DNA of 64,000 bases from Jiangella aurantiaca (GTDB lineage Bacteria > Actinomycetota > Actinomycetes > Jiangellales > Jiangellaceae), in assembly GCF_004349105.1 (NCBI RefSeq), contig NZ_SMLB01000011.1:1-64000 (forward strand). Direction: 5' to 3'. Positions 1 through 64,000 of the stretch are shown here, in pieces. Under the pieces are notes generated by a model. That model saw nothing but the letters and a program-made list of their open reading frames with translations, was not told where the DNA came from and ran no database searches. Position numbers and translations under genes: made by a program. How positions within the stretch are numbered: the first letter of the stretch is position 1; each line of letters opens with the position of its first letter.

Positions 1-2
1 CC

Positions 3-761
3 CCGCACCCGTCCGGAGCCGTCCCGCCGCCCATCCCGCCGGACCTGGTGCCCGCGCACGTCGCCCTGGTCATGGACGGCAACGGCCGCTGGGCCAACGC
101 CCGCGGACTGCCGCGCACCCGGGGCCACGAGGCCGGCGAGGCGGTCCTGCTCGACGTCATCCACGGCGCCATCGAGATCGGCGTGCGCTGCCTGTCCGTG
201 TACGCCTTCTCCACCGAGAACTGGCGCCGCTCGCCCGAGGAGGTGCGCTTCCTCATGGGCTTCAACCGCACCGTCATCCACCGCCGGCGCGACGAGCTGG
301 ACGCCCTCGGCGTGCGGATCCGGTGGGCCGGCCGCCGCCCGCGGCTGTGGAAGAGCGTCATCAGCGAGCTGCAGGACGCCGAGCGGCGTACCCGCGACAA
401 CGACGTCATCACACTGCAGTTCTGCGTCAACTACGGCGGACGGGCCGAACTCGGCGACGCTGCCGCCGCGCTGGCCGCCGACGTCGCCGCCGGGCGGCTG
501 CGGCCGGACAAGGTCAACGAGCGGACCCTCGGCCGCTACCTCTACAACCCCGACCTCCCCGACGTCGACCTGTTCGTCCGGCCGTCGGGAGAGCAGCGCA
601 CGTCGAACTTCATGCTCTGGCAGTCGGCGTACGCCGAGATGGTGTTCCTCGACACCCTGTGGCCCGACTTCGACCGGCGCCGGCTGTGGGAGGCGATCGA
701 GATCTACGCCAAGCGCGACCGCCGGTACGGGGGAGCGGACCCGGCCGCACCCGCCGTCTGA
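3..761 (+). CDS. uppS: Isoprenyl transferase (undecaprenyl/decaprenyl diphosphate synthase family), 5' end outside window
   Basis: This is a cis-prenyltransferase that condenses isopentenyl diphosphate units onto an allylic diphosphate to make the long-chain lipid carrier for cell-wall synthesis. It acts in the cytoplasm at the membrane. The open frame enters from the window edge; 252 residues are visible. The reading [20 protein letters not shown] precedes the GTG at 48, and such a leader is normal for actinobacterial members, so the true start lies upstream. Visible family motifs are VMDGNGRWA (diphosphate-binding Asp), FSTENW, and [15 protein letters not shown] followed by AYAEMVF near the C terminus. 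The length fits the family's usual 240-270 residues. Actinobacteria often carry two paralogues with different chain lengths, and I cannot say which this is. Confidence 0.93.
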
Positions 762-772
762 GCCGGGTGCCG

Positions 773-1231
773 TCAGATGGGGCCCATGTCGCGCTCTTCG
801 CGCCAGCCGAGGTTCGTGGCCATACGCGCCAGCACCTCGACGGCGGCGCGGTACTCGTCGTCGGTGATGCCCTCGGTGACCCGCTGCCGGTCGGTGGCGA
901 CCCGGGACTGGATGTCGCTGAGCGCCTTCACGCCGGTCTCGGTCAGCGCGACGCGGTCGGGCCCGACCGGGGTGGCCCAGCCGCGGTTGCAGAGGTCGTC
1001 GACCACGGGGCGGACGGTGGGCATGTGCGGCGCGAGGTAGAGCGCCGCCTCGTCGTCGATCTGGGCGTAGGTGGCCGGACCGGCCTCGAGCAGGTTGAGG
1101 ATCTGCCAGTGCCGCGGCGTGACGGCGGCACTGCCCAGGACAGCGTCGAACCCCTGGTCGATCAGGCGATCGACCAGCTTGAGCCAGTACCCGATCGGGT
1201 GCCGCTCCGCGGGCCCCTCCGACGCGTTCAT
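773..1231 (-). CDS. MarR-family transcriptional regulator
   Basis: This is a 152-residue winged-helix regulator. Helices around residues 20-45 (LKLVDRLIDQGFDAVL) lead into VTPRHWQILNLLEAGPATYAQIDDEAAL, the MarR-type helix-turn-helix, and then the wing region RGWATPVGPDRVALTETGVKAL. The start at 1231 is preceded by AGAGGAG seven bases upstream. An in-frame GTG at 1285 would add 18 unlikely residues and would cover a dyad. The perfect inverted repeat TTGTAC-TC-GTACAA at 1261-1274, about 30 bases upstream of the start, is a plausible autoregulatory operator. The gene stands alone between the convergent isoprenyl transferase and the ECF gene behind it. No effector can be deduced. It may be a variant MarR of the 'DNA-binding protein' type rather than a drug-resistance regulator. 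Confidence 0.8.
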   Translation of the reverse strand: MNASEGPAERHPIGYWLKLVDRLIDQGFDAVLGSAAVTPRHWQILNLLEAGPATYAQIDDEAALYLAPHMPTVRPVVDDLCNRGWATPVGPDRVALTETGVKALSDIQSRVATDRQRVTEGITDDEYRAAVEVLARMATNLGWREERDMGPI

Positions 1232-1614
1232 GACAGCTCCTCTGAGCACCGACAGCTCACTTGTACTCGTACAACCACCCGCCAATTAACAGGCATGTCC
1301 GCCAGCGCACCGGAGAATGATTCACTCGCCCCGATCGAACGCATCATGATAACGCTTCGGCAGGCCCATTCTCGCCGGCGACGGCGGCATTCCTCTGTCC
1401 AGATTATGTGCGCTCGGCCCGCTCTGTATCGGGTTGTCCGCGCGATTGACGCAGCAACCACCGACCGGCGCCCAGCAGCGGCGCGGCCACCGGATCGGCC
1501 GGCCGGACGGCGACCGGCGTACTTCGCGGGGCTGCCGAGCGCATTCGTGACGCGTAGCGGGAAACCACGGGCTGAAATAGGCGACCTCATTTCTGCTGCT
1601 ATTGACGACGCTGA
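1232..1614. other. Intergenic region, 383 bp, no supported gene
   Basis: This lies between the ECF stop and the MarR start, both on the minus strand. The half nearest MarR holds its ribosome binding site and the TTGTAC dyad. The middle (about 1310-1450) is noticeably richer in A/T than the surroundings. Open frames on both strands run through it, but they have no family signature, no Shine-Dalgarno sequence and no wobble-position GC bias, so I do not call them. Confidence 0.6.
1261..1274. promoter_or_regulatory. Candidate MarR-family operator
   Basis: Perfect dyad TTGTAC-TC-GTACAA, 30 bp upstream of the MarR start codon. The position suits autoregulation. No other copy was noticed in the window. 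Confidence 0.45.
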
Positions 1615-2868
1615 TCATTCCGGTGCGCCGAGCCGGGCGGCCTTGTCTTCCAGGTAGCGCTGTTCGGGCAGGCTCGTGGTGCGTTGTGCGGCCAGCCGGT
1701 AGGCGGCCTGCGCAGCGTTGGTGTCGCCGGCCATCTCGAGCAGGTGCGCTCGCACCGCCTCCAGCCGATGGTGCTCGGCCAGCCGGCTGTCGCCGGCCAG
1801 CGTCTCGAGCAGCGCCAGCCCGGCCCGCGGACCGTCGACCATCGCGACCGCGACGGCGTAATTCAGCGTCACCATCGGGTTGGGGGAGAGCCGTTCCAGC
1901 ACCTCGTAGAGCGCCACGATCTGCGGCCAGTCGGTGTCGTCGGAGGCCGGCGCCTCGTCGTGCACCGCCGCGATGGCCGCCTGCACCTGGTACGGCCCCA
2001 GCTCACCGTGCTTGAGTGCGTCGGTGACCAGCGCGACGCCTTCGTCGATGGCCGCCTTGTCCCAGCGGCCGCGGTCCTGCTCGGCCAGCGGCACCAGGCT
2101 GCCGTCGGGCCGGGTGCGCGCCGCCCGCCGCGCGTCGGTGAGCAGCATCAGCGCCAGCAGCCCGGTGACCTCGCCGTCCTTGGGGAGCCGCCGGTGCACC
2201 TGGCGGGTCAGGCGGATCGCCTCGGCGGTCAGCTCGACCCGGTGCAGGTCGGCGCCGGACGTGGCCGTGTAGCCCTCGTTGAAGATCAGATAGAGCACGT
2301 GCAGGACGGCGCGCAGCCGCTCGGCGCGGTCCTCCTCGGGCGGCAGGTCGAACCGGGCGCCGGCGGTCTTGATGCTCTGCTTGGCCCGGCTGATCCGCTG
2401 CCCCATGGTGGTCTCGGGCACCATGAACGCCCGCGCGATCTGCGTCGTCGTGAGGCCGCCGACGGCGCGCAGCGTCAGCGCCACCTGCGACGGCGCCGAC
2501 AGCGCCGGGTGGCAGCACATGAACAGCAGCGTCAGCGTGTCGTCGGTGTCGGGCGGCTGCTCGTCGGCCGGTGGGGCGGCGAACTGCCCGTCGGACGGGG
2601 TCAGCGCGGCCGCCGTCTCCTCCCGCCGGCGCCGGGCCGACTCGCTGCGCAGCTGGTCGGTGAGCCGCCGCGAGGCGACGGTGATGAGCCAGGCGCGCGG
2701 ATTGTCGGGCACGCCGTCGTCGGGCCACTGGACCGCGGCCGCCAGCAGCGCGTCCTGGACGGCGTCCTCGGCGGCGTCGAAGTGCCCGTAGCGGCGCACC
2801 AGCGCACCCAGCACCTGCGGCGCCTGCTCGCGCAGCAGGTCCTCGATTCCCCCGTCCATTCGCCCCAT
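1615..2868 (-). CDS. ECF RNA polymerase sigma factor with TPR-like C-terminal extension (ECF42 type)
   Basis: This is a 417-residue sigma factor, more than twice a minimal ECF. Sigma region 2 spans about residues 8-78 (RYGHFDAAEDAVQDALLAA, then NPRAWLITVASRRLTDQLR). Region 4 spans about 112-165 (LSAPSQVALTLRAVGGLTT, then ETTMGQRISRAKQ). Residues ~185-417 form a helical, TPR-like extension typical of the ECF42 group (NEGYTATSGADLHRVELTAE, GPYQVQAAIAAVHDEA, SPNPMVTLNYAVAVAM). ECF42 members normally sit beside a small YCII/DGPF-domain gene; none is visible here. The gene begins 28 bp after znuB on the same strand, so it may be read from the zinc operon as well as its own promoter. A dyad GCCCCA-TTG-TGGGGC overlaps the ATG. 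A second ATG at 2859 is an alternative start. Confidence 0.88.
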   Translation of the reverse strand: MGRMDGGIEDLLREQAPQVLGALVRRYGHFDAAEDAVQDALLAAAVQWPDDGVPDNPRAWLITVASRRLTDQLRSESARRRREETAAALTPSDGQFAAPPADEQPPDTDDTLTLLFMCCHPALSAPSQVALTLRAVGGLTTTQIARAFMVPETTMGQRISRAKQSIKTAGARFDLPPEEDRAERLRAVLHVLYLIFNEGYTATSGADLHRVELTAEAIRLTRQVHRRLPKDGEVTGLLALMLLTDARRAARTRPDGSLVPLAEQDRGRWDKAAIDEGVALVTDALKHGELGPYQVQAAIAAVHDEAPASDDTDWPQIVALYEVLERLSPNPMVTLNYAVAVAMVDGPRAGLALLETLAGDSRLAEHHRLEAVRAHLLEMAGDTNAAQAAYRLAAQRTTSLPEQRYLEDKAARLGAPE

Positions 2869-2876
2869 TGTGGGGC
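2862..2876. promoter_or_regulatory. Dyad overlapping the ECF sigma factor start codon
   Basis: GCCCCA-TTG-TGGGGC straddles the ATG at 2868. It could be an operator or an RNA hairpin that hides the translation start. No regulator can be assigned. Confidence 0.35.
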
Positions 2877-2896
2877 ATGCCGCCGACAGCGTCCGG

Positions 2897-3886
2897 TCAA
2901 TGCTCGTCGTAGTGGCGCCCGTGCGCGGCGTGCAGATGGCCGTCGTGCAGATAGTCGGTGTGGTCGTCGTGCTCGACGGCCGGGTGGCCGCACTCGGGGT
3001 CGTGCTGGTGCGGGTGCCGCTCGGCGGGGACGTGCGCTCCGGTGACCCGCGGGTCCTCGCCGTTGGCGGTGCTCGCGGCGCGCCGGCGCCGCAGCAGCGA
3101 GCCGACCGGCCAGGCCAGGATGAACCCGATCAGCGACGCGACGACGATGCTCGCGCCCGGCGCGACGTCGACGTAGTACGAGAACATCACGCCGGCCACC
3201 GACGGGACCAGGCCGAGCGCGAGCGCCAGCGCGAACGTCGTCCGGAAGCTGCGGGTGAGCTGTTGCGAGGTCGCCACCGGGACCACCATGAGCGCACTGA
3301 CCAGCAGCAGCCCCACCGTCCGCATGGCGACGGTGACGGTGACCGCGGCCATGACGGCGATCAGCATGCTGTAGAGCCGCACCGGCAGGCCGCTGACCCG
3401 GGCGAACTCCTCGTCCTGGCAGACGGCGAACAGCTGCGGCGCCAGCCCCACCGCCAGCGCGATGACCACGACGGCCAGGACGGCGACCACCCACAGGTCG
3501 TCCGCGGACACCGTCGTGATCGAGCCGAACAGGTACGTGTTGAGCGTCGCCGCCGTGCTGCCGGCCAGCCCGGTGATGAGTACGCCACCGGCGATGCCGC
3601 CGTAGAACAGCATCGCCAGCGCGACGTCGGCCGACGCCCGGCCCTTGGCCCGCACGACGTCGATGGCCAGCGCGCCGAGCACGGCCACCGCGACCGACGT
3701 CCACACCGGCGCCCAGCCGGTCGCCAGGCCGATGGCGACACCGGTCAGCGCGACGTGCCCGAGGCCGTCGCCCATCAGCGCCAGCCGCCGCTGCACCAGG
3801 TAGGTGCCGACGGCGGGCGCGGCCAGGCCCGTGAGCACGGCCGCGACCAGCGCCCGCTGCATGAAGTCGTAGTCGAGGAAGCTCAT
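2897..3886 (-). CDS. znuB: Zinc/metal ABC transporter permease
   Basis: This is a 329-residue integral membrane protein of the ABC-3 (ZnuB/TroC) family, with about eight hydrophobic segments between residues 10 and 270. Conserved stretches include LVQRRLALMGDGLGHVALTGVAIGL near the N terminus and TVGLLLVSALMVVPVATSQQL, the signature of this family. It forms the channel for the metal delivered by the upstream lipoprotein. Its ATG overlaps the znuC stop by 4 bp. The unusual part is the cytoplasm-facing tail after ~275. It contains HPHQHDPECGHPAVEHDDH and more than a dozen His in about 50 residues, a likely metal-binding extension that ordinary permeases of this family lack. Zur control from 5687-5701 is inferred. 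Confidence 0.92.
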   Translation of the reverse strand: MSFLDYDFMQRALVAAVLTGLAAPAVGTYLVQRRLALMGDGLGHVALTGVAIGLATGWAPVWTSVAVAVLGALAIDVVRAKGRASADVALAMLFYGGIAGGVLITGLAGSTAATLNTYLFGSITTVSADDLWVVAVLAVVVIALAVGLAPQLFAVCQDEEFARVSGLPVRLYSMLIAVMAAVTVTVAMRTVGLLLVSALMVVPVATSQQLTRSFRTTFALALALGLVPSVAGVMFSYYVDVAPGASIVVASLIGFILAWPVGSLLRRRRAASTANGEDPRVTGAHVPAERHPHQHDPECGHPAVEHDDHTDYLHDGHLHAAHGRHYDEH

Positions 3887-4638
3887 CCGAACAGGCCCGC
3901 CCCGTAGTCCTCGCGGTGGTCGTCGTGGTGGTCCGGCGGGCCGGTCAGCGTCATCGACGGTGTCGGCAGCGGGCCGTCGTGGACGACCCGGCCGGAGTCG
4001 AGCACGACGCCGCGGTCGACCAGCGGCGCCAGCGGGCCCATGTCATGCAGCACCAGCAGCACCGTCCGGCCGGACGCGACGAAGGTCCGCAGCGCGCGGG
4101 CGAACGCCTCCTGGCTGCGGTGGTCGACGCCGGCGTTGGGCTCGTCGAGGACCAGCAGATCAGGCTCCGAGGCGGCGGCGCGGGCGATGAGCACCCGCTG
4201 CTGCTGCCCGCCGGAGAGGCTGGCGACGCTGCGGCCGGCGTGCTCGGACAGCCCGACGAGCTCGATCGCGTGGTCGACGGCCGCGCGGTCGGCCTTGCGG
4301 GCGGGCCGGAACAGCGTCCGGCGGGCGAGCCGTCCGGCGGCGACGACCTCGCGCACCGTCGCCGGGACCCCGGCCGCCGCCGTCGTGCGCTGCGGCACGT
4401 ACCCGACCCGCCACCAGTCGCGGAAGGATCTCAGCGGCGTGCCGAACAGCCGCACCTCGCCGGCGACGGCCGGCACCAGGCCGACCGTCGTGCGGACCAG
4501 CGTCGACTTGCCCGATCCGTTGGCTCCCAGCAGGGTGACGACCTCGCCCTCGACGACCTTCAGGTCGACGCCGTGCAGCACCGGGCGGTCGTCGAGGTCG
4601 ATCCGCAGCCCGCGGACGTCGACGACGGCTGCTCTCAT
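3883..4638 (-). CDS. znuC: Zinc/metal ABC transporter ATP-binding protein
   Basis: This 251-residue ABC ATPase energises zinc import. Walker A is GANGSGKST near residue 37, the signature is LSGGQQQR near 145, Walker B is LLVLDEP, and the H-loop is LVLHD. The ORF starts 13 bp after znuA and overlaps znuB through ATGA, so the three genes are one transcript. The C-terminal tail carries a short His/Asp run (DHHDDHRED), echoing the His-rich segments of both partner proteins. Mn or Fe specificity cannot be excluded from this subunit alone, but the adjacent Zur and the His-loop receptor favour zinc. Confidence 0.93.
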   Translation of the reverse strand: MRAAVVDVRGLRIDLDDRPVLHGVDLKVVEGEVVTLLGANGSGKSTLVRTTVGLVPAVAGEVRLFGTPLRSFRDWWRVGYVPQRTTAAAGVPATVREVVAAGRLARRTLFRPARKADRAAVDHAIELVGLSEHAGRSVASLSGGQQQRVLIARAAASEPDLLVLDEPNAGVDHRSQEAFARALRTFVASGRTVLLVLHDMGPLAPLVDRGVVLDSGRVVHDGPLPTPSMTLTGPPDHHDDHREDYGAGLFG

Positions 4639-4651
4639 GAGGTCACCGTAC

Positions 4652-5665
4652 TCACGAACACCCGTTGGCGGTTCGCAGTGCCTCCAGGTTGCCTCGCATC
4701 AGGCTGAAGTAGTCCTGGTCGGCGGTGTCGTCGGTGAGCCCCTCGATCGGGTCGAGCACCGCCGTCTGGACGCCGAGGTCGCCGGCGAGCGTCTCGGCGA
4801 CGTCCGGGCTGACCAGGCGCTCGTAGAAGATCGTGGTGACGCCCTCGGCCTGCACGACGTCCTGCACCTCGGCCAGCCGCTGCGGCGACGGCTCGGCCTC
4901 CGGGTCGAGGCCGGAGATGCCGACCTGCTCGAGGTCGTAGGCGGCGGCCAGATAGCCGAACGCCTCGTGCGAGGTGACGATCACCCGCTGCGTGCACTGC
5001 GCGAGGCCGGTCTCGAACTCGCCGTCCAGAGCTTGGAGGTCGGTCTTCAGGGCGTCGGCGTTGGCCCGGTAGTCGTCGGCGTGGTCCGGGTCGGCCTCGG
5101 CCAGCCGGTCGGCGACGGCGTCGGCGACCGACTCCAGGTTCGTCGGGTCGAGCCAGATGTGTGGGTCGCCGGCGAGCTCGCCGTGCTCGTGGCCCTCCTC
5201 TTCCTCGGCGTGCTCCTCCTCGGCGTGCTCCTCTTCAGTGTGCTCGCCCTCGCCCGCGTGCTCGCCCTCCGCGTGCTCGTCCTCGCCCGCCGGCTCGTCG
5301 AGCAGCTCGACCAGGCCCGCGACGTCGAGGGCACGGTCCTCGGCGTTCTGCTCGACCGCCTCGTCGACCGACGGCTGGAAGCCGGCCAGGTACACGACCA
5401 GGTCGGCGTCGGCGATCTGACCGACCTGCTGGCCGGTCAGCTCGAGGTCGTGCGGCTCGCCGCCGGCCTGGGTGAGGTTCTCGACGGTGGCGTTCTCGCC
5501 CGCGACGCGTTCGGTCACGAACGCCAGGGGATAGAACGACGCGGCGACGGTGGGCCCGTCGCCGCCACTCGCCGTGGGGTCGTCGTCGGAGCCACAGCCC
5601 GCGAGGGCCAGACCGGCGAGGGCGACGGAGCTCAGCGCGGCCGCTGCCGCACGACGGTTCTTCAT
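4652..5665 (-). CDS. znuA: Zinc-binding lipoprotein of metal ABC transporter
   Basis: This 337-residue extracytoplasmic receptor captures zinc for ZnuB/ZnuC. A type II signal peptide ends in LAGLALAGC (lipobox Cys about residue 23), so it is membrane-anchored. Between about residues 130 and 170 lies a very acidic His-rich loop (repeats of EHAE/EHTEEEHAEEEH), the hallmark of zinc-type cluster A-I binding proteins. Metal-ligand regions are QAGGEPHDLELT, DPHIWLDPTN, VTSHEAFGYLA and the late Asp region. The ATG at 5665 (MKNRRAAAA) starts a normal signal peptide; a TTG at 5692 would add nine residues inside the operator. First gene of the znuACB operon, divergent from zur. Confidence 0.93.
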   Translation of the reverse strand: MKNRRAAAAALSSVALAGLALAGCGSDDDPTASGGDGPTVAASFYPLAFVTERVAGENATVENLTQAGGEPHDLELTGQQVGQIADADLVVYLAGFQPSVDEAVEQNAEDRALDVAGLVELLDEPAGEDEHAEGEHAGEGEHTEEEHAEEEHAEEEEGHEHGELAGDPHIWLDPTNLESVADAVADRLAEADPDHADDYRANADALKTDLQALDGEFETGLAQCTQRVIVTSHEAFGYLAAAYDLEQVGISGLDPEAEPSPQRLAEVQDVVQAEGVTTIFYERLVSPDVAETLAGDLGVQTAVLDPIEGLTDDTADQDYFSLMRGNLEALRTANGCS

Positions 5666-5686
5666 GGGACACATTCTCATCAAGAC

Positions 5687-5701
5687 TGACAACCATTGTC
5701 A
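5687..5701. promoter_or_regulatory. Zur box between znuA and zur
   Basis: Perfect 15-bp dyad TGACAA-CCA-TTGTCA placed 22 bp upstream of the znuA ATG. It has the size and TG...CA ends of actinobacterial Zur operators. A weaker match, TGGTAATGAGAATCG, lies at 5776-5790 in front of zur. Together they suggest zinc-dependent repression of znu and zur autoregulation. Confidence 0.72.
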
Positions 5702-5809
5702 AAACAGCCGCGGGTCTGGTACATCGCTCGCGTCGCTGCTCGTCTCCGGCGGTCGTCCGGAGCTAGACTTGAGTTGGTAATGAGAATCGACAGGGAGCGG
5801 GCGACTCAG

Positions 5810-6220
5810 GTGACGGTACGCGATCAGCCGGCCAAGGAACACCGCCGGACGCGGCAGCGCGCTGCGGTCGACGAGGTGCTCGACGAGACCGAGGACTTCA
5901 TCAGCGCCCAGGAGCTGCACGCCCTGCTGCGCACCCGCGGTGCCGGCGTCGGTCTCGCCACCGTCTACCGCACCCTCCAGACCCTCGCCGACGACGGCCG
6001 GGTCGACGTCCTGCGTTCCGACGCCGGCGAGGCGGTCTACCGCCGCTGCGTCCGCGAGGAGCACCACCACCACCTGGTCTGCCGGTCCTGCGGCGCCACG
6101 GTCGAGATCGCCGGCCCGACGGTCGAGCGATGGGCCAAGTCCGTCGCCGACCAGCACGGTTACACCGACGTGTCGCACACACTGGAGATCTTCGGCACCT
6201 GCCCGCGCTGCGCCGCCTGA
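5810..6220 (+). CDS. zur: Fur-family zinc uptake regulator
   Basis: This 136-residue Fur-superfamily repressor represses zinc uptake when zinc is sufficient. The winged helix covers RRTRQRAAVDEVLDETEDF and SAQELHALLRTRGAGVGLATVYRTLQTL. The dimerisation/metal part has a His cluster EEHHHHLVCRSC and a second CPRC near the C terminus, giving the structural Cys4 zinc site. GTG at 5810 is preceded by AGGGAG (12 bases) and gives the normal actinobacterial length. An in-frame ATG at 5780 lies 10 bp after a TAGACT -10 box (5764-5769), so a nearly leaderless longer form is possible. Divergence from znuA with a Zur box between them makes zinc, rather than iron, the likely signal. Confidence 0.9.
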   Translation: MTVRDQPAKEHRRTRQRAAVDEVLDETEDFISAQELHALLRTRGAGVGLATVYRTLQTLADDGRVDVLRSDAGEAVYRRCVREEHHHHLVCRSCGATVEIAGPTVERWAKSVADQHGYTDVSHTLEIFGTCPRCAA

Positions 6221-6257
6221 CGCGCCGCCGGGCGCGCCTGGCACCCCCACATCAAAG

Positions 6258-6326
6258 TTGATCTTGGAGTTCTTCGGCTTTACTGCCTGGAATGTCCGAT
6301 AGATGGCCGAACAACTCCAAGATCAA
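6258..6326. repeat. Intergenic hairpin repeat, copy A
   Basis: Outer arms TTGATCTTGGAGTT (6258-6271) and AACTCCAAGATCAA (6313-6326) are a perfect 14-bp inverted repeat. An inner TTCGGC/GCCGAA stem lies at 6273-6278 and 6306-6311. It is related in layout and outer sequence to copies at 12482-12540 and 23561-23617. It follows zur and may terminate its transcript. Confidence 0.8.
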
Positions 6327-6450
6327 CGGGTGGGGATGGCGAATCTGGTCGGCGGCGGGCGGTGATCGCTGGTCGGCGCGCTGCAGCTCGGTGCGCGAGA
6401 AGACCATTGCCGATGCCTGAAATGTCCCGGTAACGTCGAGGCCATCATCT

Positions 6451-6464
6451 CTAATACGTATTAG
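6451..6464. promoter_or_regulatory. Palindromic operator upstream of the sialidase
   Basis: CTAATACGTATTAG is a perfect 14-bp palindrome ending 16 bp before the sialidase GTG and just 5 bp before its AGGAGG. The TAATACGTATTA core resembles operators of GntR-type repressors, but I see no matching regulator gene in the window. Confidence 0.55.
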
Positions 6465-6479
6465 GGTCCAGGAGGCGGC

Positions 6480-9400
6480 GTGCTGAGGGCCGGGCGATCG
6501 CGACGGCGGACTTGGCGGGTACTGGCGGCGGCGACGGCCGCCGCCTTGACCTTGGGGGTGGTGCCGCCGGCGACGGCGGAACCGGCGGCTCCGGCCCCGG
6601 CTGCCGACGAGCGGCCGGGGGAGTTCGACGAGACCGTGCTGTGGGACTCCGCCGCCGACGGCCCGCACGAGAGCTACCACGTGCAGGGCCTGGCCGTGAC
6701 GCCGTCGGACACGATCCTGGCGTTCACCGAGGGCCGGCACGAGGTCTGCGACGCCGGGCCGCGCGACATCGTGCTGCGCCGCAGCACCGATGGCGGCGAC
6801 AGCTGGGAGCCGAGCCGGATAATCGTCCCGTCGGTGGACGGGCAGTCCTGGGGCAACCCGACGCCCGTCGTCGACCGCGACACCGGCGAGATCTTCCTGT
6901 TCTTCGGCCTCTCGATCCTCGACCCCGCCAACACCGGCTGCTCCGGCGACCGTCAGGAGATCTACCTGAGCCGCAGCACCGACGACGGCGTCACGTGGTC
7001 CGCGCCGGTGGAACTGGACGAGCTGTTCGCCGGCAACCCCTACGACTGGACGCTGCACGGTCCCGGGCCCGGCCATGGCCTCCAGCTGAAGGGCGGCCGT
7101 CTGGTCATGCAGGTGCTGCACCGCCGAGAGGTGGTCGGCCACACGACGCCCGAGCGGCTCTACGGCGTCTCGATGATCTACAGCGACGATCACGGCGCCA
7201 CCTGGCACACGGGCGAGCCGATTCCCGTCGACGTCAACTACCCGATCAACGAGAGCCGCGTCTACGAGCGCGGCGACGGCGCGCTGGTGGTGAACGGGCG
7301 GTCGGCGGCGGGCGGGCACCGGCTGCGGATCAGCGCCGTCAGCACCGACGGCGGCGAGACGTGGTCCGACCCGGTGCACGAGCCGGTCACCGGCCGCTAC
7401 AACGCCGTCGACGCCGGCTTCCTGCGGTTCGAGGGCCCCGACGGCGTCGGCCGGCTGCTGCACTCGCGGCCGGACTCCGCCCGGCGCGAGAACCTCACCG
7501 TCTCGGTCAGCTACGACGACGGCGCCACCTACCGCTACGACGCGATCGTCAACCCGGGGCCGTCGTACTACTCCGACATGGCGACGCTGTCCGACGGCAC
7601 GATCCTGCTGTTCTACGGCCGCGACGGCGAGATCCTCGGCTCGCCGGCGCGGCTGGTCATGGCGCGCTTCGACCTCGCCTGGCTGACGAACGGCCGCGAC
7701 ACCGGCGACGGGACCGGGATCACCGAGCACGCGGTCGAACTGGGCGACGCCGCGGGTGCCGTCGTCCGGCCGTCCGCCGAGCCGCCGGCCACGCAGACCG
7801 TCACCCCCGACGTCGCCGGCGGGAACGACGCCGTCGTCGGTGGCGTGCCGGTCCCCGGCGACGGCGGGTTCGTCCTCGACGGCGACGACCACCTGGAGAT
7901 TCCCGCGACCGACGCGGTCAGGGCCGCCGGCGACACGTACACCGCGTCGGCCTGGTTCCGCACCGACCGCCCGGACACGCAGGCGATCCTCTGGGCCTAC
8001 GGGTGGGGCTCGGCCACGCCGCAGTGGTGGCTGCGTGCCGAGCCGGGCGGCAACCGGGTCCAGGCGCTCATCGACACCGGCCTGGCCACTGCCACCCTGA
8101 CCGCGCCGGGTGCGTACGCCGACGGGCAGTGGCATCACGTCGCGCTGACCCGCGGCGGCGGCGCCATCGAGCTGTACGTCGACGGCGTGCGGGTCGCGCA
8201 GGCGGCGTCCCCGACCGGCGACCTCGCGTTCAGCGCCCGCGAGGGCATCCATGTCGGGCAGCGGCCGGACGGCGCGAACCGGCTGACTGGCGGCGTCGAC
8301 GAGGTGCGGCTCTACGACCGGGTGCTGACGGCGGACGAGGTGGCGGCGCTCGCGTCGTCGCGGGCTGCCGGGGCCCCGGCTGCCGGGGACGCCGTCGTGC
8401 ACCTGCCGCTGGACGAGACCGTCCGCGAGCGGCTGCCCTGGCCGCGGCCGGCCGCCGTCGCCGACGGGAACGCCCGTGGCGGCGCCGCGCTGACGTACGC
8501 CGCGACCGGCCCCGGCGACTACCTGGAGTTGCCGTTCCGGCTCGCCCGGGAGGAGGGCGCGTTCGAGGTCGCCGTCCGGTACGCCCGCGGGCAGGACGCC
8601 GGCCGGATCCAGGTGAGCATCGACGGCCAGGTGCTGCCCGACGGCGTGCTCGACCCGAGCCTGGACAGCGGCGACGCCTACCAGACCTACCAGCACGGCA
8701 CCGTCGATCTCGACCGCGGGCCGCACCGGATCCGGTTCACGCTGCTGGAGCCGGGCCGGCTCCGCGGCACCACGATCGCGCCCGACGAGCTCACGCTGAT
8801 CGCCGCCGAGCACCCCTCGGACGAGGTGCACCGCGACGTCGTGGTCGACGACGACTCGGTCGGCGTCTTCCGCATGACCGGCACGTGGAGCCGGGCCACC
8901 GGGCAGGCCGGGCACCCGTACTTCGGCGTCAGCTACCGGTCCGCGCCGGCCGGTTCCGGCGAGCGGTCGGTGAGCTGGCAGGTGGATGTCCCGGTCACGG
9001 GGGAGTACCACGTGCTCGCGTGGTCCGTCGCACACGCCAACCGCGCCTCCGACGCGCCGTTCACCGTTCACCACGCCGACGGGGCCACCATGGTGCCGAT
9101 CGACCAGCGCGGACAGGCGCGGGTCGTGGGCGACGCGCGGCCGGGTGTGTGGGTAGGCCTCGGGGCGTACCGCTTCGAGGCGGGCGCGGCCGGACGGGTG
9201 GAGCTGTCCAACGCCGCCGACGGTTTCGTCATCGCCGACGCGGTCATGGTCACCCGGGACCCGGTGCCGGGGCCGACGACCGGCGTCACCGCCGTCGCCG
9301 CGTCGGCATCTGCCGTCCGGGTCGGCTGGACCCCCGTCGACGGCGCCGACGGCTACGACGTCGAGCGGCGGGTCGCCGGCACGGAACTGTGGGAGCTGGC

Positions 9401-9563
9401 CGGCCGGCTTGGACCGGACGCGACCTCGCTCGACGTGACCGGGCTGGCGCCGTCGACAGCGTACGAGTTCCGCGTCTACGCGTTCACCGAGCCCGACCCC
9501 GGCCGCCCCGCACTGGCCGGCCAGGCCTCGGACCCGGTGGTCGCGACCACCTCAGGTGGGTGA
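6480..9563 (+). CDS. Secreted multidomain exo-alpha-sialidase (BNR/Asp-box, LamG, Golvesin-like, Fn3)
   Basis: This 1027-residue exported protein is predicted to release terminal sialic acid or a related sugar from glycans. An N-terminal signal (RRRTWRVLAAATAAALTLGVV) ends near residue 34. A six-bladed sialidase propeller (~45-410) shows five Asp-box-like repeats: STDGGDSWEP, STDDGVTWSA, SDDHGATWHT, STDGGETWSD and a degenerate SYDDGATYRY. A LamG/concanavalin-like domain (~455-625) has QWHHVALTRGGGAIELYVDG and VDEVRLYDRVLT. Then come a beta-sandwich (~635-775), a Golvesin-type domain (~780-935) and a fibronectin type III domain (~938-1027). The GTG at 6480 has AGGAGG only 4 bases upstream, rather close. 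A palindrome at 6451-6464 probably controls it. No sialic-acid catabolic genes are nearby, so the released sugar may not be the carbon source. Confidence 0.87.
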   Translation: MLRAGRSRRRTWRVLAAATAAALTLGVVPPATAEPAAPAPAADERPGEFDETVLWDSAADGPHESYHVQGLAVTPSDTILAFTEGRHEVCDAGPRDIVLRRSTDGGDSWEPSRIIVPSVDGQSWGNPTPVVDRDTGEIFLFFGLSILDPANTGCSGDRQEIYLSRSTDDGVTWSAPVELDELFAGNPYDWTLHGPGPGHGLQLKGGRLVMQVLHRREVVGHTTPERLYGVSMIYSDDHGATWHTGEPIPVDVNYPINESRVYERGDGALVVNGRSAAGGHRLRISAVSTDGGETWSDPVHEPVTGRYNAVDAGFLRFEGPDGVGRLLHSRPDSARRENLTVSVSYDDGATYRYDAIVNPGPSYYSDMATLSDGTILLFYGRDGEILGSPARLVMARFDLAWLTNGRDTGDGTGITEHAVELGDAAGAVVRPSAEPPATQTVTPDVAGGNDAVVGGVPVPGDGGFVLDGDDHLEIPATDAVRAAGDTYTASAWFRTDRPDTQAILWAYGWGSATPQWWLRAEPGGNRVQALIDTGLATATLTAPGAYADGQWHHVALTRGGGAIELYVDGVRVAQAASPTGDLAFSAREGIHVGQRPDGANRLTGGVDEVRLYDRVLTADEVAALASSRAAGAPAAGDAVVHLPLDETVRERLPWPRPAAVADGNARGGAALTYAATGPGDYLELPFRLAREEGAFEVAVRYARGQDAGRIQVSIDGQVLPDGVLDPSLDSGDAYQTYQHGTVDLDRGPHRIRFTLLEPGRLRGTTIAPDELTLIAAEHPSDEVHRDVVVDDDSVGVFRMTGTWSRATGQAGHPYFGVSYRSAPAGSGERSVSWQVDVPVTGEYHVLAWSVAHANRASDAPFTVHHADGATMVPIDQRGQARVVGDARPGVWVGLGAYRFEAGAAGRVELSNAADGFVIADAVMVTRDPVPGPTTGVTAVAASASAVRVGWTPVDGADGYDVERRVAGTELWELAGRLGPDATSLDVTGLAPSTAYEFRVYAFTEPDPGRPALAGQASDPVVATTSGG

Positions 9564-9714
9564 TGGCCGTGACAGGGGAGCCCAGCGTCAGCACTGCGTG
9601 GTTGCTGCACGGACGACCCCCTGCGTTCGCAATGGCTCAACAGGATGGCAGTCGGCAGCCGCCGAGCCGAGCGCCAGTCGCCCGCTCGTCTTGAAATGTC
9701 CGTCCATCAGCCCT

Positions 9715-9733
9715 TAAGGTAAGGCTCGCCTTA
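9715..9733. promoter_or_regulatory. Iron box (IdeR/DtxR-type operator)
   Basis: TAAGGTAAGGCTCGCCTTA matches 14 of 19 positions of the IdeR/DmdR consensus TTAGGTTAGGCTAACCTAA, from my own comparison. It lies 42-60 bp upstream of the acyl-ligase fusion gene and predicts derepression in iron starvation. Confidence 0.72.
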
Positions 9734-9774
9734 TCAACAGTCGCTGTGCAACAGCGGCTCCGTGCGGACGGTGC

Positions 9775-12363
9775 GTGAGCGGTATGACGGTGGTGTCGCC
9801 GCTGCCTCGAGGACCGGTGCCTGCCGCGCCTGCCGTCGTCCCGTTCGCGCGCGACCTCGCCCGCCACGGCGACCGGCTCGCCGTCGTCGCCGGGGGCGAC
9901 CGCTGGACCTACCGCGAGCTGGCCGAGCGGGTCACCACGACGGCGGCCCGGCTCGGCGCGGGCCGGAAGCTGGTCCTGGTCAGCGGCGCGAACGACCCCG
10001 GCCAGCTGGTCACGTACCTCGCCGCGCTGGCCGCCGGGCACGTCGCGCTGCTGGTGCCGCCCGCGCAGGCCGGCGCCGTCGCGGCCGCCTATGACCCGGA
10101 CGCCGTGCTGCTGCCCGGCGGCGAAGTGGACGTGCGCCACCGGGTGCCCGCCCACGAGCTGCACCCGGACCTGGCTCTGCTGATGCCGACCTCCGGCTCG
10201 ACCGGGTCGCCGAAGCTTGCCCGGCTGTCGCACCGGAACGTGCAGGCCAACGCGGAGTCGATCGTGCGGTTCCTCGGCATCCGGGACACCGACCGGGCCG
10301 TCACGACGCTGCCGATGCACTACGTGTACGGGCTCTCCGTCGTGAACACCCACCTGCTGCGCGGCGCGGCCGTCGTCCTCACCGACCTGTCGGTGGCCGA
10401 CGCCTGCTTCTGGGACCTGTTCCGGGCCGAGGGCGGCACCACTCTGTCCGGCGTCCCGCACACGTTCGACCTGCTCGATCGTGTCGGGTTCGCCCGCATG
10501 CGGCTGCCGCGGCTGCGCTACGTCACCCAGGCCGGCGGCCGCCTGGACCCGTCGTACGTCCGCCGCTACGCCCAGCTCGGGCGGCGGGCCGGGTGGGACT
10601 TCGTCGTCATGTACGGGCAGACGGAGGCGACCGCGCGGATGGCGTACCTGCCGCCGGAGCTGGCCGATGCGCACCCGGCGACGGTGGGCGTGCCGATTCC
10701 GGGCGGCTCGTTCGTCATCGAGCCGGCGCCCGAGGCCACGGCACCCGGCGTCGGCGAGCTGGTCTACCACGGCCCGAACGTGATGCTCGGGTACGCGTCG
10801 TCGCCGGCCGACCTCGCGCTCGGGCGGACGGTGACGGCGCTGCGCACCGGCGACCTGGCCCGTCTCACGCCGGAGGGGCTGGTCGAGATCGTCGGGCGGC
10901 GCGGCCGGTTCGTGAAGATCGCCGGCCTGCGGGTCGACCTCGACCACCTCGAGACGGCGCTGTCCGGGCCCGGGGTGGACGTCCGGTGCACCGGTGCCGA
11001 CGGCGAGCTGCTGGTGGCCGTGTCCGGACCCGGTGCGGAACCGGGCGCGGTGCGCCAGGAGATCGCCGGCCGGTACGGCCTGCCCGCCCGCGCGGTCACC
11101 GTCGCGGCCGTGGCGGAGCCGCCACGGCTGGTCAACGGCAAGATCGACTACCCGGCGCTGGGAGCGTTGGTCTCCGCTGCGCCTCGAACGGAGCCGGAGC
11201 GGGACGACAAGGGCGCCGAGACGCCCGAGCGGCTGCGGGCCCTCTACGCCGAGCTGCTCGGCCGCCCCGACGCGACCCTGGACAGCACGTTCGCCGACCT
11301 CGGCGGCGACTCGCTCTCCTTCGTCGAGGTGTCGATCCGGCTCGAGGACGAGCTGGGCACCGTCCCGGCGAACTGGCACGTGACGCCGATCCGCGAACTG
11401 GCGGCGGCGGGCGCGCCGGCCGGCCGCGGCCGGGGGCTGGTACGGGTGCGGCGGGTCGAGACCGGCGCGGCGCTGCGGGCGCTGGCGATCGTCTGCGTCG
11501 TCGGTACGCACGCCGGGCTGTTCACCCTGCTCGGCGGCGCGCACGTGCTGGTGGCGGTCGCCGGGTTCAACTTCGCCCGGTTCCGGCTGACCGCCGCCGA
11601 CCGGGCGACGCGGCTGCGCCGGCAGGCCGTCGGCATCGCCCGGATCGCGGTCCCCAGCATGCTCTGGATCGGCGGCGTCGTGCTGCTGACGAACCAGTAC
11701 GGCCCGCTCAACGTGCTGCTGCTCAACGGCCTGCTCGGCCCGCCGTCATGGACCTCGGACTGGCACTTCTGGTTCGTCGAGGTGCTCGTCTACGTCCTGG
11801 TCGTCATGGCCGCGCTGCTCGCCGTCCCATCCGTGGACCGGCTGGAGCGGCGGTTCCCGTTCATGTTCCCGGTCGTGCTCCTGGGATGGGGCCTGCTGGG
11901 CCGGTACGAGGTCGTCGACCTCGGCGTCCCGCACACCATGCCGGTGTTCTGGCTGTTCGCGTTCGGCTGGGCGGCCGCGCGGGCGTCGCGCTGGTGGCAG
12001 CGGCTGGGGCTGACGCTCGTGCTGGCCGTGACGGTGCCCGGGTTCTTCGGCAACTCCGCCCGCGAGGTCGCCATCGTCGCCGGGATCGCGCTGCTGCTGT
12101 GGCTGGTCGCCGTGCCCTTCCCGGCGCCGTCACACCGGGTGGTGAGCGTGCTGGCCAGCAGCTCGCTGTACGTCTACCTCACCCACTGGCAGGTCTACCC
12201 CCACCTCGATGACATCCACCCCGCCCTCGCCGTCGCCGCCTCCCTCGCCGCCGGTGCCGCCGTCTGGTGGCTGGCCGGCCGGGCGACGGCGCTGGTCAGC
12301 GGGCTGGGTGCCAGGCCGGGAGCCGCCCGGGCGGGCGCGGGTACGACTCCTGGTCGCGTCTGA
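9775..12363 (+). CDS. Fusion protein: acyl/aryl adenylate-forming ligase + carrier protein + membrane acyltransferase (family 3)
   Basis: 862 residues hold three modules. (1) An AMP-forming ligase, ~20-460, with core motifs LMPTSGSTGSPKLARLSH, MYGQTEAT, RTGDLAR, GRFVKIAGLRVDLDHLE and the catalytic-Lys loop NGKIDY. (2) A carrier protein, ~480-545, with FADLGGDSLSFVEV; the Ser is the phosphopantetheine site, about residue 513. (3) An acyltransferase-3-like membrane domain, ~555-850, with about nine hydrophobic helices and the R-x10-H signature in RALAIVCVVGTH. The layout suggests one protein activates an acid, loads it on its own carrier and transfers it at the membrane. An iron box at 9715-9733 predicts iron-starvation expression, for example to acylate a siderophore, which is inference. 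The start is uncertain: GTG 9775 or ATG 9784; neither has a good Shine-Dalgarno. The acceptor and acid are unknown. Confidence 0.85.
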   Translation: MSGMTVVSPLPRGPVPAAPAVVPFARDLARHGDRLAVVAGGDRWTYRELAERVTTTAARLGAGRKLVLVSGANDPGQLVTYLAALAAGHVALLVPPAQAGAVAAAYDPDAVLLPGGEVDVRHRVPAHELHPDLALLMPTSGSTGSPKLARLSHRNVQANAESIVRFLGIRDTDRAVTTLPMHYVYGLSVVNTHLLRGAAVVLTDLSVADACFWDLFRAEGGTTLSGVPHTFDLLDRVGFARMRLPRLRYVTQAGGRLDPSYVRRYAQLGRRAGWDFVVMYGQTEATARMAYLPPELADAHPATVGVPIPGGSFVIEPAPEATAPGVGELVYHGPNVMLGYASSPADLALGRTVTALRTGDLARLTPEGLVEIVGRRGRFVKIAGLRVDLDHLETALSGPGVDVRCTGADGELLVAVSGPGAEPGAVRQEIAGRYGLPARAVTVAAVAEPPRLVNGKIDYPALGALVSAAPRTEPERDDKGAETPERLRALYAELLGRPDATLDSTFADLGGDSLSFVEVSIRLEDELGTVPANWHVTPIRELAAAGAPAGRGRGLVRVRRVETGAALRALAIVCVVGTHAGLFTLLGGAHVLVAVAGFNFARFRLTAADRATRLRRQAVGIARIAVPSMLWIGGVVLLTNQYGPLNVLLLNGLLGPPSWTSDWHFWFVEVLVYVLVVMAALLAVPSVDRLERRFPFMFPVVLLGWGLLGRYEVVDLGVPHTMPVFWLFAFGWAAARASRWWQRLGLTLVLAVTVPGFFGNSAREVAIVAGIALLLWLVAVPFPAPSHRVVSVLASSSLYVYLTHWQVYPHLDDIHPALAVAASLAAGAAVWWLAGRATALVSGLGARPGAARAGAGTTPGRV

Positions 12364-12481
12364 GCAGGTCGGCGTCGCCCGGGCCCCATGAGCCGAACGG
12401 CGCAGGGTCGTACATGGGGAATTCGAGCGGGTCGACGGGGTCGCGCGAGTCGCTCGTCGCTCGTCCCTTCACGCTACCGGG

Positions 12482-12540
12482 TTGATCACGGAGAACTCCC
12501 CCTTCAGAGGCGCTCAAAGGGGGGTGTTTCTCCATGATCA
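12482..12540. repeat. Intergenic hairpin repeat, copy B, between convergent genes
   Basis: A left arm beginning TTGATCACGGAGAAC and a right arm ending TTTCTCCATGATCA form an imperfect stem of about 22 bp that includes a CCCCCTT/AAGGGGG section. It sits between the convergent acyl-ligase fusion and the DUF3626-like gene, where it can act as a two-way terminator. Confidence 0.8.
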
Positions 12541-12543
12541 TCT

Positions 12544-13239
12544 TCATGGCGTGGGCCCGACCTGCCGGCCGAATCGCGCGAGGACCTCCAGGGCGACCCC
12601 GTAGCCCGGATGCCACTCCACCGCACAGCCCAGCTCGCCCGCCGCTCGCTCCACCCCCGTTCCCCGGTATGACGGGTCGAGCACGATCGCCTCGACGTCG
12701 CGGCGCAGGTCGATGGGGCCGTGCACATGCGCCTCCACGTACCGGTCGAGGACGTCGTCGAACGGGTACCGCTCCAGCATCTCGAGCAGCGCGAACCGGT
12801 CGGCGGTGCCGAAGTGCGACGGGTCGAACACGCTGTCCGGCACGGCGAACGTCGTCCGCTCGGCGACGTGCGCGGCCAGCCGCAGGTGCGCCGACCCGAA
12901 CCGCGGGGACCCGCCGTAGGCGTCGCTCAGGTGGTTCAGCGATCCGTACTTCGGACGGTCGGCCGCCCGACGGTCGTCGTAGAAGCGGCCGAACAGCCGG
13001 CTCTCCCAGCGCCATCGGTCACCGCCGCGGAAGGCGGTGAGCCCGCCGTTGCTCACCCCGGTCTCGAACTGCGAGCGATACACGCCGTCGCGGGCCAGCG
13101 CCGTGATGACGTCGGCGCCGCCGACCGGCAGGTCGGGCTGGAAGTGGACGGTCACCCGCAGGTCCGCCGCGAGCACGCCGTCGCCGCAGGCAAGCGAGCG
13201 CACCCGCGCCACCGCGTCCGCGAACCCGTCGTCCACCAC
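12544..13239 (-). CDS. DUF3626-like protein of unknown function
   Basis: This is a 231-residue soluble protein. The central run is RSQFETGVSNGGLTAF, then GGDRWRWESRLFG, RPKYGSLNH, SPRFGSAHLRL and RTTFAVPDSVFDPSHFG. It matches my recollection of DUF3626, a family without an assigned reaction. The conserved Arg, Ser, Glu and His positions look like an enzyme active site rather than a structural protein. GTG at 13239 lies only 5 bp after the stop of the iron ABC ATPase gene, so it is probably the last gene of the iron-box-controlled operon. The GTG lacks a clear Shine-Dalgarno, consistent with translational coupling. The family name comes from memory and needs a profile search. Confidence 0.65.
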   Translation of the reverse strand: MVDDGFADAVARVRSLACGDGVLAADLRVTVHFQPDLPVGGADVITALARDGVYRSQFETGVSNGGLTAFRGGDRWRWESRLFGRFYDDRRAADRPKYGSLNHLSDAYGGSPRFGSAHLRLAAHVAERTTFAVPDSVFDPSHFGTADRFALLEMLERYPFDDVLDRYVEAHVHGPIDLRRDVEAIVLDPSYRGTGVERAAGELGCAVEWHPGYGVALEVLARFGRQVGPTP

Positions 13240-13244
13240 GACGC

Positions 13245-14297
13245 TCAGTCTGCTGGGTAGAGCACCCCGCCGCCGGCGACGGTCACCGAGACCGGCATGC
13301 CGGCACGGTAGGCCGGCCCTTCATGGGCGGGCACCCGCAGCGGGATCAGCACCGAAGAGGTGCCCGCGGTCCGCAGCAGCACCTCGGCGTGCGAGCCGCG
13401 CGAACGGACGTCCTCGACGACGGCGTTGTGTGCGCCGTCGACGGGCCTCAGCTCCAGCTGGGCCGGCCGGATGAGCAGGCGGGCGCCGGGCCTGCCGTTG
13501 CTGCGGTCGTGCCGGACGGGGACGCGGCCGAGCGCGCAGTCGACGCCATCGGATGCGGAGCCGGCCCAAGCGGGCAGCACGATAGCGGCGCCGAGGAAGG
13601 CGGCGACCTCGGCGCTGACCGGGTTGTCGAACACCGCCGACGGCGGCCCCGACTGCACCAGCCGGCCCCCGGCGATGACGGCGATCTGCCGGCCGAACGA
13701 CAGCGCCTCGTCGTGGTCGTGGGTGACGAGGAGGGTGGTGACGCCGCTCGCCTCCAGCGCCTCGACGACCGCCTGCCGGGTCTGCTCGCGCAGGCCGGTG
13801 TCGAGGGCGCTGAACGGCTCGTCGAGCAGCACGACCTCGGGCCCGGGCGCGAGGGCGCGGGCCAGCGCGACCCGCTGCTGCTGCCCGCCGGAGAGCTGGT
13901 GCGGATACCGGCCGGCCAGCGCGGGGTCGAGCGAGGCCAGCTCCATCACCTCGCGGACCTGAGCGGGGTCGCGCCGCCGGCGCGGCAGCCCGAACCGGAC
14001 GTTCTGCTCGACGGTGAGGTGCGGGAACAGGGCGCCGTCCTGGGCGACGTAGCCGATGCCGCGACGGTGCGCCGCGACGAACCGGCCCGGCGCGGTCAGC
14101 GTCGTCCCGCCGAGCGTGATCTCGCCCTCGTCGGCGTGCTCGAACCCCGCGATCAACCGCAGCAGCGTGCTCTTCCCGCTCCCGGACGCCCCGACGACGG
14201 CCGTGCGGGTGCCGGCGGGCACGGTCAGCGACACGTCCCGCAGCACCGGGACGCGGCCGAACGACTTGGCGACGCCGGTCAGGGACAGGGTGGTCAT
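13245..14297 (-). CDS. Iron(III) ABC transporter ATP-binding protein
   Basis: This 350-residue ATPase is of the FbpC/AfuC type. Walker A is GASGSGKSTLL (about residue 37), the signature LSGGQQQRVALARAL, Walker B VVLLDEPFSALD, and the H-loop LLVTHDHDEAL. Residues ~240-350 form a TOBE-like regulatory beta domain (RLLIRPAQLELRPVDG). ATG at 14297 overlaps the permease stop (ATGA), so the subunits are co-translated. It powers uptake of Fe(III) delivered by the upstream binding protein. The gene is third in a four-gene iron-box operon. A longer open frame upstream in the same phase is only the shadow of the permease. Confidence 0.92.
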   Translation of the reverse strand: MTTLSLTGVAKSFGRVPVLRDVSLTVPAGTRTAVVGASGSGKSTLLRLIAGFEHADEGEITLGGTTLTAPGRFVAAHRRGIGYVAQDGALFPHLTVEQNVRFGLPRRRRDPAQVREVMELASLDPALAGRYPHQLSGGQQQRVALARALAPGPEVVLLDEPFSALDTGLREQTRQAVVEALEASGVTTLLVTHDHDEALSFGRQIAVIAGGRLVQSGPPSAVFDNPVSAEVAAFLGAAIVLPAWAGSASDGVDCALGRVPVRHDRSNGRPGARLLIRPAQLELRPVDGAHNAVVEDVRSRGSHAEVLLRTAGTSSVLIPLRVPAHEGPAYRAGMPVSVTVAGGGVLYPAD

Positions 14298-15871
14298 CGG
14301 GTCCCCCACCTCCGGGACTGGGCGAACATGAGCGCGACCGCGGGCACCGACAGCAGGATCAGCAGCAGGGCGTACGGCGCAGCGGCCGGGTAGTCGATCG
14401 CCGACGCCTGCGACCAGAACTGGGTCGCGAGCGTGCGGGTGCCGGTCGGCGCGAGCAGCAGGGTCGCCGTCAGCTCGTTGGCGGCGCCGAGCCCCACCAG
14501 GGCGGCACCGGCGGCGATCGACGGCACCAGCAGCGGCAGGGTGACCCGCAGCCGTGCGACCAGCGGCGGATGCCCGAGCGAGCGGGCCATCTCCTCCAGT
14601 ACGACCGGCGCCTGCGCGATCCCGGAGCGCAGCGGCACCAGCGCCCGCGGCAGGAAGATCATGACGTAGGCGAGGACGACGGTGAACGCCGTCTGGTAGA
14701 GCCCGGGCAGCACCCGAAGCGTCACCGTCACCAACGCCAGCGCGACGATGATCGCGGGCAGGCTGGCCGCGACGTACGACGTGCCCTCCAGCAGCCGGCT
14801 GAGTCGTCCGGGATGCCGCGCGGTGAGCCAGGCCAGCGGCAGCGCCACCAGCACCGCCGTCAGCGCCCCACCGCCGGCCAGCAGCACCGTCTGTGTCAGC
14901 GCCTGCGGCAGCTCCGGCTGCGACCAGGCGGCACCACCACCGGCCCGGCCGAGCCAGCGGACCACGCTCGCGAGCGGGATGGCGACGGCGGCGACGCCGA
15001 GGGCCGTCAGTGCCAGCAGCACCAGCGGCGTCAGAACCCCCAGCCGCTGCGGGACCGCGGCCCGCGCCGCGCCCGCGCCGACCCGTGCATACCGCGCCCG
15101 GCCGCGCGCGCCCGCCTCCGCGACCAGCAACGTCAGGCACAGCACTGACAGCACGACGCCCAGCGCGCCGGCCGCCGGGCCGGCGAAAGTCGACTGGTAC
15201 TGCACGACGATCGCCGTGGTGAAGGTGTCGAACCGGATGAACGCGAACGCGCCGTACTCCGCCAGCAGGTGCAGCGCGACGATCAGCCCGCCGCCCAGGA
15301 TCGCCAGCCGCAGCTGTGGCAGCACGACCCGCCCGAACACCGCCCACGAGCCCAGCCCGAGCGAGCGCGCCGACTCCTCCAGCGCCGGGTCTAGCCCGCG
15401 GATCGCCGCCATCGCCGGCAGGTAGACCAGAGGGTAGTACGCCAGCACTGACACCAGCAGCCCGCCGCTGAGCCCGTTGATCGACGGGACGGCGCTGGCC
15501 CAGCCGTAGCTGCTGACGAACGCCGGGATCGCCAGCGGCGCGACCAGCACCACCGCCCAGAACCGGCGGGCCGGCAGCGTGGTCCGCTCCACCAGCCACG
15601 CCCCGCCGACGCCGAGCAGCACTGTCAGCGGCACCCCGAGCACGACCAGCAGGACGGTGTTGACCAGCAGCTCGCCGACCCTCGGCCGGAAGATCAGCGG
15701 CTCCAGCGTGCCCCAGCCGACGTCCACCACCACCGACACCACGTAGCCCAGCGGCACCAGCATGACGACGGCGAGCGCGACCGCCACCACGACCAGCGTG
15801 ACGGGTGGCGGTGCGCCGGAACCCGCGTCCGCACGTCGCGGCGGTGTCTGGAGAGAGTCGGTGGCGGCCAC
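14294..15871 (-). CDS. Iron(III) ABC transporter permease (FbpB type)
   Basis: This 525-residue permease has two fused BPD_transp_1 halves, each with about six membrane helices, as in FbpB/SfuB. The two EAA-like loops read GLDPALEESARSLGLGSWAVF (shortened: EESARSLGLG, residue ~155) and LEEMARSLGHPPLVARLRV (~425). The N terminus is cytosolic and Pro-rich before the first helix (VTLVVVAVALAVVMLVPLGYVV). It forms the complete channel as one chain. It begins about 10 bp after the binding-protein gene and overlaps the ATPase gene by 4 bp. Control by the iron box at 16957-16975 is inferred. Confidence 0.92.
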   Translation of the reverse strand: MAATDSLQTPPRRADAGSGAPPPVTLVVVAVALAVVMLVPLGYVVSVVVDVGWGTLEPLIFRPRVGELLVNTVLLVVLGVPLTVLLGVGGAWLVERTTLPARRFWAVVLVAPLAIPAFVSSYGWASAVPSINGLSGGLLVSVLAYYPLVYLPAMAAIRGLDPALEESARSLGLGSWAVFGRVVLPQLRLAILGGGLIVALHLLAEYGAFAFIRFDTFTTAIVVQYQSTFAGPAAGALGVVLSVLCLTLLVAEAGARGRARYARVGAGAARAAVPQRLGVLTPLVLLALTALGVAAVAIPLASVVRWLGRAGGGAAWSQPELPQALTQTVLLAGGGALTAVLVALPLAWLTARHPGRLSRLLEGTSYVAASLPAIIVALALVTVTLRVLPGLYQTAFTVVLAYVMIFLPRALVPLRSGIAQAPVVLEEMARSLGHPPLVARLRVTLPLLVPSIAAGAALVGLGAANELTATLLLAPTGTRTLATQFWSQASAIDYPAAAPYALLLILLSVPAVALMFAQSRRWGTR

Positions 15872-15881
15872 GAACCGGCCC

Positions 15882-16922
15882 TTACAGCAGCCCCGCGTCC
15901 GTCATCAGATCGGTGACCTCGACGCTGTTGAGGTTCGACGGGTCGACGGCCGGAGCCTGCAGCGAATCCAGCGTGGGCAGCGCCGGAGCGGCCGGGACAC
16001 CGCTGGCGACCGGGTACTCCATGCTGTAGCCGGTGCCGAGGATCTCCTGGCCGGTAGCGCCGGTGAGGAACGCGAGGAACTGCTGCGCCTCGTCCTGGTT
16101 CTCGCTGGAGGCCAGCACACCGCCGCCGGAGACGCTGACGAACGCGCCCGGATCCTGGTTGCGGAAGTAGTGCAGCGCGGTGTTGCCGCTGTTCTCCTGC
16201 GTGCCGTCCTGGTCGCGGAACCAGTAGTAGTGGTAGATGATGCCGCCGGGCACCTCGCCGGCGTTGACGGCCTTCATCGTCGCGATGTTGTTCTGGTAGA
16301 CGGTCGCGTTCTCCTTCATCCCGTCCAGCCACGCGCTGGTCGCGTCGGGACCCGTCAGCTCGAGGATGGCCGACACGATGGCCTGGAAGTCCGCGCCGCC
16401 GGGTGCCCCGCCCCAGCGGCCCTTCCACTCGGGTCCGGCGAGGTCCATGATCGATGCGGGCAGCTCGGCCTCGGGCAGCTCGTCCGGGTTGTAGACGAAC
16501 ACCGTCGAGCGCGCCGCGATGCCGGTCCACAGGCCCGACGACGGGCGGTACTGCTGCGGCACCTGGTCCAGCGTGGCCTGGTCGACCGGCGCCAGCAGGC
16601 CGGCGTTCTCGACCAGCGACATCGCGGGGGAGTTCTCGGTGAGGAACACGTCGGCCCGCGACTGGTCGCCCTCCTGCACCAGCTGGTTGCCCAGCTCGGC
16701 GTCGTTCCCGTTGCGCAGGACGACGTCGATGCCGGTCTCTGCGGTGAACGCGTCGGCCCACTCCTCGGTGAGCTGCTCGTGCTGCGCGTTGTAGATCACC
16801 AGGGCGTCGTCGGAGGCGGACGCGACGGGGTCCTCCTCGCCGTCGTCGGAGCAGGCGGTGAGGCCGAGTGCGACGGCGGCCAGGCAGGCGGCGATCACGG
16901 CCGAAGGGCGGCGGCGGGTCAT
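15882..16922 (-). CDS. Iron(III)-binding lipoprotein of ABC transporter
   Basis: This 346-residue FbpA-like receptor has a lipoprotein signal ending LGLTAC (Cys about residue 24). The mature part opens with DDALVIYNAQHEQLTEEW, the usual start of Fe(III) binders. It contains RADVFLTENSPAM and paired Tyr in GGIIYHYYWFRDQ (~240), the ferric-iron ligand motif of this family. ATG 16922 has GAGGA five to six bases upstream; in-frame sequence further upstream is not protein-like. An IdeR-type box covers 16957-16975, 35 bp before the start. First gene of the operon binding protein-permease-ATPase-DUF3626. Confidence 0.92.
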   Translation of the reverse strand: MTRRRPSAVIAACLAAVALGLTACSDDGEEDPVASASDDALVIYNAQHEQLTEEWADAFTAETGIDVVLRNGNDAELGNQLVQEGDQSRADVFLTENSPAMSLVENAGLLAPVDQATLDQVPQQYRPSSGLWTGIAARSTVFVYNPDELPEAELPASIMDLAGPEWKGRWGGAPGGADFQAIVSAILELTGPDATSAWLDGMKENATVYQNNIATMKAVNAGEVPGGIIYHYYWFRDQDGTQENSGNTALHYFRNQDPGAFVSVSGGGVLASSENQDEAQQFLAFLTGATGQEILGTGYSMEYPVASGVPAAPALPTLDSLQAPAVDPSNLNSVEVTDLMTDAGLL

Positions 16923-16956
16923 GGTGTCCTCGATGGGTGCGTTCCGATGGGCGAGG

Positions 16957-16975
16957 CGAGAATAGCCTAACCTAA
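16957..16975. promoter_or_regulatory. Iron box (IdeR/DtxR-type operator)
   Basis: Read on the minus strand, TTAGGTTAGGCTATTCTCG matches 15 of 19 consensus positions by my count, with a perfect left half (TTAGGTTAGGCTA). It sits upstream of the ferric-iron binding-protein gene. Confidence 0.82.
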
Positions 16976-17020
16976 CCCACGCACCTCGACACGGATCGGG
17001 TGGCGCCAGGAACGACGGAT

Positions 17021-17431
17021 TCAGGTCAGCCAGCCGCCGGCGCGGGCGACCACGAGGGCGCCGAGCGCGACGACGATGAAGCCGCGGCTCAGCCGCTGGC
17101 CGGCGGAGAGCCGGGGCCAGGCGAGCACCAGCAGCCAGGTGAGGAACAGCACCACCAGGCCGAGCAGTGCCGGGCCGATGGGCGACGGCGCCAGCAGGCC
17201 GCCGAGCAGCACCGCCGCCGTCACCACGCCGAGCAGCCACTTGGGCGCCGCGGTGAGCTTGACCAGCATCGGGTAGCTGACCGCCTCGATGCGGGCGCGC
17301 AGGCTCGACTTGGGCGGCGGGCCGGCCGGGGCGGGGCGGCGGCTGCCGCCGGACCGCGGCGCACGCGACCCGGCGCCCGGCGCGGCGGGCCGGCGGTTCG
17401 GGTTGCGGCGTGGCTGGCGGTTCTGCGGCAC
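17021..17431 (-). CDS. Small membrane protein of unknown function (DUF6703-like)
   Basis: 136 residues. The first ~45 are Pro/Arg-rich and basic ([21 protein letters not shown]). They are followed by a short amphipathic stretch and three hydrophobic helices at about 65-83, 86-104 and 116-133. No catalytic motif is visible. The architecture resembles small actinobacterial membrane proteins that I recall as DUF6703, but I am not certain. GTG at 17431 has GAAGGA six bases upstream. It lies next to the iron operon but is separated from its promoter, and is divergent from the ABM-domain gene. Confidence 0.7.
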   Translation of the reverse strand: MPQNRQPRRNPNRRPAAPGAGSRAPRSGGSRRPAPAGPPPKSSLRARIEAVSYPMLVKLTAAPKWLLGVVTAAVLLGGLLAPSPIGPALLGLVVLFLTWLLVLAWPRLSAGQRLSRGFIVVALGALVVARAGGWLT

Positions 17432-17541
17432 TGGAGATCCTTCGGGACGGACTGATCACCGAGCATCGTACGGTGGATGGTCGACATACTGCTGCATGGC
17501 TCCGACAGAGTCGAGCGGCCGCCGGCCTCGAAAGGATCACG

Positions 17542-17967
17542 ATGCTCGTCGTCACCCGGTACCGCGTCCCGCCTGCGGATGCGGTGTCGTTCCGCGACCG
17601 CGCCCGGCGGGCGCTCGAGGTGCTCGCGGCCAAGCCCGGCTGGCGCGGCGGACACGTGGGCCGCGCCGCCGACGATCCCGAGCTGTGGGTGGTCAGCAGT
17701 GAGTGGGAGAACGTCGGCTCCTACCGCCGCGCGCTGTCGTCGTACGAGGCCAAGCTCGAGGCGGTGCCGCTGCTGTCGCTCGCGGTCGACGAGCCTACGG
17801 CGTTCGAGATCGTCGCGACGGTGGAGAGTGCGGCGCCGAGCGCGCGGGCGTCCGACGCCGACGAGGTGGGGCTCGGCCACGCCGCCGCGCCCGTCGTGCC
17901 CACCGATTTCGATGCGGCCTCAGCTGAGAAGCGTACTTCGGCCGGTTCCGATCGTGGCGAACCGTGA
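17542..17967 (+). CDS. Antibiotic biosynthesis monooxygenase (ABM) domain protein
   Basis: This 141-residue protein has residues 1-90 forming the ferredoxin-like ABM fold: MLVVTRYRVPPADAVSFRDR, GWRGGHVGRAADDPELWVVS, SEWENVGSYRRALSSYEAK. Such proteins can be cofactor-free monooxygenases or heme-handling proteins; no specific activity is deducible. ATG 17542 follows AAAGGA by about 6 bases. The stop overlaps the start of the YibE/F gene, so the two are co-transcribed. The C-terminal ~50 residues are Ala/Ser/Asp-rich and look unstructured. The last codons contain a 26-bp sequence (17917-17942) that recurs inverted at 52191-52216, suggesting the tail was lengthened by a repeat element. Confidence 0.78.
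   Translation: MLVVTRYRVPPADAVSFRDRARRALEVLAAKPGWRGGHVGRAADDPELWVVSSEWENVGSYRRALSSYEAKLEAVPLLSLAVDEPTAFEIVATVESAAPSARASDADEVGLGHAAAPVVPTDFDAASAEKRTSAGSDRGEP
17917..17942 (+). repeat. 26-bp dispersed repeat inside the tail of the ABM gene
   Basis: Matches 52191-52216 (opposite strand) at 23 of 26 positions by my alignment. It encodes part of the residues AASAEKRTSAG in the ABM-domain protein. On the other strand of the second copy the matching reading gives AASAEKRASAE. Confidence 0.55.
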
Positions 17968-19190
17968 GCGCCGTCCACCTGCACGGCACCGAACCCGCCC
18001 CGCCGGCCGGGCCGCACGTGCGCCGGCTGGTGCTGGCGGTGCTGATCCCGCTGGTCCTCGCGACCATCGCCGGCCTGATCCTGCTCTGGCCGGATGGCGA
18101 CCCGCCCAGCATCGAGGCCGGTGTGCGCACCGACGGGACGATCCTCGCCATCGAGCCGTGCGAGGACGTCGTCGAGGCGCCGCCGACACCTGAGGGCGAG
18201 GACACCGCCGGCGAGTGTCTGCAGGCGCGGGTCCGAGTCGACGCCGGGCCGGACGAGGGCGTCGAGACCGTCGTGCCGCTGCCGTTCGGCATCGGCGCGC
18301 CGGAGTTCCACGAGGGCGACGAGGTCGTGCTCAGCGCGCTGCCAGACGCGCCGCTGGAGAGCCGCTACGAGGTGCTCGACTTCCAGCGCGACGCGCCGCT
18401 GCTGTGGCTGGCCGGGCTGTTCGCCGTCGCCGTCGTCGTGCTGTCCGGCTGGAAGGGGCTGGCCGCGCTCGGCGGTCTGGCCGTCTCGCTGGTGGTGCTG
18501 CTGGTGTTCGTGCTGCCGGCCCTGCTGACGGGGGAGTCACCGCTGCCGGTCGCCGTCGTCGGGGCTTCGCTCATCATGATGGTGACGCTGTACCTGGCGC
18601 ACGGGCTGTCCGTCCGCACGTCGGTGGCGCTGATCGGGACGCTGGTCAGCCTCACCCTCACCGGGCTGCTGGGCTCGCTGTTCACGTCGGTGGCGCACTT
18701 CACCGGGCTGGCCGGCGATGCGGCGTCGTACCTGGGCACCGTCAACACCGAGATCGACGTGCGCGGGCTGCTGCTCGCCGGGCTGGTGATCGGCGCGCTG
18801 GGAGTGCTCGACGACGTCACGGTGACGCAGAGCGCCGCGGTGTGGGAGCTGGCCGCCGCGGACCCGTCGTCGTCGCGGCGGTCGCTGCTCGGCGCCGGAC
18901 TGCGGATCGGCCGCGAGCACGTCGCCGCGACGGTGAACACGCTGGTCCTGGCCTATGTCGGCGCCGCGTTGCCGCTGCTGATGCTGTTCAGCGTCGCGGG
19001 CCAGGGTGTGACCGACGTCATCACGACGGAGGCGGTGGCGCAGGAGATCGTCCGGGCGCTGGTCGGCGGGCTCGGCATCATCGCCGCGGTGCCGGTGACC
19101 ACGGCCTTGGCGGTCCTGGCGGTGCGGGGACGACCGGCCCGGCCGGCTGGCCGACGCCGCAAGCCGGTGTCGTCTACCCTCGAACCTTGA
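17964..19190 (+). CDS. YibE/F family membrane protein
   Basis: This 408-residue membrane protein starts with a helix at ~25-45 ([21 protein letters not shown]). An extracytoplasmic beta-rich segment (~50-130, [20 protein letters not shown]) follows, then about seven helices from 145 to 390. The family signature is visible in the loops [19 protein letters not shown] and [24 protein letters not shown]. The biochemical role of YibE/F proteins is not established. GTG 17964 overlaps the ABM gene stop. The basic C-terminal tail ([14 protein letters not shown]) should be cytosolic. Confidence 0.85.
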
Positions 19191-19224
19191 CCCGGACGCC
19201 GAGACCCCGAATGGAGTGACCACC

Positions 19225-20604
19225 GTGCCTGCGCCCGTCGACGCCATCGTCTCCCTCGCCAAGCGCCGTGGTTTCGTCTTCCCGACGGGTGAGATCTACG
19301 GCGGTACGCGCTCGGCCTGGGACTACGGGCCGCTCGGGGTCGAGCTGAAAGAGAACGTCCGCCGGCAGTGGTGGCGCTCGATGGTGCAGCAGCGCGACGA
19401 CGTCGTCGGCCTCGACTCCGCGGTCATCCTGCCGCGCGAGGTGTGGGTCGCGTCCGGGCACGTCGAGGAGTTCGTCGACCCGCTGGTCGAGTGCCAGTCC
19501 TGCCACCGCCGCTACCGCGCGGACCAGCTGGAGGAGGAGCACGCCGAGCGCAGCGGGCTCCCCGTCGCCGGCGGGCTGGCCGAGGTGCCGTGCCCCACGT
19601 GCGGCGCGAAGGACTCCTGGACAGAGCCGCGCATGTTCAACGGCCTGCTCAAGACGTACCTCGGCCCGGTCGAGTCCGAGGAGGGGCTGCACTACCTGCG
19701 GCCCGAGACCGCGCAGGGCATCTTCGCCAACGTCGTCAACGTCATGAACTCGTCGCGCAAGAAGCCGCCGTTCGGCATCGCGCAGGTCGGCAAGTCGTTC
19801 CGCAACGAGATCACGCCGGGCAACTTCATCTTCCGCACCCGCGAGTTCGAGCAGATGGAGATGGAGTTCTTCGTCGCACCCGGCACCGACGAGCACTGGC
19901 ACGAATACTGGCTGCAGGAGCGCTGGAACTGGTACGTCGGGCTGGGGTTGTCCGAGGACAACCTGCGCCTCTACGAGCACCCGGAGGAGAAGCTGTCGCA
20001 CTACTCGAAGCGGACAGTCGACATCGAGTACCGCTTCGGCTTCGGAGCGACGGAGTTCGCCGAGCTCGAGGGCGTCGCCAACCGCACCGATTTCGACCTG
20101 ACGACGCACGCCAAGCACTCCGGCCAGGACCTCAGCTTCTTCGACCAGGAGAAGGGTGAGCGCTGGACGCCGTACGTCATCGAGCCGGCCGCCGGGCTGA
20201 CCCGCTCGGTGCTCGCGTTCCTGCTCGACGCCTACGACGTCGACGAGGCGCCCAACGCCAAGGGCGGCGTCGACACCCGCCACGTCCTGCGGTTCGACCC
20301 GCGGCTGGCGCCGGTCAAGGTGGCCGTACTGCCGCTGTCGCGCAACGCCGACCTGTCGCCGAAGGCCCGCGACCTCGCCGCCCGGCTGCGGTCACGGTGG
20401 AACGTCGAGTTCGACGACGCCGGCGCCATCGGCCGCCGCTACCGCCGTCAGGACGAGATCGGCACCCCGTTCTGCGTCACCGTCGACTTCGCCACCCTCG
20501 ACGACGACGAGGTCACCGTCCGCGACCGCGACACCATGCACCAGGAGCGCATCGGCCTGGACCGCGTCGAGGCCTACCTCGCCGAGCGGTTGCCCACCTG
20601 CTGA
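19225..20604 (+). CDS. glyS: Glycyl-tRNA synthetase
   Basis: This 459-residue class II synthetase is of the single-chain alpha2 type, charging tRNA-Gly. Motifs visible: [20 protein letters not shown] near the N terminus, [15 protein letters not shown], the motif 2 region [20 protein letters not shown], then EMEFFV, and motif 3 ending [18 protein letters not shown]. The C-terminal anticodon-binding domain is at ~340-459 ([32 protein letters not shown]). A CxxC pair with CPTCG (~95-130) marks the insertion domain. GTG 19225 is preferred because GGAG lies 8 bases upstream; GTG 19216 is in frame and would add three residues. Core backbone gene. Confidence 0.95.
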
Positions 20605-20613
20605 AGCACGCCG

Positions 20614-21450
20614 TCAGCGCAGGTCGCGGCGGGCGAACAGCGCCGTGCCCAGCGCGACGGCGACGGCGATGACGAGCAGCGGCGGCCAGACGGCCCACGC
20701 CGTCCAGCCGTCGGTGAGCGGCGACGGCGACAGGAACCAGTCCCACGGCGACAGCCAGCGCAGGTTTCCGAAGAACTCGACGAACGCGGCGAGCGCGAAG
20801 ACGAGGTAGGTCGCCGCGGCCGCACCGGCGCCGGCGGCGATGGCGGCGCCCTTGTTCCCCGTGGCCGCGCCGGTGGCGAACGTCAGCGCGGTGAAGACCA
20901 TCGCGAGCAGGAAGACGCCCACTCCGGCGGCGACGAGCCGGCCGACGCCGAGCGAGGTCAACTCGAACGGGCCGCGCAGCACCACGAAGACCGCGGTGCC
21001 CACGAAGGTCAGCATGGCCAGGAGGACCGCCGTGCCGGCGAAGCGTTCCAGCGCCACCCGGGTGCGGCTGACCGGGTTGGCGAGCAGCGGCTCCAGCGTC
21101 CCCTCCCGCTCCGCGCCGGCCACCGTCCACGCCGCCACCATGATCCCGAAGACGAGCAGCAGGATCGGGAACAGGCCGGAGTAGAACCTGCTGTTCAGGT
21201 AGCCCTCAGGGCTGACGAGGCCGCCGCCGGCGCCCATCAGCTCGATCACGCCGCGGGGGAGCTGCCGCAACAGCTCCTCGAGCTGGCTGCCGAAGTCCTT
21301 GACGGTCGGGTAGCTGGCGCCGATGATCGCGGCCAGGGCAGCGATCGACACCGACCACCACGCCAGGGTGCGCCGGCGTTCGGCCAGCATCTGCCGGAGC
21401 ACGATCCCCGGCCGGACGCGCAACGCGGGCCTGGTCGTCACGCTGCTCAT
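20614..21450 (-). CDS. ABC-2 type transporter permease
   Basis: This 278-residue permease has a basic N terminus, then six hydrophobic helices (LAWWSVSIAALAAIIGAS, the FPILLLVFGIMVAAWTVAG region, and four more up to WPPLLVIAVAVALGTALF). The loop AGAEREGTLEPLLANPVSRTRV (shortened: REGTLEPLLANPVSR) is characteristic of ABC-2 exporters of the drug/Na+ type. ATG 21450 overlaps the ATPase gene stop through ATGA. Its substrate is not deducible; bacteriocin, drug or lipid export are all possible. It ends ten bases after the convergent glyS stop, so transcripts of the two genes face each other. Confidence 0.88.
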   Translation of the reverse strand: MSSVTTRPALRVRPGIVLRQMLAERRRTLAWWSVSIAALAAIIGASYPTVKDFGSQLEELLRQLPRGVIELMGAGGGLVSPEGYLNSRFYSGLFPILLLVFGIMVAAWTVAGAEREGTLEPLLANPVSRTRVALERFAGTAVLLAMLTFVGTAVFVVLRGPFELTSLGVGRLVAAGVGVFLLAMVFTALTFATGAATGNKGAAIAAGAGAAAATYLVFALAAFVEFFGNLRWLSPWDWFLSPSPLTDGWTAWAVWPPLLVIAVAVALGTALFARRDLR

Positions 21451-22346
21451 CGGGCGTCTTCCTCCGCCTGGTAGTAGGTGAAGAAGATGTCCTCGAGATC
21501 GTCGTCGTGGCTGATGATGCGTTCGACGCCGTATCCCGCGACGCGGCGCACCAACTCGGCGACGCTGCCGTCGACGACGAGCTGCGCCGTCCGGCCGTCG
21601 ACCTCGACCGCCGCGACTCCGTCGACGCCGTCGAGCAGGCCGGGCGGCAGGTCGGTGGCGAACCGCAGCTCGAGCCGGTGGCGCGCGATCTCGCGCAGGT
21701 TGGCGATGGTGTCCTCGCGCACGAGGCGGCCGGTGCGCAGGATGCCGACCCGGTCGGCGATGTCCTCGACCTCGGGCAGAAGGTGCGACGAGAACAGCAC
21801 GGCGGCGCCGGCGTCGCGGCGGTCGCGGACCAGCTGGAGGACGCTGCGCTGCAGCAGCGGGTCCAGTCCGGCAGTCGGCTCGTCCAGGACGAGGACGTCC
21901 GGGTCGTGCATGAACGCCTGCACGATCGCGACCTTCTGCCGGTTGCCGCTGGACAGCTGGCCGATCCTGCGGCCGGGATCGAGGGCGAGCCGCTCGCACA
22001 GCTCCCCGACGCGAGCGCGACCGACGCCGCCGCGCAGGTCCCCGTACCACCGCAACAGCTCGCCGGCCCGCAGCCCGCGGTCCAGGACGACGTCGCCGCC
22101 GACGTAGCCCACCCTGGCCCGCAGCGCCAGGTCGTGCGCCGTCCCGCCGAGCAGGCCGGCGTGCCCGGCGGTGGGCCGCACGAAGCCCATGAGCGACCGG
22201 ATGGTCGTCGACTTGCCCGCGCCGTTCGGTCCCAGCAGGCCGTAGATCTCGCCGGCCCGCACGGTCAGATCGAGCGAGTCGACCGCCGTCAGCTCGCCGA
22301 ACCGCTTCGTGAGCTGCCTGATCTCGATGAGTGGAGCCTCGGCCAT
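21447..22346 (-). CDS. ABC transporter ATP-binding protein (exporter type)
   Basis: This 299-residue ATPase partners the downstream ABC-2 permease. Walker A is GPNGAGKSTTIRSL (about residue 40), the signature LSSGNRQKVAIVQAF (a variant LSSGN in place of LSGGQ, seen in CcmA/DrrA-like subfamilies), Walker B DVLVLDEPTAGLDP, and H-loop FSSHLLPEVE. The C-terminal ~80 residues are an accessory domain of the DrrA type. It begins close to the divergent dus gene, and the shared upstream region is only ~53 bp. No regulator gene accompanies the pair. Confidence 0.9.
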   Translation of the reverse strand: MAEAPLIEIRQLTKRFGELTAVDSLDLTVRAGEIYGLLGPNGAGKSTTIRSLMGFVRPTAGHAGLLGGTAHDLALRARVGYVGGDVVLDRGLRAGELLRWYGDLRGGVGRARVGELCERLALDPGRRIGQLSSGNRQKVAIVQAFMHDPDVLVLDEPTAGLDPLLQRSVLQLVRDRRDAGAAVLFSSHLLPEVEDIADRVGILRTGRLVREDTIANLREIARHRLELRFATDLPPGLLDGVDGVAAVEVDGRTAQLVVDGSVAELVRRVAGYGVERIISHDDDLEDIFFTYYQAEEDAR

Positions 22347-22399
22347 GGGCGCCTCCCCGCGCTGCCGACGTTACCGGTCCGTCGAGGGGATAGTGGACA

Positions 22400-23554
22400 A
22401 TGGGTGGCGCCATGACCACCTTGCTGTCCGTCGCCCCACTGCGCCTGGGGTCCCTGCAGATCGACCCGCCCGTCGTGCTCGCGCCGATGGCGGGCGTGAC
22501 CAACGCCGCCTTCCGCCGGCTCTGCGCCGAGCAGGGCGCCGGCCTCTACGTGTGCGAGATGATCACCTCCCGCGGCGTCGTCGAGCGCGACGAGAAGACG
22601 CTGAACATGCTGGTCTTCGCCGACGTCGAGGACGTCCGCTCGGTCCAGCTCTACGGCGTCGACCCCTACTACGTCGGCGAGGCCGTGAAGATCCTCGCCG
22701 GCGACTACGGCGTCGCCCACGTCGACCTCAACTTCGGCTGCCCGGTGCCCAAGGTCACCCGCAAGGGCGGCGGCGCGGCGCTGCCGTACAAGCGCGGGCT
22801 GCTCGAGCGGATCCTGCGGGCCGCCGTCGGCGCTGCGGCGCCATACGGGATCCCCGTCACGATGAAGACCCGCAAGGGCATCGACGACGACCACATCACC
22901 TACCTCGACGCCGGCCGCATCGCCGAGGACGCCGGCTGCGCCGCCATCGCGCTGCACGGCCGGACCGCCGTCCAGCACTACTCCGGCACCGCCGACTGGA
23001 CGTCCATCGCCCGGCTCAAGGAGCACGTGTCGATCCCGGTGCTCGGCAACGGCGACATCTGGGAGGCCGCCGACGCCGTGCGGATGCTCGAGGCCACCGG
23101 CGCCGACGGCGTCGTCGTCGGCCGTGGCTGCCTAGGGCGGCCGTGGCTGTTCCGGGACCTGGCCGCGGTGTTGTCGGGTTCGCCGCCGCCGACGCTGCCG
23201 ACGCTCGGCGAGGTGGTCGCGATGATGCGCCGGCACGCCGAGCTGCTCGCCGACCTCATGGGCGAGGACCGCGGCCTGCGCGACATTCGCAAGCACATGG
23301 CGTGGTACCTCAAGGGCTTCGTCGCCGGGCAGCAGGTCCGGGCGTCGCTCGGCATGGTCTCGTCGCTGGCGGAGCTGGATGGCTTGCTCGGCGAGCTGGA
23401 CCCGGCCCAGCCGTACCCGGTCGCCGAGCTCGGCCAGCCGCGCGGGCGGCAGGGCAGTCCTCGCAAGGTCGCGCTGCCGGCCGGCTGGCTCGACGACACC
23501 GACGGCGTCACCGACGACCTCGCCGCCGCCGAGCTCGACATCTCCGGCGGCTGA
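22400..23554 (+). CDS. dusB: tRNA-dihydrouridine synthase
   Basis: This 384-residue FMN-dependent TIM-barrel enzyme reduces uridines in tRNA D-loops. FMN-binding start APMAGVTNAAFRRLC, catalytic Cys in LNFGCPVPKVTRKGGGAAL, TMKTRKGIDDDHITYLDAGR (shortened: KTRKGIDDDH), then ALHGRTAVQHYSG, GNGDIWEAADA and VVVGRGCLGRPWLF close the barrel. A helical C-terminal domain starts about residue 270. GAGGGGA lies about 9 bases before the ATG at 22400; ATG 22412 is an in-frame alternative. The DusB label reflects overall similarity; substrate positions cannot be read from sequence. The hairpin cluster after the stop marks the boundary with the ThuA block. Confidence 0.93.
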   Translation: MGGAMTTLLSVAPLRLGSLQIDPPVVLAPMAGVTNAAFRRLCAEQGAGLYVCEMITSRGVVERDEKTLNMLVFADVEDVRSVQLYGVDPYYVGEAVKILAGDYGVAHVDLNFGCPVPKVTRKGGGAALPYKRGLLERILRAAVGAAAPYGIPVTMKTRKGIDDDHITYLDAGRIAEDAGCAAIALHGRTAVQHYSGTADWTSIARLKEHVSIPVLGNGDIWEAADAVRMLEATGADGVVVGRGCLGRPWLFRDLAAVLSGSPPPTLPTLGEVVAMMRRHAELLADLMGEDRGLRDIRKHMAWYLKGFVAGQQVRASLGMVSSLAELDGLLGELDPAQPYPVAELGQPRGRQGSPRKVALPAGWLDDTDGVTDDLAAAELDISGG

Positions 23555-23560
23555 GTACGT

Positions 23561-23617
23561 TGATCATGGAGAAGTCGGGGTTCCCAGGGTGCCGGAACCC
23601 TGGTTTCTCCATGATCA
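23561..23617. repeat. Intergenic hairpin repeat, copy C
   Basis: Outer arms TGATCATGGAGAA (23561-23573) and TTCTCCATGATCA (23605-23617) are a perfect 13-bp inverted repeat. A nested CCAGGGT/ACCCTGG stem (23584-23590 and 23597-23603) closes on a GCCGGA loop. It follows dus directly and should work as a terminator. Confidence 0.85.
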
Positions 23618-23661
23618 TCGGCGATCAACCCTGCCAGAACGCCAGCAATCGCCGATGATCA
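23612..23661. repeat. Second inverted repeat overlapping hairpin copy C
   Basis: TGATCATCGGCGAT (23612-23625) and ATCGCCGATGATCA (23648-23661) are a perfect 14-bp inverted repeat. The left arm reuses the last 6 bases of copy C, so the two hairpins are mutually exclusive. The right arm runs on into ATGGA, as in the other copies. Confidence 0.75.
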
Positions 23662-23807
23662 TGGACGCTGGGCCGTGATCGTCGTGATCACGTGCGTGCA
23701 CGGTCGCTGACACGCCGCCAGCGCCGATCAAGATGTGGTGCCGGCCGCGCTCGGTCGATCTACCTGCCGACCTCTTGACACCGGACATTTGGTACGGAAA
23801 TCTCTTC

Positions 23808-23832
23808 GTAACCGGTTACTGATACCGGTTAC
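23808..23832. promoter_or_regulatory. Tandem LacI-type operators upstream of ThuA protein 1
   Basis: GTAACCGGTTAC (23808-23819) is a perfect 12-bp palindrome with the central CG typical of LacI/GalR-family sites. An ACCGGTTAC half-repeat follows at 23824-23832. They lie 82-106 bp upstream of the ATG and 28 bp after a TTGACA hexamer, so a bound repressor would block the promoter. No LacI gene is in the window. Confidence 0.65.
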
Positions 23833-23913
23833 ATTCGGCGGGCGGCCAGACGAAATCAGGGCTGAGGCCGGGCACAACGGGGGCCAGGGGGACTCGACGG
23901 AGAGGAACCGCGC

Positions 23914-26900
23914 ATGACTCAGCCCGGACCGCGCCCCCTTCGGCGCGCACGCCGACTTCCGGCCGCCCTCGCCGGCGTCGTCGGGATGCTGGCCGGCCTG
24001 CTGACCGTCGTCGGCGGGCAGGCCGCCCGAGCACCCGAAGCCGCCGCTCATCCGGGCCACGGCGGCTACTCGATCCTGGTGTTCTCGAAGACGGCCGCGT
24101 TCCGGCACGACTCGATACCGGCCGGCATCGCCGCGATCCAGCAACTGGCCGCCGAGCACGAGTTCTCCGTCACGGCCACCGAGGACGCCGCCGCGTTCAC
24201 CGACGAGAACCTCGCCCAGTACGACGCGGTCGTCTGGCTCTCCACGACCGGCGACGTGCTGAACGACGAACAGCAGGCGGCCTTCGAACGCTACATCCAG
24301 GCAGGCGGCGGATACGCCGGCATCCACGCCGCCTCGGACACCGAGTACGACTGGCCGTGGTACGGCGAGCTGGTCGGCGCCTACTTCAAGGGCCACCCGC
24401 GCAACCAGGACGCCACCATCCAGGTCGCCGACCGCACGCACCCGTCCACCGCCCACCTCCCGGCGCAGTGGCAGCGGTTCGACGAGTGGTACAGCTTCCG
24501 CACCAACCCGCGCGGCGACGTGCACGTGCTGGCCAGCCTGGACGAGGGCACGTACGACCCCGAGGCGAACCCGATGGGCCTGGACCACCCGATCGCCTGG
24601 TGCCACACCTACGACGGCGGCCGCGCCTGGTACACAGCGGGCGGCCACACCATCGAGAGCTACGCCGAGCCGGCGTTCCTGCAGCACCTGCTCGGCGGCA
24701 TCGAGACCGTGGCCGGTGTGACGGCGGCCGACTGCGGCGGCACCGTCTGGGACACCTTCGACAAGGTCCCGCTCGACACCGGCACCGCGAACCCGATGGA
24801 GCTCGACGTCGCGGCGGACGGGCGGGTGTTCTACATCGAGCGGGCCGGCGAGGTCCGCATGATCGACCCCGCGACCAGCCAGACCACCGTCGTCGGGACG
24901 CTCGACGTGTACACACAGCGCGAGGATGGGCTGCTGGGCATCGCGCTCGACCCTGACTTCGTCACCAACGGCTGGATCTACCTCTACTACTCGCCGGACG
25001 GGACCGAAGCCGAGCAGCGGTTGTCGCGGCTCACGCTCACCGGCACGACGCTCGACCTCGCGAGCGAGATGCAGCTGCTCGAGGTGCCGGTCGACCGGGC
25101 GGTCTCCGGCCACGCCGGTGGCTCCCTGAGCTTCGATGCCAGCGGCAACCTCTACCTCGCCACCGGCGACGACACCAACCCGTTCGAGTCCGACGGGTAC
25201 GCGCCGATCGACGAGCGGCCGGGCCGGGCCTCCTACGACGCCCAGCGCAGCTCCGCCAACACCAACGACCTGCGCGGCAAGGTGCTGCGCATCCACCCCG
25301 AGCCCGACGGGACCTACACGATCCCAGACGGCAACCTGTTCGCGCCCGGCACAGCACAGACCCGCCCCGAGATCTACGCGATGGGCTTCCGCAACCCGTT
25401 CCGCATCGAGGTCGACGGCGCGACCGGGACGCTGCTCGTCGGCGACTACGGTCCCGACGCCCCGCAGGCCGACCCCGACCGCGGCACCGAGGGCCAGGTC
25501 GAATGGAACCGCATCACCGCCGCCGGCAACTACGGCTGGCCGTACTGCCACGGCGCCGGCCCGTTCCGCGACTGGGACTTCGCGACGCAGACCGCGGGCC
25601 CGCCGTTCGACTGCGCGAACCCGGTCAACGACTCGCCGAACAACACGGGCCTCACCCAGCTCCCGCCGGTCACGGCGCCTGACGTCTACTACGGCCGCTC
25701 CGAGACCGGCACCAACTGGCCGGAAATGGGCACCGGCGGCGGCGCGATGGCCGGCCCCGTCTACCGCTACGACGAGGCGCTGGACTCCGACGTCAAGTGG
25801 CCCGCCTACTACGACGGTGCCGCGCTGTTCTACGAGTGGACGAACACCGAGGACGGCTACGTGCGGCCGTTCGGCAACGACGTCTGGGAGTTCCGCCTCG
25901 ACGAGGCCGGTGCCGGCGGCATCCACGACATCAACCCGCTGCTCAGCAGCATGCAGTTCCTGCGCCCGATGGACATGACGTTCGGGCCCGACGGCGCGCT
26001 GTACCTGATCGAGTGGGGGACGGGGTTCGGCGGCAACAACGCCGACTCCGGCGTCTACCGGATCGAGTACGCGGGCAGCGGCACCCGGCCGGTCGCGCAG
26101 GCCGCCGCCGACCCGACGTCGGGTGCGCTGCCGCTGACCGTGCAGTTCAGCAGCGAGGGCTCCGGCCACCCGAGCGGCCTGCCGGTCACGTACCACTGGG
26201 CGTTCGGCGACGGCGCGGAGTCGACCGACCCGAACCCCACCCACACGTACACCGTCGCCGGCCAGTACTCGGCCCGGCTGACGGTGACGGCGGAGGACGG
26301 CGCGACCCGCTCGCAGACCGTCCAGATCACCGCCGGCAACACCGCGCCGGAGGTGACGCTCGACCCACCCCTCGACGGCGGCTTCTTCGACTTCGGCGAC
26401 GACCTCGCCTACGGCATCGACGTCACCGATGCCGAGGACGGCTCGACCGCCGACGGCACCATCGCCTGTGACGGCGTCGAGCTGCAGGTGCTCTTCGGGC
26501 ACGCCGGCCACGCGCACCCCGTCGAGGTGCTCCCTGGCTGCGAGGGCACCGTCGCCACCAGCACCGACGCCGGGCACCCGGCCGGCGAGGACCTGTTCTG
26601 GGTGCTCGAGGCCCGCTACACCGACCGGGGCGGCGACGGCGTCGGCTCGCTCACGGGCCGCGACCTGCACGTCCTGCAGCCCAAGCTGAAAGAGGCCGAG
26701 CACTACCAGTCGCAGAGCGGCGTCCAGCTGGAGGCGACCAGCGACCCGCGCGGCGGCCGGCAGAACATCGGCTTCATCGACGACGGCGACCACATCTCCT
26801 TCGACCCGATGAACTTGAGTGGAATCGACGGCATCACCTATCGCTTCGCGTCGGGCGGCAGCGGCGGCCGGATCGAGGTCCGCGCCGGCGCGCCCGACGG

Positions 26901-28257
26901 CCCGCTGGTCTCCGACAGCGGCTTCATCCCGCCGACCGGCGGCTGGCAGTCGTGGACCGACGTCACGGTCCCGATCGAGGACCCCGGCGGCACCCGCGAG
27001 CTGTTCTTCGTGTTCCGGCACGAGCCCGGCTCGACCGGCCTGTTCAACCTCAACTACCTGAAGTTCCGCGGCAAGGGCGTGTCCGTGGACGCGCGGCCGG
27101 AGATCTGGTCGGTCGAGGCGACGCCGCCGTCCGGCGAGCTGCCGTACGAGGTGACGCTGAGCGCCGAGGCCACCGACCCGGAGGGCCGGGAGCTCACCTA
27201 CACCTGGGACTTCGGCGACGGCACCACGGCGACCGGCGCGCAGGTCACACACACCTACGAGCTGTCCGGCGTCTACCGGCCGACGGTCACCGTCACCGAC
27301 GCCGCCGGGTCGGTGGCGCACGACTCCGTCCGCGTCGAGGCCGTGCCGGAGGCGTCGCCGCCGATCGAGTGCGCCGACCCGGGCAGCGACCCGCCGCCCG
27401 ACGACGAGTTCGACGGCGACCGGCTGGACGGGTGCCGCTGGGACGCCGTCGTCCGGCCCGACCTCAACCGGTTCCGCGTCGAGGGCGGCCAGCTGAAGAT
27501 CGACACCACCCCGACCAACCTGTTCGACCAGCACAACAACGCACCGAACCTGATGCTGCAGACGATGCCGGCCGGCGACTGGGTGGTCGAGACGAAGGTG
27601 TCCGGTCCGGTCTGCGAACGCTGGCAGCAGGGCGGCCTGCTGGTCTACGAGAGCGACCAGACGTTCCTCAAGCTCGACTACGTCGGCACGTCGCCGGTCG
27701 GTGAGCCGTGCGCCCGCAAGATCGAGATGCGGCACGAGATCGACGACATCTTCCAGCCCGCGTTCCCCGAGGTCACCCTGCCCGACGGCGTCACCACCTG
27801 GTGGCTGCGGCTGGAGAAGACCGGCTCGACCTACACCGGCTACTACAGCTCCGACGGCGTCGACTTCCAGCAGGTGGGCGTCATCGAGAACGACCGGCTG
27901 GCGACCGCCGACGTCGGCGTCTACGCGTTCGGGCAGGAGCAGACCCAGGCCACGACCGTCGCGTTCGACCACTTCCACGTGCTGGAGTCCGAGCCGCCGG
28001 ACGCCTGCCCGGACTCCGACGAGAGCCCGACAGTCGTCATCCGCGACGTGGACTCCGGCGTGACGAACGACGAGCGCGAGGACGGCTGCACCGTCGAGGA
28101 CCTCATCGAGGACGAGATCGAGTGGCCGAGCCAGGGCCGGTTCATGCTGCACGTCCGGAGCGTGACCCAGCACCTCGTGCACGACGGCGTGCTCACCCGT
28201 GCCGAGCGCGACGCCATCATCGCCGCCGCCGGCCGCAGCGCGCCCGGCGGCCGCTGA
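23914..28257 (+). CDS. Secreted ThuA / PQQ-type sugar dehydrogenase multidomain protein 1
   Basis: 1447 residues, exported (signal to ~45). Domains: ThuA-like Rossmann domain ~52-265 (ILVFSKTAAFRHDSI, GGGYAGIHAASDTEYDW); glucose/sorbosone dehydrogenase propeller ~285-725 (EDGLLGIALDPDF, SGHAGGSLSFDASGNLYLAT, RPEIYAMGFRNPFR); PKD ~728-812; an unnamed segment ~815-925 with FGHAGHAHP; CBM6 ~926-1058 (KEAEHYQSQSGVQLE, DDGDHISFD); PKD ~1060-1144; DUF1349/beta-xylosidase-C2-like sandwich ~1160-1360; and a Cys-containing C-terminal helical module ~1370-1447 (WPSQGRFMLHVRSVTQHLV). Family knowledge suggests sugar oxidation with a quinone cofactor and carbohydrate binding. The substrate is unknown. AGAGGAA precedes the ATG. 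LacI-type operators lie upstream, and a glycoamylase-like gene follows 31 bp downstream. Paralogues are at 54523 and 60679. Confidence 0.9.
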   Translation: MTQPGPRPLRRARRLPAALAGVVGMLAGLLTVVGGQAARAPEAAAHPGHGGYSILVFSKTAAFRHDSIPAGIAAIQQLAAEHEFSVTATEDAAAFTDENLAQYDAVVWLSTTGDVLNDEQQAAFERYIQAGGGYAGIHAASDTEYDWPWYGELVGAYFKGHPRNQDATIQVADRTHPSTAHLPAQWQRFDEWYSFRTNPRGDVHVLASLDEGTYDPEANPMGLDHPIAWCHTYDGGRAWYTAGGHTIESYAEPAFLQHLLGGIETVAGVTAADCGGTVWDTFDKVPLDTGTANPMELDVAADGRVFYIERAGEVRMIDPATSQTTVVGTLDVYTQREDGLLGIALDPDFVTNGWIYLYYSPDGTEAEQRLSRLTLTGTTLDLASEMQLLEVPVDRAVSGHAGGSLSFDASGNLYLATGDDTNPFESDGYAPIDERPGRASYDAQRSSANTNDLRGKVLRIHPEPDGTYTIPDGNLFAPGTAQTRPEIYAMGFRNPFRIEVDGATGTLLVGDYGPDAPQADPDRGTEGQVEWNRITAAGNYGWPYCHGAGPFRDWDFATQTAGPPFDCANPVNDSPNNTGLTQLPPVTAPDVYYGRSETGTNWPEMGTGGGAMAGPVYRYDEALDSDVKWPAYYDGAALFYEWTNTEDGYVRPFGNDVWEFRLDEAGAGGIHDINPLLSSMQFLRPMDMTFGPDGALYLIEWGTGFGGNNADSGVYRIEYAGSGTRPVAQAAADPTSGALPLTVQFSSEGSGHPSGLPVTYHWAFGDGAESTDPNPTHTYTVAGQYSARLTVTAEDGATRSQTVQITAGNTAPEVTLDPPLDGGFFDFGDDLAYGIDVTDAEDGSTADGTIACDGVELQVLFGHAGHAHPVEVLPGCEGTVATSTDAGHPAGEDLFWVLEARYTDRGGDGVGSLTGRDLHVLQPKLKEAEHYQSQSGVQLEATSDPRGGRQNIGFIDDGDHISFDPMNLSGIDGITYRFASGGSGGRIEVRAGAPDGPLVSDSGFIPPTGGWQSWTDVTVPIEDPGGTRELFFVFRHEPGSTGLFNLNYLKFRGKGVSVDARPEIWSVEATPPSGELPYEVTLSAEATDPEGRELTYTWDFGDGTTATGAQVTHTYELSGVYRPTVTVTDAAGSVAHDSVRVEAVPEASPPIECADPGSDPPPDDEFDGDRLDGCRWDAVVRPDLNRFRVEGGQLKIDTTPTNLFDQHNNAPNLMLQTMPAGDWVVETKVSGPVCERWQQGGLLVYESDQTFLKLDYVGTSPVGEPCARKIEMRHEIDDIFQPAFPEVTLPDGVTTWWLRLEKTGSTYTGYYSSDGVDFQQVGVIENDRLATADVGVYAFGQEQTQATTVAFDHFHVLESEPPDACPDSDESPTVVIRDVDSGVTNDEREDGCTVEDLIEDEIEWPSQGRFMLHVRSVTQHLVHDGVLTRAERDAIIAAAGRSAPGGR

Positions 28258-28288
28258 CCCCGTCCACCAACCCCGGAAAGGGACTGCC

Positions 28289-29785
28289 ATGCAACTACGA
28301 CCGACAGCGAAGGCCGTCGCGGCGGCCGTCGCGACGGTGCTGGTGGCCGGCCTGGCGCTGCCGACCCAGGCCGCGTCGCCGGCGCCCGCCGCGCGCCCCG
28401 GCGGCGGCCTGTCGCAGGACGACCGCGCCACGCTGCAGCGCTACGCCGAGGACACCTGGGCGTCGTTCGTCGCGATGACCGACGAGGCCAGCGGGATGCC
28501 CGCGGACAAACTGAAGGCTGACGGCACGCCGAGCGTGCAGACGTCGACCACGAACATCGGCGCCTACATGTGGAGCGCGGTCGTGGCCGAGAAGCTCGGC
28601 ATCATCGAGCGCGACGAGCTGGTCGACCGGCTTTCCGCCACCCTCGACACGCTGGCCGGGCTGGAGCGGCACGATGGAAGCGGCCAGTTCTTCAACTGGT
28701 ACGACCACCGGACGGGTGAGGTCATCACCATCTGGCCGGACGACGGCAGCACGGTCGTCCCGCACCTGTCGTCGGTGGACAACGGCTGGCTGGCGACCGG
28801 CCTGCAGGTCGTCCGCGAGGCGGTGCCGGAGCTGGCCGAGCCGGCCGGCGAGCTGTTCGACAGCATGGACTTCGGGTTCTACTACCGGCCCGAGGTCAAC
28901 CGGATCCTGTTCCACTACGCACCCAGCACCGGCGCCGCGCCGTGCTGCTACGACACCCTCGTCAGCGAGAGCCGCATCGCCAGCTACATCGGCATCGCGA
29001 AGGGCGAGCTGCCGCGCAAGACCTACTTCGGCACCTGGCGCAGCTTCCCGGGCACCTGCGACTGGAACTGGCACGAACAGCGGCCGGTCGGGGAGTGGCG
29101 CAGCTATCTGCGGCAGGACGTCTGGGAGGGCGCCTACCGGTACCGGGGCATGGAGATCGTCCCGGCCTGGGGCGGCAGCATGTTCGAGGCGCTGATGCCG
29201 ACGCTGTTCGTGCCCGAGGAGGCCTGGGGACGGCGCAGCTGGGCCGTCAACCACCCGCTCTACGTCCGGGCGCACATCGAGCACGGCCTGGAGGAGGCGC
29301 AGTACGGGTACTGGGGCTTCTCGCCGGCCAACGACACCGAGGGCGGCTACCGCGTCTACGGCGTGGACGCGATCGGGATGGACCCCAACGGCTACCCGTC
29401 CAACAACGACGCCACCCTGGTCGACTACGGCTTCTGCGACCGGCCGGCCCAGCCGCTGCCCGGCCCGGAGGACTACACCAACGGCATCGTCACGCCGCAT
29501 GCGTCCTTCCTCGCGCTGCGCTACGCCCCCGAGGAGGCGATGGAGAACCTCGCCAACCTGGAGCGCGACTTCGACATCTACTCCGACTGGGGGTTCCGCG
29601 ACACCGTCAACGTCGACACCGGCACCGTCGACGAGTACTTCCTCTCCCTCGACCAGGGCATGATCATGGCCGCGATCGGCAACGCCCTGGCCGACGACCT
29701 GCTGCGCGACGCGTTCGTCACGCCCGAGCTGGAGGCGGGCGTCCGGCCGGTCGTCGCGATGGAGGAGTTCACCAACTACCGCTGA
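28289..29785 (+). CDS. Secreted glycoamylase-like glycosidase (PF10091/GH144-like)
   Basis: 498 residues with a cleavable signal (VAAAVATVLVAGLALPTQA). The mature protein has the all-helical barrel pattern of the glycoamylase-like family: TSTTNIGAYMWSAVVAEKLG, QFFNWYDHRTGEVI, SSVDNGWLATGLQVVRE, AWGGSMFEALMPTLFVPE, GYWGFSPAND, VTPHASFLALRYAPEEAMENL and WGFRDTVNVDT. This order matches GH144-type beta-1,2-glucan or related exo-acting enzymes, but substrate cannot be fixed from sequence. ATG 28289 is preceded by GGAAAGGGA. It begins 31 bp after the ThuA protein 1 stop and is almost certainly in the same transcript, which then meets a strong terminator at 29794. It probably supplies or consumes sugars handled by its neighbour. 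Confidence 0.82.
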   Translation: MQLRPTAKAVAAAVATVLVAGLALPTQAASPAPAARPGGGLSQDDRATLQRYAEDTWASFVAMTDEASGMPADKLKADGTPSVQTSTTNIGAYMWSAVVAEKLGIIERDELVDRLSATLDTLAGLERHDGSGQFFNWYDHRTGEVITIWPDDGSTVVPHLSSVDNGWLATGLQVVREAVPELAEPAGELFDSMDFGFYYRPEVNRILFHYAPSTGAAPCCYDTLVSESRIASYIGIAKGELPRKTYFGTWRSFPGTCDWNWHEQRPVGEWRSYLRQDVWEGAYRYRGMEIVPAWGGSMFEALMPTLFVPEEAWGRRSWAVNHPLYVRAHIEHGLEEAQYGYWGFSPANDTEGGYRVYGVDAIGMDPNGYPSNNDATLVDYGFCDRPAQPLPGPEDYTNGIVTPHASFLALRYAPEEAMENLANLERDFDIYSDWGFRDTVNVDTGTVDEYFLSLDQGMIMAAIGNALADDLLRDAFVTPELEAGVRPVVAMEEFTNYR

Positions 29786-29793
29786 CGGGTGCT

Positions 29794-29826
29794 GCGGGCG
29801 GGGCCGGGGATGCCGGCCCCGCCCGC
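29794..29826. terminator. Strong GC hairpin terminator after the glycosidase gene
   Basis: GCGGGCGGGGCCGG and CCGGCCCCGCCCGC form a perfect 14-bp stem with a GGATG loop, starting 9 bp after the stop codon. There is no T-tract, which is usual in actinomycetes. Confidence 0.85.
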
Positions 29827-29934
29827 CTCGCTCGTCCCTCGCTCGGACGCCCGAGCCTACCCAGGCCGGCATCCCCGCCCCCGCCCGCCGTCCGCGAGTT
29901 GGGCGAAGGGGAGCGTGAGTGGAGGGGCCGCCCG

Positions 29935-29940
29935 TATCCT
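29935..29940 (+). promoter_or_regulatory. -10 box of a leaderless promoter (TATCCT)
   Basis: TATCCT ends exactly 6 bases before the ATG at 29947, so transcription should begin at or next to the start codon. No Shine-Dalgarno sequence is present. Confidence 0.6.
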
Positions 29941-29946
29941 CGGGGC

Positions 29947-30195
29947 ATGCAGGCAGGGATCCTCGACTGGGCCTCGACGACGGCCGTGGACCTGCAGCCC
30001 GTGCTGCGGACGGTGGCCGTCACCGTCGCGATCGTGTTCGTCATCTACAAGGCCGTGCAGTCGAAGTTCTCGCTGGGCACGATCATCGTGTCCGCGCTCG
30101 CGGCCGGCATCTTCGTGTGGCTGGTCTTCAACGTCGACCAGCTCAGCGACACCATCGGCGAAGACCTCCCCGGCAGCACTTCGGCACCGGACTGA
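29947..30195 (+). CDS. Small two-helix membrane protein of unknown function
   Basis: 82 residues: a short N-terminal stretch (MQAGILDWASTTAVDLQPVL), a hydrophobic helix ~22-38 (AVTVAIVFVIYKAVQ), a basic turn KFSLG, a second helix ~44-62 (TIIVSALAAGIFVWLVF), and an acidic tail (DQLSDTIGEDLPGS). I do not recognise a named family. Similar small membrane proteins occur in actinobacterial chromosomes without known role. The gene lacks a Shine-Dalgarno sequence and has TATCCT six bases upstream, so it is likely leaderless. It lies between the glycosidase terminator and ppdK, from which it is separated by ~227 bp. Confidence 0.72.
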   Translation: MQAGILDWASTTAVDLQPVLRTVAVTVAIVFVIYKAVQSKFSLGTIIVSALAAGIFVWLVFNVDQLSDTIGEDLPGSTSAPD

Positions 30196-30422
30196 CGCCG
30201 TCCACTGGTAGGGAGAGGTCCGTACCAGCGCGTGTGCCGTGCGTCACGCGCCCACGACCATGTCAGAGGGGTCGGACGCGGTCATGGGAACGTGGAACGC
30301 CGGCGGGCTCGCGTTCCGGTGCGATTGGTCCCGAAGTGGTCCAGGCGGCCGCTCGGCGCGCGTCATTAGGCTCCGCGCAACTTCGCACGTTGGATGCCGT
30401 ACGCGACACGGAGGGCCGGCCT

Positions 30423-33131
30423 GTGCAGTACGTTTTCGACTTCACCGAGGGCAGCAAGGACCAACGCGACCTGCTCGGCGGCAAGGGTGCCAACCTCGCC
30501 GAGATGACCTCCCTGGGGCTTCCCGTCCCACCGGGCTTCACCATCAGCACCGAGGCGTGCCGGACGTACCTGACGACCGGACGCGAGCCGGACGGACTCG
30601 CCGACGAGGTCGAGCGGCACCTGGCGGGGCTGGAGGCTCAGCTGGGCAAGCGGCTCGGCGACGCCACCGACCCGCTCCTGGTGTCGGTGCGCTCCGGGGC
30701 CAAGTTCTCCATGCCCGGGATGATGGACACCGTCCTCAACGTCGGCCTCACCGACATCTCGGTGTCCGGGCTCGCCGCGGCCGCCGGCGACGATAGGTTC
30801 GCCTGGGACTCCTACCGCCGGCTGATCCAGATGTTCGGCAAGACGGTGCTCGGCGTCGACGGCGAGCGGTTCGACCATGCCCTGGAGTCGCGCAAGAAGG
30901 ACCGCGGCGCCGAGTCCGACGTCGACCTCACCGTCGACGACCTGCGTGACCTCGTCGCCGAGTTCAAAGGCATCGTGCGCGACGAGAGCGGTACGGAGTT
31001 CCCGCAGGACCCGCGCGCGCAGCTCGACCTCGCCGTGCGTGCCGTCTTCGACTCGTGGAACACCGAGCGGGCCCGCATCTACCGCCGTCAGGAGCGCATC
31101 CCCGACGACCTCGGCACGGCGGTCAACATCGTCGCGATGGTGTTCGGGAACCTCGGGCCCGACTCCGGCACCGGCGTCGCGTTCACCCGCGACCCCGCCA
31201 CCGGTGAGCAGGGCGTCTACGGCGACTACCTGCCGAACGCGCAGGGCGAGGACGTCGTCGCCGGCATCCGCAACACGCTGTCGCTGGCGGAGCTGGAGCG
31301 GCTGGACAAGACGTCGTACGACCAGCTGCTCGAGATCATGGAGACGCTGGAGAAGCACTACCGCGACCTCTGCGACATCGAGTTCACCATCGAGCGCGGG
31401 AAGCTGTGGATGCTGCAGACCCGGGTCGGCAAGCGGACGGCGGCCGCGGCGTTCCGGATCGCCGGCCAGCTGGTCGACGAGGGTCTCATCGACGAGGACG
31501 AGGCGCTCTCGCGGGTCACCGGCGCGCAGCTGGCGCAGCTGATGTTCCCGCAGTTCGACCCGGCCGCCCAGCGGACGCCGATCGCCCGCGGCATGGCGGC
31601 CAGCCCCGGCGCCGCCGTCGGCAAGGCCGCGTTCGACTCCGCGACGGCGGTCGAGTGGGCCCAGCGCGGCGATGACGTCATCCTCGTCCGGCGCGAGACC
31701 AACCCCGACGATCTGCGCGGCATGGTCGCCTCGCGCGGCGTCCTCACCTCGCGCGGCGGCAAGACGTCGCACGCCGCCGTCGTCGCCCGCGGCATGGGCC
31801 GCACCTGCGTCGTCGGCGTCGAGGCATTGCGGGTCGACCCGCGGGCACGCGCGTTCACCACACCCGACGGCACGCGGGTCGCCGAGGGCGACGTCATCTC
31901 CATCGACGGCGGCACCGGCGAGGTCTTCCTCGGCTCGGTCCCGGTGGTGCCGTCGGCGGTGGTCGACGCGTTGTACGGGGACGCGGCGGCCGCCGCGGCG
32001 GTGTCCGATGACGGTGCCCGCCGCGAGGTCGTCGACGCCGTCCTGCGGCTCATGCGGCACGCCGACGACCGCCGCCGGATGGAGGTGCGCGCCAACGCCG
32101 ACACCGGTGAGGACGCCCGCCGGGCCCGCGAGCTGGGCGCCGCGGGGATCGGGCTGTGCCGGACCGAACACATGTTCCTCGGCGCGCGGCGCAAGATCGT
32201 CGAGCGCGTCATCCTCGCCCGCACTCCGGAGCAGCGCGACGCCGGCCTGGAGGAGCTGCGGCCGCTGCAGCGCGCCGACTTCACCGAGATCCTCGAGGCG
32301 ATGGACGGCTACCCGGTGACGATCCGGCTGCTCGACCCGCCGCTGCACGAGTTCCTGCCCGACATCACCGACCTGTCGGTGCGGGTGGCGGTGGCCGAGG
32401 CGACCGGGTCGCCGGACGCGTCGGCCGCCGAGTTGCTGGCCGAGGTGCAGCGCCTGCATGAGCAGAACCCGATGCTCGGCATGCGCGGCGTGCGGCTCGG
32501 ACTCGTCGTGCCGGGGCTGTTCCAGCTGCAGGTGCGTGCGATCGCCGAGGCGGCCGCGTCGCTGCTGGCCCGGGGGCTGGACCCACAGCCGCAGATCATG
32601 GTGCCGCTGGTCGCCGCCGTCCAGGAGCTGGAGGCCATCCGCGACATGGCCGAGGCGACGGTGGCCGAGGTCGCCGCCGAGACCGGCAATGACCTGCGGT
32701 TCCCGATCGGGACGATGATCGAGCTGCCGCGCGCTGCGATGACGGCGCACGCGATCGCCGAGGCGGCCGAGTTCTTCTCCTTCGGCACCAACGACCTCAC
32801 CCAGACCACGTGGGGCTTCTCCCGCGACGACGTCGAGGCGACGTTCTTCCCGGCCTACCTCGAACGCGGCGTGTTCGGGGTGAGCCCGTTCGAGTCCATC
32901 GACGCGGACGGTGTGGGCCGGCTGGTTTCGATCGCCGCCTGGGAGGGCAAAGAGACTCGGGAGGATCTGGAGCTGGGCGTCTGCGGCGAACACGGCGGCG
33001 ACCCCGACTCCATCCACTTCTTCGAGTCGATCAAGCTCGACTACGTGTCCTGCTCCCCGTTCCGGGTGCCGGTCGCGCGGCTGGAAGCGGGTCGCGCCGC
33101 CCTGGTCACGGAGGGTAGCGACAGCCGCTGA
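30423..33131 (+). CDS. ppdK: Pyruvate, phosphate dikinase
   Basis: This 902-residue enzyme interconverts pyruvate + ATP + Pi and PEP + AMP + PPi. The N-terminal ATP-grasp domain begins YVFDFTEG, then GGKGANLAEM and SVRSGAKFSMPGMMDTVLN. The central phosphohistidine domain contains LTSRGGKTSHAAVVARGMG with the swivelling His. The C-terminal TIM barrel has GLCRTEHMF, GTMIELPRAA, FSFGTNDLTQTTWGFSRDD and the catalytic-Cys loop GVCGEHGGDP. In most homologues the phosphohistidine loop reads RGGMTSHA; here it is RGGKTSHA. GTG 30423 has GGAGGG 7 bases upstream; a TAGGCT -10-like box lies at 30367-30372. The family's usual length is about 870-900. Backbone gene. Confidence 0.95.
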   Translation: MQYVFDFTEGSKDQRDLLGGKGANLAEMTSLGLPVPPGFTISTEACRTYLTTGREPDGLADEVERHLAGLEAQLGKRLGDATDPLLVSVRSGAKFSMPGMMDTVLNVGLTDISVSGLAAAAGDDRFAWDSYRRLIQMFGKTVLGVDGERFDHALESRKKDRGAESDVDLTVDDLRDLVAEFKGIVRDESGTEFPQDPRAQLDLAVRAVFDSWNTERARIYRRQERIPDDLGTAVNIVAMVFGNLGPDSGTGVAFTRDPATGEQGVYGDYLPNAQGEDVVAGIRNTLSLAELERLDKTSYDQLLEIMETLEKHYRDLCDIEFTIERGKLWMLQTRVGKRTAAAAFRIAGQLVDEGLIDEDEALSRVTGAQLAQLMFPQFDPAAQRTPIARGMAASPGAAVGKAAFDSATAVEWAQRGDDVILVRRETNPDDLRGMVASRGVLTSRGGKTSHAAVVARGMGRTCVVGVEALRVDPRARAFTTPDGTRVAEGDVISIDGGTGEVFLGSVPVVPSAVVDALYGDAAAAAAVSDDGARREVVDAVLRLMRHADDRRRMEVRANADTGEDARRARELGAAGIGLCRTEHMFLGARRKIVERVILARTPEQRDAGLEELRPLQRADFTEILEAMDGYPVTIRLLDPPLHEFLPDITDLSVRVAVAEATGSPDASAAELLAEVQRLHEQNPMLGMRGVRLGLVVPGLFQLQVRAIAEAAASLLARGLDPQPQIMVPLVAAVQELEAIRDMAEATVAEVAAETGNDLRFPIGTMIELPRAAMTAHAIAEAAEFFSFGTNDLTQTTWGFSRDDVEATFFPAYLERGVFGVSPFESIDADGVGRLVSIAAWEGKETREDLELGVCGEHGGDPDSIHFFESIKLDYVSCSPFRVPVARLEAGRAALVTEGSDSR

Positions 33132-33228
33132 AACGGACACGCGAGGCGCATTGCGACCAAGCGGGCGGATCGGATAATCTCCGACCGCTTGTGTCGAATT
33201 AGCGCGATTTAATACATCGAGAGGCATC

Positions 33229-34029
33229 ATGCGCCGTCTTGCGTACCTTGCTGCCGTTCTACCTGCCATGACCATCGGTGCCGCACTGCTGGGCACCCTT
33301 CCCGCCACCGCCGACCACAACGAGCCCGACCAGATCCTGGACGGGAACGTCAAGTCCTGCGAGGGCATCGTCGACGGCGATGTCGTCTGGGAGGAGAGTG
33401 CCGACGTCCCGGACATCATCGATCACCGGTGGTTCGAGGTGACGCTGTCCGACGACTACCAGTGGCTCGACGTCGTCCTCACGCCGGAGGGTGAGGCCAG
33501 CGGCATCGACCTCGTCGTCCTCGTCAAGGGCGGCCCGGACACCGCGCTGTACCTGGGGCCGGACCTGACCCACCTGCACGCGCCGGAGAACGCTTCCGGC
33601 AAGCCCGCGCAGATCAGCAACTACACGATCTGCAAGGTCCACTTCGACGAGCCCACCGAGCCGCCGACCACCCAGCCGCCGACGGACGAGCCAACCAAGC
33701 CGCCGACGGACGAGCCCACGGAGCCGCCGACGGACGAGCCGTCCGAGACGCCGTCGGAGACCCCGAGCGAGTCCCCGTCGGAGACCCCGAGCGAGTCCCC
33801 GTCGGAGACCCCGAGCGAGTCCCCGTCGGAGACCCCGAGCGAGTCCCCGTCGGAGACCCCGAGCCCGTCGGACACAGCGACGCCGAGCGACACCCCGTCG
33901 CCGTCGCCGACCGATGACGAGGGCGAGCTGCCCGACACCGGCGGTTCGCCGACCGTCCTGCTGATGGCGGCCGGAGTGCTGGTCGCGGCCGGTCTGGTCG
34001 CGGTGCGGCACCGGTTCGTCAAGCGGTAA
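33229..34029 (+). CDS. LPDTG-anchored surface protein A with Ser/Pro/Thr stalk
   Basis: 266 residues: signal peptide to ~28 (ends LPATADHNE); a folded ectodomain ~30-140 of unknown family (DGDVVWEESADVPDIIDHRW, VVLVKGGPDTALYLG); a stalk ~142-228 made of TDEPTEPP and then SETPSESP repeats; sorting signal LPDTGGSP, a hydrophobic helix and the basic tail RHRFVKR. A sortase should link it to peptidoglycan. The ectodomain has one conserved Cys pair with the paralogue at 34187 (SCEGIV... and TICK). Four exact 24-bp repeats encode part of the stalk, so its length may vary among strains. No sortase gene is in the window. A promoter-like TTTAAT/TAATAC lies just upstream. Confidence 0.82.
   Translation: MRRLAYLAAVLPAMTIGAALLGTLPATADHNEPDQILDGNVKSCEGIVDGDVVWEESADVPDIIDHRWFEVTLSDDYQWLDVVLTPEGEASGIDLVVLVKGGPDTALYLGPDLTHLHAPENASGKPAQISNYTICKVHFDEPTEPPTTQPPTDEPTKPPTDEPTEPPTDEPSETPSETPSESPSETPSESPSETPSESPSETPSESPSETPSPSDTATPSDTPSPSPTDDEGELPDTGGSPTVLLMAAGVLVAAGLVAVRHRFVKR
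33757..33866 (+). repeat. 24-bp tandem repeats encoding the stalk of surface protein A
   Basis: Four identical 24-bp units start at 33757, 33781, 33805 and 33829 (each encodes ETPSESPS), followed by a partial unit to 33866. Exact identity at DNA level suggests recent expansion by slippage or recombination. Confidence 0.85.
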
Positions 34030-34043
34030 CGATCATTGACGCC

Positions 34044-34078
34044 GCCGGGCGCACGGCCTCCCAGGTCGTGCGCCCGGC
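34044..34078. terminator. Hairpin terminator after surface protein A
   Basis: GCCGGGCGCACG (34044-34055) and CGTGCGCCCGGC (34067-34078) form a perfect 12-bp stem with an 11-base loop, 15 bp after the stop. Confidence 0.8.
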
Positions 34079-34186
34079 GTGTCATGTGGGAGCACGTTGC
34101 CAGCACCGTGCGGCGTCCGATATGTTCCGTCTGCCTCCGCAGCGGCCTTTGTCATGCAGTGAATACTTAAATTCGAGGGGCATATC

Positions 34187-34915
34187 GTGCGTCGAATCAC
34201 CTTCATCGCCGCTGCCTGCACGGCGATCGCGCTGGGGGCTGCCGTCCCAGCAGCGGCTGAGAACGAGGTCGACCACCCGGACGACCACACCCACAACTAC
34301 TATCCCGGCAATGCGACGACCTGCGAAGATGTCGACGCTCCCGGGATGATGCTGTACTCCTCGGAGGACGACCAGGCGGTCGAGGGCCAGGAAGACGTCA
34401 TCGGCGGCACCATCTACGGCGACGACAACCAGTTCCTGGACGTCGAGCTGCTCGACGACTCTTACACCATCACGGCCGTCGTGGTGAAGGGTGCGCCGAA
34501 CTACACCGTGTACCTCGAGCCGCCGTGGACCGAGTTGCACGCCCCGCCGATCGGCTGGGAGCCGGAGGTCGACCTCGGGGCACTCACCGCAGGCGGGCTG
34601 AAGTATCCGGCGATCAGCCACTGGTTCGTGTGCGGTACCAAGGAGGAGCCCACCGAGACGCCCACGCCGACGCCGTCGGAGACCCCCAGCGAGTCGCCCT
34701 CGGAGACGCCGAGCGAGACCCCGTCGGAGTCCCCGAGTGAGTCGCCGTCGGAGTCGCCCACCGCCTCGCCCAGCGACACCCCGTCGCCGTCGCCGACCGA
34801 TGACGAGGGCGAGCTGCCCGACACCGGCGGATCGCCGGCCGCCCTGCTGGCGCTGGCCGGTGGGCTGCTGGTCGCCGGTCTGCTCGCGCTGCGGCACCGG
34901 TTCGTGAAGCCGTAA
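34187..34915 (+). CDS. LPDTG-anchored surface protein B, tandem paralogue of A
   Basis: 242 residues with the same plan as the gene before it: signal to ~24 (ends VPAAAENEV), ectodomain ~26-150 (TTCEDVDAPGMMLYSSEDDQ, VVVKGAPNYTVYLEPPWTEL, HWFVCGTKE), Ser/Pro/Thr stalk ~155-205, LPDTGGSP, helix, RHRFVKP tail. The shared VVxVKGxPxTxxYLxP motif shows that the ectodomains are homologous though diverged. The GTG start has a leader (TTCGAGGGGCATATC) that parallels the leader of gene A (ATCGAGAGGCATC), so the duplication included the 5' region. Each gene has its own terminator and promoter. Function unknown; cell-wall attachment by a sortase is inferred from the motif. Confidence 0.82.
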   Translation: MRRITFIAAACTAIALGAAVPAAAENEVDHPDDHTHNYYPGNATTCEDVDAPGMMLYSSEDDQAVEGQEDVIGGTIYGDDNQFLDVELLDDSYTITAVVVKGAPNYTVYLEPPWTELHAPPIGWEPEVDLGALTAGGLKYPAISHWFVCGTKEEPTETPTPTPSETPSESPSETPSETPSESPSESPSESPTASPSDTPSPSPTDDEGELPDTGGSPAALLALAGGLLVAGLLALRHRFVKP

Positions 34916-34933
34916 CACCCGCTCCACCCGTCA

Positions 34934-34963
34934 GGCGCTCGGTCCCGCACGGGGCCGGGCGCC
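34934..34963. terminator. Hairpin terminator after surface protein B
   Basis: GGCGCTCGGTCCC (34934-34946) pairs with GGGGCCGGGCGCC (34951-34963) through 13 pairs, two of them G-U, around a GCAC loop. Confidence 0.75.
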
Positions 34964-35115
34964 CGGCCATTTCGGGGCAAGAACGGGCAGCGACCAGGCG
35001 GACGGGGCGAGTATCAAGGATCGCCTGCATCACCAGGATTACGCGAGCGTCACCACGATTGCAGGCGTAGTGATGCTCCAGAAAACGTCGTGACGTGCCC
35101 CGGACATGGTCGGCG

Positions 35116-36321
35116 TCAATCGCTCCCGAGCAGCTCGGCGACCACGTCGTCGGCGATGGCCAGGCACGCGGTCGCGGCCGGCGAGGGCGCGTTGCGGATG
35201 CACAGGACGTTGCCGCACCGGCTGGACCGGAAGTCGTCGACCAGCGTGCCGTCGGCGTCCATCGCCTGCGCCCGGATGCCGGCCGGCGCCGGCACGAGGT
35301 CGTCGGCCGTGAGGGTGGGGAGGTACTGCCGGGCGGCCGCGGCGAACCGGCGCCGGCTCATCGACCCGTACAGCTCCTGGACCGCCGTGCGCCGGTTGGC
35401 CCAGGCGAACCGGCGGAATCCGCTCCACCGGGCCAGCCTGATCAGCTCCGCCGGATCGATGTCGCGCTTGCGGTAACCCTCGCGGGCCAGCGCCAGGACG
35501 GCGTTCGGGCCGACCATCACCTCGCCGTCGACCCGCTTGGTCAGGTGGACGCCGAGGAACGGGTAGCGCGGGTCCGGCACGGGGTAGACGAGGCCGTTGA
35601 CGAGGTGCCGCTTGTCGTGGCGAAGCAGCGCGAACTCGCCGCGGAACGGCACGATGCGCGGGTACGGGTCGTCGCCGGCCAGTCGCGCCAGCCGATCGGA
35701 CTGCAGCCCGGCGCAGACGACGACGCGGTCGAAGGCGAGCGTCTCGCCGGACGCGCCGGTGACCCGCACCTCGTCGTTCGACTGGTGGAACCCCGTGACC
35801 TCGAAGCCGGTGCGCACCGTTCCGCCGGCGTCGGCGGCGTCGGCCAGCAGCGCCGCGGCGATGGCGGCGAAGTCGACGATCGCCGTGGTGGGGGAGTGCA
35901 GCCCGGCGACGCCGCGGACGTGCGGCTCCAGCTCGGCGAGCCCATCGGCGTCGAGCATCCGCACGCCGGGCACGTCGTTGGCGACGGCGCGTTTGTGCAG
36001 GTCGTCGAGGCGGCTGCGCTGCGTCTCGTCGAGGGCGACGATGACCTTGCCGCACTCGTCGTACGTCAGCCCCTTCTCCTCGCAGTAGGCGCGCAGCAGG
36101 CCGACGCCGCGGCGCGAGAATCGAGCCTTCGCCGAGCCAGGCGTGTAGTAGATGCCGGCGTGGACGACGCCGCTGTTGCGCCGCGTCTGGTGCAGCGCCG
36201 GCTCGGGTTCCTTCTCCAGCACGGTGACGGTGGCGCCGTCGGAGGAGCGGGCCAGGGCGCGCGCGATGGCGGAGCCGACGATGCCGCCGCCGACGACGGC
36301 GAAGCTGGACGGGACGCTCAT
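35116..36321 (-). CDS. lhgO: L-2-hydroxyglutarate oxidase
   Basis: This 401-residue FAD enzyme of the DAO family oxidises L-2-hydroxyglutarate to 2-oxoglutarate, passing electrons to oxygen or quinone. The Rossmann start is FAVVGGGIVGSAIARALAR. The LhgO-type signature is PALHQTRRNSGVVHAGIYY, with KARFSRRGVGLLRAYCEE downstream. FAD-binding YRHVVVCAGLQSDRLARLAGDDP (shortened: VVCAGLQSDRLA) and the C-terminal GIRAQAMDADGTLVDDF complete the fold. Length is normal. It is transcribed alone, divergent from dgt. A weak 8-bp stem (35022-35067) downstream may end transcription. Confidence 0.9.
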   Translation of the reverse strand: MSVPSSFAVVGGGIVGSAIARALARSSDGATVTVLEKEPEPALHQTRRNSGVVHAGIYYTPGSAKARFSRRGVGLLRAYCEEKGLTYDECGKVIVALDETQRSRLDDLHKRAVANDVPGVRMLDADGLAELEPHVRGVAGLHSPTTAIVDFAAIAAALLADAADAGGTVRTGFEVTGFHQSNDEVRVTGASGETLAFDRVVVCAGLQSDRLARLAGDDPYPRIVPFRGEFALLRHDKRHLVNGLVYPVPDPRYPFLGVHLTKRVDGEVMVGPNAVLALAREGYRKRDIDPAELIRLARWSGFRRFAWANRRTAVQELYGSMSRRRFAAAARQYLPTLTADDLVPAPAGIRAQAMDADGTLVDDFRSSRCGNVLCIRNAPSPAATACLAIADDVVAELLGSD

Positions 36322-36386
36322 GCAGCCACTTCCCCCCGGGTGACAGTGGCGCCAGGGTACCGAACGCGCCGGCGCACCGGGCAGCG

Positions 36387-36392
36387 TAACCT
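36387..36392 (+). promoter_or_regulatory. -10 box of a leaderless promoter for dgt (TAACCT)
   Basis: TAACCT is followed by exactly 6 bases and then the GTG/ATG start of dgt. There is no Shine-Dalgarno sequence. Confidence 0.65.
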
Positions 36393-36398
36393 CTGGCC

Positions 36399-37628
36399 GT
36401 GATGAGCGGCTACGACGACGCGGACCGCGAGCGGTGGGCGGCCGAGCCCCCGAAGCGGGCGGTGCGCACGGCGTTCGAGCGCGACCGCGCCCGCGTCGTC
36501 CACTCGGCGTCGCTGCGGCGGCTGGCGGCCAAGACCCAGGTGGTGGCGCCAGGCAGCGACGACTTCGTGCGCAACCGGCTCACCCACTCGCTCGAGGTGG
36601 CGCAGGTCGGCCGGGAGCTCGGGAAGGAGCTGGGCTGCGACCCCGACGTCGTCGACGCCGCCTGCCTCGCGCACGACCTCGGGCACCCGCCGTTCGGGCA
36701 CAACGGCGAGCAGGTGCTCGACGAGATCGCGGCTGGCATCGGCGGGTTCGAGGGCAACGCGCAGACGTTGCGCCTGCTCACTCGGCTGGAGGCCAAGGCC
36801 GCACACCCCGACGGTCGGTCGGCCGGGCTCAACCTCACCCGCGCCAGCCTCGACGCGTCGACCAAGTACCCGTGGCGGCGGGGCGAGCGCGATGGCCGCA
36901 AGTTCGGCGTCTACGACGACGACGCCGAGGTGTTCGGCTGGCTGCGCGACGGCGCCCCCGACGAGCGCCGCTGCCTCGAGGCACAGGTCATGGACTTCTC
37001 CGACGACGTCGCCTACAGCGTCCACGACGTCGAGGACGCGATCGTCAGCGGCTGGCTGCAGCCCGGCGCGCGGCTGGACGACGCGGGGGAGCGCGCACGG
37101 GTGGCTGAGCTGACCCGCTCCTGGTATCTGCCCGACGCTTCGGCCGACGAGATCACCGAGGCGCTGGACCGGCTGCGCGCCCTGCCCTACTGGGTCGCCT
37201 CCTACGACGGCCGGCTGCGCTCCCTGGCCGCCCTGAAGGACATGACCAGCCAGCTCATCGGCCGCTTCTGCGACGACGCCGAGCGGGCGACGCACGCTGC
37301 CTACGGCGGCGGGCGGCTCACCCGCTACGCCGCCGACCTCGTCGTGCCGCGCCCGACCAGGGTCGAGGTGGCCGTTCTGAAGGGCCTCGCCGCCGTCTAC
37401 GTCATGACGGCGTCGGACCGGGCGCCGATCTACGCCCGTCAGCGCGAGCTCATCGAGGAGCTGGTGGCGGCGCTGCGGCTGCGTGCCCCGGAGTCGCTGG
37501 AGCCGGCCTTCCAGGAGTCCTGGGCCGACGCCCCAGACGACGCCGCGCGGCTGCGCGTGATCGTCGACCAGGTCGCCTCGCTCACCGACGACTCCGCCGT
37601 CGCTCTGCACGCCAGCCTGACCCGCTGA
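36399..37628 (+). CDS. dgt: Deoxyguanosinetriphosphate triphosphohydrolase-like protein
   Basis: This 409-residue HD-domain enzyme hydrolyses dGTP or other dNTPs to the nucleoside and triphosphate. HD residues are in [18 protein letters not shown] (His) and [17 protein letters not shown] (His-Asp), and the last Asp in [17 protein letters not shown]. The preceding [14 protein letters not shown] is the usual dGTPase N-terminal motif. Start is GTG 36399 or ATG 36402. TAACCT six bases upstream makes a leaderless transcript likely. The gene is convergent with the DNA glycosylase (32 bp apart) and close to dnaG, an arrangement that I recall as common in actinomycetes. Confidence 0.93.
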
Positions 37629-37660
37629 TCCGCCTGGCGGCGTCGGTCGCCGCCGGCCGG

Positions 37661-38461
37661 TCAGGTCGGCTGGCAGCGGGGGCACCAGACGGTCGTCCGG
37701 CCGCCCAGCCGCGTGCGCCGCAGGTGGGCGCCGCAGCGTGGGCAGGTGTCGTCGGGCCCATCGCGGTGTCCGGTGAGCCAGCTGGGCCATCCGGGTACCC
37801 GGCCGGCGCGCGTCGACCGCCGCAGCACGGCGTGGAGCCGGTCGTACAGGCGCCGGCGGTCGGCGTCGGTGAGGTCTCGGGTCCCGCGGCCGGGGTGGAT
37901 CCGCGCCTGCCAGAGGATCTCGTCGGCCAGGAGGTTCCCGAGACCGGCGACGACGGTCTGGTCCATCAGAGCCGGCTTGAGCCGGCGCGGGCGGCGCCCG
38001 AGCCGCTCGCCGAGCTCGACGTCGTCCACGTCGGCGGCGTCGGGCCCGAGATCGTGGAGCAGGTCCGTGACGGCGTCGTCGTCCGGGAGCAGCCGGATGC
38101 CCTGGAGCTTGCGCAGGTCGCGGTAGCGCAGCTCGCGGGACCCGGCGCCGACGGTGACGCGGTCGTGCCGGTGGCGCTCGGCGTCGGCGCTGCTCCACGT
38201 CAGCGAGCCGGTCATCCCGAAGTGGAACACCACGCTCGGCTCGTCCCGGCGATGCCGGCGCCCGGCCCGGACCGGCCCGACCAGCCACTTGCCGTGCCGC
38301 CGCGGCGCCGCGAACGTCGCTCCCATGAGCGCGTCGCGCAGCTCGCCCGCGTCGACGCCGCGCAGGACGCCCGCGTCCAGGACGTCGACGCGGTCGATGG
38401 TCCGGCCGGCGGCCTTCCGCAGCACCCGGCGGAACCCTTCGACGTCGGGGAGTTCCGGCAT
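37661..38461 (-). CDS. Fpg/Nei-family DNA glycosylase/AP lyase
   Basis: This 266-residue base-excision repair enzyme removes oxidised bases. It begins MPELPDVEG: Pro2 is the nucleophile and Glu3 the catalytic acid, which fixes the start at 38461 rather than further upstream, because Pro2 must follow the processed Met. Other visible features are RHGKWLVGP (the beta-hairpin Lys), HFGMTGSL, the helix-two-turn-helix QTVVAGLGNLLADEILWQARIHP (shortened: GLGNLLADEILWQ) and a zinc finger with CPRCG and CPRC. All catalytic residues are present. Whether it prefers 8-oxoguanine or oxidised pyrimidines cannot be told. It reads away from dnaG, whose leaderless promoter is ~60 bp upstream. Confidence 0.92.
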   Translation of the reverse strand: MPELPDVEGFRRVLRKAAGRTIDRVDVLDAGVLRGVDAGELRDALMGATFAAPRRHGKWLVGPVRAGRRHRRDEPSVVFHFGMTGSLTWSSADAERHRHDRVTVGAGSRELRYRDLRKLQGIRLLPDDDAVTDLLHDLGPDAADVDDVELGERLGRRPRRLKPALMDQTVVAGLGNLLADEILWQARIHPGRGTRDLTDADRRRLYDRLHAVLRRSTRAGRVPGWPSWLTGHRDGPDDTCPRCGAHLRRTRLGGRTTVWCPRCQPT

Positions 38462-38520
38462 ATCGGGGTCCGTACCCACGGACCGCCGGTCGCATGGGCC
38501 GCGGGCGGGCCGGCGGGTCG

Positions 38521-38526
38521 TAGACT
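38521..38526 (+). promoter_or_regulatory. -10 box of a leaderless promoter for dnaG (TAGACT)
   Basis: TAGACT plus 6 bases plus GTG: the same geometry as upstream of dgt and of the small membrane protein. No ribosome binding site is visible. Confidence 0.65.
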
Positions 38527-38532
38527 CTGCGC

Positions 38533-40467
38533 GTGGCAGGTCGAATCCGGGACGAGGACATCGCGGCCATCCGCGAGCGCGCCAGGATCGATGTGATCGT
38601 CGGCGAGTACGTGGCGCTGCGCAACGCCGGCGGCGGATCGCTCAAGGGGCTCTGCCCGTTCCACGACGAGAAGTCGCCGTCGTTCCACGTCACGCCCGCC
38701 CGCGGATTCTTTCACTGTTTCGGCTGCTCAGAGGGCGGCGACGTCATCAGCTTCGTGCAGAAGATCGACCAGCTCTCGTTCACCGAGGCGATCGAGCGGC
38801 TGGCCGACAAGGTCGGGCTGCAGCTGCGGTACGAGGAGACCGGGTCTGGAACCGGACCGCGGCAGAGCCGTGAGGAGCGCACCAGGCTGGTCGAGGCGCA
38901 CCGGGTGGCGGCGGAGTTCTACGCCGAGGCGCTGGCAGGGTCGACGGAGGCCGTGGCCGGCCGGCAGTTCCTCGACGAGCGCGGGTTCGACCAGACCGCC
39001 GCCGAGCGGTTCGGCGTCGGCTACGCCCCGCAGGGCGGCGAGGTGCTGCGCAAGCACCTGCGGCAGAAGGGCTTCAGCGACCACGAGCTCATCACCGCCG
39101 GGCTGGTCGCGCAGGGCCGCAACGCGCCGTACGACCGCTTCCGAGGCCGGCTGGTCTGGCCCATCCACGACCTCATGGGCGACGTCGTCGGGTTCGGCGC
39201 GCGCCGCCTGTACGACGACGACCGCATCGAGGCGAAATACCTCAACACCCCCGAGACGCCCATCTACAAGAAGAGCCACGTCCTGTACGGCGTCGACCTC
39301 GCCAAGAAGGACATCGCCCGCACGTCGCAGGCCGTCGTCGTCGAGGGCTACACCGACGTCATGGCCTGTCACCTGGCCGGCGTCACCACCGCCGTCGCCA
39401 CGTGCGGGACGGCGTTCGGCGAGGACCACGCGCGGATCCTGCGCCGGCTACTGCGCGACCAGGACGAGTACCGCGGCCAGGTGATCTTCACCTTCGACGG
39501 CGACGCCGCCGGGCAGAAGGCGGCGCTGCGGGCGTTCGAGGGCGACCAGCGCTTCGTCGGGCAGACCTACGTGGCCATCGACCCCGACGGCCTGGACCCG
39601 TGCGAGCGGCGGCAGACGTCCGGCGACCTCGGCGTGCGCGAGCTGGTCGCGCGGCACCGGCCGCTGTTCGAGTTCGCGATCCGCACGATGGTCGCAGAGT
39701 TCGACCTGTCGAGCAGCGATGGCCGATCGCGCGCCTTGGACAAGGCGATCCCATACATCGCCCGGATCAGAGATCGCGGCTCAAGGGATCAATACGCGGC
39801 TCAGTTGGCTGGATGGGTGGGTTCACCGCCTGGAGCCGGCGAAGGAAACTGGGAGAACACCGTTGTACGGAGGGTGCGGGCCGCGGCCGGGGTGCCCGAC
39901 AGGGGTGCGGCCGCCGGCGGACGGGGCCGGGGCGCCGCGCCGCCGTTCGAGGGGCAGCAGGCGCTCGGCGTGCCGGTACACGGCAACGTCGACCCGCAGA
40001 CGCTCGAGCTGGAGCGGGCGACACTGCGCGTCGCCGTCCAGCGGCCCGCCCTGGCCGGCCCCACCTTCGACGACCTGGCACCCGAGGCGTTCCTGTCGCC
40101 CGCCTACCGCGCCGTCCGCGAGGCCGTCGCCAAGGCCGGCGGCTGCGCCACCCAGGCAGGTGGGCACGACTGGGTCGAGGCGCTGCTGGCCGTCGCGCCC
40201 GACGACGCCGCCCGGCACATCGTCACCCAGCTCGCCGTCGAGGCCATGCCGGTCGACGAGAACGCCGTGCAGCGCTACGTCGACTCGGTCGTGCTGCGGC
40301 TGCACGAGGTCTGGGTGTCGCGACAGCTGGTCGCGTTGAAGGCCAAGCTGCAGCGCACCGACCCGTCCGCGCAGGTCGAGGTCTACAACCGGCTGTTCGG
40401 CGAGCTGATGGCGCTGGAGAAGCACCGCCGCGACCTGCGTGAGCGGGGTATCGGCGCCGCCGGCTGA
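38533..40467 (+). CDS. dnaG: DNA primase
   Basis: This 644-residue primase synthesises RNA primers for replication. The N-terminal zinc ribbon has Cys41/His44 (LCPFHDEKSPSF) and Cys62/Cys65 (FFHCFGCSEGG). The RNA-polymerase core is ~110-370 with SVGYAP-like GVGYAPQGG, the TOPRIM motif VVVEGYTDVMACH and the acidic FTFDGDAAG. The DnaB-interacting helical domain is ~480-640. Residues around 425-445 are odd: between YAAQLAGWVG and VVRRVRAA, where homologues have a short link, there is GSPPGAGEGNWEN. The DNA there (about 39765-39870) uses AGA, AGG, TCA, CAA, GGA and TTG codons that are rare elsewhere in the gene. It may be a small insertion or gene-conversion patch. Probably leaderless. Confidence 0.94.
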   Translation: MAGRIRDEDIAAIRERARIDVIVGEYVALRNAGGGSLKGLCPFHDEKSPSFHVTPARGFFHCFGCSEGGDVISFVQKIDQLSFTEAIERLADKVGLQLRYEETGSGTGPRQSREERTRLVEAHRVAAEFYAEALAGSTEAVAGRQFLDERGFDQTAAERFGVGYAPQGGEVLRKHLRQKGFSDHELITAGLVAQGRNAPYDRFRGRLVWPIHDLMGDVVGFGARRLYDDDRIEAKYLNTPETPIYKKSHVLYGVDLAKKDIARTSQAVVVEGYTDVMACHLAGVTTAVATCGTAFGEDHARILRRLLRDQDEYRGQVIFTFDGDAAGQKAALRAFEGDQRFVGQTYVAIDPDGLDPCERRQTSGDLGVRELVARHRPLFEFAIRTMVAEFDLSSSDGRSRALDKAIPYIARIRDRGSRDQYAAQLAGWVGSPPGAGEGNWENTVVRRVRAAAGVPDRGAAAGGRGRGAAPPFEGQQALGVPVHGNVDPQTLELERATLRVAVQRPALAGPTFDDLAPEAFLSPAYRAVREAVAKAGGCATQAGGHDWVEALLAVAPDDAARHIVTQLAVEAMPVDENAVQRYVDSVVLRLHEVWVSRQLVALKAKLQRTDPSAQVEVYNRLFGELMALEKHRRDLRERGIGAAG

Positions 40468-40488
40468 CGCCGCGCGGATGCCGCGGGA

Positions 40489-40830
40489 TCAGCCGTCCTC
40501 GCGGTGGAACACGTGCCGCGTCAGCGCCTGCACGTCGCCGTCGAGGTGATCGAGGCGGCGGTCGACGACGTCGAACCGCGTGTTCAGCTCGGTGCGCATG
40601 GAATCGAACTTCGCGTCCATGGCGCCGAACCTCGCCTCCATGGATTGGAAGCGGGCCTCGGACTTCTCGTCCATCGCCGCGAATCGGTGATCGATGGTGT
40701 CGAATCGGCTGTCGAACCGGCTCTCGAGCCCGCCGATCTTGGCGTCGACCAGGCGCAGCAGCATCGTGAACATGATGCTGACGACGGCGATGAAGCCGCC
40801 GATCAGCGTCCAGGTCTGCGCGTCGTCCAT
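40489..40830 (-). CDS. Membrane-anchored coiled-coil protein of unknown function
   Basis: 113 residues: an N-terminal helix at ~8-28 (TLIGGFIAVVSIMFTMLLRLV) followed by about 80 residues of continuous coiled coil with an 11-residue-like period (ESRFDSRFDTIDHRFAAMDE, RFQSMEARFGAMDAKF). The DUF1640/apolipoprotein-like pattern of repeated xxRFxxMDxxF suggests an oligomeric membrane-attached stalk. I do not recognise a named family. AAGGAG precedes the ATG. It is convergent with dnaG (21 bp between stops) and not obviously linked to other genes. Confidence 0.75.
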   Translation of the reverse strand: MDDAQTWTLIGGFIAVVSIMFTMLLRLVDAKIGGLESRFDSRFDTIDHRFAAMDEKSEARFQSMEARFGAMDAKFDSMRTELNTRFDVVDRRLDHLDGDVQALTRHVFHREDG

Positions 40831-40953
40831 GCACCGCTCCTTCGTGGATCGTCATGGTACGACCCTGGCGGATCGTGGCGCAGCTCGACGGGGACGAATC
40901 GGACATTGTGGACAACGTCCGGAACTGGCCGGACCTGTGGACAGGGCAGCGGG

Positions 40954-41625
40954 TCAGACGTGGCCGAAGCGGGCCAGGCACTCGGCCAGCGAGAGACCCT
41001 CCAGTAGCGCCGCCCGGATCGACACCTCCGTGGCGGTGAGCCGCTCGGCCGCCGTCAGCACGTCCTCGACCAGCGCGGCCGGGACGACCACGCCGCCGTC
41101 CTCGTCGGCCAGGACGAAGTCGCCCGGGTGCACCCGCACCCATGCCGCCGTCGCCCCGCGGAGGTACACCGGCTCCTGCCAGCCGGTCACCGCCCACCGG
41201 CCGATCGACTGCACCGGCGTCCGGTACCGGGCGAACACCGGGAAGCCGTGCTGCCGCAGCCAGCGCAGGTCGCGCACCCCGCCGTCGACCACGGCGCCGA
41301 CGCAGCCGCGTTCGCGCAGCCCCAGCGCGATCAGCTCGCCGAAGTAGCAGACGCCGTGACCGTCGCCGGCCCAGATGGCGACCTCGTCGGGGCCGATGCC
41401 CTGACAGGCCTGCATCTTCGCGGCGTCGCCCGTGCCTTCGGACGGGCGCATCTGACCGCGGATGGTGTACGCCCACCCGGCCAGCCGCTCGCCCGACACC
41501 GCCGCCAGTGACGGCGCCAGGCCCTGGTCGGGCCGGCCGAGGTCGTCGAGGACGTCGGCGACGTTCGAGGTGCCGACGGCGGCGAACCGCCGGCGGATCT
41601 CTGCTCGCTGCTCTGCCGTGTGCAC
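40954..41625 (-). CDS. RraA-like / 4-hydroxy-4-methyl-2-oxoglutarate aldolase family protein
   Basis: 223 residues of the RraA/HMG-CHA aldolase fold. Visible: TSNVADVLDDLGRPDQGLAP near the N terminus, the phosphate/pyruvate-binding stretch WAGDGHGVCYFGELIALGLRERG (shortened: GELIALGLRERGCVG), AVVDGGVRDL with the Arg and Asp used for metal-pyruvate binding, and HPGDFVLADEDGGVVVP. Aldolase members need both the RD motif (present) and an upstream acidic partner. True RNase E inhibitors lack this, so aldolase or decarboxylase activity on a 2-oxo acid is more likely. GTG start. The divergent peptide/DsbA genes share its upstream region, which holds a GTTGA-N4-TCAAC dyad. Confidence 0.85.
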   Translation of the reverse strand: MHTAEQRAEIRRRFAAVGTSNVADVLDDLGRPDQGLAPSLAAVSGERLAGWAYTIRGQMRPSEGTGDAAKMQACQGIGPDEVAIWAGDGHGVCYFGELIALGLRERGCVGAVVDGGVRDLRWLRQHGFPVFARYRTPVQSIGRWAVTGWQEPVYLRGATAAWVRVHPGDFVLADEDGGVVVPAALVEDVLTAAERLTATEVSIRAALLEGLSLAECLARFGHV

Positions 41626-41672
41626 GGTGGATTGTCCATCACATCGCGCCGCGTGGGGAATGCGACGCGACC

Positions 41673-41688
41673 GGTTGACGCTTCAACC
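41673..41688. promoter_or_regulatory. GTTGA-N4-TCAAC dyad between RraA-like gene and 46-residue peptide gene
   Basis: GGTTGA-CGCT-TCAACC lies 3 bp before the ATG at 41692 and 47 bp upstream of the RraA-like gene. It has the same geometry as the dyad at 44034-44047, so both may bind one regulator. Confidence 0.6.
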
Positions 41689-41691
41689 ATC

Positions 41692-41832
41692 ATGAGCGAC
41701 CCCCGAGACACCACGACGACACCGGCCGATCCTGCGGAGAGCGCCCCGGCCGGGCTGATCGTGCTCGGCACCGCCGACGGCGCGGCCGACGCCGACGCCG
41801 GCGAGTGCGCCGACGGCTTCTGCGCCCTCTGA
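41692..41832 (+). CDS. 46-residue peptide with C-terminal CADGFCAL, unknown
   Basis: The short frame encodes MSDPRDTTTTPADPAESAPA, then GLIVLGTADGAADADAGE and CADGFCAL at the C terminus. It has no signal peptide. Composition is acidic and Ala-rich, with a single pair of Cys spaced C-x4-C in the last eight residues. Fifty-two bases later comes a DsbA/FrnE-like oxidoreductase with its own good ribosome binding site. The short leader and the dyad at 41673-41688 suggest regulated co-expression. It may be a redox substrate, a small metal-binding protein or a modified-peptide precursor; none is proven. It could also be a non-coding leader, but the frame uses GC-rich third positions throughout. I recognise no family. 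Confidence 0.55.
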   Translation: MSDPRDTTTTPADPAESAPAGLIVLGTADGAADADAGECADGFCAL

Positions 41833-41884
41833 GCCGCGCAGACGCCGCGGACGCAACCAACCCCCGAACGAGGAGAACACGACA

Positions 41885-42535
41885 GTGCTGGTCGAGGTGT
41901 GGTCGGACTTCGTCTGCCCGTGGTGCTACATCGGCAAGCGGCGGCTGGAGACCGCGCTGAGCCGGTTCGAGCACGCCGGCGACGTCGAAATCGTTTGGCG
42001 CAGCTTCCAGCTCGACCCGTCCACGCCGCCCGGCGCGGACGGCCCGGTGTCGGAGAGCCTGCGAACGAAGTACGGCGTCAGCGCCGAGCAGGTCGTGCAG
42101 ATGAACGAGCGGGTCACCACGCTCGCCGCCGCCGAGGGGCTGGAGTACCACCTCGAGACCGCGCGGGTCGCGAACACGTTCGACGCACACCGGGTGGCGC
42201 ACCTGGCCCGTGAGCACGGCGTCGGGCCGCAGCTGCACGAGCGGCTCATGCGCGCGCATCTCGTCGAGTCGGTGCATCTGGGCACGCCGGAGAACGTGGT
42301 CCGGCTGGCCGCCGAGGTGGGCGTGCCGGCCGACGAGGCGCAGAAGGTGCTCGACGGCGACGACTACGCCGACGACGTACGGGCCGAGATCGACCTGGCC
42401 CGCCAGTTCGGCGCCAGCGGCGTCCCGTTCTTCGTGATGGGCCGCACGCACGGCGTCTCCGGCGCGCAGCCGGTCGAGGTGTTCGACGGCGCCCTCGCCG
42501 AGGCCTACCGCCGGGCGACCGCGCCTGTGCAGTAA
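41885..42535 (+). CDS. DsbA-family oxidoreductase (FrnE/2-hydroxychromene-2-carboxylate isomerase-like)
   Basis: 216 residues of the DsbA fold without signal peptide, so cytosolic. The thioredoxin half starts [20 protein letters not shown] with a CPWC active site. The helical insertion runs ~55-160. The cis-Pro motif is [20 protein letters not shown], i.e. ASGVPFF near residue 180. Homologues (FrnE) take part in disulfide chemistry, polyketide modification or oxidative-stress defence. GTG 41885 is preceded by GAGGAGAACACGACA. The gene follows the 46-residue Cys peptide on the same transcript and precedes xylulokinase by 50 bp. Confidence 0.9.
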
Positions 42536-42585
42536 AGACGAGCCCGCCGTCGCGCCGGCCGGCTCCGGCCGGGCATGATGCGGGC

Positions 42586-43974
42586 ATGACCCTCGTCGCC
42601 GGCATCGATTCGTCCACCCAGTCCTGCAAGGTCGTGCTCGTCGACGCCGACTCCGGCGCCGTCGTCGAGACCGGGCGGGCCGACCATCCCGACGGCACCG
42701 AGGTCGACCCCCGTGCCTGGTGGGACGCCCTCGAACGGGCCGGCGACGGGCTGCTGGACCGGGCCGCGGCGGTCGCCGTCGGCGGGCAGCAGCACGGCAT
42801 GGTCGTGCTCGACGACGCCGGCGAGGTGGTGCGCCCGGCGCTGCTGTGGAACGACACGCGCTCGGCCGGCGCCGCCCGCGACCTGACGGCGGAGCTGGGC
42901 GGCCCTGCGGCGTGGGCCGAGGCCGTCGGACTGGTCCCGGTCGCCAGCTTCACCGTCACCAAGCTGCGGTGGCTGGCCCGGCACGAGCCGGACAACGCCG
43001 CCCGCGTCGAGCGGGTCATGCTGCCGCACGACTACCTCAGCTGGCGGCTGGCCGGCCGGCCGGACGAGGCGGTCACCGACCGCGGCGACGCCTCTGGCAC
43101 CGGTTACTGGTCCGCCACGACGAACGAGTACCGCCCCGACCTGCTGGAACTCGGCTTCGGCCGGACCATCGGCGTGCCGCGGGTCGCCGCGCCGGCCGAG
43201 GTGACCGGGTCGACGGCGTCAGGTGCGGCCATCGCGCCCGGCACCGGCGACAACATGGGCGCTGCACTCGGCCTGACGCTGGAGCCCGGCGACGTGGTCG
43301 TCTCGCTCGGCACGAGTGGCACGGCGTTCGCCGTCTCGGAGTCGCCGGTCGCCGACCCCACCGGCACCGTCGCCGGGTTCGCCGACGCCACCGGGCGGCA
43401 CCTGCCGCTGGTCGCCACGCTCAACGCCGCCCGCGTGCTCACCGCCGCCGCGTCGCTGCTCGGCACCGACCTCGCCGGTCTGGACCGGCTCGCCCTCGAG
43501 GCCGAGTCCGGCGCCGGCGGCCTGGTGCTGTTGCCGTACCTCGACGGCGAACGCACCCCCGACCTGCCCGACGCCACCGGCTCGCTGGTCAACCTCACCC
43601 GCGCCGCGATGACCCGGCGGAACCTCGCCCGGGCCGCCGTCGAGGGCATGCTCTGCGGCCTCGCCGACGGAGTCGACGCGCTGGCCGCGCAAGGCGTCAC
43701 CGTCCGCCGCGTGCTGCTGATCGGCGGCGCGGCCAAGTCCGCCGCCGTCCGGACCGTCGCCCCCGAGGTGTTCGGCACGCCCGTCGTCGTGCCGGCGCCG
43801 GGGGAGTACGTCGCGCTCGGCGCCGCCCGGCAGGCCGCCTGGGCGCTGTCCGGCGCCGCCACGCCGCCCGCTTGGCCGCTCGAGGTCGAGGCGACGGTCG
43901 AGCCGAGCGGCGACGGCGGCAGCGCCCGCGTTCGCGAGGCCTACGCGGACGCTCGCACACGACTGCACGGCTGA
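42586..43974 (+). CDS. xylB: Xylulokinase
   Basis: This 462-residue FGGY-family kinase phosphorylates D-xylulose at O5. The N-terminal ATPase domain starts [20 protein letters not shown]. The sugar-recognition motif is [11 protein letters not shown], followed by [13 protein letters not shown] and [13 protein letters not shown]. The C-terminal domain has [42 protein letters not shown] and [11 protein letters not shown]. No xylose isomerase or xylose transporter is adjacent, so the source of xylulose is elsewhere or is the ABC-linked sugar island at 47-54 kb. Length and motifs are typical; a related ketopentose kinase specificity cannot be excluded. Confidence 0.9.
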
Positions 43975-44033
43975 TCCGGGGCGTGCGACCCTGGAATACG
44001 GGCACACACCGGCCGGTTGTGGCGGATAGTTTG

Positions 44034-44047
44034 GTTGACACGTCAAC
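44034..44047. promoter_or_regulatory. GTTGA-N4-TCAAC dyad upstream of the LLM oxidoreductase
   Basis: GTTGA-CACG-TCAAC lies just downstream of a TAGTTT -10-like box (44027-44032), over the predicted transcription start, and 25 bp before the ATG. It fits a MarR-like repressor site. Confidence 0.62.
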
Positions 44048-44072
44048 AGTCGGCGAGAGGGAGTGACGCGAG

Positions 44073-45239
44073 ATGCAGTTCGGGATCTTCACGGTGGGGG
44101 ACGTGACCACCGATCCCACCACGGGGCGCACGCCCACCGAGCACGAGCGGATCAAGGCGACCGTCGCGATCGCCAAGAAGGCCGAGGACGTCGGCCTCGA
44201 CGTCTTCGCGACCGGCGAGCACCACAACCCGCCGTTCATCGCCTCAGCGCCGACGACGACGCTGGCCTACATCGGCGCGCAGACCGAGCGGATCATCCTC
44301 TCGACCGCCACGACGCTGATCACGACCACCGACCCCGTGCTCATCGCGGAGAACTACGCCAAGCTGCAGCACCTCACCGACGGCCGGGTCGACCTGATGA
44401 TGGGCCGCGGCAACACCGGCCCGGTCTATCCGTGGTTCGGCAAGGACATCCGCGACGGCATCGCGCTGGCCGTCGAGAACTACGCGCTGCTGCACCGGCT
44501 GTGGCGCGAGGACGTCGTCGACTGGCAGGGCCGGTTGCGCACCCCGCTGCAGGGCTTCACGTCGACCCCGCGGCCGCTGGACGGCGTCCCGCCCTTCGTG
44601 TGGCACGGCTCGATCCGCAGTCCGGAGATCGCGGAGCAGGCCGCCTACTACGGCGACGGCTTCTTCCACAACAACATCTTCTGGCCGATGTCGCACACGA
44701 AGCAGATGGTCGGCCTCTACCGCCGCCGCTTCGAGCACTACGGCCACGGCCCGGCCGACACCGCCATCGTCGGGCTCGGCGGGCAGGTGTTCATGCGGCC
44801 GAACTCGCAGGACGCGATCCGCGAGTTCCGGCCCTACTTCGACGTCGCGCCGGTGTATGGTCACGGCCCCTCGTTGGAGGAGTTCATGGACCAGACTCCG
44901 CTGACGGTCGGCAGCCCGCAGCAGGTCATCGACCGGTACGCGGCCATGCGCGACCACGTCGGCCACTACCAGCGCCAGCTGTTCCTCATGGACCACGCGG
45001 GCCTGCCGCTGGACATCGTCCTCGAGCAGATCGAGATCCTCGGCACCGAGGTCGTGCCGGTGCTGCGCCGCGAGATGGCGATCGGCCGGCCGGAGCACAT
45101 CCCCGATGCGCCGACGCACGCGTCGCTGGTCGCGGCGGCCGGCGGAGCGCGCGACGCGACCGTGCACGCCGACGACGACGTCACCGGCCGGACGGCCGAG
45201 AACGTGGCGGCGACGGAGAACGCGGAGGCCGCCCGATGA
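44073..45239 (+). CDS. LLM-class flavin-dependent oxidoreductase (CE1758-like)
   Basis: This 388-residue bacterial-luciferase-like monooxygenase uses reduced FMN supplied by a partner. The TIM barrel begins MQFGIFTVGDVTTDPTTGRT. It contains GLDVFATGEHHNPPFIASAP, TERIILSTATTLITTTDPV, YAKLQHLTDGRVDLMMGRGN, RRFEHYGHGP and FMDQTPLTVGSPQQVIDRY. It is paired with the FMN reductase gene through an ATGA overlap. This two-gene layout matches the CE1758/CE1759 set as I recall it from corynebacteria and streptomycetes, whose substrate is not established. The ~50 C-terminal residues are Ala/Thr-rich and probably unstructured. GAGGGAG precedes the ATG. Confidence 0.88.
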   Translation: MQFGIFTVGDVTTDPTTGRTPTEHERIKATVAIAKKAEDVGLDVFATGEHHNPPFIASAPTTTLAYIGAQTERIILSTATTLITTTDPVLIAENYAKLQHLTDGRVDLMMGRGNTGPVYPWFGKDIRDGIALAVENYALLHRLWREDVVDWQGRLRTPLQGFTSTPRPLDGVPPFVWHGSIRSPEIAEQAAYYGDGFFHNNIFWPMSHTKQMVGLYRRRFEHYGHGPADTAIVGLGGQVFMRPNSQDAIREFRPYFDVAPVYGHGPSLEEFMDQTPLTVGSPQQVIDRYAAMRDHVGHYQRQLFLMDHAGLPLDIVLEQIEILGTEVVPVLRREMAIGRPEHIPDAPTHASLVAAAGGARDATVHADDDVTGRTAENVAATENAEAAR

Positions 45240-45871
45240 CGACCTCGCGCCGCATCGCGGTCGTGTCGGCGGGGCTGCGCCAGCCGTCGTCGACGCGGCT
45301 GCTGGCCGACCGGATCGCCGACGCGGCCGGCCGCCAGTTCGCCGCCCGCGACGTCGACGTCGACCTGCGCGTCGTCGAACTGCGCGAGCACGCGCACGAC
45401 CTCACCAACCACCTGCTCAGCGGGTTTCCGAGCGCCTCGCTGGAACAGGCGATCAAGGCGGTGACGACGGCCGACGGGCTGATCGCGGTGTCGCCGATCT
45501 TCACCGCCTCCTACAGCGGCCTGTTCAAGACGTTCTTCGACGTGGTCGACGCCGACGCACTCGAGGGGATGTCCGTGCTGCTCGGCGCGACCGGCGGGAC
45601 GGAGCGGCACTCGCTGGCGCTGGAGCACGCGATGCGGCCGCTGTTCACCTACCTCCACGCGATCGTCGTGCCGACAGCGGTGTACGCGGCGACGTCCGAC
45701 TGGGGTGCGGAGGACGCCGGCGACGGCGACGGCGCGCCGACGGGGCTGACGCGGCGGATCGAGCGGGGCGCGCGCGAGTTCGCCGAGCTGGTGACCGGCC
45801 GCGAGCCTCGTCAGACGGCCGACCCGTTCGCGGTGCCGACGCCGTTCGAGCAGCTCCTGGCCGAGAACTGA
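45236..45871 (+). CDS. NAD(P)H-dependent FMN reductase (CE1759-like)
   Basis: This 211-residue flavodoxin-fold reductase provides FMNH2 to the overlapping monooxygenase gene. The phosphate-binding start is RRIAVVSAGLRQPSSTRLLA (pattern SxGxRxxSxT). The central flavin region is DGLIAVSPIFTASYSGLFKTF, followed by VDADALEGMSVLLGATGGT and ERHSLALEHAMRPLFTYL. There is a short disordered insert (AEDAGDGDGAPTG). ATG 45236 lies inside the stop of the upstream gene. The pair ends 18 bp from the convergent ROK gene. Expression from the promoter at 44027 with the dyad at 44034 is inferred. Confidence 0.9.
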   Translation: MTTSRRIAVVSAGLRQPSSTRLLADRIADAAGRQFAARDVDVDLRVVELREHAHDLTNHLLSGFPSASLEQAIKAVTTADGLIAVSPIFTASYSGLFKTFFDVVDADALEGMSVLLGATGGTERHSLALEHAMRPLFTYLHAIVVPTAVYAATSDWGAEDAGDGDGAPTGLTRRIERGAREFAELVTGREPRQTADPFAVPTPFEQLLAEN

Positions 45872-45889
45872 CGCCCGGCGGCGCGACCC

Positions 45890-47125
45890 TCAGCTCATCG
45901 CCGCGGGCGCGGCAGACATCAGCAGGTCGACCTGCGCGGGTGCCAGCGCGTGGTCGATGACCATGACGGCCGCGCCGATGATGCCGGCGCGGTCGCCGGT
46001 GCTGGACTGGACGATCCGCAGATCCTGGGTGGCCAGCGGCAGCGACCGCCGGTAGACGATCTCGCGGACGCCGGCGATGAGGTGCTCGCCGGCCTGCGAG
46101 AGCGACCCGCCGATGACGATGACCGAAGGGTTGAACAGGCTCACCGCGGCCGCCAGCACCTCGCCGATGTCGCGGCCGGCCTGACGCAGCAGCTGCAGCG
46201 CCTCGATGTTGCCGCCGCGGGCGAGCGCAACGACGTCGAAGCTGGTGGAGGCCTCGATGCCGCGGGCGGCCAGTTTGGCGGCGATGGCCGCGCCGCTGGC
46301 GACGGCCTCGAGGCAGCCGGTGTTGCCGCAGCGGCAGACGACGTCGGTGCCGTGCGGCAGCTGGAGGTGCCCCATGTCGCCGGCGGCGCCCTGTGCGCCG
46401 CGGTGCAGCCGGCCGTCGCTGATCAGGCCGCTGCCGATACCGGTCGCGACCTTGACGAACATCATGTGCGGCGCGTCGCTCCACGCCACATTGTGCTCGC
46501 CCAGCGCCATGATGTTCACGTCGTTGTCGACCAGCGCGACCGCGCCGAACCGGTCCTGCAAGTAGCCCTGCACGTCGAAGCCGTCCCAGCCGGGCATGAT
46601 CGGCGGGCTGACCGGGCGACCAGTGGAGTGCTCGACGGGGCCGGGCAGGCCGATGCCGACACCCAGCAGGTCGCGGGGGTCGCGTCCGGCCTGGCGGATG
46701 AGGTCGTGACCGACGCGGTCGACCCAGTCGAGGACGATCTCGGGGCCGGCGGCTACCAGCAGGTCGTCGGCGGACTGCGCGAGCACTTCGGCGGCGAGGT
46801 CGGTGAGGGCCAGCCGAGCGTGCGTGGCGCCGATGTCGGCGGCCAGCACGTACCGCGCGTTGGGGTTGAACGCGAACCGGGTGGGCGGCCGGCCGCCGGT
46901 GGAGGCGGCCTTGTCGGCCGGTCCGATGAGGTTGCTCGCCAGCAGGGCGTCGACGCGCTGCGTGACCGTCGAGCGGGCCAATCCGGTCTCGGCCGCGAGC
47001 TCGGCGCGCGTGCGCGGCCGGCCGTCGCGCAGCAGCTGGAACAGCGACCCCGCCGAGTACATCGACGTGCCGTCTGGCTGGACGTATGCCGGCCGTGACG
47101 TCGTAACGCCTACGCCTTCGAGCAT
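45890..47125 (-). CDS. ROK-family transcriptional regulator
   Basis: This 411-residue repressor has a winged helix-turn-helix at ~20-65 (LFQLLRDGRPRTRAELAAET, GLARSTVTQRVDALLASNLI). The sugar-kinase-like domain follows, with VLAADIGATHARLALTDLA, VGIGLPGPVEHSTGRPV, VDNDVNIMALGEHNVAW and the zinc motif CRCGNTGCLEAV, as in NagC/XylR-type proteins. It probably senses a sugar or sugar phosphate of the divergent ABC operon. ATG 47125 gives a normal N terminus; a longer reading to 47209 would run through the operator. A long dyad (47191-47217) lies between the two units and should serve both promoters. Confidence 0.9.
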   Translation of the reverse strand: MLEGVGVTTSRPAYVQPDGTSMYSAGSLFQLLRDGRPRTRAELAAETGLARSTVTQRVDALLASNLIGPADKAASTGGRPPTRFAFNPNARYVLAADIGATHARLALTDLAAEVLAQSADDLLVAAGPEIVLDWVDRVGHDLIRQAGRDPRDLLGVGIGLPGPVEHSTGRPVSPPIMPGWDGFDVQGYLQDRFGAVALVDNDVNIMALGEHNVAWSDAPHMMFVKVATGIGSGLISDGRLHRGAQGAAGDMGHLQLPHGTDVVCRCGNTGCLEAVASGAAIAAKLAARGIEASTSFDVVALARGGNIEALQLLRQAGRDIGEVLAAAVSLFNPSVIVIGGSLSQAGEHLIAGVREIVYRRSLPLATQDLRIVQSSTGDRAGIIGAAVMVIDHALAPAQVDLLMSAAPAAMS

Positions 47126-47190
47126 GACACTAGTGAAACACACCAGACTTCCTTCTGTGCAACATCCGCAGATGCGGTAACAGCCGTGCA

Positions 47191-47217
47191 ACTTTTGCTT
47201 GACGTACATGCAAAAGT
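47191..47217. promoter_or_regulatory. ROK operator and promoter of the sugar operon
   Basis: ACTTTTGC (47191-47198) and GCAAAAGT (47210-47217) form a perfect 8-bp inverted repeat with an 11-base spacer. TTGACG (47199-47204) lies inside it, and TAAGTT (47223-47228) 18 bp later gives a -35/-10 pair for the Gfo/Idh gene. The overlap is that expected for repression. Confidence 0.68.
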
Positions 47218-47236
47218 GCCTCTAAGTTCCTCTGCC

Positions 47237-48379
47237 ATGGCAGTGACTCCGATCACAGACCGCGAGGCCGGCAGCGAAGAACCCGTTTCCGCGGCGGGAT
47301 ACCGGGCGGCGATCGTCGGGACCGGCTTCATGGGTCGTGTGCACGCGCGAGCCGTCCAGGTGGCCGGCGGCCGGGTGGTCGGAGCCGTGGGCTCCAGCCC
47401 GGAGCGCGCCGCGGCGGCGCAGGGCGAGCTGCAGGCCGATGCGGTCTACGCGAACCTCGACCAGCTGCTCGACCGTGACGATGTCGACATCGTGCACGTG
47501 TGCACCCCCAACCACCTGCATGAGCCCGTCGTGCTCGCCGCGCTCGCCGCCGGCAAGCACGTCGTGTGCGAGAAGCCGCTGGCGACGTCCACCCCCGCCG
47601 CAGAGGCGATGACGGCCGCCGCGCGGGAGGCCGGCCGGGTGGCCGCGGTCCCGTTCGTCTACCGCTTCCACCCGATGGTCCGTGAGGCCCGCGAGCGGGT
47701 CCGCGCCGGCGAGGTCGGCACCATCTTCGTTGCCCACGGCAGCTACCTGCAGGACTGGCTCCTCCACCCGACCGACGACAACTGGCGGGTCGACCCGCAC
47801 CTCGGCGGCCCGACCCGCGCCTTCGGCGATATCGGCTCGCACTGGTGCGACCTGATGGAGTTCGTGACGGGGGAGCGGATCGCCCGGCTCTCGGCGCAGT
47901 CGTCGACGGTGAACAAGCTACGCGGGGTCGAGACGCTGCGCGACGTCACCACCGAGGACGTCGTGATCGTCCAGTTCGCCACGGGGAGCGGCGCGATCGG
48001 CTCGGTCGTCGTCAGTCAGGTGTCGGCCGGGCGCAAGAACCGGCTGCTGCTGGAGGTGTCCGGCTCCCGCGGCTCGCTCGCCTTCGACCAGGAGAATCCG
48101 GAGCAGCTGTGGTGGGGCGGCCGCGAGCGCAGCAGCCAGCTGGTTCGCGACCCTGAGACGCTCAGCTCGCCGGCCGCCCGGTACGCGCGGGTCCCGGCCG
48201 GACACCCGCAGGGCTACCAGGACTGCTTCGACGCGTTCGTCGCGGACACGCAGGAGGCCATCGGCGGCGATGTCCCCGACGGCCTGCCTACGTTCGACGA
48301 CGGCCTGCGCGCGGCCCGGCTGGCCGAGGCCGTCATGACGTCGGCCCGCGAGCGCGAATGGGTGGAGGTGCCGGAATGA
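47237..48379 (+). CDS. Gfo/Idh/MocA-family sugar oxidoreductase
   Basis: This 380-residue NAD(P)-dependent dehydrogenase has a Rossmann start YRAAIVGTGFMGRVHARAVQ, then VDIVHVCTPNHLHEPVVLAAL and the family's GKHVVCEKPLATS with the catalytic Lys of the EKP motif. The C-terminal substrate domain includes GPTRAFGDIGSHWCDLMEFV with the Asp-x3-His pair. Such enzymes oxidise or epimerise sugars and inositols, often at C3 of glycosides. ATG 47237 is chosen because it lies just past the -10 box; the reading extends further upstream without good evidence. First gene of the ROK-controlled unit; its stop overlaps the ATPase start (ATGA). Confidence 0.88.
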   Translation: MAVTPITDREAGSEEPVSAAGYRAAIVGTGFMGRVHARAVQVAGGRVVGAVGSSPERAAAAQGELQADAVYANLDQLLDRDDVDIVHVCTPNHLHEPVVLAALAAGKHVVCEKPLATSTPAAEAMTAAAREAGRVAAVPFVYRFHPMVREARERVRAGEVGTIFVAHGSYLQDWLLHPTDDNWRVDPHLGGPTRAFGDIGSHWCDLMEFVTGERIARLSAQSSTVNKLRGVETLRDVTTEDVVIVQFATGSGAIGSVVVSQVSAGRKNRLLLEVSGSRGSLAFDQENPEQLWWGGRERSSQLVRDPETLSSPAARYARVPAGHPQGYQDCFDAFVADTQEAIGGDVPDGLPTFDDGLRAARLAEAVMTSAREREWVEVPE

Positions 48380-49923
48380 CCGCCGAGCCGAGCCCCGCGG
48401 GCGCCGCGCTAGCGGGCCCCGCCACGACGCTGCTGCGGATGAGCGGCATCGAGAAGTCGTTCCTCGGCGTCCAGGTCCTGCACGGCGTCGACCTCGACCT
48501 GCGCGCGGGCGAGGTGCATGCACTGATCGGCGAGAACGGCGCCGGCAAGTCGACGCTGATGAAGATCCTCGCCGGCGTCTACCAGGCCGACGGCGGCACC
48601 GTCGAGCTCGACGGCACCCAGGTCAGGTTCGAGCACCCCCTGCAGGCCCAGCAGGCCGGCGTGTCGACCGTCTTCCAGGAGTTCAACCTGCTGCCGGAGC
48701 GGACGGTCGCCGAGAACGTGTTCCTCGGCCGTGAGCCGCGCCGCAACCGGCTGGTCGATGCCGGCCGGATGAACGCCGACACCGCCGCGTTGCTGGACGA
48801 CCTCGGTCTGACCTGGCTGCGGCCGGAGACCCGGGTCAGCTCGCTGTCGGTGGCCGGCCAGCAGATCGTCGAGATCGTCAAGGCGCTGTCCTACGACGCG
48901 CGGATCATCTCGATGGACGAGCCCACCGCCGCGCTGGCCGACGAGGAGGTTGAGTTGCTCTACCGCCTCGTCGCGAAGCTGAAGGAGCGCGGTGTCGCCA
49001 TCCTCTACGTCTCGCACCGGCTCAAGGAGATCTTCGACCTCTCCGATCGGGTCACCATCCTCAAGGACGGCACGCTGGTCGGCACCGTCCCGACCGCGGA
49101 CATCACCTCCGACGAGCTGGTGCGCAGGATGGTCGGCCGGCCGATCTCCAGCTTCTTCCCCGACAAACTGCCCGGCACCGAGCCCGGTGACGTCCGCCTG
49201 GAGATCCAGGGCGGCGGCAACGAGCAGCTCGACGGCATCGACCTGCGGGTCCGCGGCGGCGAGATCGTCGCGCTGGCCGGGCTGCAGGGCAGCGGGCGCA
49301 CCGAGATCGCGCACGCCCTGTTCGGCGTCGACCGGTTCACCCGCGGAACGGTCAACCTGGACGGCCGCCCGCTCACCGCGCGGACGCCGCGGCAGGCGGT
49401 GCGGGCGGGTCTGGCGCTGGTCACCGAGGACCGCAAGGGTGAGGGCCTGGTGCTCAACCAGACGATCGGCGCGAACGCCCGGCTGGTGCTCGACGCCGTC
49501 CTGCCGCGCCGCGCGTCGCAGCGGGCCCGCAAGATCCCCGGCATCCTGTCGTCGCTGGAACTGGTCTCGCAAGGCAGCAGCCAGGAGGTGCGGTTCCTGT
49601 CCGGCGGCAACCAGCAGAAGGTCGTGCTGGCCAAGTGGCTGGCCACCGAACCGAAGGTGATCGTGCTCGACGAGCCCACCCGCGGCATCGACGTCGGCGC
49701 GAAGGAGCGGGTCTACACGCTGATGCGCGAGCTGTCCGCGCAGGGCGTGGCGATCCTGATGATCTCGTCCGAGCTGCCCGAGGTGCTCGGGATGGCCGAC
49801 CGCATCGTCGTCCTCCGGGACGGCCGCATCGCGGGTGAATTGACCGGCGGCCCTGGGGACATTGGCGAGGAGACCGTGATGGCTCTTGCCACGGGCCACG
49901 ACGCCGAAGGGGCGCAGCCATGA
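48376..49923 (+). CDS. Sugar ABC transporter ATP-binding protein (RbsA type)
   Basis: This 515-residue double ATPase has two nucleotide-binding halves. First: Walker A GENGAGKSTLMKIL (~58), signature LSVAGQQIVEIVKAL, Walker B IISMDEPTAAL. Second: Walker A region degraded to GLQGSGRTEIAHALFG, signature FLSGGNQQKVVLAKWL, Walker B VIVLDEPTRGIDVGAKE. This is the RbsA/XylG pattern for ribose, xylose, inositol and similar sugars. The N-terminal ~20 residues are variable. It overlaps the oxidoreductase gene and the next permease gene, each by 4 bp, so stoichiometric translation is likely. Confidence 0.93.
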   Translation: MTAEPSPAGAALAGPATTLLRMSGIEKSFLGVQVLHGVDLDLRAGEVHALIGENGAGKSTLMKILAGVYQADGGTVELDGTQVRFEHPLQAQQAGVSTVFQEFNLLPERTVAENVFLGREPRRNRLVDAGRMNADTAALLDDLGLTWLRPETRVSSLSVAGQQIVEIVKALSYDARIISMDEPTAALADEEVELLYRLVAKLKERGVAILYVSHRLKEIFDLSDRVTILKDGTLVGTVPTADITSDELVRRMVGRPISSFFPDKLPGTEPGDVRLEIQGGGNEQLDGIDLRVRGGEIVALAGLQGSGRTEIAHALFGVDRFTRGTVNLDGRPLTARTPRQAVRAGLALVTEDRKGEGLVLNQTIGANARLVLDAVLPRRASQRARKIPGILSSLELVSQGSSQEVRFLSGGNQQKVVLAKWLATEPKVIVLDEPTRGIDVGAKERVYTLMRELSAQGVAILMISSELPEVLGMADRIVVLRDGRIAGELTGGPGDIGEETVMALATGHDAEGAQP

Positions 49924-51137
49924 GCCGGGCAGTCGCCGTCGCCGGCACCGGCCGGACCACCCGCCGCCGGCTGGGCGCCACCGAGCTGGTGTGGCTGGCG
50001 CTGGTCGGGGTCACCGTCATCGGCGCCGTTCTCGTGGCGCTGGACGACCAGAACCTGTTCAGCATCGCCAACACCCGTGACATCCTGAGCCGGTCCAGCC
50101 TGCTCGGGTTCGTCGCGATCGGGCAGACGCTGGTGATCCTGTGCCGGTCGCTGGACCTGTCCGTCGGCTACGTCATGGCGCTGAGCAGCCTGATCGCCGC
50201 GACGACGATGAACGGCGACCCCGCCCGGGTGCCGCTGGCGATCGGTGCCGTGCTGCTCGTGGCCGGCGCGATCGGCCTGTGCAACGGCCTCATCGTGACG
50301 GTGCTGAAGGTCAACCCGTTCATCGCGACCCTCGGCGTCGGCCTCATCATCAAGGGCTACCTCGACACCGAGTACCAGGGCCCGGCCGGTGAGGTGCCGA
50401 GCTCGTTCCAGCAGTTCGGCTTCAGCCGCATCGGCCCGGTGCCGGTGTCGACGCTGGTCATGCTGGCCGTCGCGGTCGCTGGCATCCTGTTCCTGCGCAA
50501 GACCCGCACCGGCTACCACATGTTCGCCGTCGGCGGCAGCGCGGACGTCGCGCGGCTGTCCGGCGTCCGCACCGGCCGGGTGCTGGTCACCGCGCATGTG
50601 CTCTGCTCGATCGCCGCAGGCATCGCGGGCCTGCTCATCGCCGCCCGGTTCGGCACCGGCAGCGCGCTGGTCTACAACTCCGGCTACGACCTGGAGTCGA
50701 TCGCGGCCGTGGTGCTCGGCGGGACGCTGCTGATGGGCGGCCGCGGCGGCATCGGCGGGACGATCGCCGGCGTGCTGATCCTGGCCGTGCTGGACACCGT
50801 CTTCAACATCCTCGCGGTCGACCCGTTCTTCAAGGACGTGCTGCGCGGCACCATCATCGTCGCCGCCGTCGCCATCTACGCCCGCCGGCAGATCGACCGG
50901 AAGGCCAGCCGCATCAGGTTCGGGGGTGACGGCGGCAGCGGCGGCTCCGCGCCACCCGAGCCCAGACCCGACCAGCCGGCACCCGAGCTCGACCGCCCCG
51001 GAGGGCCGGACGACACCGACCGGCGACCGGGGGCCGGAGGCTCCCGCGAGCCGTCGGTCGCAGCTGACAGCGGACCCGCAGATCAGCAGGGCCATCGTCC
51101 GGCCCGACACCTCGACGGAACCGGAGGTGCGCGATGA
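49920..51137 (+). CDS. Sugar ABC transporter permease 1 (RbsC type)
   Basis: This 405-residue permease has about ten helices from ~25 to 320 (TELVWLALVGVTVIGAVLVAL at the N terminus; GYDLESIAAVVLGGTLLMGG, then GRGGIGGTIAGVLILAVLDTV). The motif SLDLSVGYVMALSSLIAATT and the GTGSALVYNSGYDLESIAAV loop are typical of the BPD_transp_2 family. After ~325 there is a Pro/Gly/Asp-rich hydrophilic tail of ~80 residues (GGSAPPEPRPDQPAPELD), unusual for the family and probably cytosolic and disordered. It overlaps both neighbours by ATGA. It pairs with the second permease to form a heterodimeric channel (inference). Confidence 0.9.
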   Translation: MSRAVAVAGTGRTTRRRLGATELVWLALVGVTVIGAVLVALDDQNLFSIANTRDILSRSSLLGFVAIGQTLVILCRSLDLSVGYVMALSSLIAATTMNGDPARVPLAIGAVLLVAGAIGLCNGLIVTVLKVNPFIATLGVGLIIKGYLDTEYQGPAGEVPSSFQQFGFSRIGPVPVSTLVMLAVAVAGILFLRKTRTGYHMFAVGGSADVARLSGVRTGRVLVTAHVLCSIAAGIAGLLIAARFGTGSALVYNSGYDLESIAAVVLGGTLLMGGRGGIGGTIAGVLILAVLDTVFNILAVDPFFKDVLRGTIIVAAVAIYARRQIDRKASRIRFGGDGGSGGSAPPEPRPDQPAPELDRPGGPDDTDRRPGAGGSREPSVAADSGPADQQGHRPARHLDGTGGAR

Positions 51138-52186
51138 CCGTCACGGCTCCGCGGCCCACGCCGCAGCGCAGCGCCGGCTCCCGCGCCGGCGACCTGCTCT
51201 CCCGGGTCTTCGGCGGCGGCAGCGCCACCGTGTTCGCCCTGCTGATCGTCGTGTTCGCGGCCATCTTCATCGTGAACCCGAGCTTCGCCGAGCCGCCATC
51301 GCTGATGGCGTTTCTCAAGCAGGCCGCGCCGCTGATGATCCTGGCCATCGGCCAGTACTTCGTCATCGTGTCCGGCGAGTTCGACCTGTCGGTCGGGTCG
51401 CTGGTGGGCGCTCAGGTGGTCATCGCCGCTGCGCTCATCGACGGCGAGGAGGGCCGCACGGTCCCCGTCATCCTGCTGATGGTCGGTTTCGGCATCCTCG
51501 TCGGCCTGGTCAACGGGCTGATCACGACGCTGCTCAAGGTGCAGTCGTTCATCACGACGCTCGGCATGATGCTGGTGCTCTACGGCGCGATCCGGTTGTG
51601 GACCGGCGGCGCTCCCACCGGCGCCCTGTCCGAGGCGTTCCGCCAGCCCGGGCGCGGCGGCATCGACATGGCGGTCGTGCGGCAACTGCCATGGGCGCTG
51701 ATGATCCTCGTCGGGGTCGTCATCGTCGCCGTGGCGGTCATGCGCAGCTCGTACGGCCGCACGTTGGTCGCCACCGGCGACAACGAGCGCGCCGCGGGAT
51801 TCTCCGGCGTCCGGGTCTGGCGGGTGCGCACGCTGGCGTTCGTCGTCTCCAGTGTGCTGGCGACGCTCGCCGCGATTCTCATCGGCGGCTACGCCGGTGT
51901 CACGGCCCAGGTGGGCCAGGGTCTGGAGTTCACCGCGATCACAGCGGTGGTGCTGGGTGGTGTCGTGCTCGGCGGCGGCCGCGGCTCAGTCGTCGCGGCG
52001 ATGGCCGGCGCGCTCACCCTCGAGGCCCTGTTCGTCCTGTTCAACCAGCTCAGCATGCCGTCGACCATCCGGCCGGCGGTGCAAGGCGTGATCATCATCG
52101 CGGCCGTCGCCTATGCGGCCCGTGAGAGGGCGCGTCCCCGTCACCACCAGGAAGTCCCGTCCCAACCGCAACCGAACGAAGCCTGA
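51134..52186 (+). CDS. Sugar ABC transporter permease 2 (RbsC type)
   Basis: This 350-residue permease of the same family as its neighbour is clearly different in sequence. Helices run from ~35 (VFALLIVVFAAIFIVNPSFAE) to ~335. Motifs: GQYFVIVSGEFDLSVGSLVG, LLKVQSFITTLGMMLVLYGA, ATGDNERAAGFSGVRVWRV, and LEFTAITAVVLGGVVLGGGRG. It carries the family signature and has no long hydrophilic tail. The stop is 70 bp before the receptor gene, and the intervening DNA holds a 26-bp repeat shared with 17917-17942. Confidence 0.9.
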   Translation: MTVTAPRPTPQRSAGSRAGDLLSRVFGGGSATVFALLIVVFAAIFIVNPSFAEPPSLMAFLKQAAPLMILAIGQYFVIVSGEFDLSVGSLVGAQVVIAAALIDGEEGRTVPVILLMVGFGILVGLVNGLITTLLKVQSFITTLGMMLVLYGAIRLWTGGAPTGALSEAFRQPGRGGIDMAVVRQLPWALMILVGVVIVAVAVMRSSYGRTLVATGDNERAAGFSGVRVWRVRTLAFVVSSVLATLAAILIGGYAGVTAQVGQGLEFTAITAVVLGGVVLGGGRGSVVAAMAGALTLEALFVLFNQLSMPSTIRPAVQGVIIIAAVAYAARERARPRHHQEVPSQPQPNEA

Positions 52187-52190
52187 CTCC

Positions 52191-52216
52191 GCCGAGGCAC
52201 GCTTCTCAGCCGAGGC
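52191..52216 (-). repeat. 26-bp dispersed repeat, inverted copy of 17917-17942
   Basis: The two segments agree at 23 of 26 positions in opposite orientation (by my alignment); the common core is GGCTGAGAAGCGT or CAGCTGAGAAGCGT. The copy here lies in the 69-bp gap between permease and receptor genes and contains a direct repeat of GCCGAGGC. Confidence 0.55.
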
Positions 52217-52255
52217 GGCAATGTCACTGTGATCGTCACCCAAGGAGGGGGAACG

Positions 52256-53485
52256 ATGCGCACAACGCGCGCTCTACTGGCGGCGTCGGCGGCCGCAGCG
52301 CTGCTGCTAGCGGCCTGCACGACCGACGAGCCGTCCGACACGGCGGCGCCCGACGAGACGGCGGCCGCCAGCGAGCAGCCGGGCGCCGAGGGCGAGGACG
52401 AGGAGACGGCCGACGGCGAGTTCTTCGTCCGTGCCGACTTCGACCGTCAGCTGGCCCAGCGCGACGTCGAGCCGGAAGGCGATCCGGCCACCCCGTGGCT
52501 GCAGGCGATCGAGCCGGAGTACGTCGACACCGCGCAGTACGCGCAGGACGGCAACACGCTCTGCTTCTCCAACGCCTCGGTCAGCAACCCGTGGCGGGTC
52601 ACCGGCTGGATCACCATGCAGCAGCAGGTCGAGGTGCTGCAAGCGGCCGGCGAGATCGGTGAATTTCGAGTATCCGACGCCGCCGACGACGACAACAAGC
52701 AGATCTCCGACATCCAGGCGTTCATCGACGCCGGCGACTGCAACGCGATCATCATCTCGCCGTCGACGACGGCCACCCTCACCCCCGCGGTCGAGGCGGC
52801 CTGCGCGAGCGGCGTGCCGGTCATCGTGTTCGACCGCGGCGTCAACACCGACTGCATGGTGACGTTCATCCACCCGATCGGCGGCTACGCCTACGGCGCC
52901 GACGGCGCGGAGTTCCTGGCCGAGAACCTGGAGCCGGGCTCGACGGTGCTGGCGCTGCGCATCCTGCCGGGTGTGGACGTGCTGGAGAACCGGTGGGCGG
53001 CGGCGCAGGAGATCTTCGCCGACAGCGAGCTGGAGGTGCTCGGTGACGAGTTCACCGGCGGCGACGGCGCGGAGATCAAGAACATCGTCACGCAGTACCT
53101 GCAGCGTGGCGAGGTGGACGGCATCTGGATGGACGCCGGTGACGGCGCCGTCGCGGCCGTCGAGGCGTTCGAGGACACCGGCAACGACTACCCGGTCATG
53201 GTCGGCGAGGACGAGCTGAGCTTCCTGCGCAAGTGGCAGGAGACCGGCATGACGGCGATCGCGCCGGTCTACTCGAACTTCCAGTGGCGCACGCCGATCC
53301 TCGCCGCGACGATGATCTGGGCCGGCGAGCAGGTGCCCTCGGAGTGGGTGCTCCCGCAGGACCCGATCACCGAGGAGGACCGCGACGACTTCCTCGACCG
53401 CAACGCCGACATGCCCAGCCTGCACTACGCGAAGTTCGGCGGCGAGGACCTGCCCGGCTTCCCGTCGGCGTGGCAGGACCGCTGA
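52256..53485 (+). CDS. Sugar-binding lipoprotein of ABC transporter
   Basis: This 409-residue receptor has a lipoprotein signal (LLAASAAAALLLAAC, lipobox Cys ~23) and an acidic linker (DEPSDTAAPDETAAAS, EGEDEETADGE). The periplasmic-binding fold (Peripla_BP_4) follows: TLCFSNASVSNPWRVTGWIT, DIQAFIDAGDCNAIIISPST, ACASGVPVIVFDRGVNTDC, HPIGGYAYGADGAEFLAENL, GIWMDAGDGAVAAVEAFED. The DRGVN motif is usual in ribose/galactose-type receptors. An excellent AAGGAGGGGG precedes the ATG. Its ligand is not identifiable. A 14-bp stem terminator/attenuator follows at 53511. Confidence 0.9.
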   Translation: MRTTRALLAASAAAALLLAACTTDEPSDTAAPDETAAASEQPGAEGEDEETADGEFFVRADFDRQLAQRDVEPEGDPATPWLQAIEPEYVDTAQYAQDGNTLCFSNASVSNPWRVTGWITMQQQVEVLQAAGEIGEFRVSDAADDDNKQISDIQAFIDAGDCNAIIISPSTTATLTPAVEAACASGVPVIVFDRGVNTDCMVTFIHPIGGYAYGADGAEFLAENLEPGSTVLALRILPGVDVLENRWAAAQEIFADSELEVLGDEFTGGDGAEIKNIVTQYLQRGEVDGIWMDAGDGAVAAVEAFEDTGNDYPVMVGEDELSFLRKWQETGMTAIAPVYSNFQWRTPILAATMIWAGEQVPSEWVLPQDPITEEDRDDFLDRNADMPSLHYAKFGGEDLPGFPSAWQDR

Positions 53486-53510
53486 CACATCGTCCGGCCT
53501 GACACCGCCA

Positions 53511-53547
53511 CCCGCCGACCGTGGAGCCGCAGCCCACGGTCGGCGGG
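53511..53547. terminator. Hairpin between receptor and isomerase genes
   Basis: CCCGCCGACCGTGG (53511-53524) and CCACGGTCGGCGGG (53534-53547) form a perfect 14-bp stem with a 9-base loop. It may lower read-through from the transport genes into the isomerase, or end the transcript. Confidence 0.75.
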
Positions 53548-53573
53548 CACGGCGGGGAGAGGAGCTCCGATCG

Positions 53574-54437
53574 ATGACCCGACGCTTCGGGGTCAACACC
53601 TGGGTGTGGACGTCGCCGCTCACCGACGCCGCACTGGCCGAGCTGGCGCCGCGGATCAGCGGCTGGGGGTTCGATGTCGTCGAGCTGCCGGTCGAGAACC
53701 CCGGTGACTGGGACCCCGCGCGGGCGGCGAAGGTCCTCGGCGACCACGGCCTGTCGGCGGCGGTCGCCCTGGTGATGGGCGACGGCCGCGAGCTGGTCGA
53801 GACGGACCCGGACACCGTCGCCCGCACCCGTGACTACCTGCGGCACGTCGTCGACGTCGCCGCGACGGTGGGCGCGCCGGCCATCGCCGGGCCGGCGTAC
53901 GCGTCGGTCGGGCGGACCTGGCGGATGACCCCGGCCGAGCGCGCCGCCCGGTACGCCGAGCTGCGCGACGGCCTCGGCCCGGTGGTCGAGCATGCCCGGG
54001 CCGCCGGCGTCACCGTAGCCGTCGAACCCCTGAATCGGTACGAGACCAGCCTGATCAACACAGTCGACCAGGCGCTCGAGGCGCTCGAGGGGCTGCCGGC
54101 CGACGGCATCGGCCTCGCGTTGGACGTCTACCACATGAACATCGAAGAGCAGTCCATCACCGGCGCGATCGGGCGGGCGGCCGGCCGCATCGCACACGTC
54201 CAGGTGTGCGCCAACGACCGCGGCGCGCCGGGTGCGGACCACCTCGACTGGCCCGGCATCGTCGCCGCGCTGGATGCGGCGGGCTACACCGGCCCGCTGG
54301 TCATCGAGTCCTTCACCGCCGACAACGCGACGATCGCCACGGCGGCCTCCATCTGGCGGCCGCTGGCCGCGAGCCAGGACGCGATCGCCGTCGACGGCCT
54401 GTCCTTCCTGAGGGGAGTGGTACCGCAGCACGCCTGA
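53574..54437 (+). CDS. Sugar phosphate isomerase/epimerase family protein (D-tagatose 3-epimerase-like)
   Basis: This 287-residue TIM barrel of the AP-endonuclease-2 superfamily is a cytosolic enzyme. It begins RRFGVNTWVWTSPLTDAALA. Predicted metal ligands are in AVEPLNRYETSLIN (Glu), ALDVYHMNIEEQS (Asp), AHVQVCANDRGAPGADHLDW (His) and LVIESF (Glu). EPLNRYE and DxYHMNIEE are the signature of the D-psicose/D-tagatose epimerase group. Related barrels act as lyases on 3-keto-glycosides together with Gfo/Idh/MocA enzymes. Substrate is uncertain. A GAGAGGAG site lies just upstream of the ATG. It follows the ABC genes after a terminator-like hairpin and precedes ThuA protein 2 by 85 bp. Confidence 0.88.
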   Translation: MTRRFGVNTWVWTSPLTDAALAELAPRISGWGFDVVELPVENPGDWDPARAAKVLGDHGLSAAVALVMGDGRELVETDPDTVARTRDYLRHVVDVAATVGAPAIAGPAYASVGRTWRMTPAERAARYAELRDGLGPVVEHARAAGVTVAVEPLNRYETSLINTVDQALEALEGLPADGIGLALDVYHMNIEEQSITGAIGRAAGRIAHVQVCANDRGAPGADHLDWPGIVAALDAAGYTGPLVIESFTADNATIATAASIWRPLAASQDAIAVDGLSFLRGVVPQHA

Positions 54438-54522
54438 ACCAACCACACACGTACGACCGCCGGCGCCGGCACGCCGCGGGGTTTCGAGAAGCATCGTCGC
54501 TCTTTCCCTGGAGGAACCCCTG

Positions 54523-57500
54523 ATGTTCGTGGCTCTACGCCAGCGATGGGCCCGGCTCCTGGCCGTGCCGCTCGCCGCGTTGTTAGCGATACCACTACTC
54601 ACCGCGTTACCGTCGTCGGCTCACGAAGGTGAGCACGGCGAGGCGGCACACGTCCTCATCTTCACCAAGACCACCCAGTTCCGGCACACCGAGGCGATCA
54701 CGCAGGGTGTGCCCGTGCTGCAGGCGGCGTTCGAGGCCGCCGGCATCACCTCCGAGCACACCGAGGACTCCTCGATATTCAACGACGAGGACCTCGCCCA
54801 CTTCGACGCGCTGGTCATGTTCCAGGCGTCCGGCGACCCGTGGACGGCCGAGGAGAAGGCCGCCATGGAGCGCTACCAGCAGGCCGGCGGCGGCATCGTC
54901 GCCATCCACAACGCCGCGGACATGCGCGGCAACTACGCCTGGTGGGACACCCTCATCGGGTCCCTGATGCCCGGCCACGCGGCCACCGGCACCAGCCCGG
55001 GCCTGCCCGGCACGGTCCGAGTCGAGGACCAGACCCACCCGTCGACGACGCACCTGCCGCAGCGATGGCAGCGCGCGGACGAGTGGTACAACTTCTCGAC
55101 CAACGTCCGCGGCACGGCGCACGTGCTGGCGACCATGGACGAGACGACGTACAACCCGGGCAGCAACGCCATGGGCTACGACCACCCGATCTCGTGGTGC
55201 AAGCCGTACGACGGCGGCCGCGCCTGGGTGACGGCGATGGGCCACTTCGGTGCCCACTACACGCAGGAGGCGGACTTCGTCCAGCACATCGTCGGCGGTG
55301 TGCAGTGGGCCGCCGGCGTCGCCGAGGGCGACTGCGGCGGCACGGTGTGGGAGCAGTTCGAGCGGGTGCCGCTGGACCAGAACACCAGCGCGCCGTTCGC
55401 GATGGACGTCGCACCGGACGGCCGCGTCTTCTTCACCGAGCTGGTCCGCGGGGAGATCCGCGTCTATGACCCGGCCACCCAGACCACGTCGACCGCCATC
55501 ACCATCCCGGTCTACTCCGGTGGCGAGGACGGCCTGCTGGGCATCGCACTGCACCCGGACTTCGAGCAGAACGGGCACCTGTACGTCTACCACTCGAAGG
55601 CCAGCGCCAACGACTCCGACCCGGCGAACTTCATCAGCACGCTGTCGCGGTTCACCGTCGGCCCGAACTCGCAGATCGACCCCGCGTCGGAGGAGGTCAT
55701 CCTCGAGGTGCCGGCCCGCCGGCTCCCGGACGAGCCCGGCCACACCGGCGGCGGCCTGGAGTTCGACGCGAACGGCAACTTGTACCTCGGCGTCGGCGAC
55801 GACGTGAACCCGCACTCCGAGCCGTCGGGCGGCTACGCACCGCTGTCCGAACGCGACGGCACCTTCCACGACGCCCGTGCGACGTCGGCGAACACCAACG
55901 ACCTGCGCGGCAAGGTGCTGCGCATCACCCCGCAGCCGGACGGCGGCTACACGATCCCCGAGGGCAACATGTTCCCGCCGGGGACCGAGGGCACCCGCCC
56001 GGAGATCTACGCGATGGGCTTCCGCAACCCGTTCCGGTTCTCCATCGACCCGGAGACCGGCGCGCTCGGCGTCGCCGACTACGCCCCGGACAACAGCCAG
56101 GCGAACGCGAACCGCGGCCCGGCCGGCATGGTCGAGTGGAACCTCATCAAGGAGCCCGGCTTCTACGGCTGGCCGCTGTGCATCGGCCCGAACGAGCCGT
56201 ACCGCGACGTCGACTACCGCACCAACCCGGTGACGGTCGGCGACTACTTCGACTGCGCCAACCCGGTCAACGACTCCGTCCGCAACACTGGCCTGACGCA
56301 GCTGCCGCCGGCTCAGCAGCCGGCGATGTGGTACGGCTATCAGACCTCGTCGGTCCCGGCGGTCATCCCGGCCGGCGGCGGGCTGGCGCCGATGGGCGGC
56401 CCGTTCTACGACTTCGACCCGGCGCTGGAGTCGGACACGAAGTTCCCGGAGTACTACGACGGCAAGCCGTTCTTCTACGAGTGGTCCAAGAACAAGATGT
56501 ACTCCATCGACCTCAACGAGCAGTCGGGTGCTTTGGAGAAGATCAACCCGTTCCTGCCCGGTGAGCAGTGGATGGCGCCGATCGACTCCACGTTCGGTCC
56601 CGACGGCTCGCTGTACGTGCTCGACTGGGGCGGCGGCTTCGGCCGCGACAACCCGAACTCCGGGCTGTACCGCGTCGACTACGTGTCCGGCTCGCGCTCG
56701 CCGGTGGCGCACGCGACGGCGACGCCCGACTCCGGCCACGCACCGCTGACCGTCCAGCTGGACGGCTCTGGCAGCAGCGATCCGGAGAACGAGGCGCTCA
56801 CCTACGCGTGGGACTTCACCGACGACGGCACCGTCGACTCCACCGAGCCCGAGGCGTCGTTCACCTACACCGAGAACGGCGTCTACAACGCCCGCCTCAC
56901 GGTGACCGACCCGCACGGCAAGACCGGCACGACCACCGTGCCGATCACCGTCGGCAACACCCGCCCGGAGGTGGACTTCGACCTGCCGCCGGACGGCGCG
57001 TTCTTCGACTTCGGCGACACCGTCGAGTGGAACGTCGAGGTCACCGACGTCGAGGACACCGAGATCGCCGACGAGGACGTCGTCATCCAGCCGGCCCTCG
57101 GCCACGACGACCACCCGCACCCGGCCGAACCGCTCAGTGGGCGGACCGGCTCGCTGGAGACGGCGCTCGGCGGCGGGCACAGCGAGGACATGAATGTCTT
57201 CTACATCCTCAACGCCCGCTACACCGACGGCGGCGCCGGCGGCGGCATCCCGCCGCTGACCGGCGAGGACACGTCGCTGCTGTTCCCGCGGCAGCGCGAG
57301 GCCGAGTTCTACGACGACGCCGAGGGGATCACCACCGGCTCGTCGCGTGACATCGAGGGGCACGGCACCGCGATCGCCGGCCAGAACGGCGCCTGGGCGT
57401 CGTTCGACCCGGTCAACCTCCTGAACGTCGACGCGCTCGTCCTGCGGGCGTCGTCGGTGGCCGGCGGCCCGATCGAGCTGCGCCGCGACGCACCCGACGG

Positions 57501-60500
57501 CCCGCTGCTCGGCACCGGCCAGGTGCCGGCGACGGGAGCCGGCGCGTACGCCGACGTGGTGGTCGACGTGGACGACCCGGGCGAGAGCTTCACGCTCTAC
57601 GCGGTGTTCCCGGGTGCCGGCGAGCGGCGGCTGAACTTCGTCGAGGCCGACGGCAAGGGTGCGGCGACCACGACGAAGCCGAAGGTCGCCATCACCGCGC
57701 CGACGCCGGCCGACGAGCTGGAGCCGGGCGAGATCCAGGTGACGGCGCAGGCCAGCGACGCGGAGAACACGATCACCCAGGTCGAGTTCTTCGCCGGCGA
57801 CCAGTCCATCGGCGTCGACACCGAGGCTCCGTACGCGGTCACGTGGACGGTGACCGAGGAGCAGCGCTACCGGCTGACCGCCGTCGCCACCAATGACCTC
57901 GGCGTCAGCACGACGTCGCGGATCGTCCAGGTGGAGGTCGGCGACCTGTTCGGCGACTGGCAGACGTTCTCGCACGCCAATGCGAACGGGACGTTCGACC
58001 GTCCGGACACCAACACCTGGGTGATCGAGACCGGCGGCGCCAACATGTGGCAGGGGACGGACCAGTACAGCGCCGTGTACCTGCCGGGTGCGGCCGGGGC
58101 CACCGGTGACCAGTGGACGGCGACGGCCAAGGTGGTCAGCCAGACCAACTCGAACAACTCCGCCAAGGCCGGTCTGATCGTCCGCAACGACGTCACGCAG
58201 CCGGGCGTCTCGCCGGGCTACGCGGCCATGGCGATGCGTGCGGGGAACAGCTTCGAGTGGCTGCGCGACAGCGACGGCAACGGCCAGCTCGACGCCAGCA
58301 CCGGTGCGGGCACGCACGGCTACCCGGCGTGGGTCCGAATCGTCCGCGACGGCGACCAGTACACGTCGTACTGGAGCCGGGACGGCGAGACGTTCACCCA
58401 GGTGGGCGATCCCGTGACGCTGCCCGGTGCGGCCGACGTCCAGGACATCGGCCTGGCCGTCACCGCGCACAGCAGCACGGCGCGCAGCACGGCGGTGTTC
58501 ACCGACTTCGTGCTCGAGGACGGGCTGCCCGGCCCGGACCCCGAGCCGGAGGAGCCGCCGGTCTGCCTGATCACCGGGACCGACCAGTTCGACGGGTCGG
58601 AGCTGAACGACCGCCGGTGGACGACGGTGCGCAGCGCCGACGGCCTCCCGGTGAGTGTCGCCGACGGCGGCCTGGTGCTGCCGGTCACCAACGGCGACAT
58701 CAACGAGGCGTCCACCGGCCCGATCAGCTACGTCGGCCAGCCCACCCGCGCCGGAGCGTGGACCGTCGAGACCGAGGTCTCGCTGGCACACACCCGCGAG
58801 TGGCAGCACGCCGGCCTGCTGATGCACGGCAGCGACGACGACTACGTCAAGCTGGCCTTCACCCGCAACAGCTCCGGCGGCCGGCTCCTCGAGTTCCAGA
58901 CCGAGGCCGGCGGCACCCGGACCTGGCACGCCAGCGTCACGCTGCCGGCGGACTTCCCGGCGACGGCGCACCTGCGGCTGGCCAGCAACGGCACGCAGGT
59001 GACGGCGGCCTACTCGGCCGACGGCACGACGTGGACGGCGCTGTCCGGCGCGGCGCAGGTGATCGAGGACTCGACGATCGGCCTGATGGCGGCCGGCGAC
59101 ACCGCGGCGCACGCCGTGAACGCCGTGTTCGACCACTTCACCATCACGCCGGACGTCGAGGACGACGGCGAGCGGGAGCCCTCCGACGAGTTCGACGGCA
59201 GCGCGATAGACGGCTGCCGGTGGAACGCGGTGGTGCGCTACGACTCGTCGAAGGTGTCGATGGCCGACGGCCGGCTGAGCATCCAGACCCAGCCGGGCGA
59301 CATCAACGGCTCGGCCAATGAGGATCCGCGCAACTTCATCCTGCAGGAGGTCCCGGAGGGCGACTGGACGATCGAGACGCGCCTGACGCCGACGATGCTG
59401 CACCAGTGGCAGCTGGCCGGGTTCGTGGTGTACGGCGACGACGACAACTACGTGAAGTTCGACGTCGTCGCGCAGAACGCTCCGGGCGCGGCGAAGGACC
59501 TGCACGCCGAGCTCGTCTCGGAGAAGGGCGCCCAGTTCGGCAACGGCGGCAACCGCAACATCGACATTCCGGAGACCAGTGAGAGCGGCTGGTTCTACCT
59601 CCGGCTGACGAAGAGCGGTGACACCTACACGGCGGAGATCAGCGACGGCGGGGTCACCTGGACGCCGCTGGGCGAACCGGTCACCAACGACGCCGAGCTC
59701 ACCTCGTTCGGCCTCATGGCGATCGGCCCGGATCAGACCCAGCCGGTCACGGTGGCGTTCGACTACTTCCGGGTGCTGCAGGACAGCGCACCGCCAGTGG
59801 TGGAGGTGGCCGCCGACCCGGCCGCTCCGAACGGCGACAACGGCTGGTACGTCAGCCCGGTGACGGTGTCGGCGTCGGCGACCGACGACAGCGGCGGCGA
59901 CGTCGCCATCGAGGTCTCCGTCGGCGGCGGCGAGTGGGCCTCGTACACCGGCCCGGTCAACGTGACCGCGGACGGCGTCCACGAGCTGCGGTTCCGTGGC
60001 ACCGACCCGGCCGGGAACACGTCCGAGCCGGTGGCGGCGACGGTCCGGCTCGACGCGACCGCTCCGGAGGTCACGGTCGGCGGCGTCACCGACGGCGCCA
60101 CCTACGACCTGGCGACGGCGCTGGAGGCGGCCGCGACAGCTACCGACGCCGGGTCCGGCGTGGCCGCGGTCGCGGTGACCCTCGACGGTGCGGCGGTGAC
60201 CAACCCGGCCACCCTCACGCCGGCGGTCGGCGCGCACGAGCTCGTGGCGGCGGCGACCGACCAGGCCGGCAACGTCACGGAGGTGTCGGTCTCGTTCGAG
60301 GTCGTCGCCACGTACGACGGCGCGAAGGCGCTGGTACAGCAGTACCGGGACGACCGGACGGTCAACCGGAACCAGGGCGTCCAGCTGTCGACCTACCTGG
60401 CCAACGCCGAGCGGCTGGCCGGGCAGGGCGTGACGGCCGGCGCCGCCGAGCAGCTGGACCGGTTCGCCGCGGTCGCGGAGGGGGTGACGGACGAGACCGC

Positions 60501-60549
60501 GCGCGGCTGGCTGCTGGCGTACGCCGACGCGCTGCGGGCTCAGCTGTGA
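54523..60549 (+). CDS. Secreted ThuA / PQQ-type sugar dehydrogenase multidomain protein 2
   Basis: 2008 residues, exported (signal to ~34). Domains: ThuA ~42-260 (VLIFTKTTQFRHTEAI, GGGIVAIHNAADMRG); sugar dehydrogenase propeller ~285-730 (EDGLLGIALHPDF, PGHTGGGLEFDANGNLY, RPEIYAMGFRNPFRF); PKD ~732-815; unnamed His-motif segment ~825-922 (ALGHDDHPHP); CBM6-like ~925-1046; Ig-like ~1053-1140; three DUF1349-like sandwiches ~1141-1340, ~1345-1545 and ~1547-1755 (the second and third each begin after a Cys, DQFDGSELNDRRW and DEFDGSAIDGCRW); two Ig-like repeats ~1757-1930; C-terminal FIMAH-like helical module ~1932-2008. It is longer than its paralogues because of the added sandwiches. TGGAGGA precedes the ATG. 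A 16-bp stem terminator follows. Substrate unknown. Confidence 0.9.
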   Translation: MFVALRQRWARLLAVPLAALLAIPLLTALPSSAHEGEHGEAAHVLIFTKTTQFRHTEAITQGVPVLQAAFEAAGITSEHTEDSSIFNDEDLAHFDALVMFQASGDPWTAEEKAAMERYQQAGGGIVAIHNAADMRGNYAWWDTLIGSLMPGHAATGTSPGLPGTVRVEDQTHPSTTHLPQRWQRADEWYNFSTNVRGTAHVLATMDETTYNPGSNAMGYDHPISWCKPYDGGRAWVTAMGHFGAHYTQEADFVQHIVGGVQWAAGVAEGDCGGTVWEQFERVPLDQNTSAPFAMDVAPDGRVFFTELVRGEIRVYDPATQTTSTAITIPVYSGGEDGLLGIALHPDFEQNGHLYVYHSKASANDSDPANFISTLSRFTVGPNSQIDPASEEVILEVPARRLPDEPGHTGGGLEFDANGNLYLGVGDDVNPHSEPSGGYAPLSERDGTFHDARATSANTNDLRGKVLRITPQPDGGYTIPEGNMFPPGTEGTRPEIYAMGFRNPFRFSIDPETGALGVADYAPDNSQANANRGPAGMVEWNLIKEPGFYGWPLCIGPNEPYRDVDYRTNPVTVGDYFDCANPVNDSVRNTGLTQLPPAQQPAMWYGYQTSSVPAVIPAGGGLAPMGGPFYDFDPALESDTKFPEYYDGKPFFYEWSKNKMYSIDLNEQSGALEKINPFLPGEQWMAPIDSTFGPDGSLYVLDWGGGFGRDNPNSGLYRVDYVSGSRSPVAHATATPDSGHAPLTVQLDGSGSSDPENEALTYAWDFTDDGTVDSTEPEASFTYTENGVYNARLTVTDPHGKTGTTTVPITVGNTRPEVDFDLPPDGAFFDFGDTVEWNVEVTDVEDTEIADEDVVIQPALGHDDHPHPAEPLSGRTGSLETALGGGHSEDMNVFYILNARYTDGGAGGGIPPLTGEDTSLLFPRQREAEFYDDAEGITTGSSRDIEGHGTAIAGQNGAWASFDPVNLLNVDALVLRASSVAGGPIELRRDAPDGPLLGTGQVPATGAGAYADVVVDVDDPGESFTLYAVFPGAGERRLNFVEADGKGAATTTKPKVAITAPTPADELEPGEIQVTAQASDAENTITQVEFFAGDQSIGVDTEAPYAVTWTVTEEQRYRLTAVATNDLGVSTTSRIVQVEVGDLFGDWQTFSHANANGTFDRPDTNTWVIETGGANMWQGTDQYSAVYLPGAAGATGDQWTATAKVVSQTNSNNSAKAGLIVRNDVTQPGVSPGYAAMAMRAGNSFEWLRDSDGNGQLDASTGAGTHGYPAWVRIVRDGDQYTSYWSRDGETFTQVGDPVTLPGAADVQDIGLAVTAHSSTARSTAVFTDFVLEDGLPGPDPEPEEPPVCLITGTDQFDGSELNDRRWTTVRSADGLPVSVADGGLVLPVTNGDINEASTGPISYVGQPTRAGAWTVETEVSLAHTREWQHAGLLMHGSDDDYVKLAFTRNSSGGRLLEFQTEAGGTRTWHASVTLPADFPATAHLRLASNGTQVTAAYSADGTTWTALSGAAQVIEDSTIGLMAAGDTAAHAVNAVFDHFTITPDVEDDGEREPSDEFDGSAIDGCRWNAVVRYDSSKVSMADGRLSIQTQPGDINGSANEDPRNFILQEVPEGDWTIETRLTPTMLHQWQLAGFVVYGDDDNYVKFDVVAQNAPGAAKDLHAELVSEKGAQFGNGGNRNIDIPETSESGWFYLRLTKSGDTYTAEISDGGVTWTPLGEPVTNDAELTSFGLMAIGPDQTQPVTVAFDYFRVLQDSAPPVVEVAADPAAPNGDNGWYVSPVTVSASATDDSGGDVAIEVSVGGGEWASYTGPVNVTADGVHELRFRGTDPAGNTSEPVAATVRLDATAPEVTVGGVTDGATYDLATALEAAATATDAGSGVAAVAVTLDGAAVTNPATLTPAVGAHELVAAATDQAGNVTEVSVSFEVVATYDGAKALVQQYRDDRTVNRNQGVQLSTYLANAERLAGQGVTAGAAEQLDRFAAVAEGVTDETARGWLLAYADALRAQL

Positions 60550-60563
60550 CACCTCGCTGAGAC

Positions 60564-60603
60564 GTGCCGGGCGGCGGTGGTCATCGTCACCGCCGCCCGG
60601 CAC
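60564..60603. terminator. Strong hairpin terminator after ThuA protein 2
   Basis: GTGCCGGGCGGCGGTG (60564-60579) and CACCGCCGCCCGGCAC (60588-60603) make a perfect 16-bp stem with an 8-base loop, 15 bp after the stop. Confidence 0.9.
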
Positions 60604-60678
60604 CCACCCAGCATCACACTCGGGCCGAGAGTGGACGGGGTTCAAGGGGCGCACGTCATGTTCGAGCAGGAGGCACTG

Positions 60679-63600
60679 GTGCCACACCATTCGAGATCCC
60701 GACGACCGCTGTTCAGATCCGTGGCCACCGCCGCGGCGGGAGCGCTGCTGCTGCCGCTCGGCGCCACCGCGACGACAGCCGCAGCTGACCCCCTCATCGA
60801 ACCCATGCACGAGGGCGTCCACGTTCTCGTGTTCAGCAAGACCGCCGGCTTCCGGCACGACTCCATCCCGACCGGCATCGCCACCATCCAGGAGCTCGGC
60901 GCCGAACGCGGCTGGGAGGTCACCGCGACGGAGGACGCGGCCACCTTCACCCCCGAGAACCTCGCGCAGTACGACGTCGTCGTCTGGCTGTCCACCACCG
61001 GCGACGTCCTGAACGACGAGCAGCAGGCGGCCTTCGAGGCCTACATCGCGGACGGCGGCGGGTACGCCGGCGTGCACGCGGCCGCCGACACCGAGTACGA
61101 CTGGGCCTGGTACGGCGGGCTGGTCGGCGCGTACTTCCAGTCGCACCCGCAGATCCAGCCGGCCACCGTCGTCGTCGAGGACCGCGTCCACCCGTCCACA
61201 CAGCACCTGCCGGACCGGTGGGCGCGCACCGACGAGTGGTACGACTACCGCGCCAACCCGCGCGGCGACGTGCACGTGCTGGCGTCGCTGGACGCCGACA
61301 GCTACACCGGCGACGTCATGGGTGCGGACCACCCCATCGCCTGGTGCCACGACTACGAGGGCGGCCGGTCCTGGTACACCGGCGGCGGGCACACCCAGGC
61401 GTCCTACGCCGAGCCCGAGTTCCGCGAACACCTCGCCGGCGGCATCGAGACCGCCGCCGGAGCGGCCGACGCCGACTGCGGCGCCACCGTCACCGAGAAC
61501 TTCGACCAGGTCACGCTGGCCCGCGGCCCCGAGGAGATGGGCGAGCCGATGGGCGTCGCCGTGCTGCCCGACGGCAGCGCGCTGCACACCTCGCGCGACG
61601 GCCGGGTCTTCTACACCGCGGCGGCCGGCCAGACGACACTGGCGGCCGACGTGCCGGTGTACGACTTCCGCGAGGACGGCATGCAGGGCATCGCCCTGGA
61701 CCCGGACTTCGCGACCAACGGCTGGGTGTACCTCTACTACTCGCCGCCGCTGAACACGCCGCCCGGCGAGGTCGTCCACTCCAGCCTGGACCCGTCGGTC
61801 TGGGAGGCCTACGAGGGCCATAACAATCTGTCGCGCTTCAAGTTCGCCGACGGCGTGCTGGACCTGGCGTCGGAGCAGGTGATCCTGCAGGTGCCGCAGG
61901 ACCGCGGCAACTGCTGCCACCACGGGGGCGAGATCGACTTCGACGCCGACGGCAACCTCTACCTGTCCACGGGCGACGACACCGACCCGTTCGAGTCCAA
62001 CGGGTACGCGCCGATCGACGACCGTCCGACCCGCGCGCCGCAGTTCGACGCCCGCCGCACGTCGGGCAACACCAACGACCTGCGCGGGAAGATCCTGAGG
62101 ATCACCGTTCAGGAGGACGGCGGCTATACCGTCCCGGAGGGCAACCTGTTCGCTCCCGGCGCGGACGGCACCCGGCCGGAGATCTACGCGATGGGCTTCC
62201 GCAACCCCTTCCGCATCAGCGTCGACCAGAAGACCGGCGATGTGTGGGTGGGCGACTACGGCCCGGACTCCGGCGGCCCGAACCAGTACGGCCCCGGCGG
62301 CCAGGTCGAGTTCAACCGGATCACCGAGCCGGGCAACTTCGGCTGGCCGTACTGCACCGGCCGGAACACGCCGGCGGAGACGTACGCCGACCGCGAGTTC
62401 ACCTCGTACTACGGCATCGACCCGAACACCGGCCAGCCGGACCCGAACACCGGCACCAACGACCCGGTGGGTGAGAAGTTCGACTGCGCCAACGGGCCGG
62501 TGAACGACTCCGCGCTGAACACCGGGTTACCGACGGTGCCGCCGGCGCAGCCGGCCTGGCTGCCGTACGACGGCGGCTCGGTGCCCGAGCTCGGCAGCGG
62601 CAGCGAGTCGCCGATGGCCGGCCCGGTCTACCGGTACGACCCCGCGCTGGAGTCCGACACGAAGTTCCCCGAGTACTACGACGGGCAGTTCTTCGCCTAC
62701 GAGTTCGGCCGGCGGTGGATCAAGAACATGTCCGTCGCGTCCGACGGCACGCCACTGCACATCGGCTCCTTCTCGAGCTTCATGCAGAACACCCAGCTGA
62801 TGGACCTGGAGTTCGGCCCCGAGGGCTCGCTGTACGTCCTCGACTACGGCACCGGGTTCTTCAACGGCGACGAGAACTCCGCGCTCTACCGCATCGACTA
62901 CGTCGCCGGCACCCGCTCGCCGTCCGCCGTCGCCACCGCGACGCCGACGTCCGGGCCGGCGCCGCTGACCGTCCAGTTCTCCTCGGCGGGCTCCGACGAC
63001 CCCGACCCGGGCGACGTCCTCAGCTACGCGTGGGACTTCGAGAGCGACGGGACGGTCGACGCCACCGAGCCGGACGCGTCGTTCACGTACACCGCCAACG
63101 GCGAGTACACCGCGACCCTGACGGTCACCGACCAGACCGGCAACGAAGGCGTGGCCACCGCGCACATCGTGGTCGGCAACACCGCGCCGGTCGTCGAGTT
63201 CGAGTCGCCGCCCAACGGCGGCCTGTTCACCTTCGGGCAGGACGTCGCGTTCGAGGTCACTGTCACCGACCCGGACGGGCAACCGGTCGACTGCGCCGAC
63301 GTCGAGGTGACGTTCGCGCTGGGCCACGACCAGCACACCCACGGCGGCGAGAGCGTGACCGGGTGCTCCGGCACCATCTCGACCGGCACCGACGGCTCGC
63401 ACGGCACCGACGACAACATGTTCGGGTTGCTACTGGCCGAGTACACCGACACGCCGCCGACGCCGGACACCGTCCCCGTCACCGGCACCGCCGAGCTCGT
63501 GCTGCAGCCGCGGCACCGCCAGGCCGAGCACTTCACGGCGCAGAACGGCATCCAGGTGGTCAGCCACGGTGGAGCGGAGGGCGGCGCCCGGGTCGGCTAC

Positions 63601-64000
63601 ATCGAGCCCGGCGACTGGATCGCGTTCGAGCCGTACGACCTCGCGGGCGCGAAGTCGGTGCAGATGCGGGTGTCGGCCGGCGGCCCCGGCGGCACCGTCG
63701 AGGTGCGCACGGGTGCCCCCGACGGGCCGCTCGCGGCCACCGTGCAGGTGCCGCACACCGGCAGCCCGGACAACTACGTCGACCTCGACCCCGTCCCGCT
63801 GACCGACCCGGGGACCGGGACCGGCCCGCTGTACCTGGTGTTCCAGGGCAGTGGCGGCGGCCTCATGGACATCGACGCGTTCACGTTCAGCAGCGACCCG
63901 GGCGCCTGCCCGGACCCGGACGCGGAGGTCGATCCGAACGACGAGTTCGACGGCACCGCGCTGGACCGCTGCCGCTGGACGACGATCCTGCGGCCGAACC
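60679..64000 (+). CDS. Secreted ThuA / PQQ-type sugar dehydrogenase multidomain protein 3 (3' end outside window)
   Basis: 1107 residues are visible and the frame is still open at the window end. GTG 60679 with AGGAGG five bases upstream is preferred; ATG 60658 (AAGGGG) would add seven residues. Signal to ~37 (FRSVATAAAGALLLPLGATA). ThuA ~45-255 (VLVFSKTAGFRHDSIPTGIA, GGGYAGVHAAADTEYDW); propeller ~280-755 (EDGMQGIALDPDF, CCHHGGEIDFDADGNLYLST, RPEIYAMGFRNPFR), with one insert (SSLDPSVWEAYEGHNNLSRF); PKD ~755-835; unnamed His-motif segment ~840-935 (ALGHDQHTHGGE); CBM6 ~945-1072 (RQAEHFTAQNGIQVV); start of a DUF1349-like domain (DEFDGTALDRCRW). It resembles protein 1 more than protein 2, especially in ThuA. 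Same likely role: extracellular sugar oxidation and binding. Confidence 0.88.
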   Translation, partial: MPHHSRSRRPLFRSVATAAAGALLLPLGATATTAAADPLIEPMHEGVHVLVFSKTAGFRHDSIPTGIATIQELGAERGWEVTATEDAATFTPENLAQYDVVVWLSTTGDVLNDEQQAAFEAYIADGGGYAGVHAAADTEYDWAWYGGLVGAYFQSHPQIQPATVVVEDRVHPSTQHLPDRWARTDEWYDYRANPRGDVHVLASLDADSYTGDVMGADHPIAWCHDYEGGRSWYTGGGHTQASYAEPEFREHLAGGIETAAGAADADCGATVTENFDQVTLARGPEEMGEPMGVAVLPDGSALHTSRDGRVFYTAAAGQTTLAADVPVYDFREDGMQGIALDPDFATNGWVYLYYSPPLNTPPGEVVHSSLDPSVWEAYEGHNNLSRFKFADGVLDLASEQVILQVPQDRGNCCHHGGEIDFDADGNLYLSTGDDTDPFESNGYAPIDDRPTRAPQFDARRTSGNTNDLRGKILRITVQEDGGYTVPEGNLFAPGADGTRPEIYAMGFRNPFRISVDQKTGDVWVGDYGPDSGGPNQYGPGGQVEFNRITEPGNFGWPYCTGRNTPAETYADREFTSYYGIDPNTGQPDPNTGTNDPVGEKFDCANGPVNDSALNTGLPTVPPAQPAWLPYDGGSVPELGSGSESPMAGPVYRYDPALESDTKFPEYYDGQFFAYEFGRRWIKNMSVASDGTPLHIGSFSSFMQNTQLMDLEFGPEGSLYVLDYGTGFFNGDENSALYRIDYVAGTRSPSAVATATPTSGPAPLTVQFSSAGSDDPDPGDVLSYAWDFESDGTVDATEPDASFTYTANGEYTATLTVTDQTGNEGVATAHIVVGNTAPVVEFESPPNGGLFTFGQDVAFEVTVTDPDGQPVDCADVEVTFALGHDQHTHGGESVTGCSGTISTGTDGSHGTDDNMFGLLLAEYTDTPPTPDTVPVTGTAELVLQPRHRQAEHFTAQNGIQVVSHGGAEGGARVGYIEPGDWIAFEPYDLAGAKSVQMRVSAGGPGGTVEVRTGAPDGPLAATVQVPHTGSPDNYVDLDPVPLTDPGTGTGPLYLVFQGSGGGLMDIDAFTFSSDPGACPDPDAEVDPNDEFDGTALDRCRWTTILRPN

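Follow-up and report, generated by a model that had tools for sequence, protein, structure and literature searches.

The three large secreted proteins P0001, P0002 and P0003 of Jiangella aurantiaca, encoded in the window (the whole stretch of DNA analysed, 64,000 nucleotides of contig NZ_SMLB01000011.1), have the motif GHxxHxH in an unnamed segment between their PKD and CBM6 domains. Here it is proposed, with a probability of about 0.65, that this segment forms a separate Ig-like domain which binds a metal and is an accessory of PQQ-type sugar dehydrogenases, with three ligand histidines on a hairpin and a fourth ligand in a loop. The histidines stay constant while the turn between them and their neighbours vary, they are accompanied by a fourth histidine or a carboxylate, and in the one locus without them all four are replaced together; judging from the aligned sequences, this pattern would be best explained by a transition-metal site.

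Domain organization of the host proteins

P0001 (23914..28257, + strand, 1447 aa) has the order ThuA-GSDH-PKD-(His Ig domain)-CBM6-PKD-DUF1349/GH43_C2 from its ORF and Pfam matches, with a signal peptide judged by eye. This includes the glucose/sorbosone dehydrogenase domain GSDH (PF07995, E 2.6e-38) at aa 293-546 (24790..25551), PKD (PF18911) at aa 725-806 (26086..26331), the unnamed Ig-like domain at aa 808-926 (26335..26691) and CBM6 (PF03422, E 3.4e-27) at aa 927-1052 (26692..27069), all on the + strand. In the Ig-like domain, for which no Pfam or NCBIfam family was found at E<=1, the motif GHAGHAH (26497..26517, + strand, aa 862) contains histidines 56, 59 and 61 of the domain, and a fourth conserved histidine, recognised in the sequence alignment, is at domain position 81 (26575..26577, + strand). 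P0002 (54523..60549, + strand, 2008 aa) has the order ThuA-GSDH-PKD-(His Ig domain)-CBM6-Big_7-GH43_C2/DUF1349 (three stretches)-Ig-like repeats-FIMAH, also from ORF and Pfam, and its Ig-like domain (56953..57297, + strand) has GHDDHPH at 57100-57120 (aa 860) and the fourth His at 57178-57180, with no Pfam family over cut-off. P0003 (60577..63999, + strand, ThuA-GSDH-PKD-(His Ig domain)-CBM6) continues past the window, the whole ORF having 1589 aa (L009:577-5346); its Ig-like domain (63175..63519, + strand) has GHDQHTH at 63322-63342 (aa 916) and the fourth His at 63400-63402.

All three proteins have signal-peptide-like N-termini and share the order ThuA, GSDH, PKD, CBM6, the GSDH matches being over the PF07995 cut-off in P0002 (E 3e-30) and P0003 (E 5.3e-36) as in P0001. 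By the Pfam boundaries, PKD ends at aa 806, 810 and 865 and CBM_6 starts at aa 927, 926 and 982 in P0001, P0002 and P0003, respectively, which leaves a gap of 115-120 residues, somewhat longer than the 100 or so of the preliminary description. The presence of GHxxHxH in this gap of the three proteins, as reported there, was borne out by a six-frame scan of the window: three of the five matches are in frame, at 26497, 57100 and 63322, and the other two, at 4641 and 26544, lie in a different + strand frame, outside those of P0001-P0003. The earlier positions were right for P0001 and P0002 and one base off for P0003 (63321). A common start GGxFDFGDD had also been described, which is only loosely shared (GGFFDFGDD, GAFFDFGDT and GGLFTFGQD), and the motif is indeed kept while its surroundings have diverged, the P0002 and P0003 segments being 47% and 41% identical to that of P0001.

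The GSDH domain of P0001-P0003 is of the PQQ glucose/sorbosone dehydrogenase type, as indicated by the PF07995 matches and the propeller fold predicted for P0001. The model of 24748-27078 aligns with 2ism over 330 residues (Z 40.5, rmsd 2.3), and its residues H122, R215 and N216 are invariant in an alignment of 45 rows. The PQQ aldose dehydrogenases 2ism, 3a9g, 3das and 1qbi resemble this domain next to the segment; however, their chains align to model residues 1-444 only, and the His Ig domain, from residue 530, is outside.

Other features of these proteins and their surroundings were also observed. P0003 ends in a 3-keto-disaccharide hydrolase domain (PF06439, DUF1080, E 1.5e-39), a family linked to 3-keto-disaccharide cleavage in the part of the literature covered here (PMC9007349). 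With ThuA, a PQQ-type dehydrogenase and a 3-keto-glycoside hydrolase in one secreted chain, P0003 is possibly a redox deglycosylation enzyme. The C-terminal part of P0002 contains two OmpL47-type repeats and the final FIMAH domain, which is also terminal in the protein at L009:8855-12187. Directly upstream of P0002 (47186-54434) are genes for a Gfo/Idh/MocA oxidoreductase, a sugar-type ABC transporter (ATPase, two permeases and binding protein) and a xylose-isomerase-like TIM barrel, an arrangement that looks like a sugar uptake and oxidation operon. In many proteins of this group, an apparent signal cleavage AxA/H (judged by eye, the slash marking the cut) would leave an N-terminal His, as in AAA/HPGHGG, SSA/HEGEH, AVA/HDNH and AQA/HPIN, an observation made on the N-termini of P0001 and P0002, on the protein at L009:8855 and on many further loci; others have VINPADF instead. 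The putative N-terminal His is reminiscent of N-terminal His metal sites and is a matter separate from the four internal histidines discussed here.

Predicted fold and comparison with known families

The structure prediction proposed in the preliminary description was carried out with AlphaFold2, and the P0001 segment is predicted, with a pLDDT of 88.4, to form a seven-strand Ig-like/PKD-like beta sandwich, with strands at residues 6-10, 23-32, 48-56, 59-67, 70-74, 88-96 and 107-116. The same seven-strand arrangement was obtained for the segment within the longer GSDH-PKD-segment-CBM6 stretch (pLDDT 86.6). The weaker part of the model is the loop of the fourth His, where pLDDT is about 76-80.

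The fold matches found with Foldseek and VIA-align are generic Ig folds. With the P0001 segment model, Foldseek against the PDB gave nothing better than E 1e-3, the top match being 9kvu, a solved B1 Ig domain of the ordinary kind (E 5.5e-3; Z 8.9, rmsd 2.4, 89 residues aligned). Superoxide reductase, the LPMO 4qi8 and the cobalt-bound 'Zcp' 9mhn appear low in the fold-match lists and were given no weight with regard to function; none of the ten papers listed by a literature search for Zcp dealt with that protein. When the P0001 segment was compared with PDB sequences, three capsid-protein sequences were returned (E 0.007-0.07), which were regarded as chance matches, and a profile search with an alignment of 38 members of the domain gave 12 matches, mostly to the start of ordinary Ig/PKD domains and also to a few unrelated chains.

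Among the family models, Big_7 (PF17957) has matches in 25 of the 38 aligned members at E<=1; the first strands of the segment, up to a 'TDxEDG' turn, align with it. The match extends over model positions 1-30 to 1-43 of 70 wherever positions were given, covering the first 30-50 residues of the segment; these matches reach no further than the start of the His hairpin or end ahead of it. Scanned singly, one distant member is over the cut-off (27.0 versus 24.1 bits, model 1-30), P0003 is below it (19.7 bits, model 1-43), and for P0001 and P0002 the Big_7 model gave nothing at E<=1. PKD domains of known structure (4l9d, 6aem) resemble the segment in fold and in the final 'TDSxG' strand, 4l9d aligning over 81 residues with Z 8.3 and rmsd 2.3; however, the His hairpin is not part of the PKD models PF18911 and PF00801, which gave no match over cut-off in the segments scanned singly and no match at E<=1 in the three window segments. 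DUF4625 (PF15418) matches weakly in three of the 38 members (best E 0.0086), one of the matches spanning the HxxHxH stretch (query 35-89), and its best score among the segments scanned singly was 16.6 bits against a cut-off of 27 bits. A search with the DUF4625 family gave no match at E<=1e-5 in 198 genomes, and none in 14 controls either, so absence is not implied; the literature covered here does not mention DUF4625. No NCBIfam model was above cut-off for the segment. The earlier statement that no named family was known for the segment agrees with the library scans, the three segments being below every Pfam-A and NCBIfam cut-off: the fold is known in kind, and the His site is outside these two libraries.

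The LPMOs, with their Ig-like fold, and the Ni-binding DUF4198 proteins are secreted and have a His metal site, and the available account of a DUF4198 protein (PMC12537917) describes three facially capping His nitrogens. According to the same account, both groups use the N-terminal His of the mature protein (PMC12537917), whereas the four histidines of the segment are internal (aa 863-888 of P0001) and its fold match is generic. Kinship with DUF4198 or the LPMOs was rejected, as it was supported by none of the tests made and the histidines are not N-terminal. Superoxide reductase (4bk8) shares the Ig-like fold (Z 7.0, rmsd 3.6, 92 residues aligned), the Z-score being within the noise range. 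Its iron site is rich in histidine, Fe(His)4Cys. Identity with superoxide reductase was likewise rejected: the segment has no invariant Cys, the Cys pair at positions 45 and 69 being absent in 21 of 118 domains, and the family was not among the 23 Pfam families listed.

Copies and conservation of the histidines

With the segment as query, ten copies were detected in its own genome, six of them on the contig of the window at about 26, 57, 63, 71, 74 and 84 kb; six copies within about 60 kb suggest local duplication. The nine other paralogues are 41-53% identical to the P0001 segment, and His 56, 59, 61 and 81 are invariant in all ten. The nearest named loci of another copy of this genome are from five Jiangella species, with 80-96% identity. 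With a profile of the ten paralogues, matches at E<=1e-3 were found in 31 of 296 sampled Actinomycetota genomes, with up to 10 copies per genome. The weaker matches include a second form of the motif, such as FHHADHIHP, RFHDNHTHP or MHHCPANACHEHP followed by APDHEYP. Additionally, tblastn against plasmids found the domain in the archaeon Haloferax larsenii and in Leisingera, Salipiger, Skermanella and Nonomuraea. These five relatives share 22-31% of their residues with the segment of P0001 and have H-x-H in every case, with GHDY in all but Nonomuraea. Three of the plasmid genes are annotated as 'PQQ-dependent sugar dehydrogenase' and one as 'PKD domain-containing protein', all four having GSDH and PKD over the Pfam cut-offs. 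An Ig-like stretch in Gemmatirosa kalamazoonensis plasmid 1 has just the first strands in common, aligning over the first 48 positions, and has no His motif in the part shown; it may be an outgroup.

The 38-member alignment extends to sequences with no more than 21-29% identity to the window segment, and P5, D32, H56, H59, H61 and D97 are invariant in it, whereas no Cys or Met is. Among 118 distinct domains, a count that excludes domain hits of <=20 bits and the Gemmatirosa match, H56, H59 and H61 are present in 118/118 and H81 in 110/118; these three are among only five P0001 positions that are invariant in this set. The set is partly circular, 80 of its loci having been picked with patterns that include LGHDQHGH, and therefore a test blind to the histidines was run.

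In this test, a junction profile covering the end of GSDH and PKD, and stopping before the segment, was searched in a sample of 296 genomes of the phylum; having been built from domain-bearing proteins, it finds their kin. The count covers 69 of the matches listed, those with an E of at most 1.3e-28 whose alignment begins within the first 15 model positions; 60 of these were read downstream, and the other nine are copies of the same genome, all with the motif. H-x(2-8)-H-x-H was found at the right place in 58 of the 60 loci. One of the remaining two (L188, G279:C21:529388-530290) has a frameshift between PKD and the His domain, either real or an assembly error, and carries HHCESGGGCHEH in another frame, which brings the motif to 59/60. 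The other (L192, G270:C116:5101-6054) keeps the domain (QCAAANECERE ... APDTEYP), with both Cys at the turn, and has all four histidines replaced (Q, E, E and T, as read by eye). This joint loss is as predicted for a four-ligand site and, as a single case, is suggestive at the level of sequence; L192 would serve as a natural negative control. A second sample, of the class, had the motif in 27 of 27 further loci, one per genome, read from 97 genomes with a match. The preliminary description had held the histidines to be probably functional, in metal or cofactor contact, and their function is supported by this conservation (38/38, 118/118 and, in the blind test, 59/60), from which binding of a metal may be deduced. 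The same description had not noted the fourth conserved His, the paired Cys, or seven of the ten copies in the genome.

The company of the domain is also constant. The GSDH signature GxRNP is found upstream in 108 of 113 domain-bearing frames, and of the five without it three have <300 residues upstream and two (L017 and L030) do not show the pattern in exact form. A scan of six additional proteins (two from the same genome and four from plasmids) gave GSDH and PKD in 6/6 and ThuA in none. The domain is followed by CBM6 in P0001-P0003 and in two out of three other close relatives that were scanned, the third (710 aa) ending after the domain, and in the distant group a WSDGG stretch often follows. 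The constant companion of the domain is therefore GSDH-PKD, and not ThuA or CBM6, which vary. A search with the GSDH family was swamped by short enzymes and was set aside.

Anatomy of the His site and proposed function

In the AlphaFold2 models of the lone segment and of the longer stretch, the strand 48-56 ends at His 56 and the strand 59-67 begins at His 59. The two-residue turn between them would make these histidines cross-strand neighbours, with His 61 on the same face as His 59, and from this hairpin geometry His 56, 59 and 61 should point from one face of the predicted beta-hairpin. His 81 is placed in the loop that precedes strand 88-96. The customary order of strands in Ig domains would put the hairpin at the pole opposite PKD, on the CBM6 side.

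The length of the turn varies in the 60 junction loci: it has two residues in 38, is longer with Cys beside each flanking His (HC..CHxH) in 15, and is otherwise longer in five, the longer turns thus having the two Cys at their ends in 15 of 20. This variation is as expected, in the aligned loci, if the spacing between the histidines flanking the turn is important. A further Cys pair, at positions 45 and 69, is complete in 97 and wholly absent in 21 of the 118 domains, P0002 being without it, a pattern of co-presence as for a putative disulfide. Of the 58 junction loci with the motif, 48 have the fourth His; in ten it is missing and the same loop contains Glu or Asp, in eight of them as PE(D/G); the 48 comes from reading the loops, a pattern count of 49/60 having included a spurious locus (L151).

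In the proposed mechanism, the Ig-like domain would bind one divalent transition metal ion, with Zn or Cu as the likeliest. His 56, 59 and 61, around the hairpin turn, would supply three ligands from one face, and His 81, or the Glu or Asp of the same loop where it is absent, would complete the site. The metal-clamped module may then keep the dehydrogenase in a set position with respect to the domain that follows, which is CBM6 here. A comparable use of HxH is found in carbonic anhydrase, which holds zinc by HxH on one strand and a His across. If a metal is bound, the odds of a structural or docking role would be about even; an electron relay would be a more doubtful role, and a catalytic one improbable, slightly more so than some role of another kind.

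Alternative explanations

Some observations count against metal binding: some members have no fourth His, the joint loss was seen once, the best fold match is an ordinary Ig domain, and the conserved histidines could instead bind sugar or form a fixed interface. An ordinary Ig or Big_7 spacer, with the histidines as a hydrogen-bonded or interface cluster free of metal, would agree with the predicted Ig-like fold and with the Big_7 matches in most of the aligned members, one of them over cut-off, and is nevertheless considered rather unlikely, because three of the five positions invariant in 118 sequences are His, the turn changes in length while the His flanking it do not change, and all four are lost together in L192. 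The preliminary description had named an ordinary Ig or PKD variant with unconserved histidines as the outcome that would contradict it; the Ig-like fold and the Big_7-like first strands correspond to that outcome, but the histidines do not, H56, H59 and H61 being invariant in 38/38. A redox centre of copper or iron that takes electrons from the PQQH2 of GSDH and passes them on is unlikely as well, although it would suit the constant GSDH-PKD partner with GxRNP upstream, and Ig-like folds do host redox metals, as in superoxide reductase 4bk8, with the noise-range score given above. Also, fused cytochromes are thought to relay electrons in other GSDH-type proteins, and cytochrome domains fused beside PQQ dehydrogenases (T. 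turnerae and AA12), as well as other GSDH proteins with fused cytochrome c, are discussed in the covered part of PMC12055684. Against a redox centre are the lack of an invariant Cys or Met, the fourth ligand position that switches between His and carboxylate, and the expected location of the site at the pole away from PKD.

The His cluster could also be a catalytic or substrate site, splitting for example the 3-keto-glycosides that the dehydrogenase produces, and would then account for the orphan deglycosylation by a ThuA-GSDH-PKD-CBM6 protein. A literature search on this multidomain architecture found one biochemical study (PMC4562250), in whose available text M768_06655 of Cellulosimicrobium cellulans F16 has the Pfam order ThuA-GSDH-PKD-CBM_6-PKD. 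P0001 shares this order, a likeness of Pfam architecture (PMC4562250), and the five Pfam matches given there for M768_06655 leave the PKD-CBM6 gap unnamed. As described in that text, the purified subunit, which is of about 118 kDa and has lost about 500 residues at its C-terminus, cleaves xylose off a taxane and has beta-xylosidase/beta-glucosidase activity that corresponds to no known GH family, and the authors could not assign its catalytic domain (PMC4562250). The activity of this protein, kept even without those C-terminal residues, the 3-keto-disaccharide hydrolase domain of P0003 and the sugar enzymes (Gfo/Idh/MocA and TIM-barrel) encoded just upstream of P0002 would favour a catalytic site. 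However, ThuA, GSDH or the 3-keto-hydrolase are more obvious candidates for the activity, and the domain is also found in GSDH-PKD proteins with no ThuA match (two of the same genome and four archaeal or alphaproteobacterial), and a catalytic site is thus regarded as very improbable. With regard to the metal, the same text states that the isolated subunit was activated by none of the metals tested, calcium activating the whole complex (PMC4562250). This counts mildly against metal binding, although an ion that is already tightly bound would hardly be revealed by activation with added metals.

Implications for secreted sugar dehydrogenases

The segment is a clear-cut candidate to become a Pfam family of its own. 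More speculatively, and with considerable doubt, the site could be an undescribed mononuclear His3-4 centre on an Ig hairpin, common to archaea and bacteria and a functional part of PQQ sugar dehydrogenases, serving as an electron outlet or as the catalytic centre that the orphan deglycosylating ThuA-GSDH-PKD-CBM6 enzymes otherwise seem to lack. If the Ig-like accessory domain does bind a metal as proposed here, it would add a metal site to secreted sugar oxidases that form a large group, present in 31/296 of the sampled Actinomycetota genomes.
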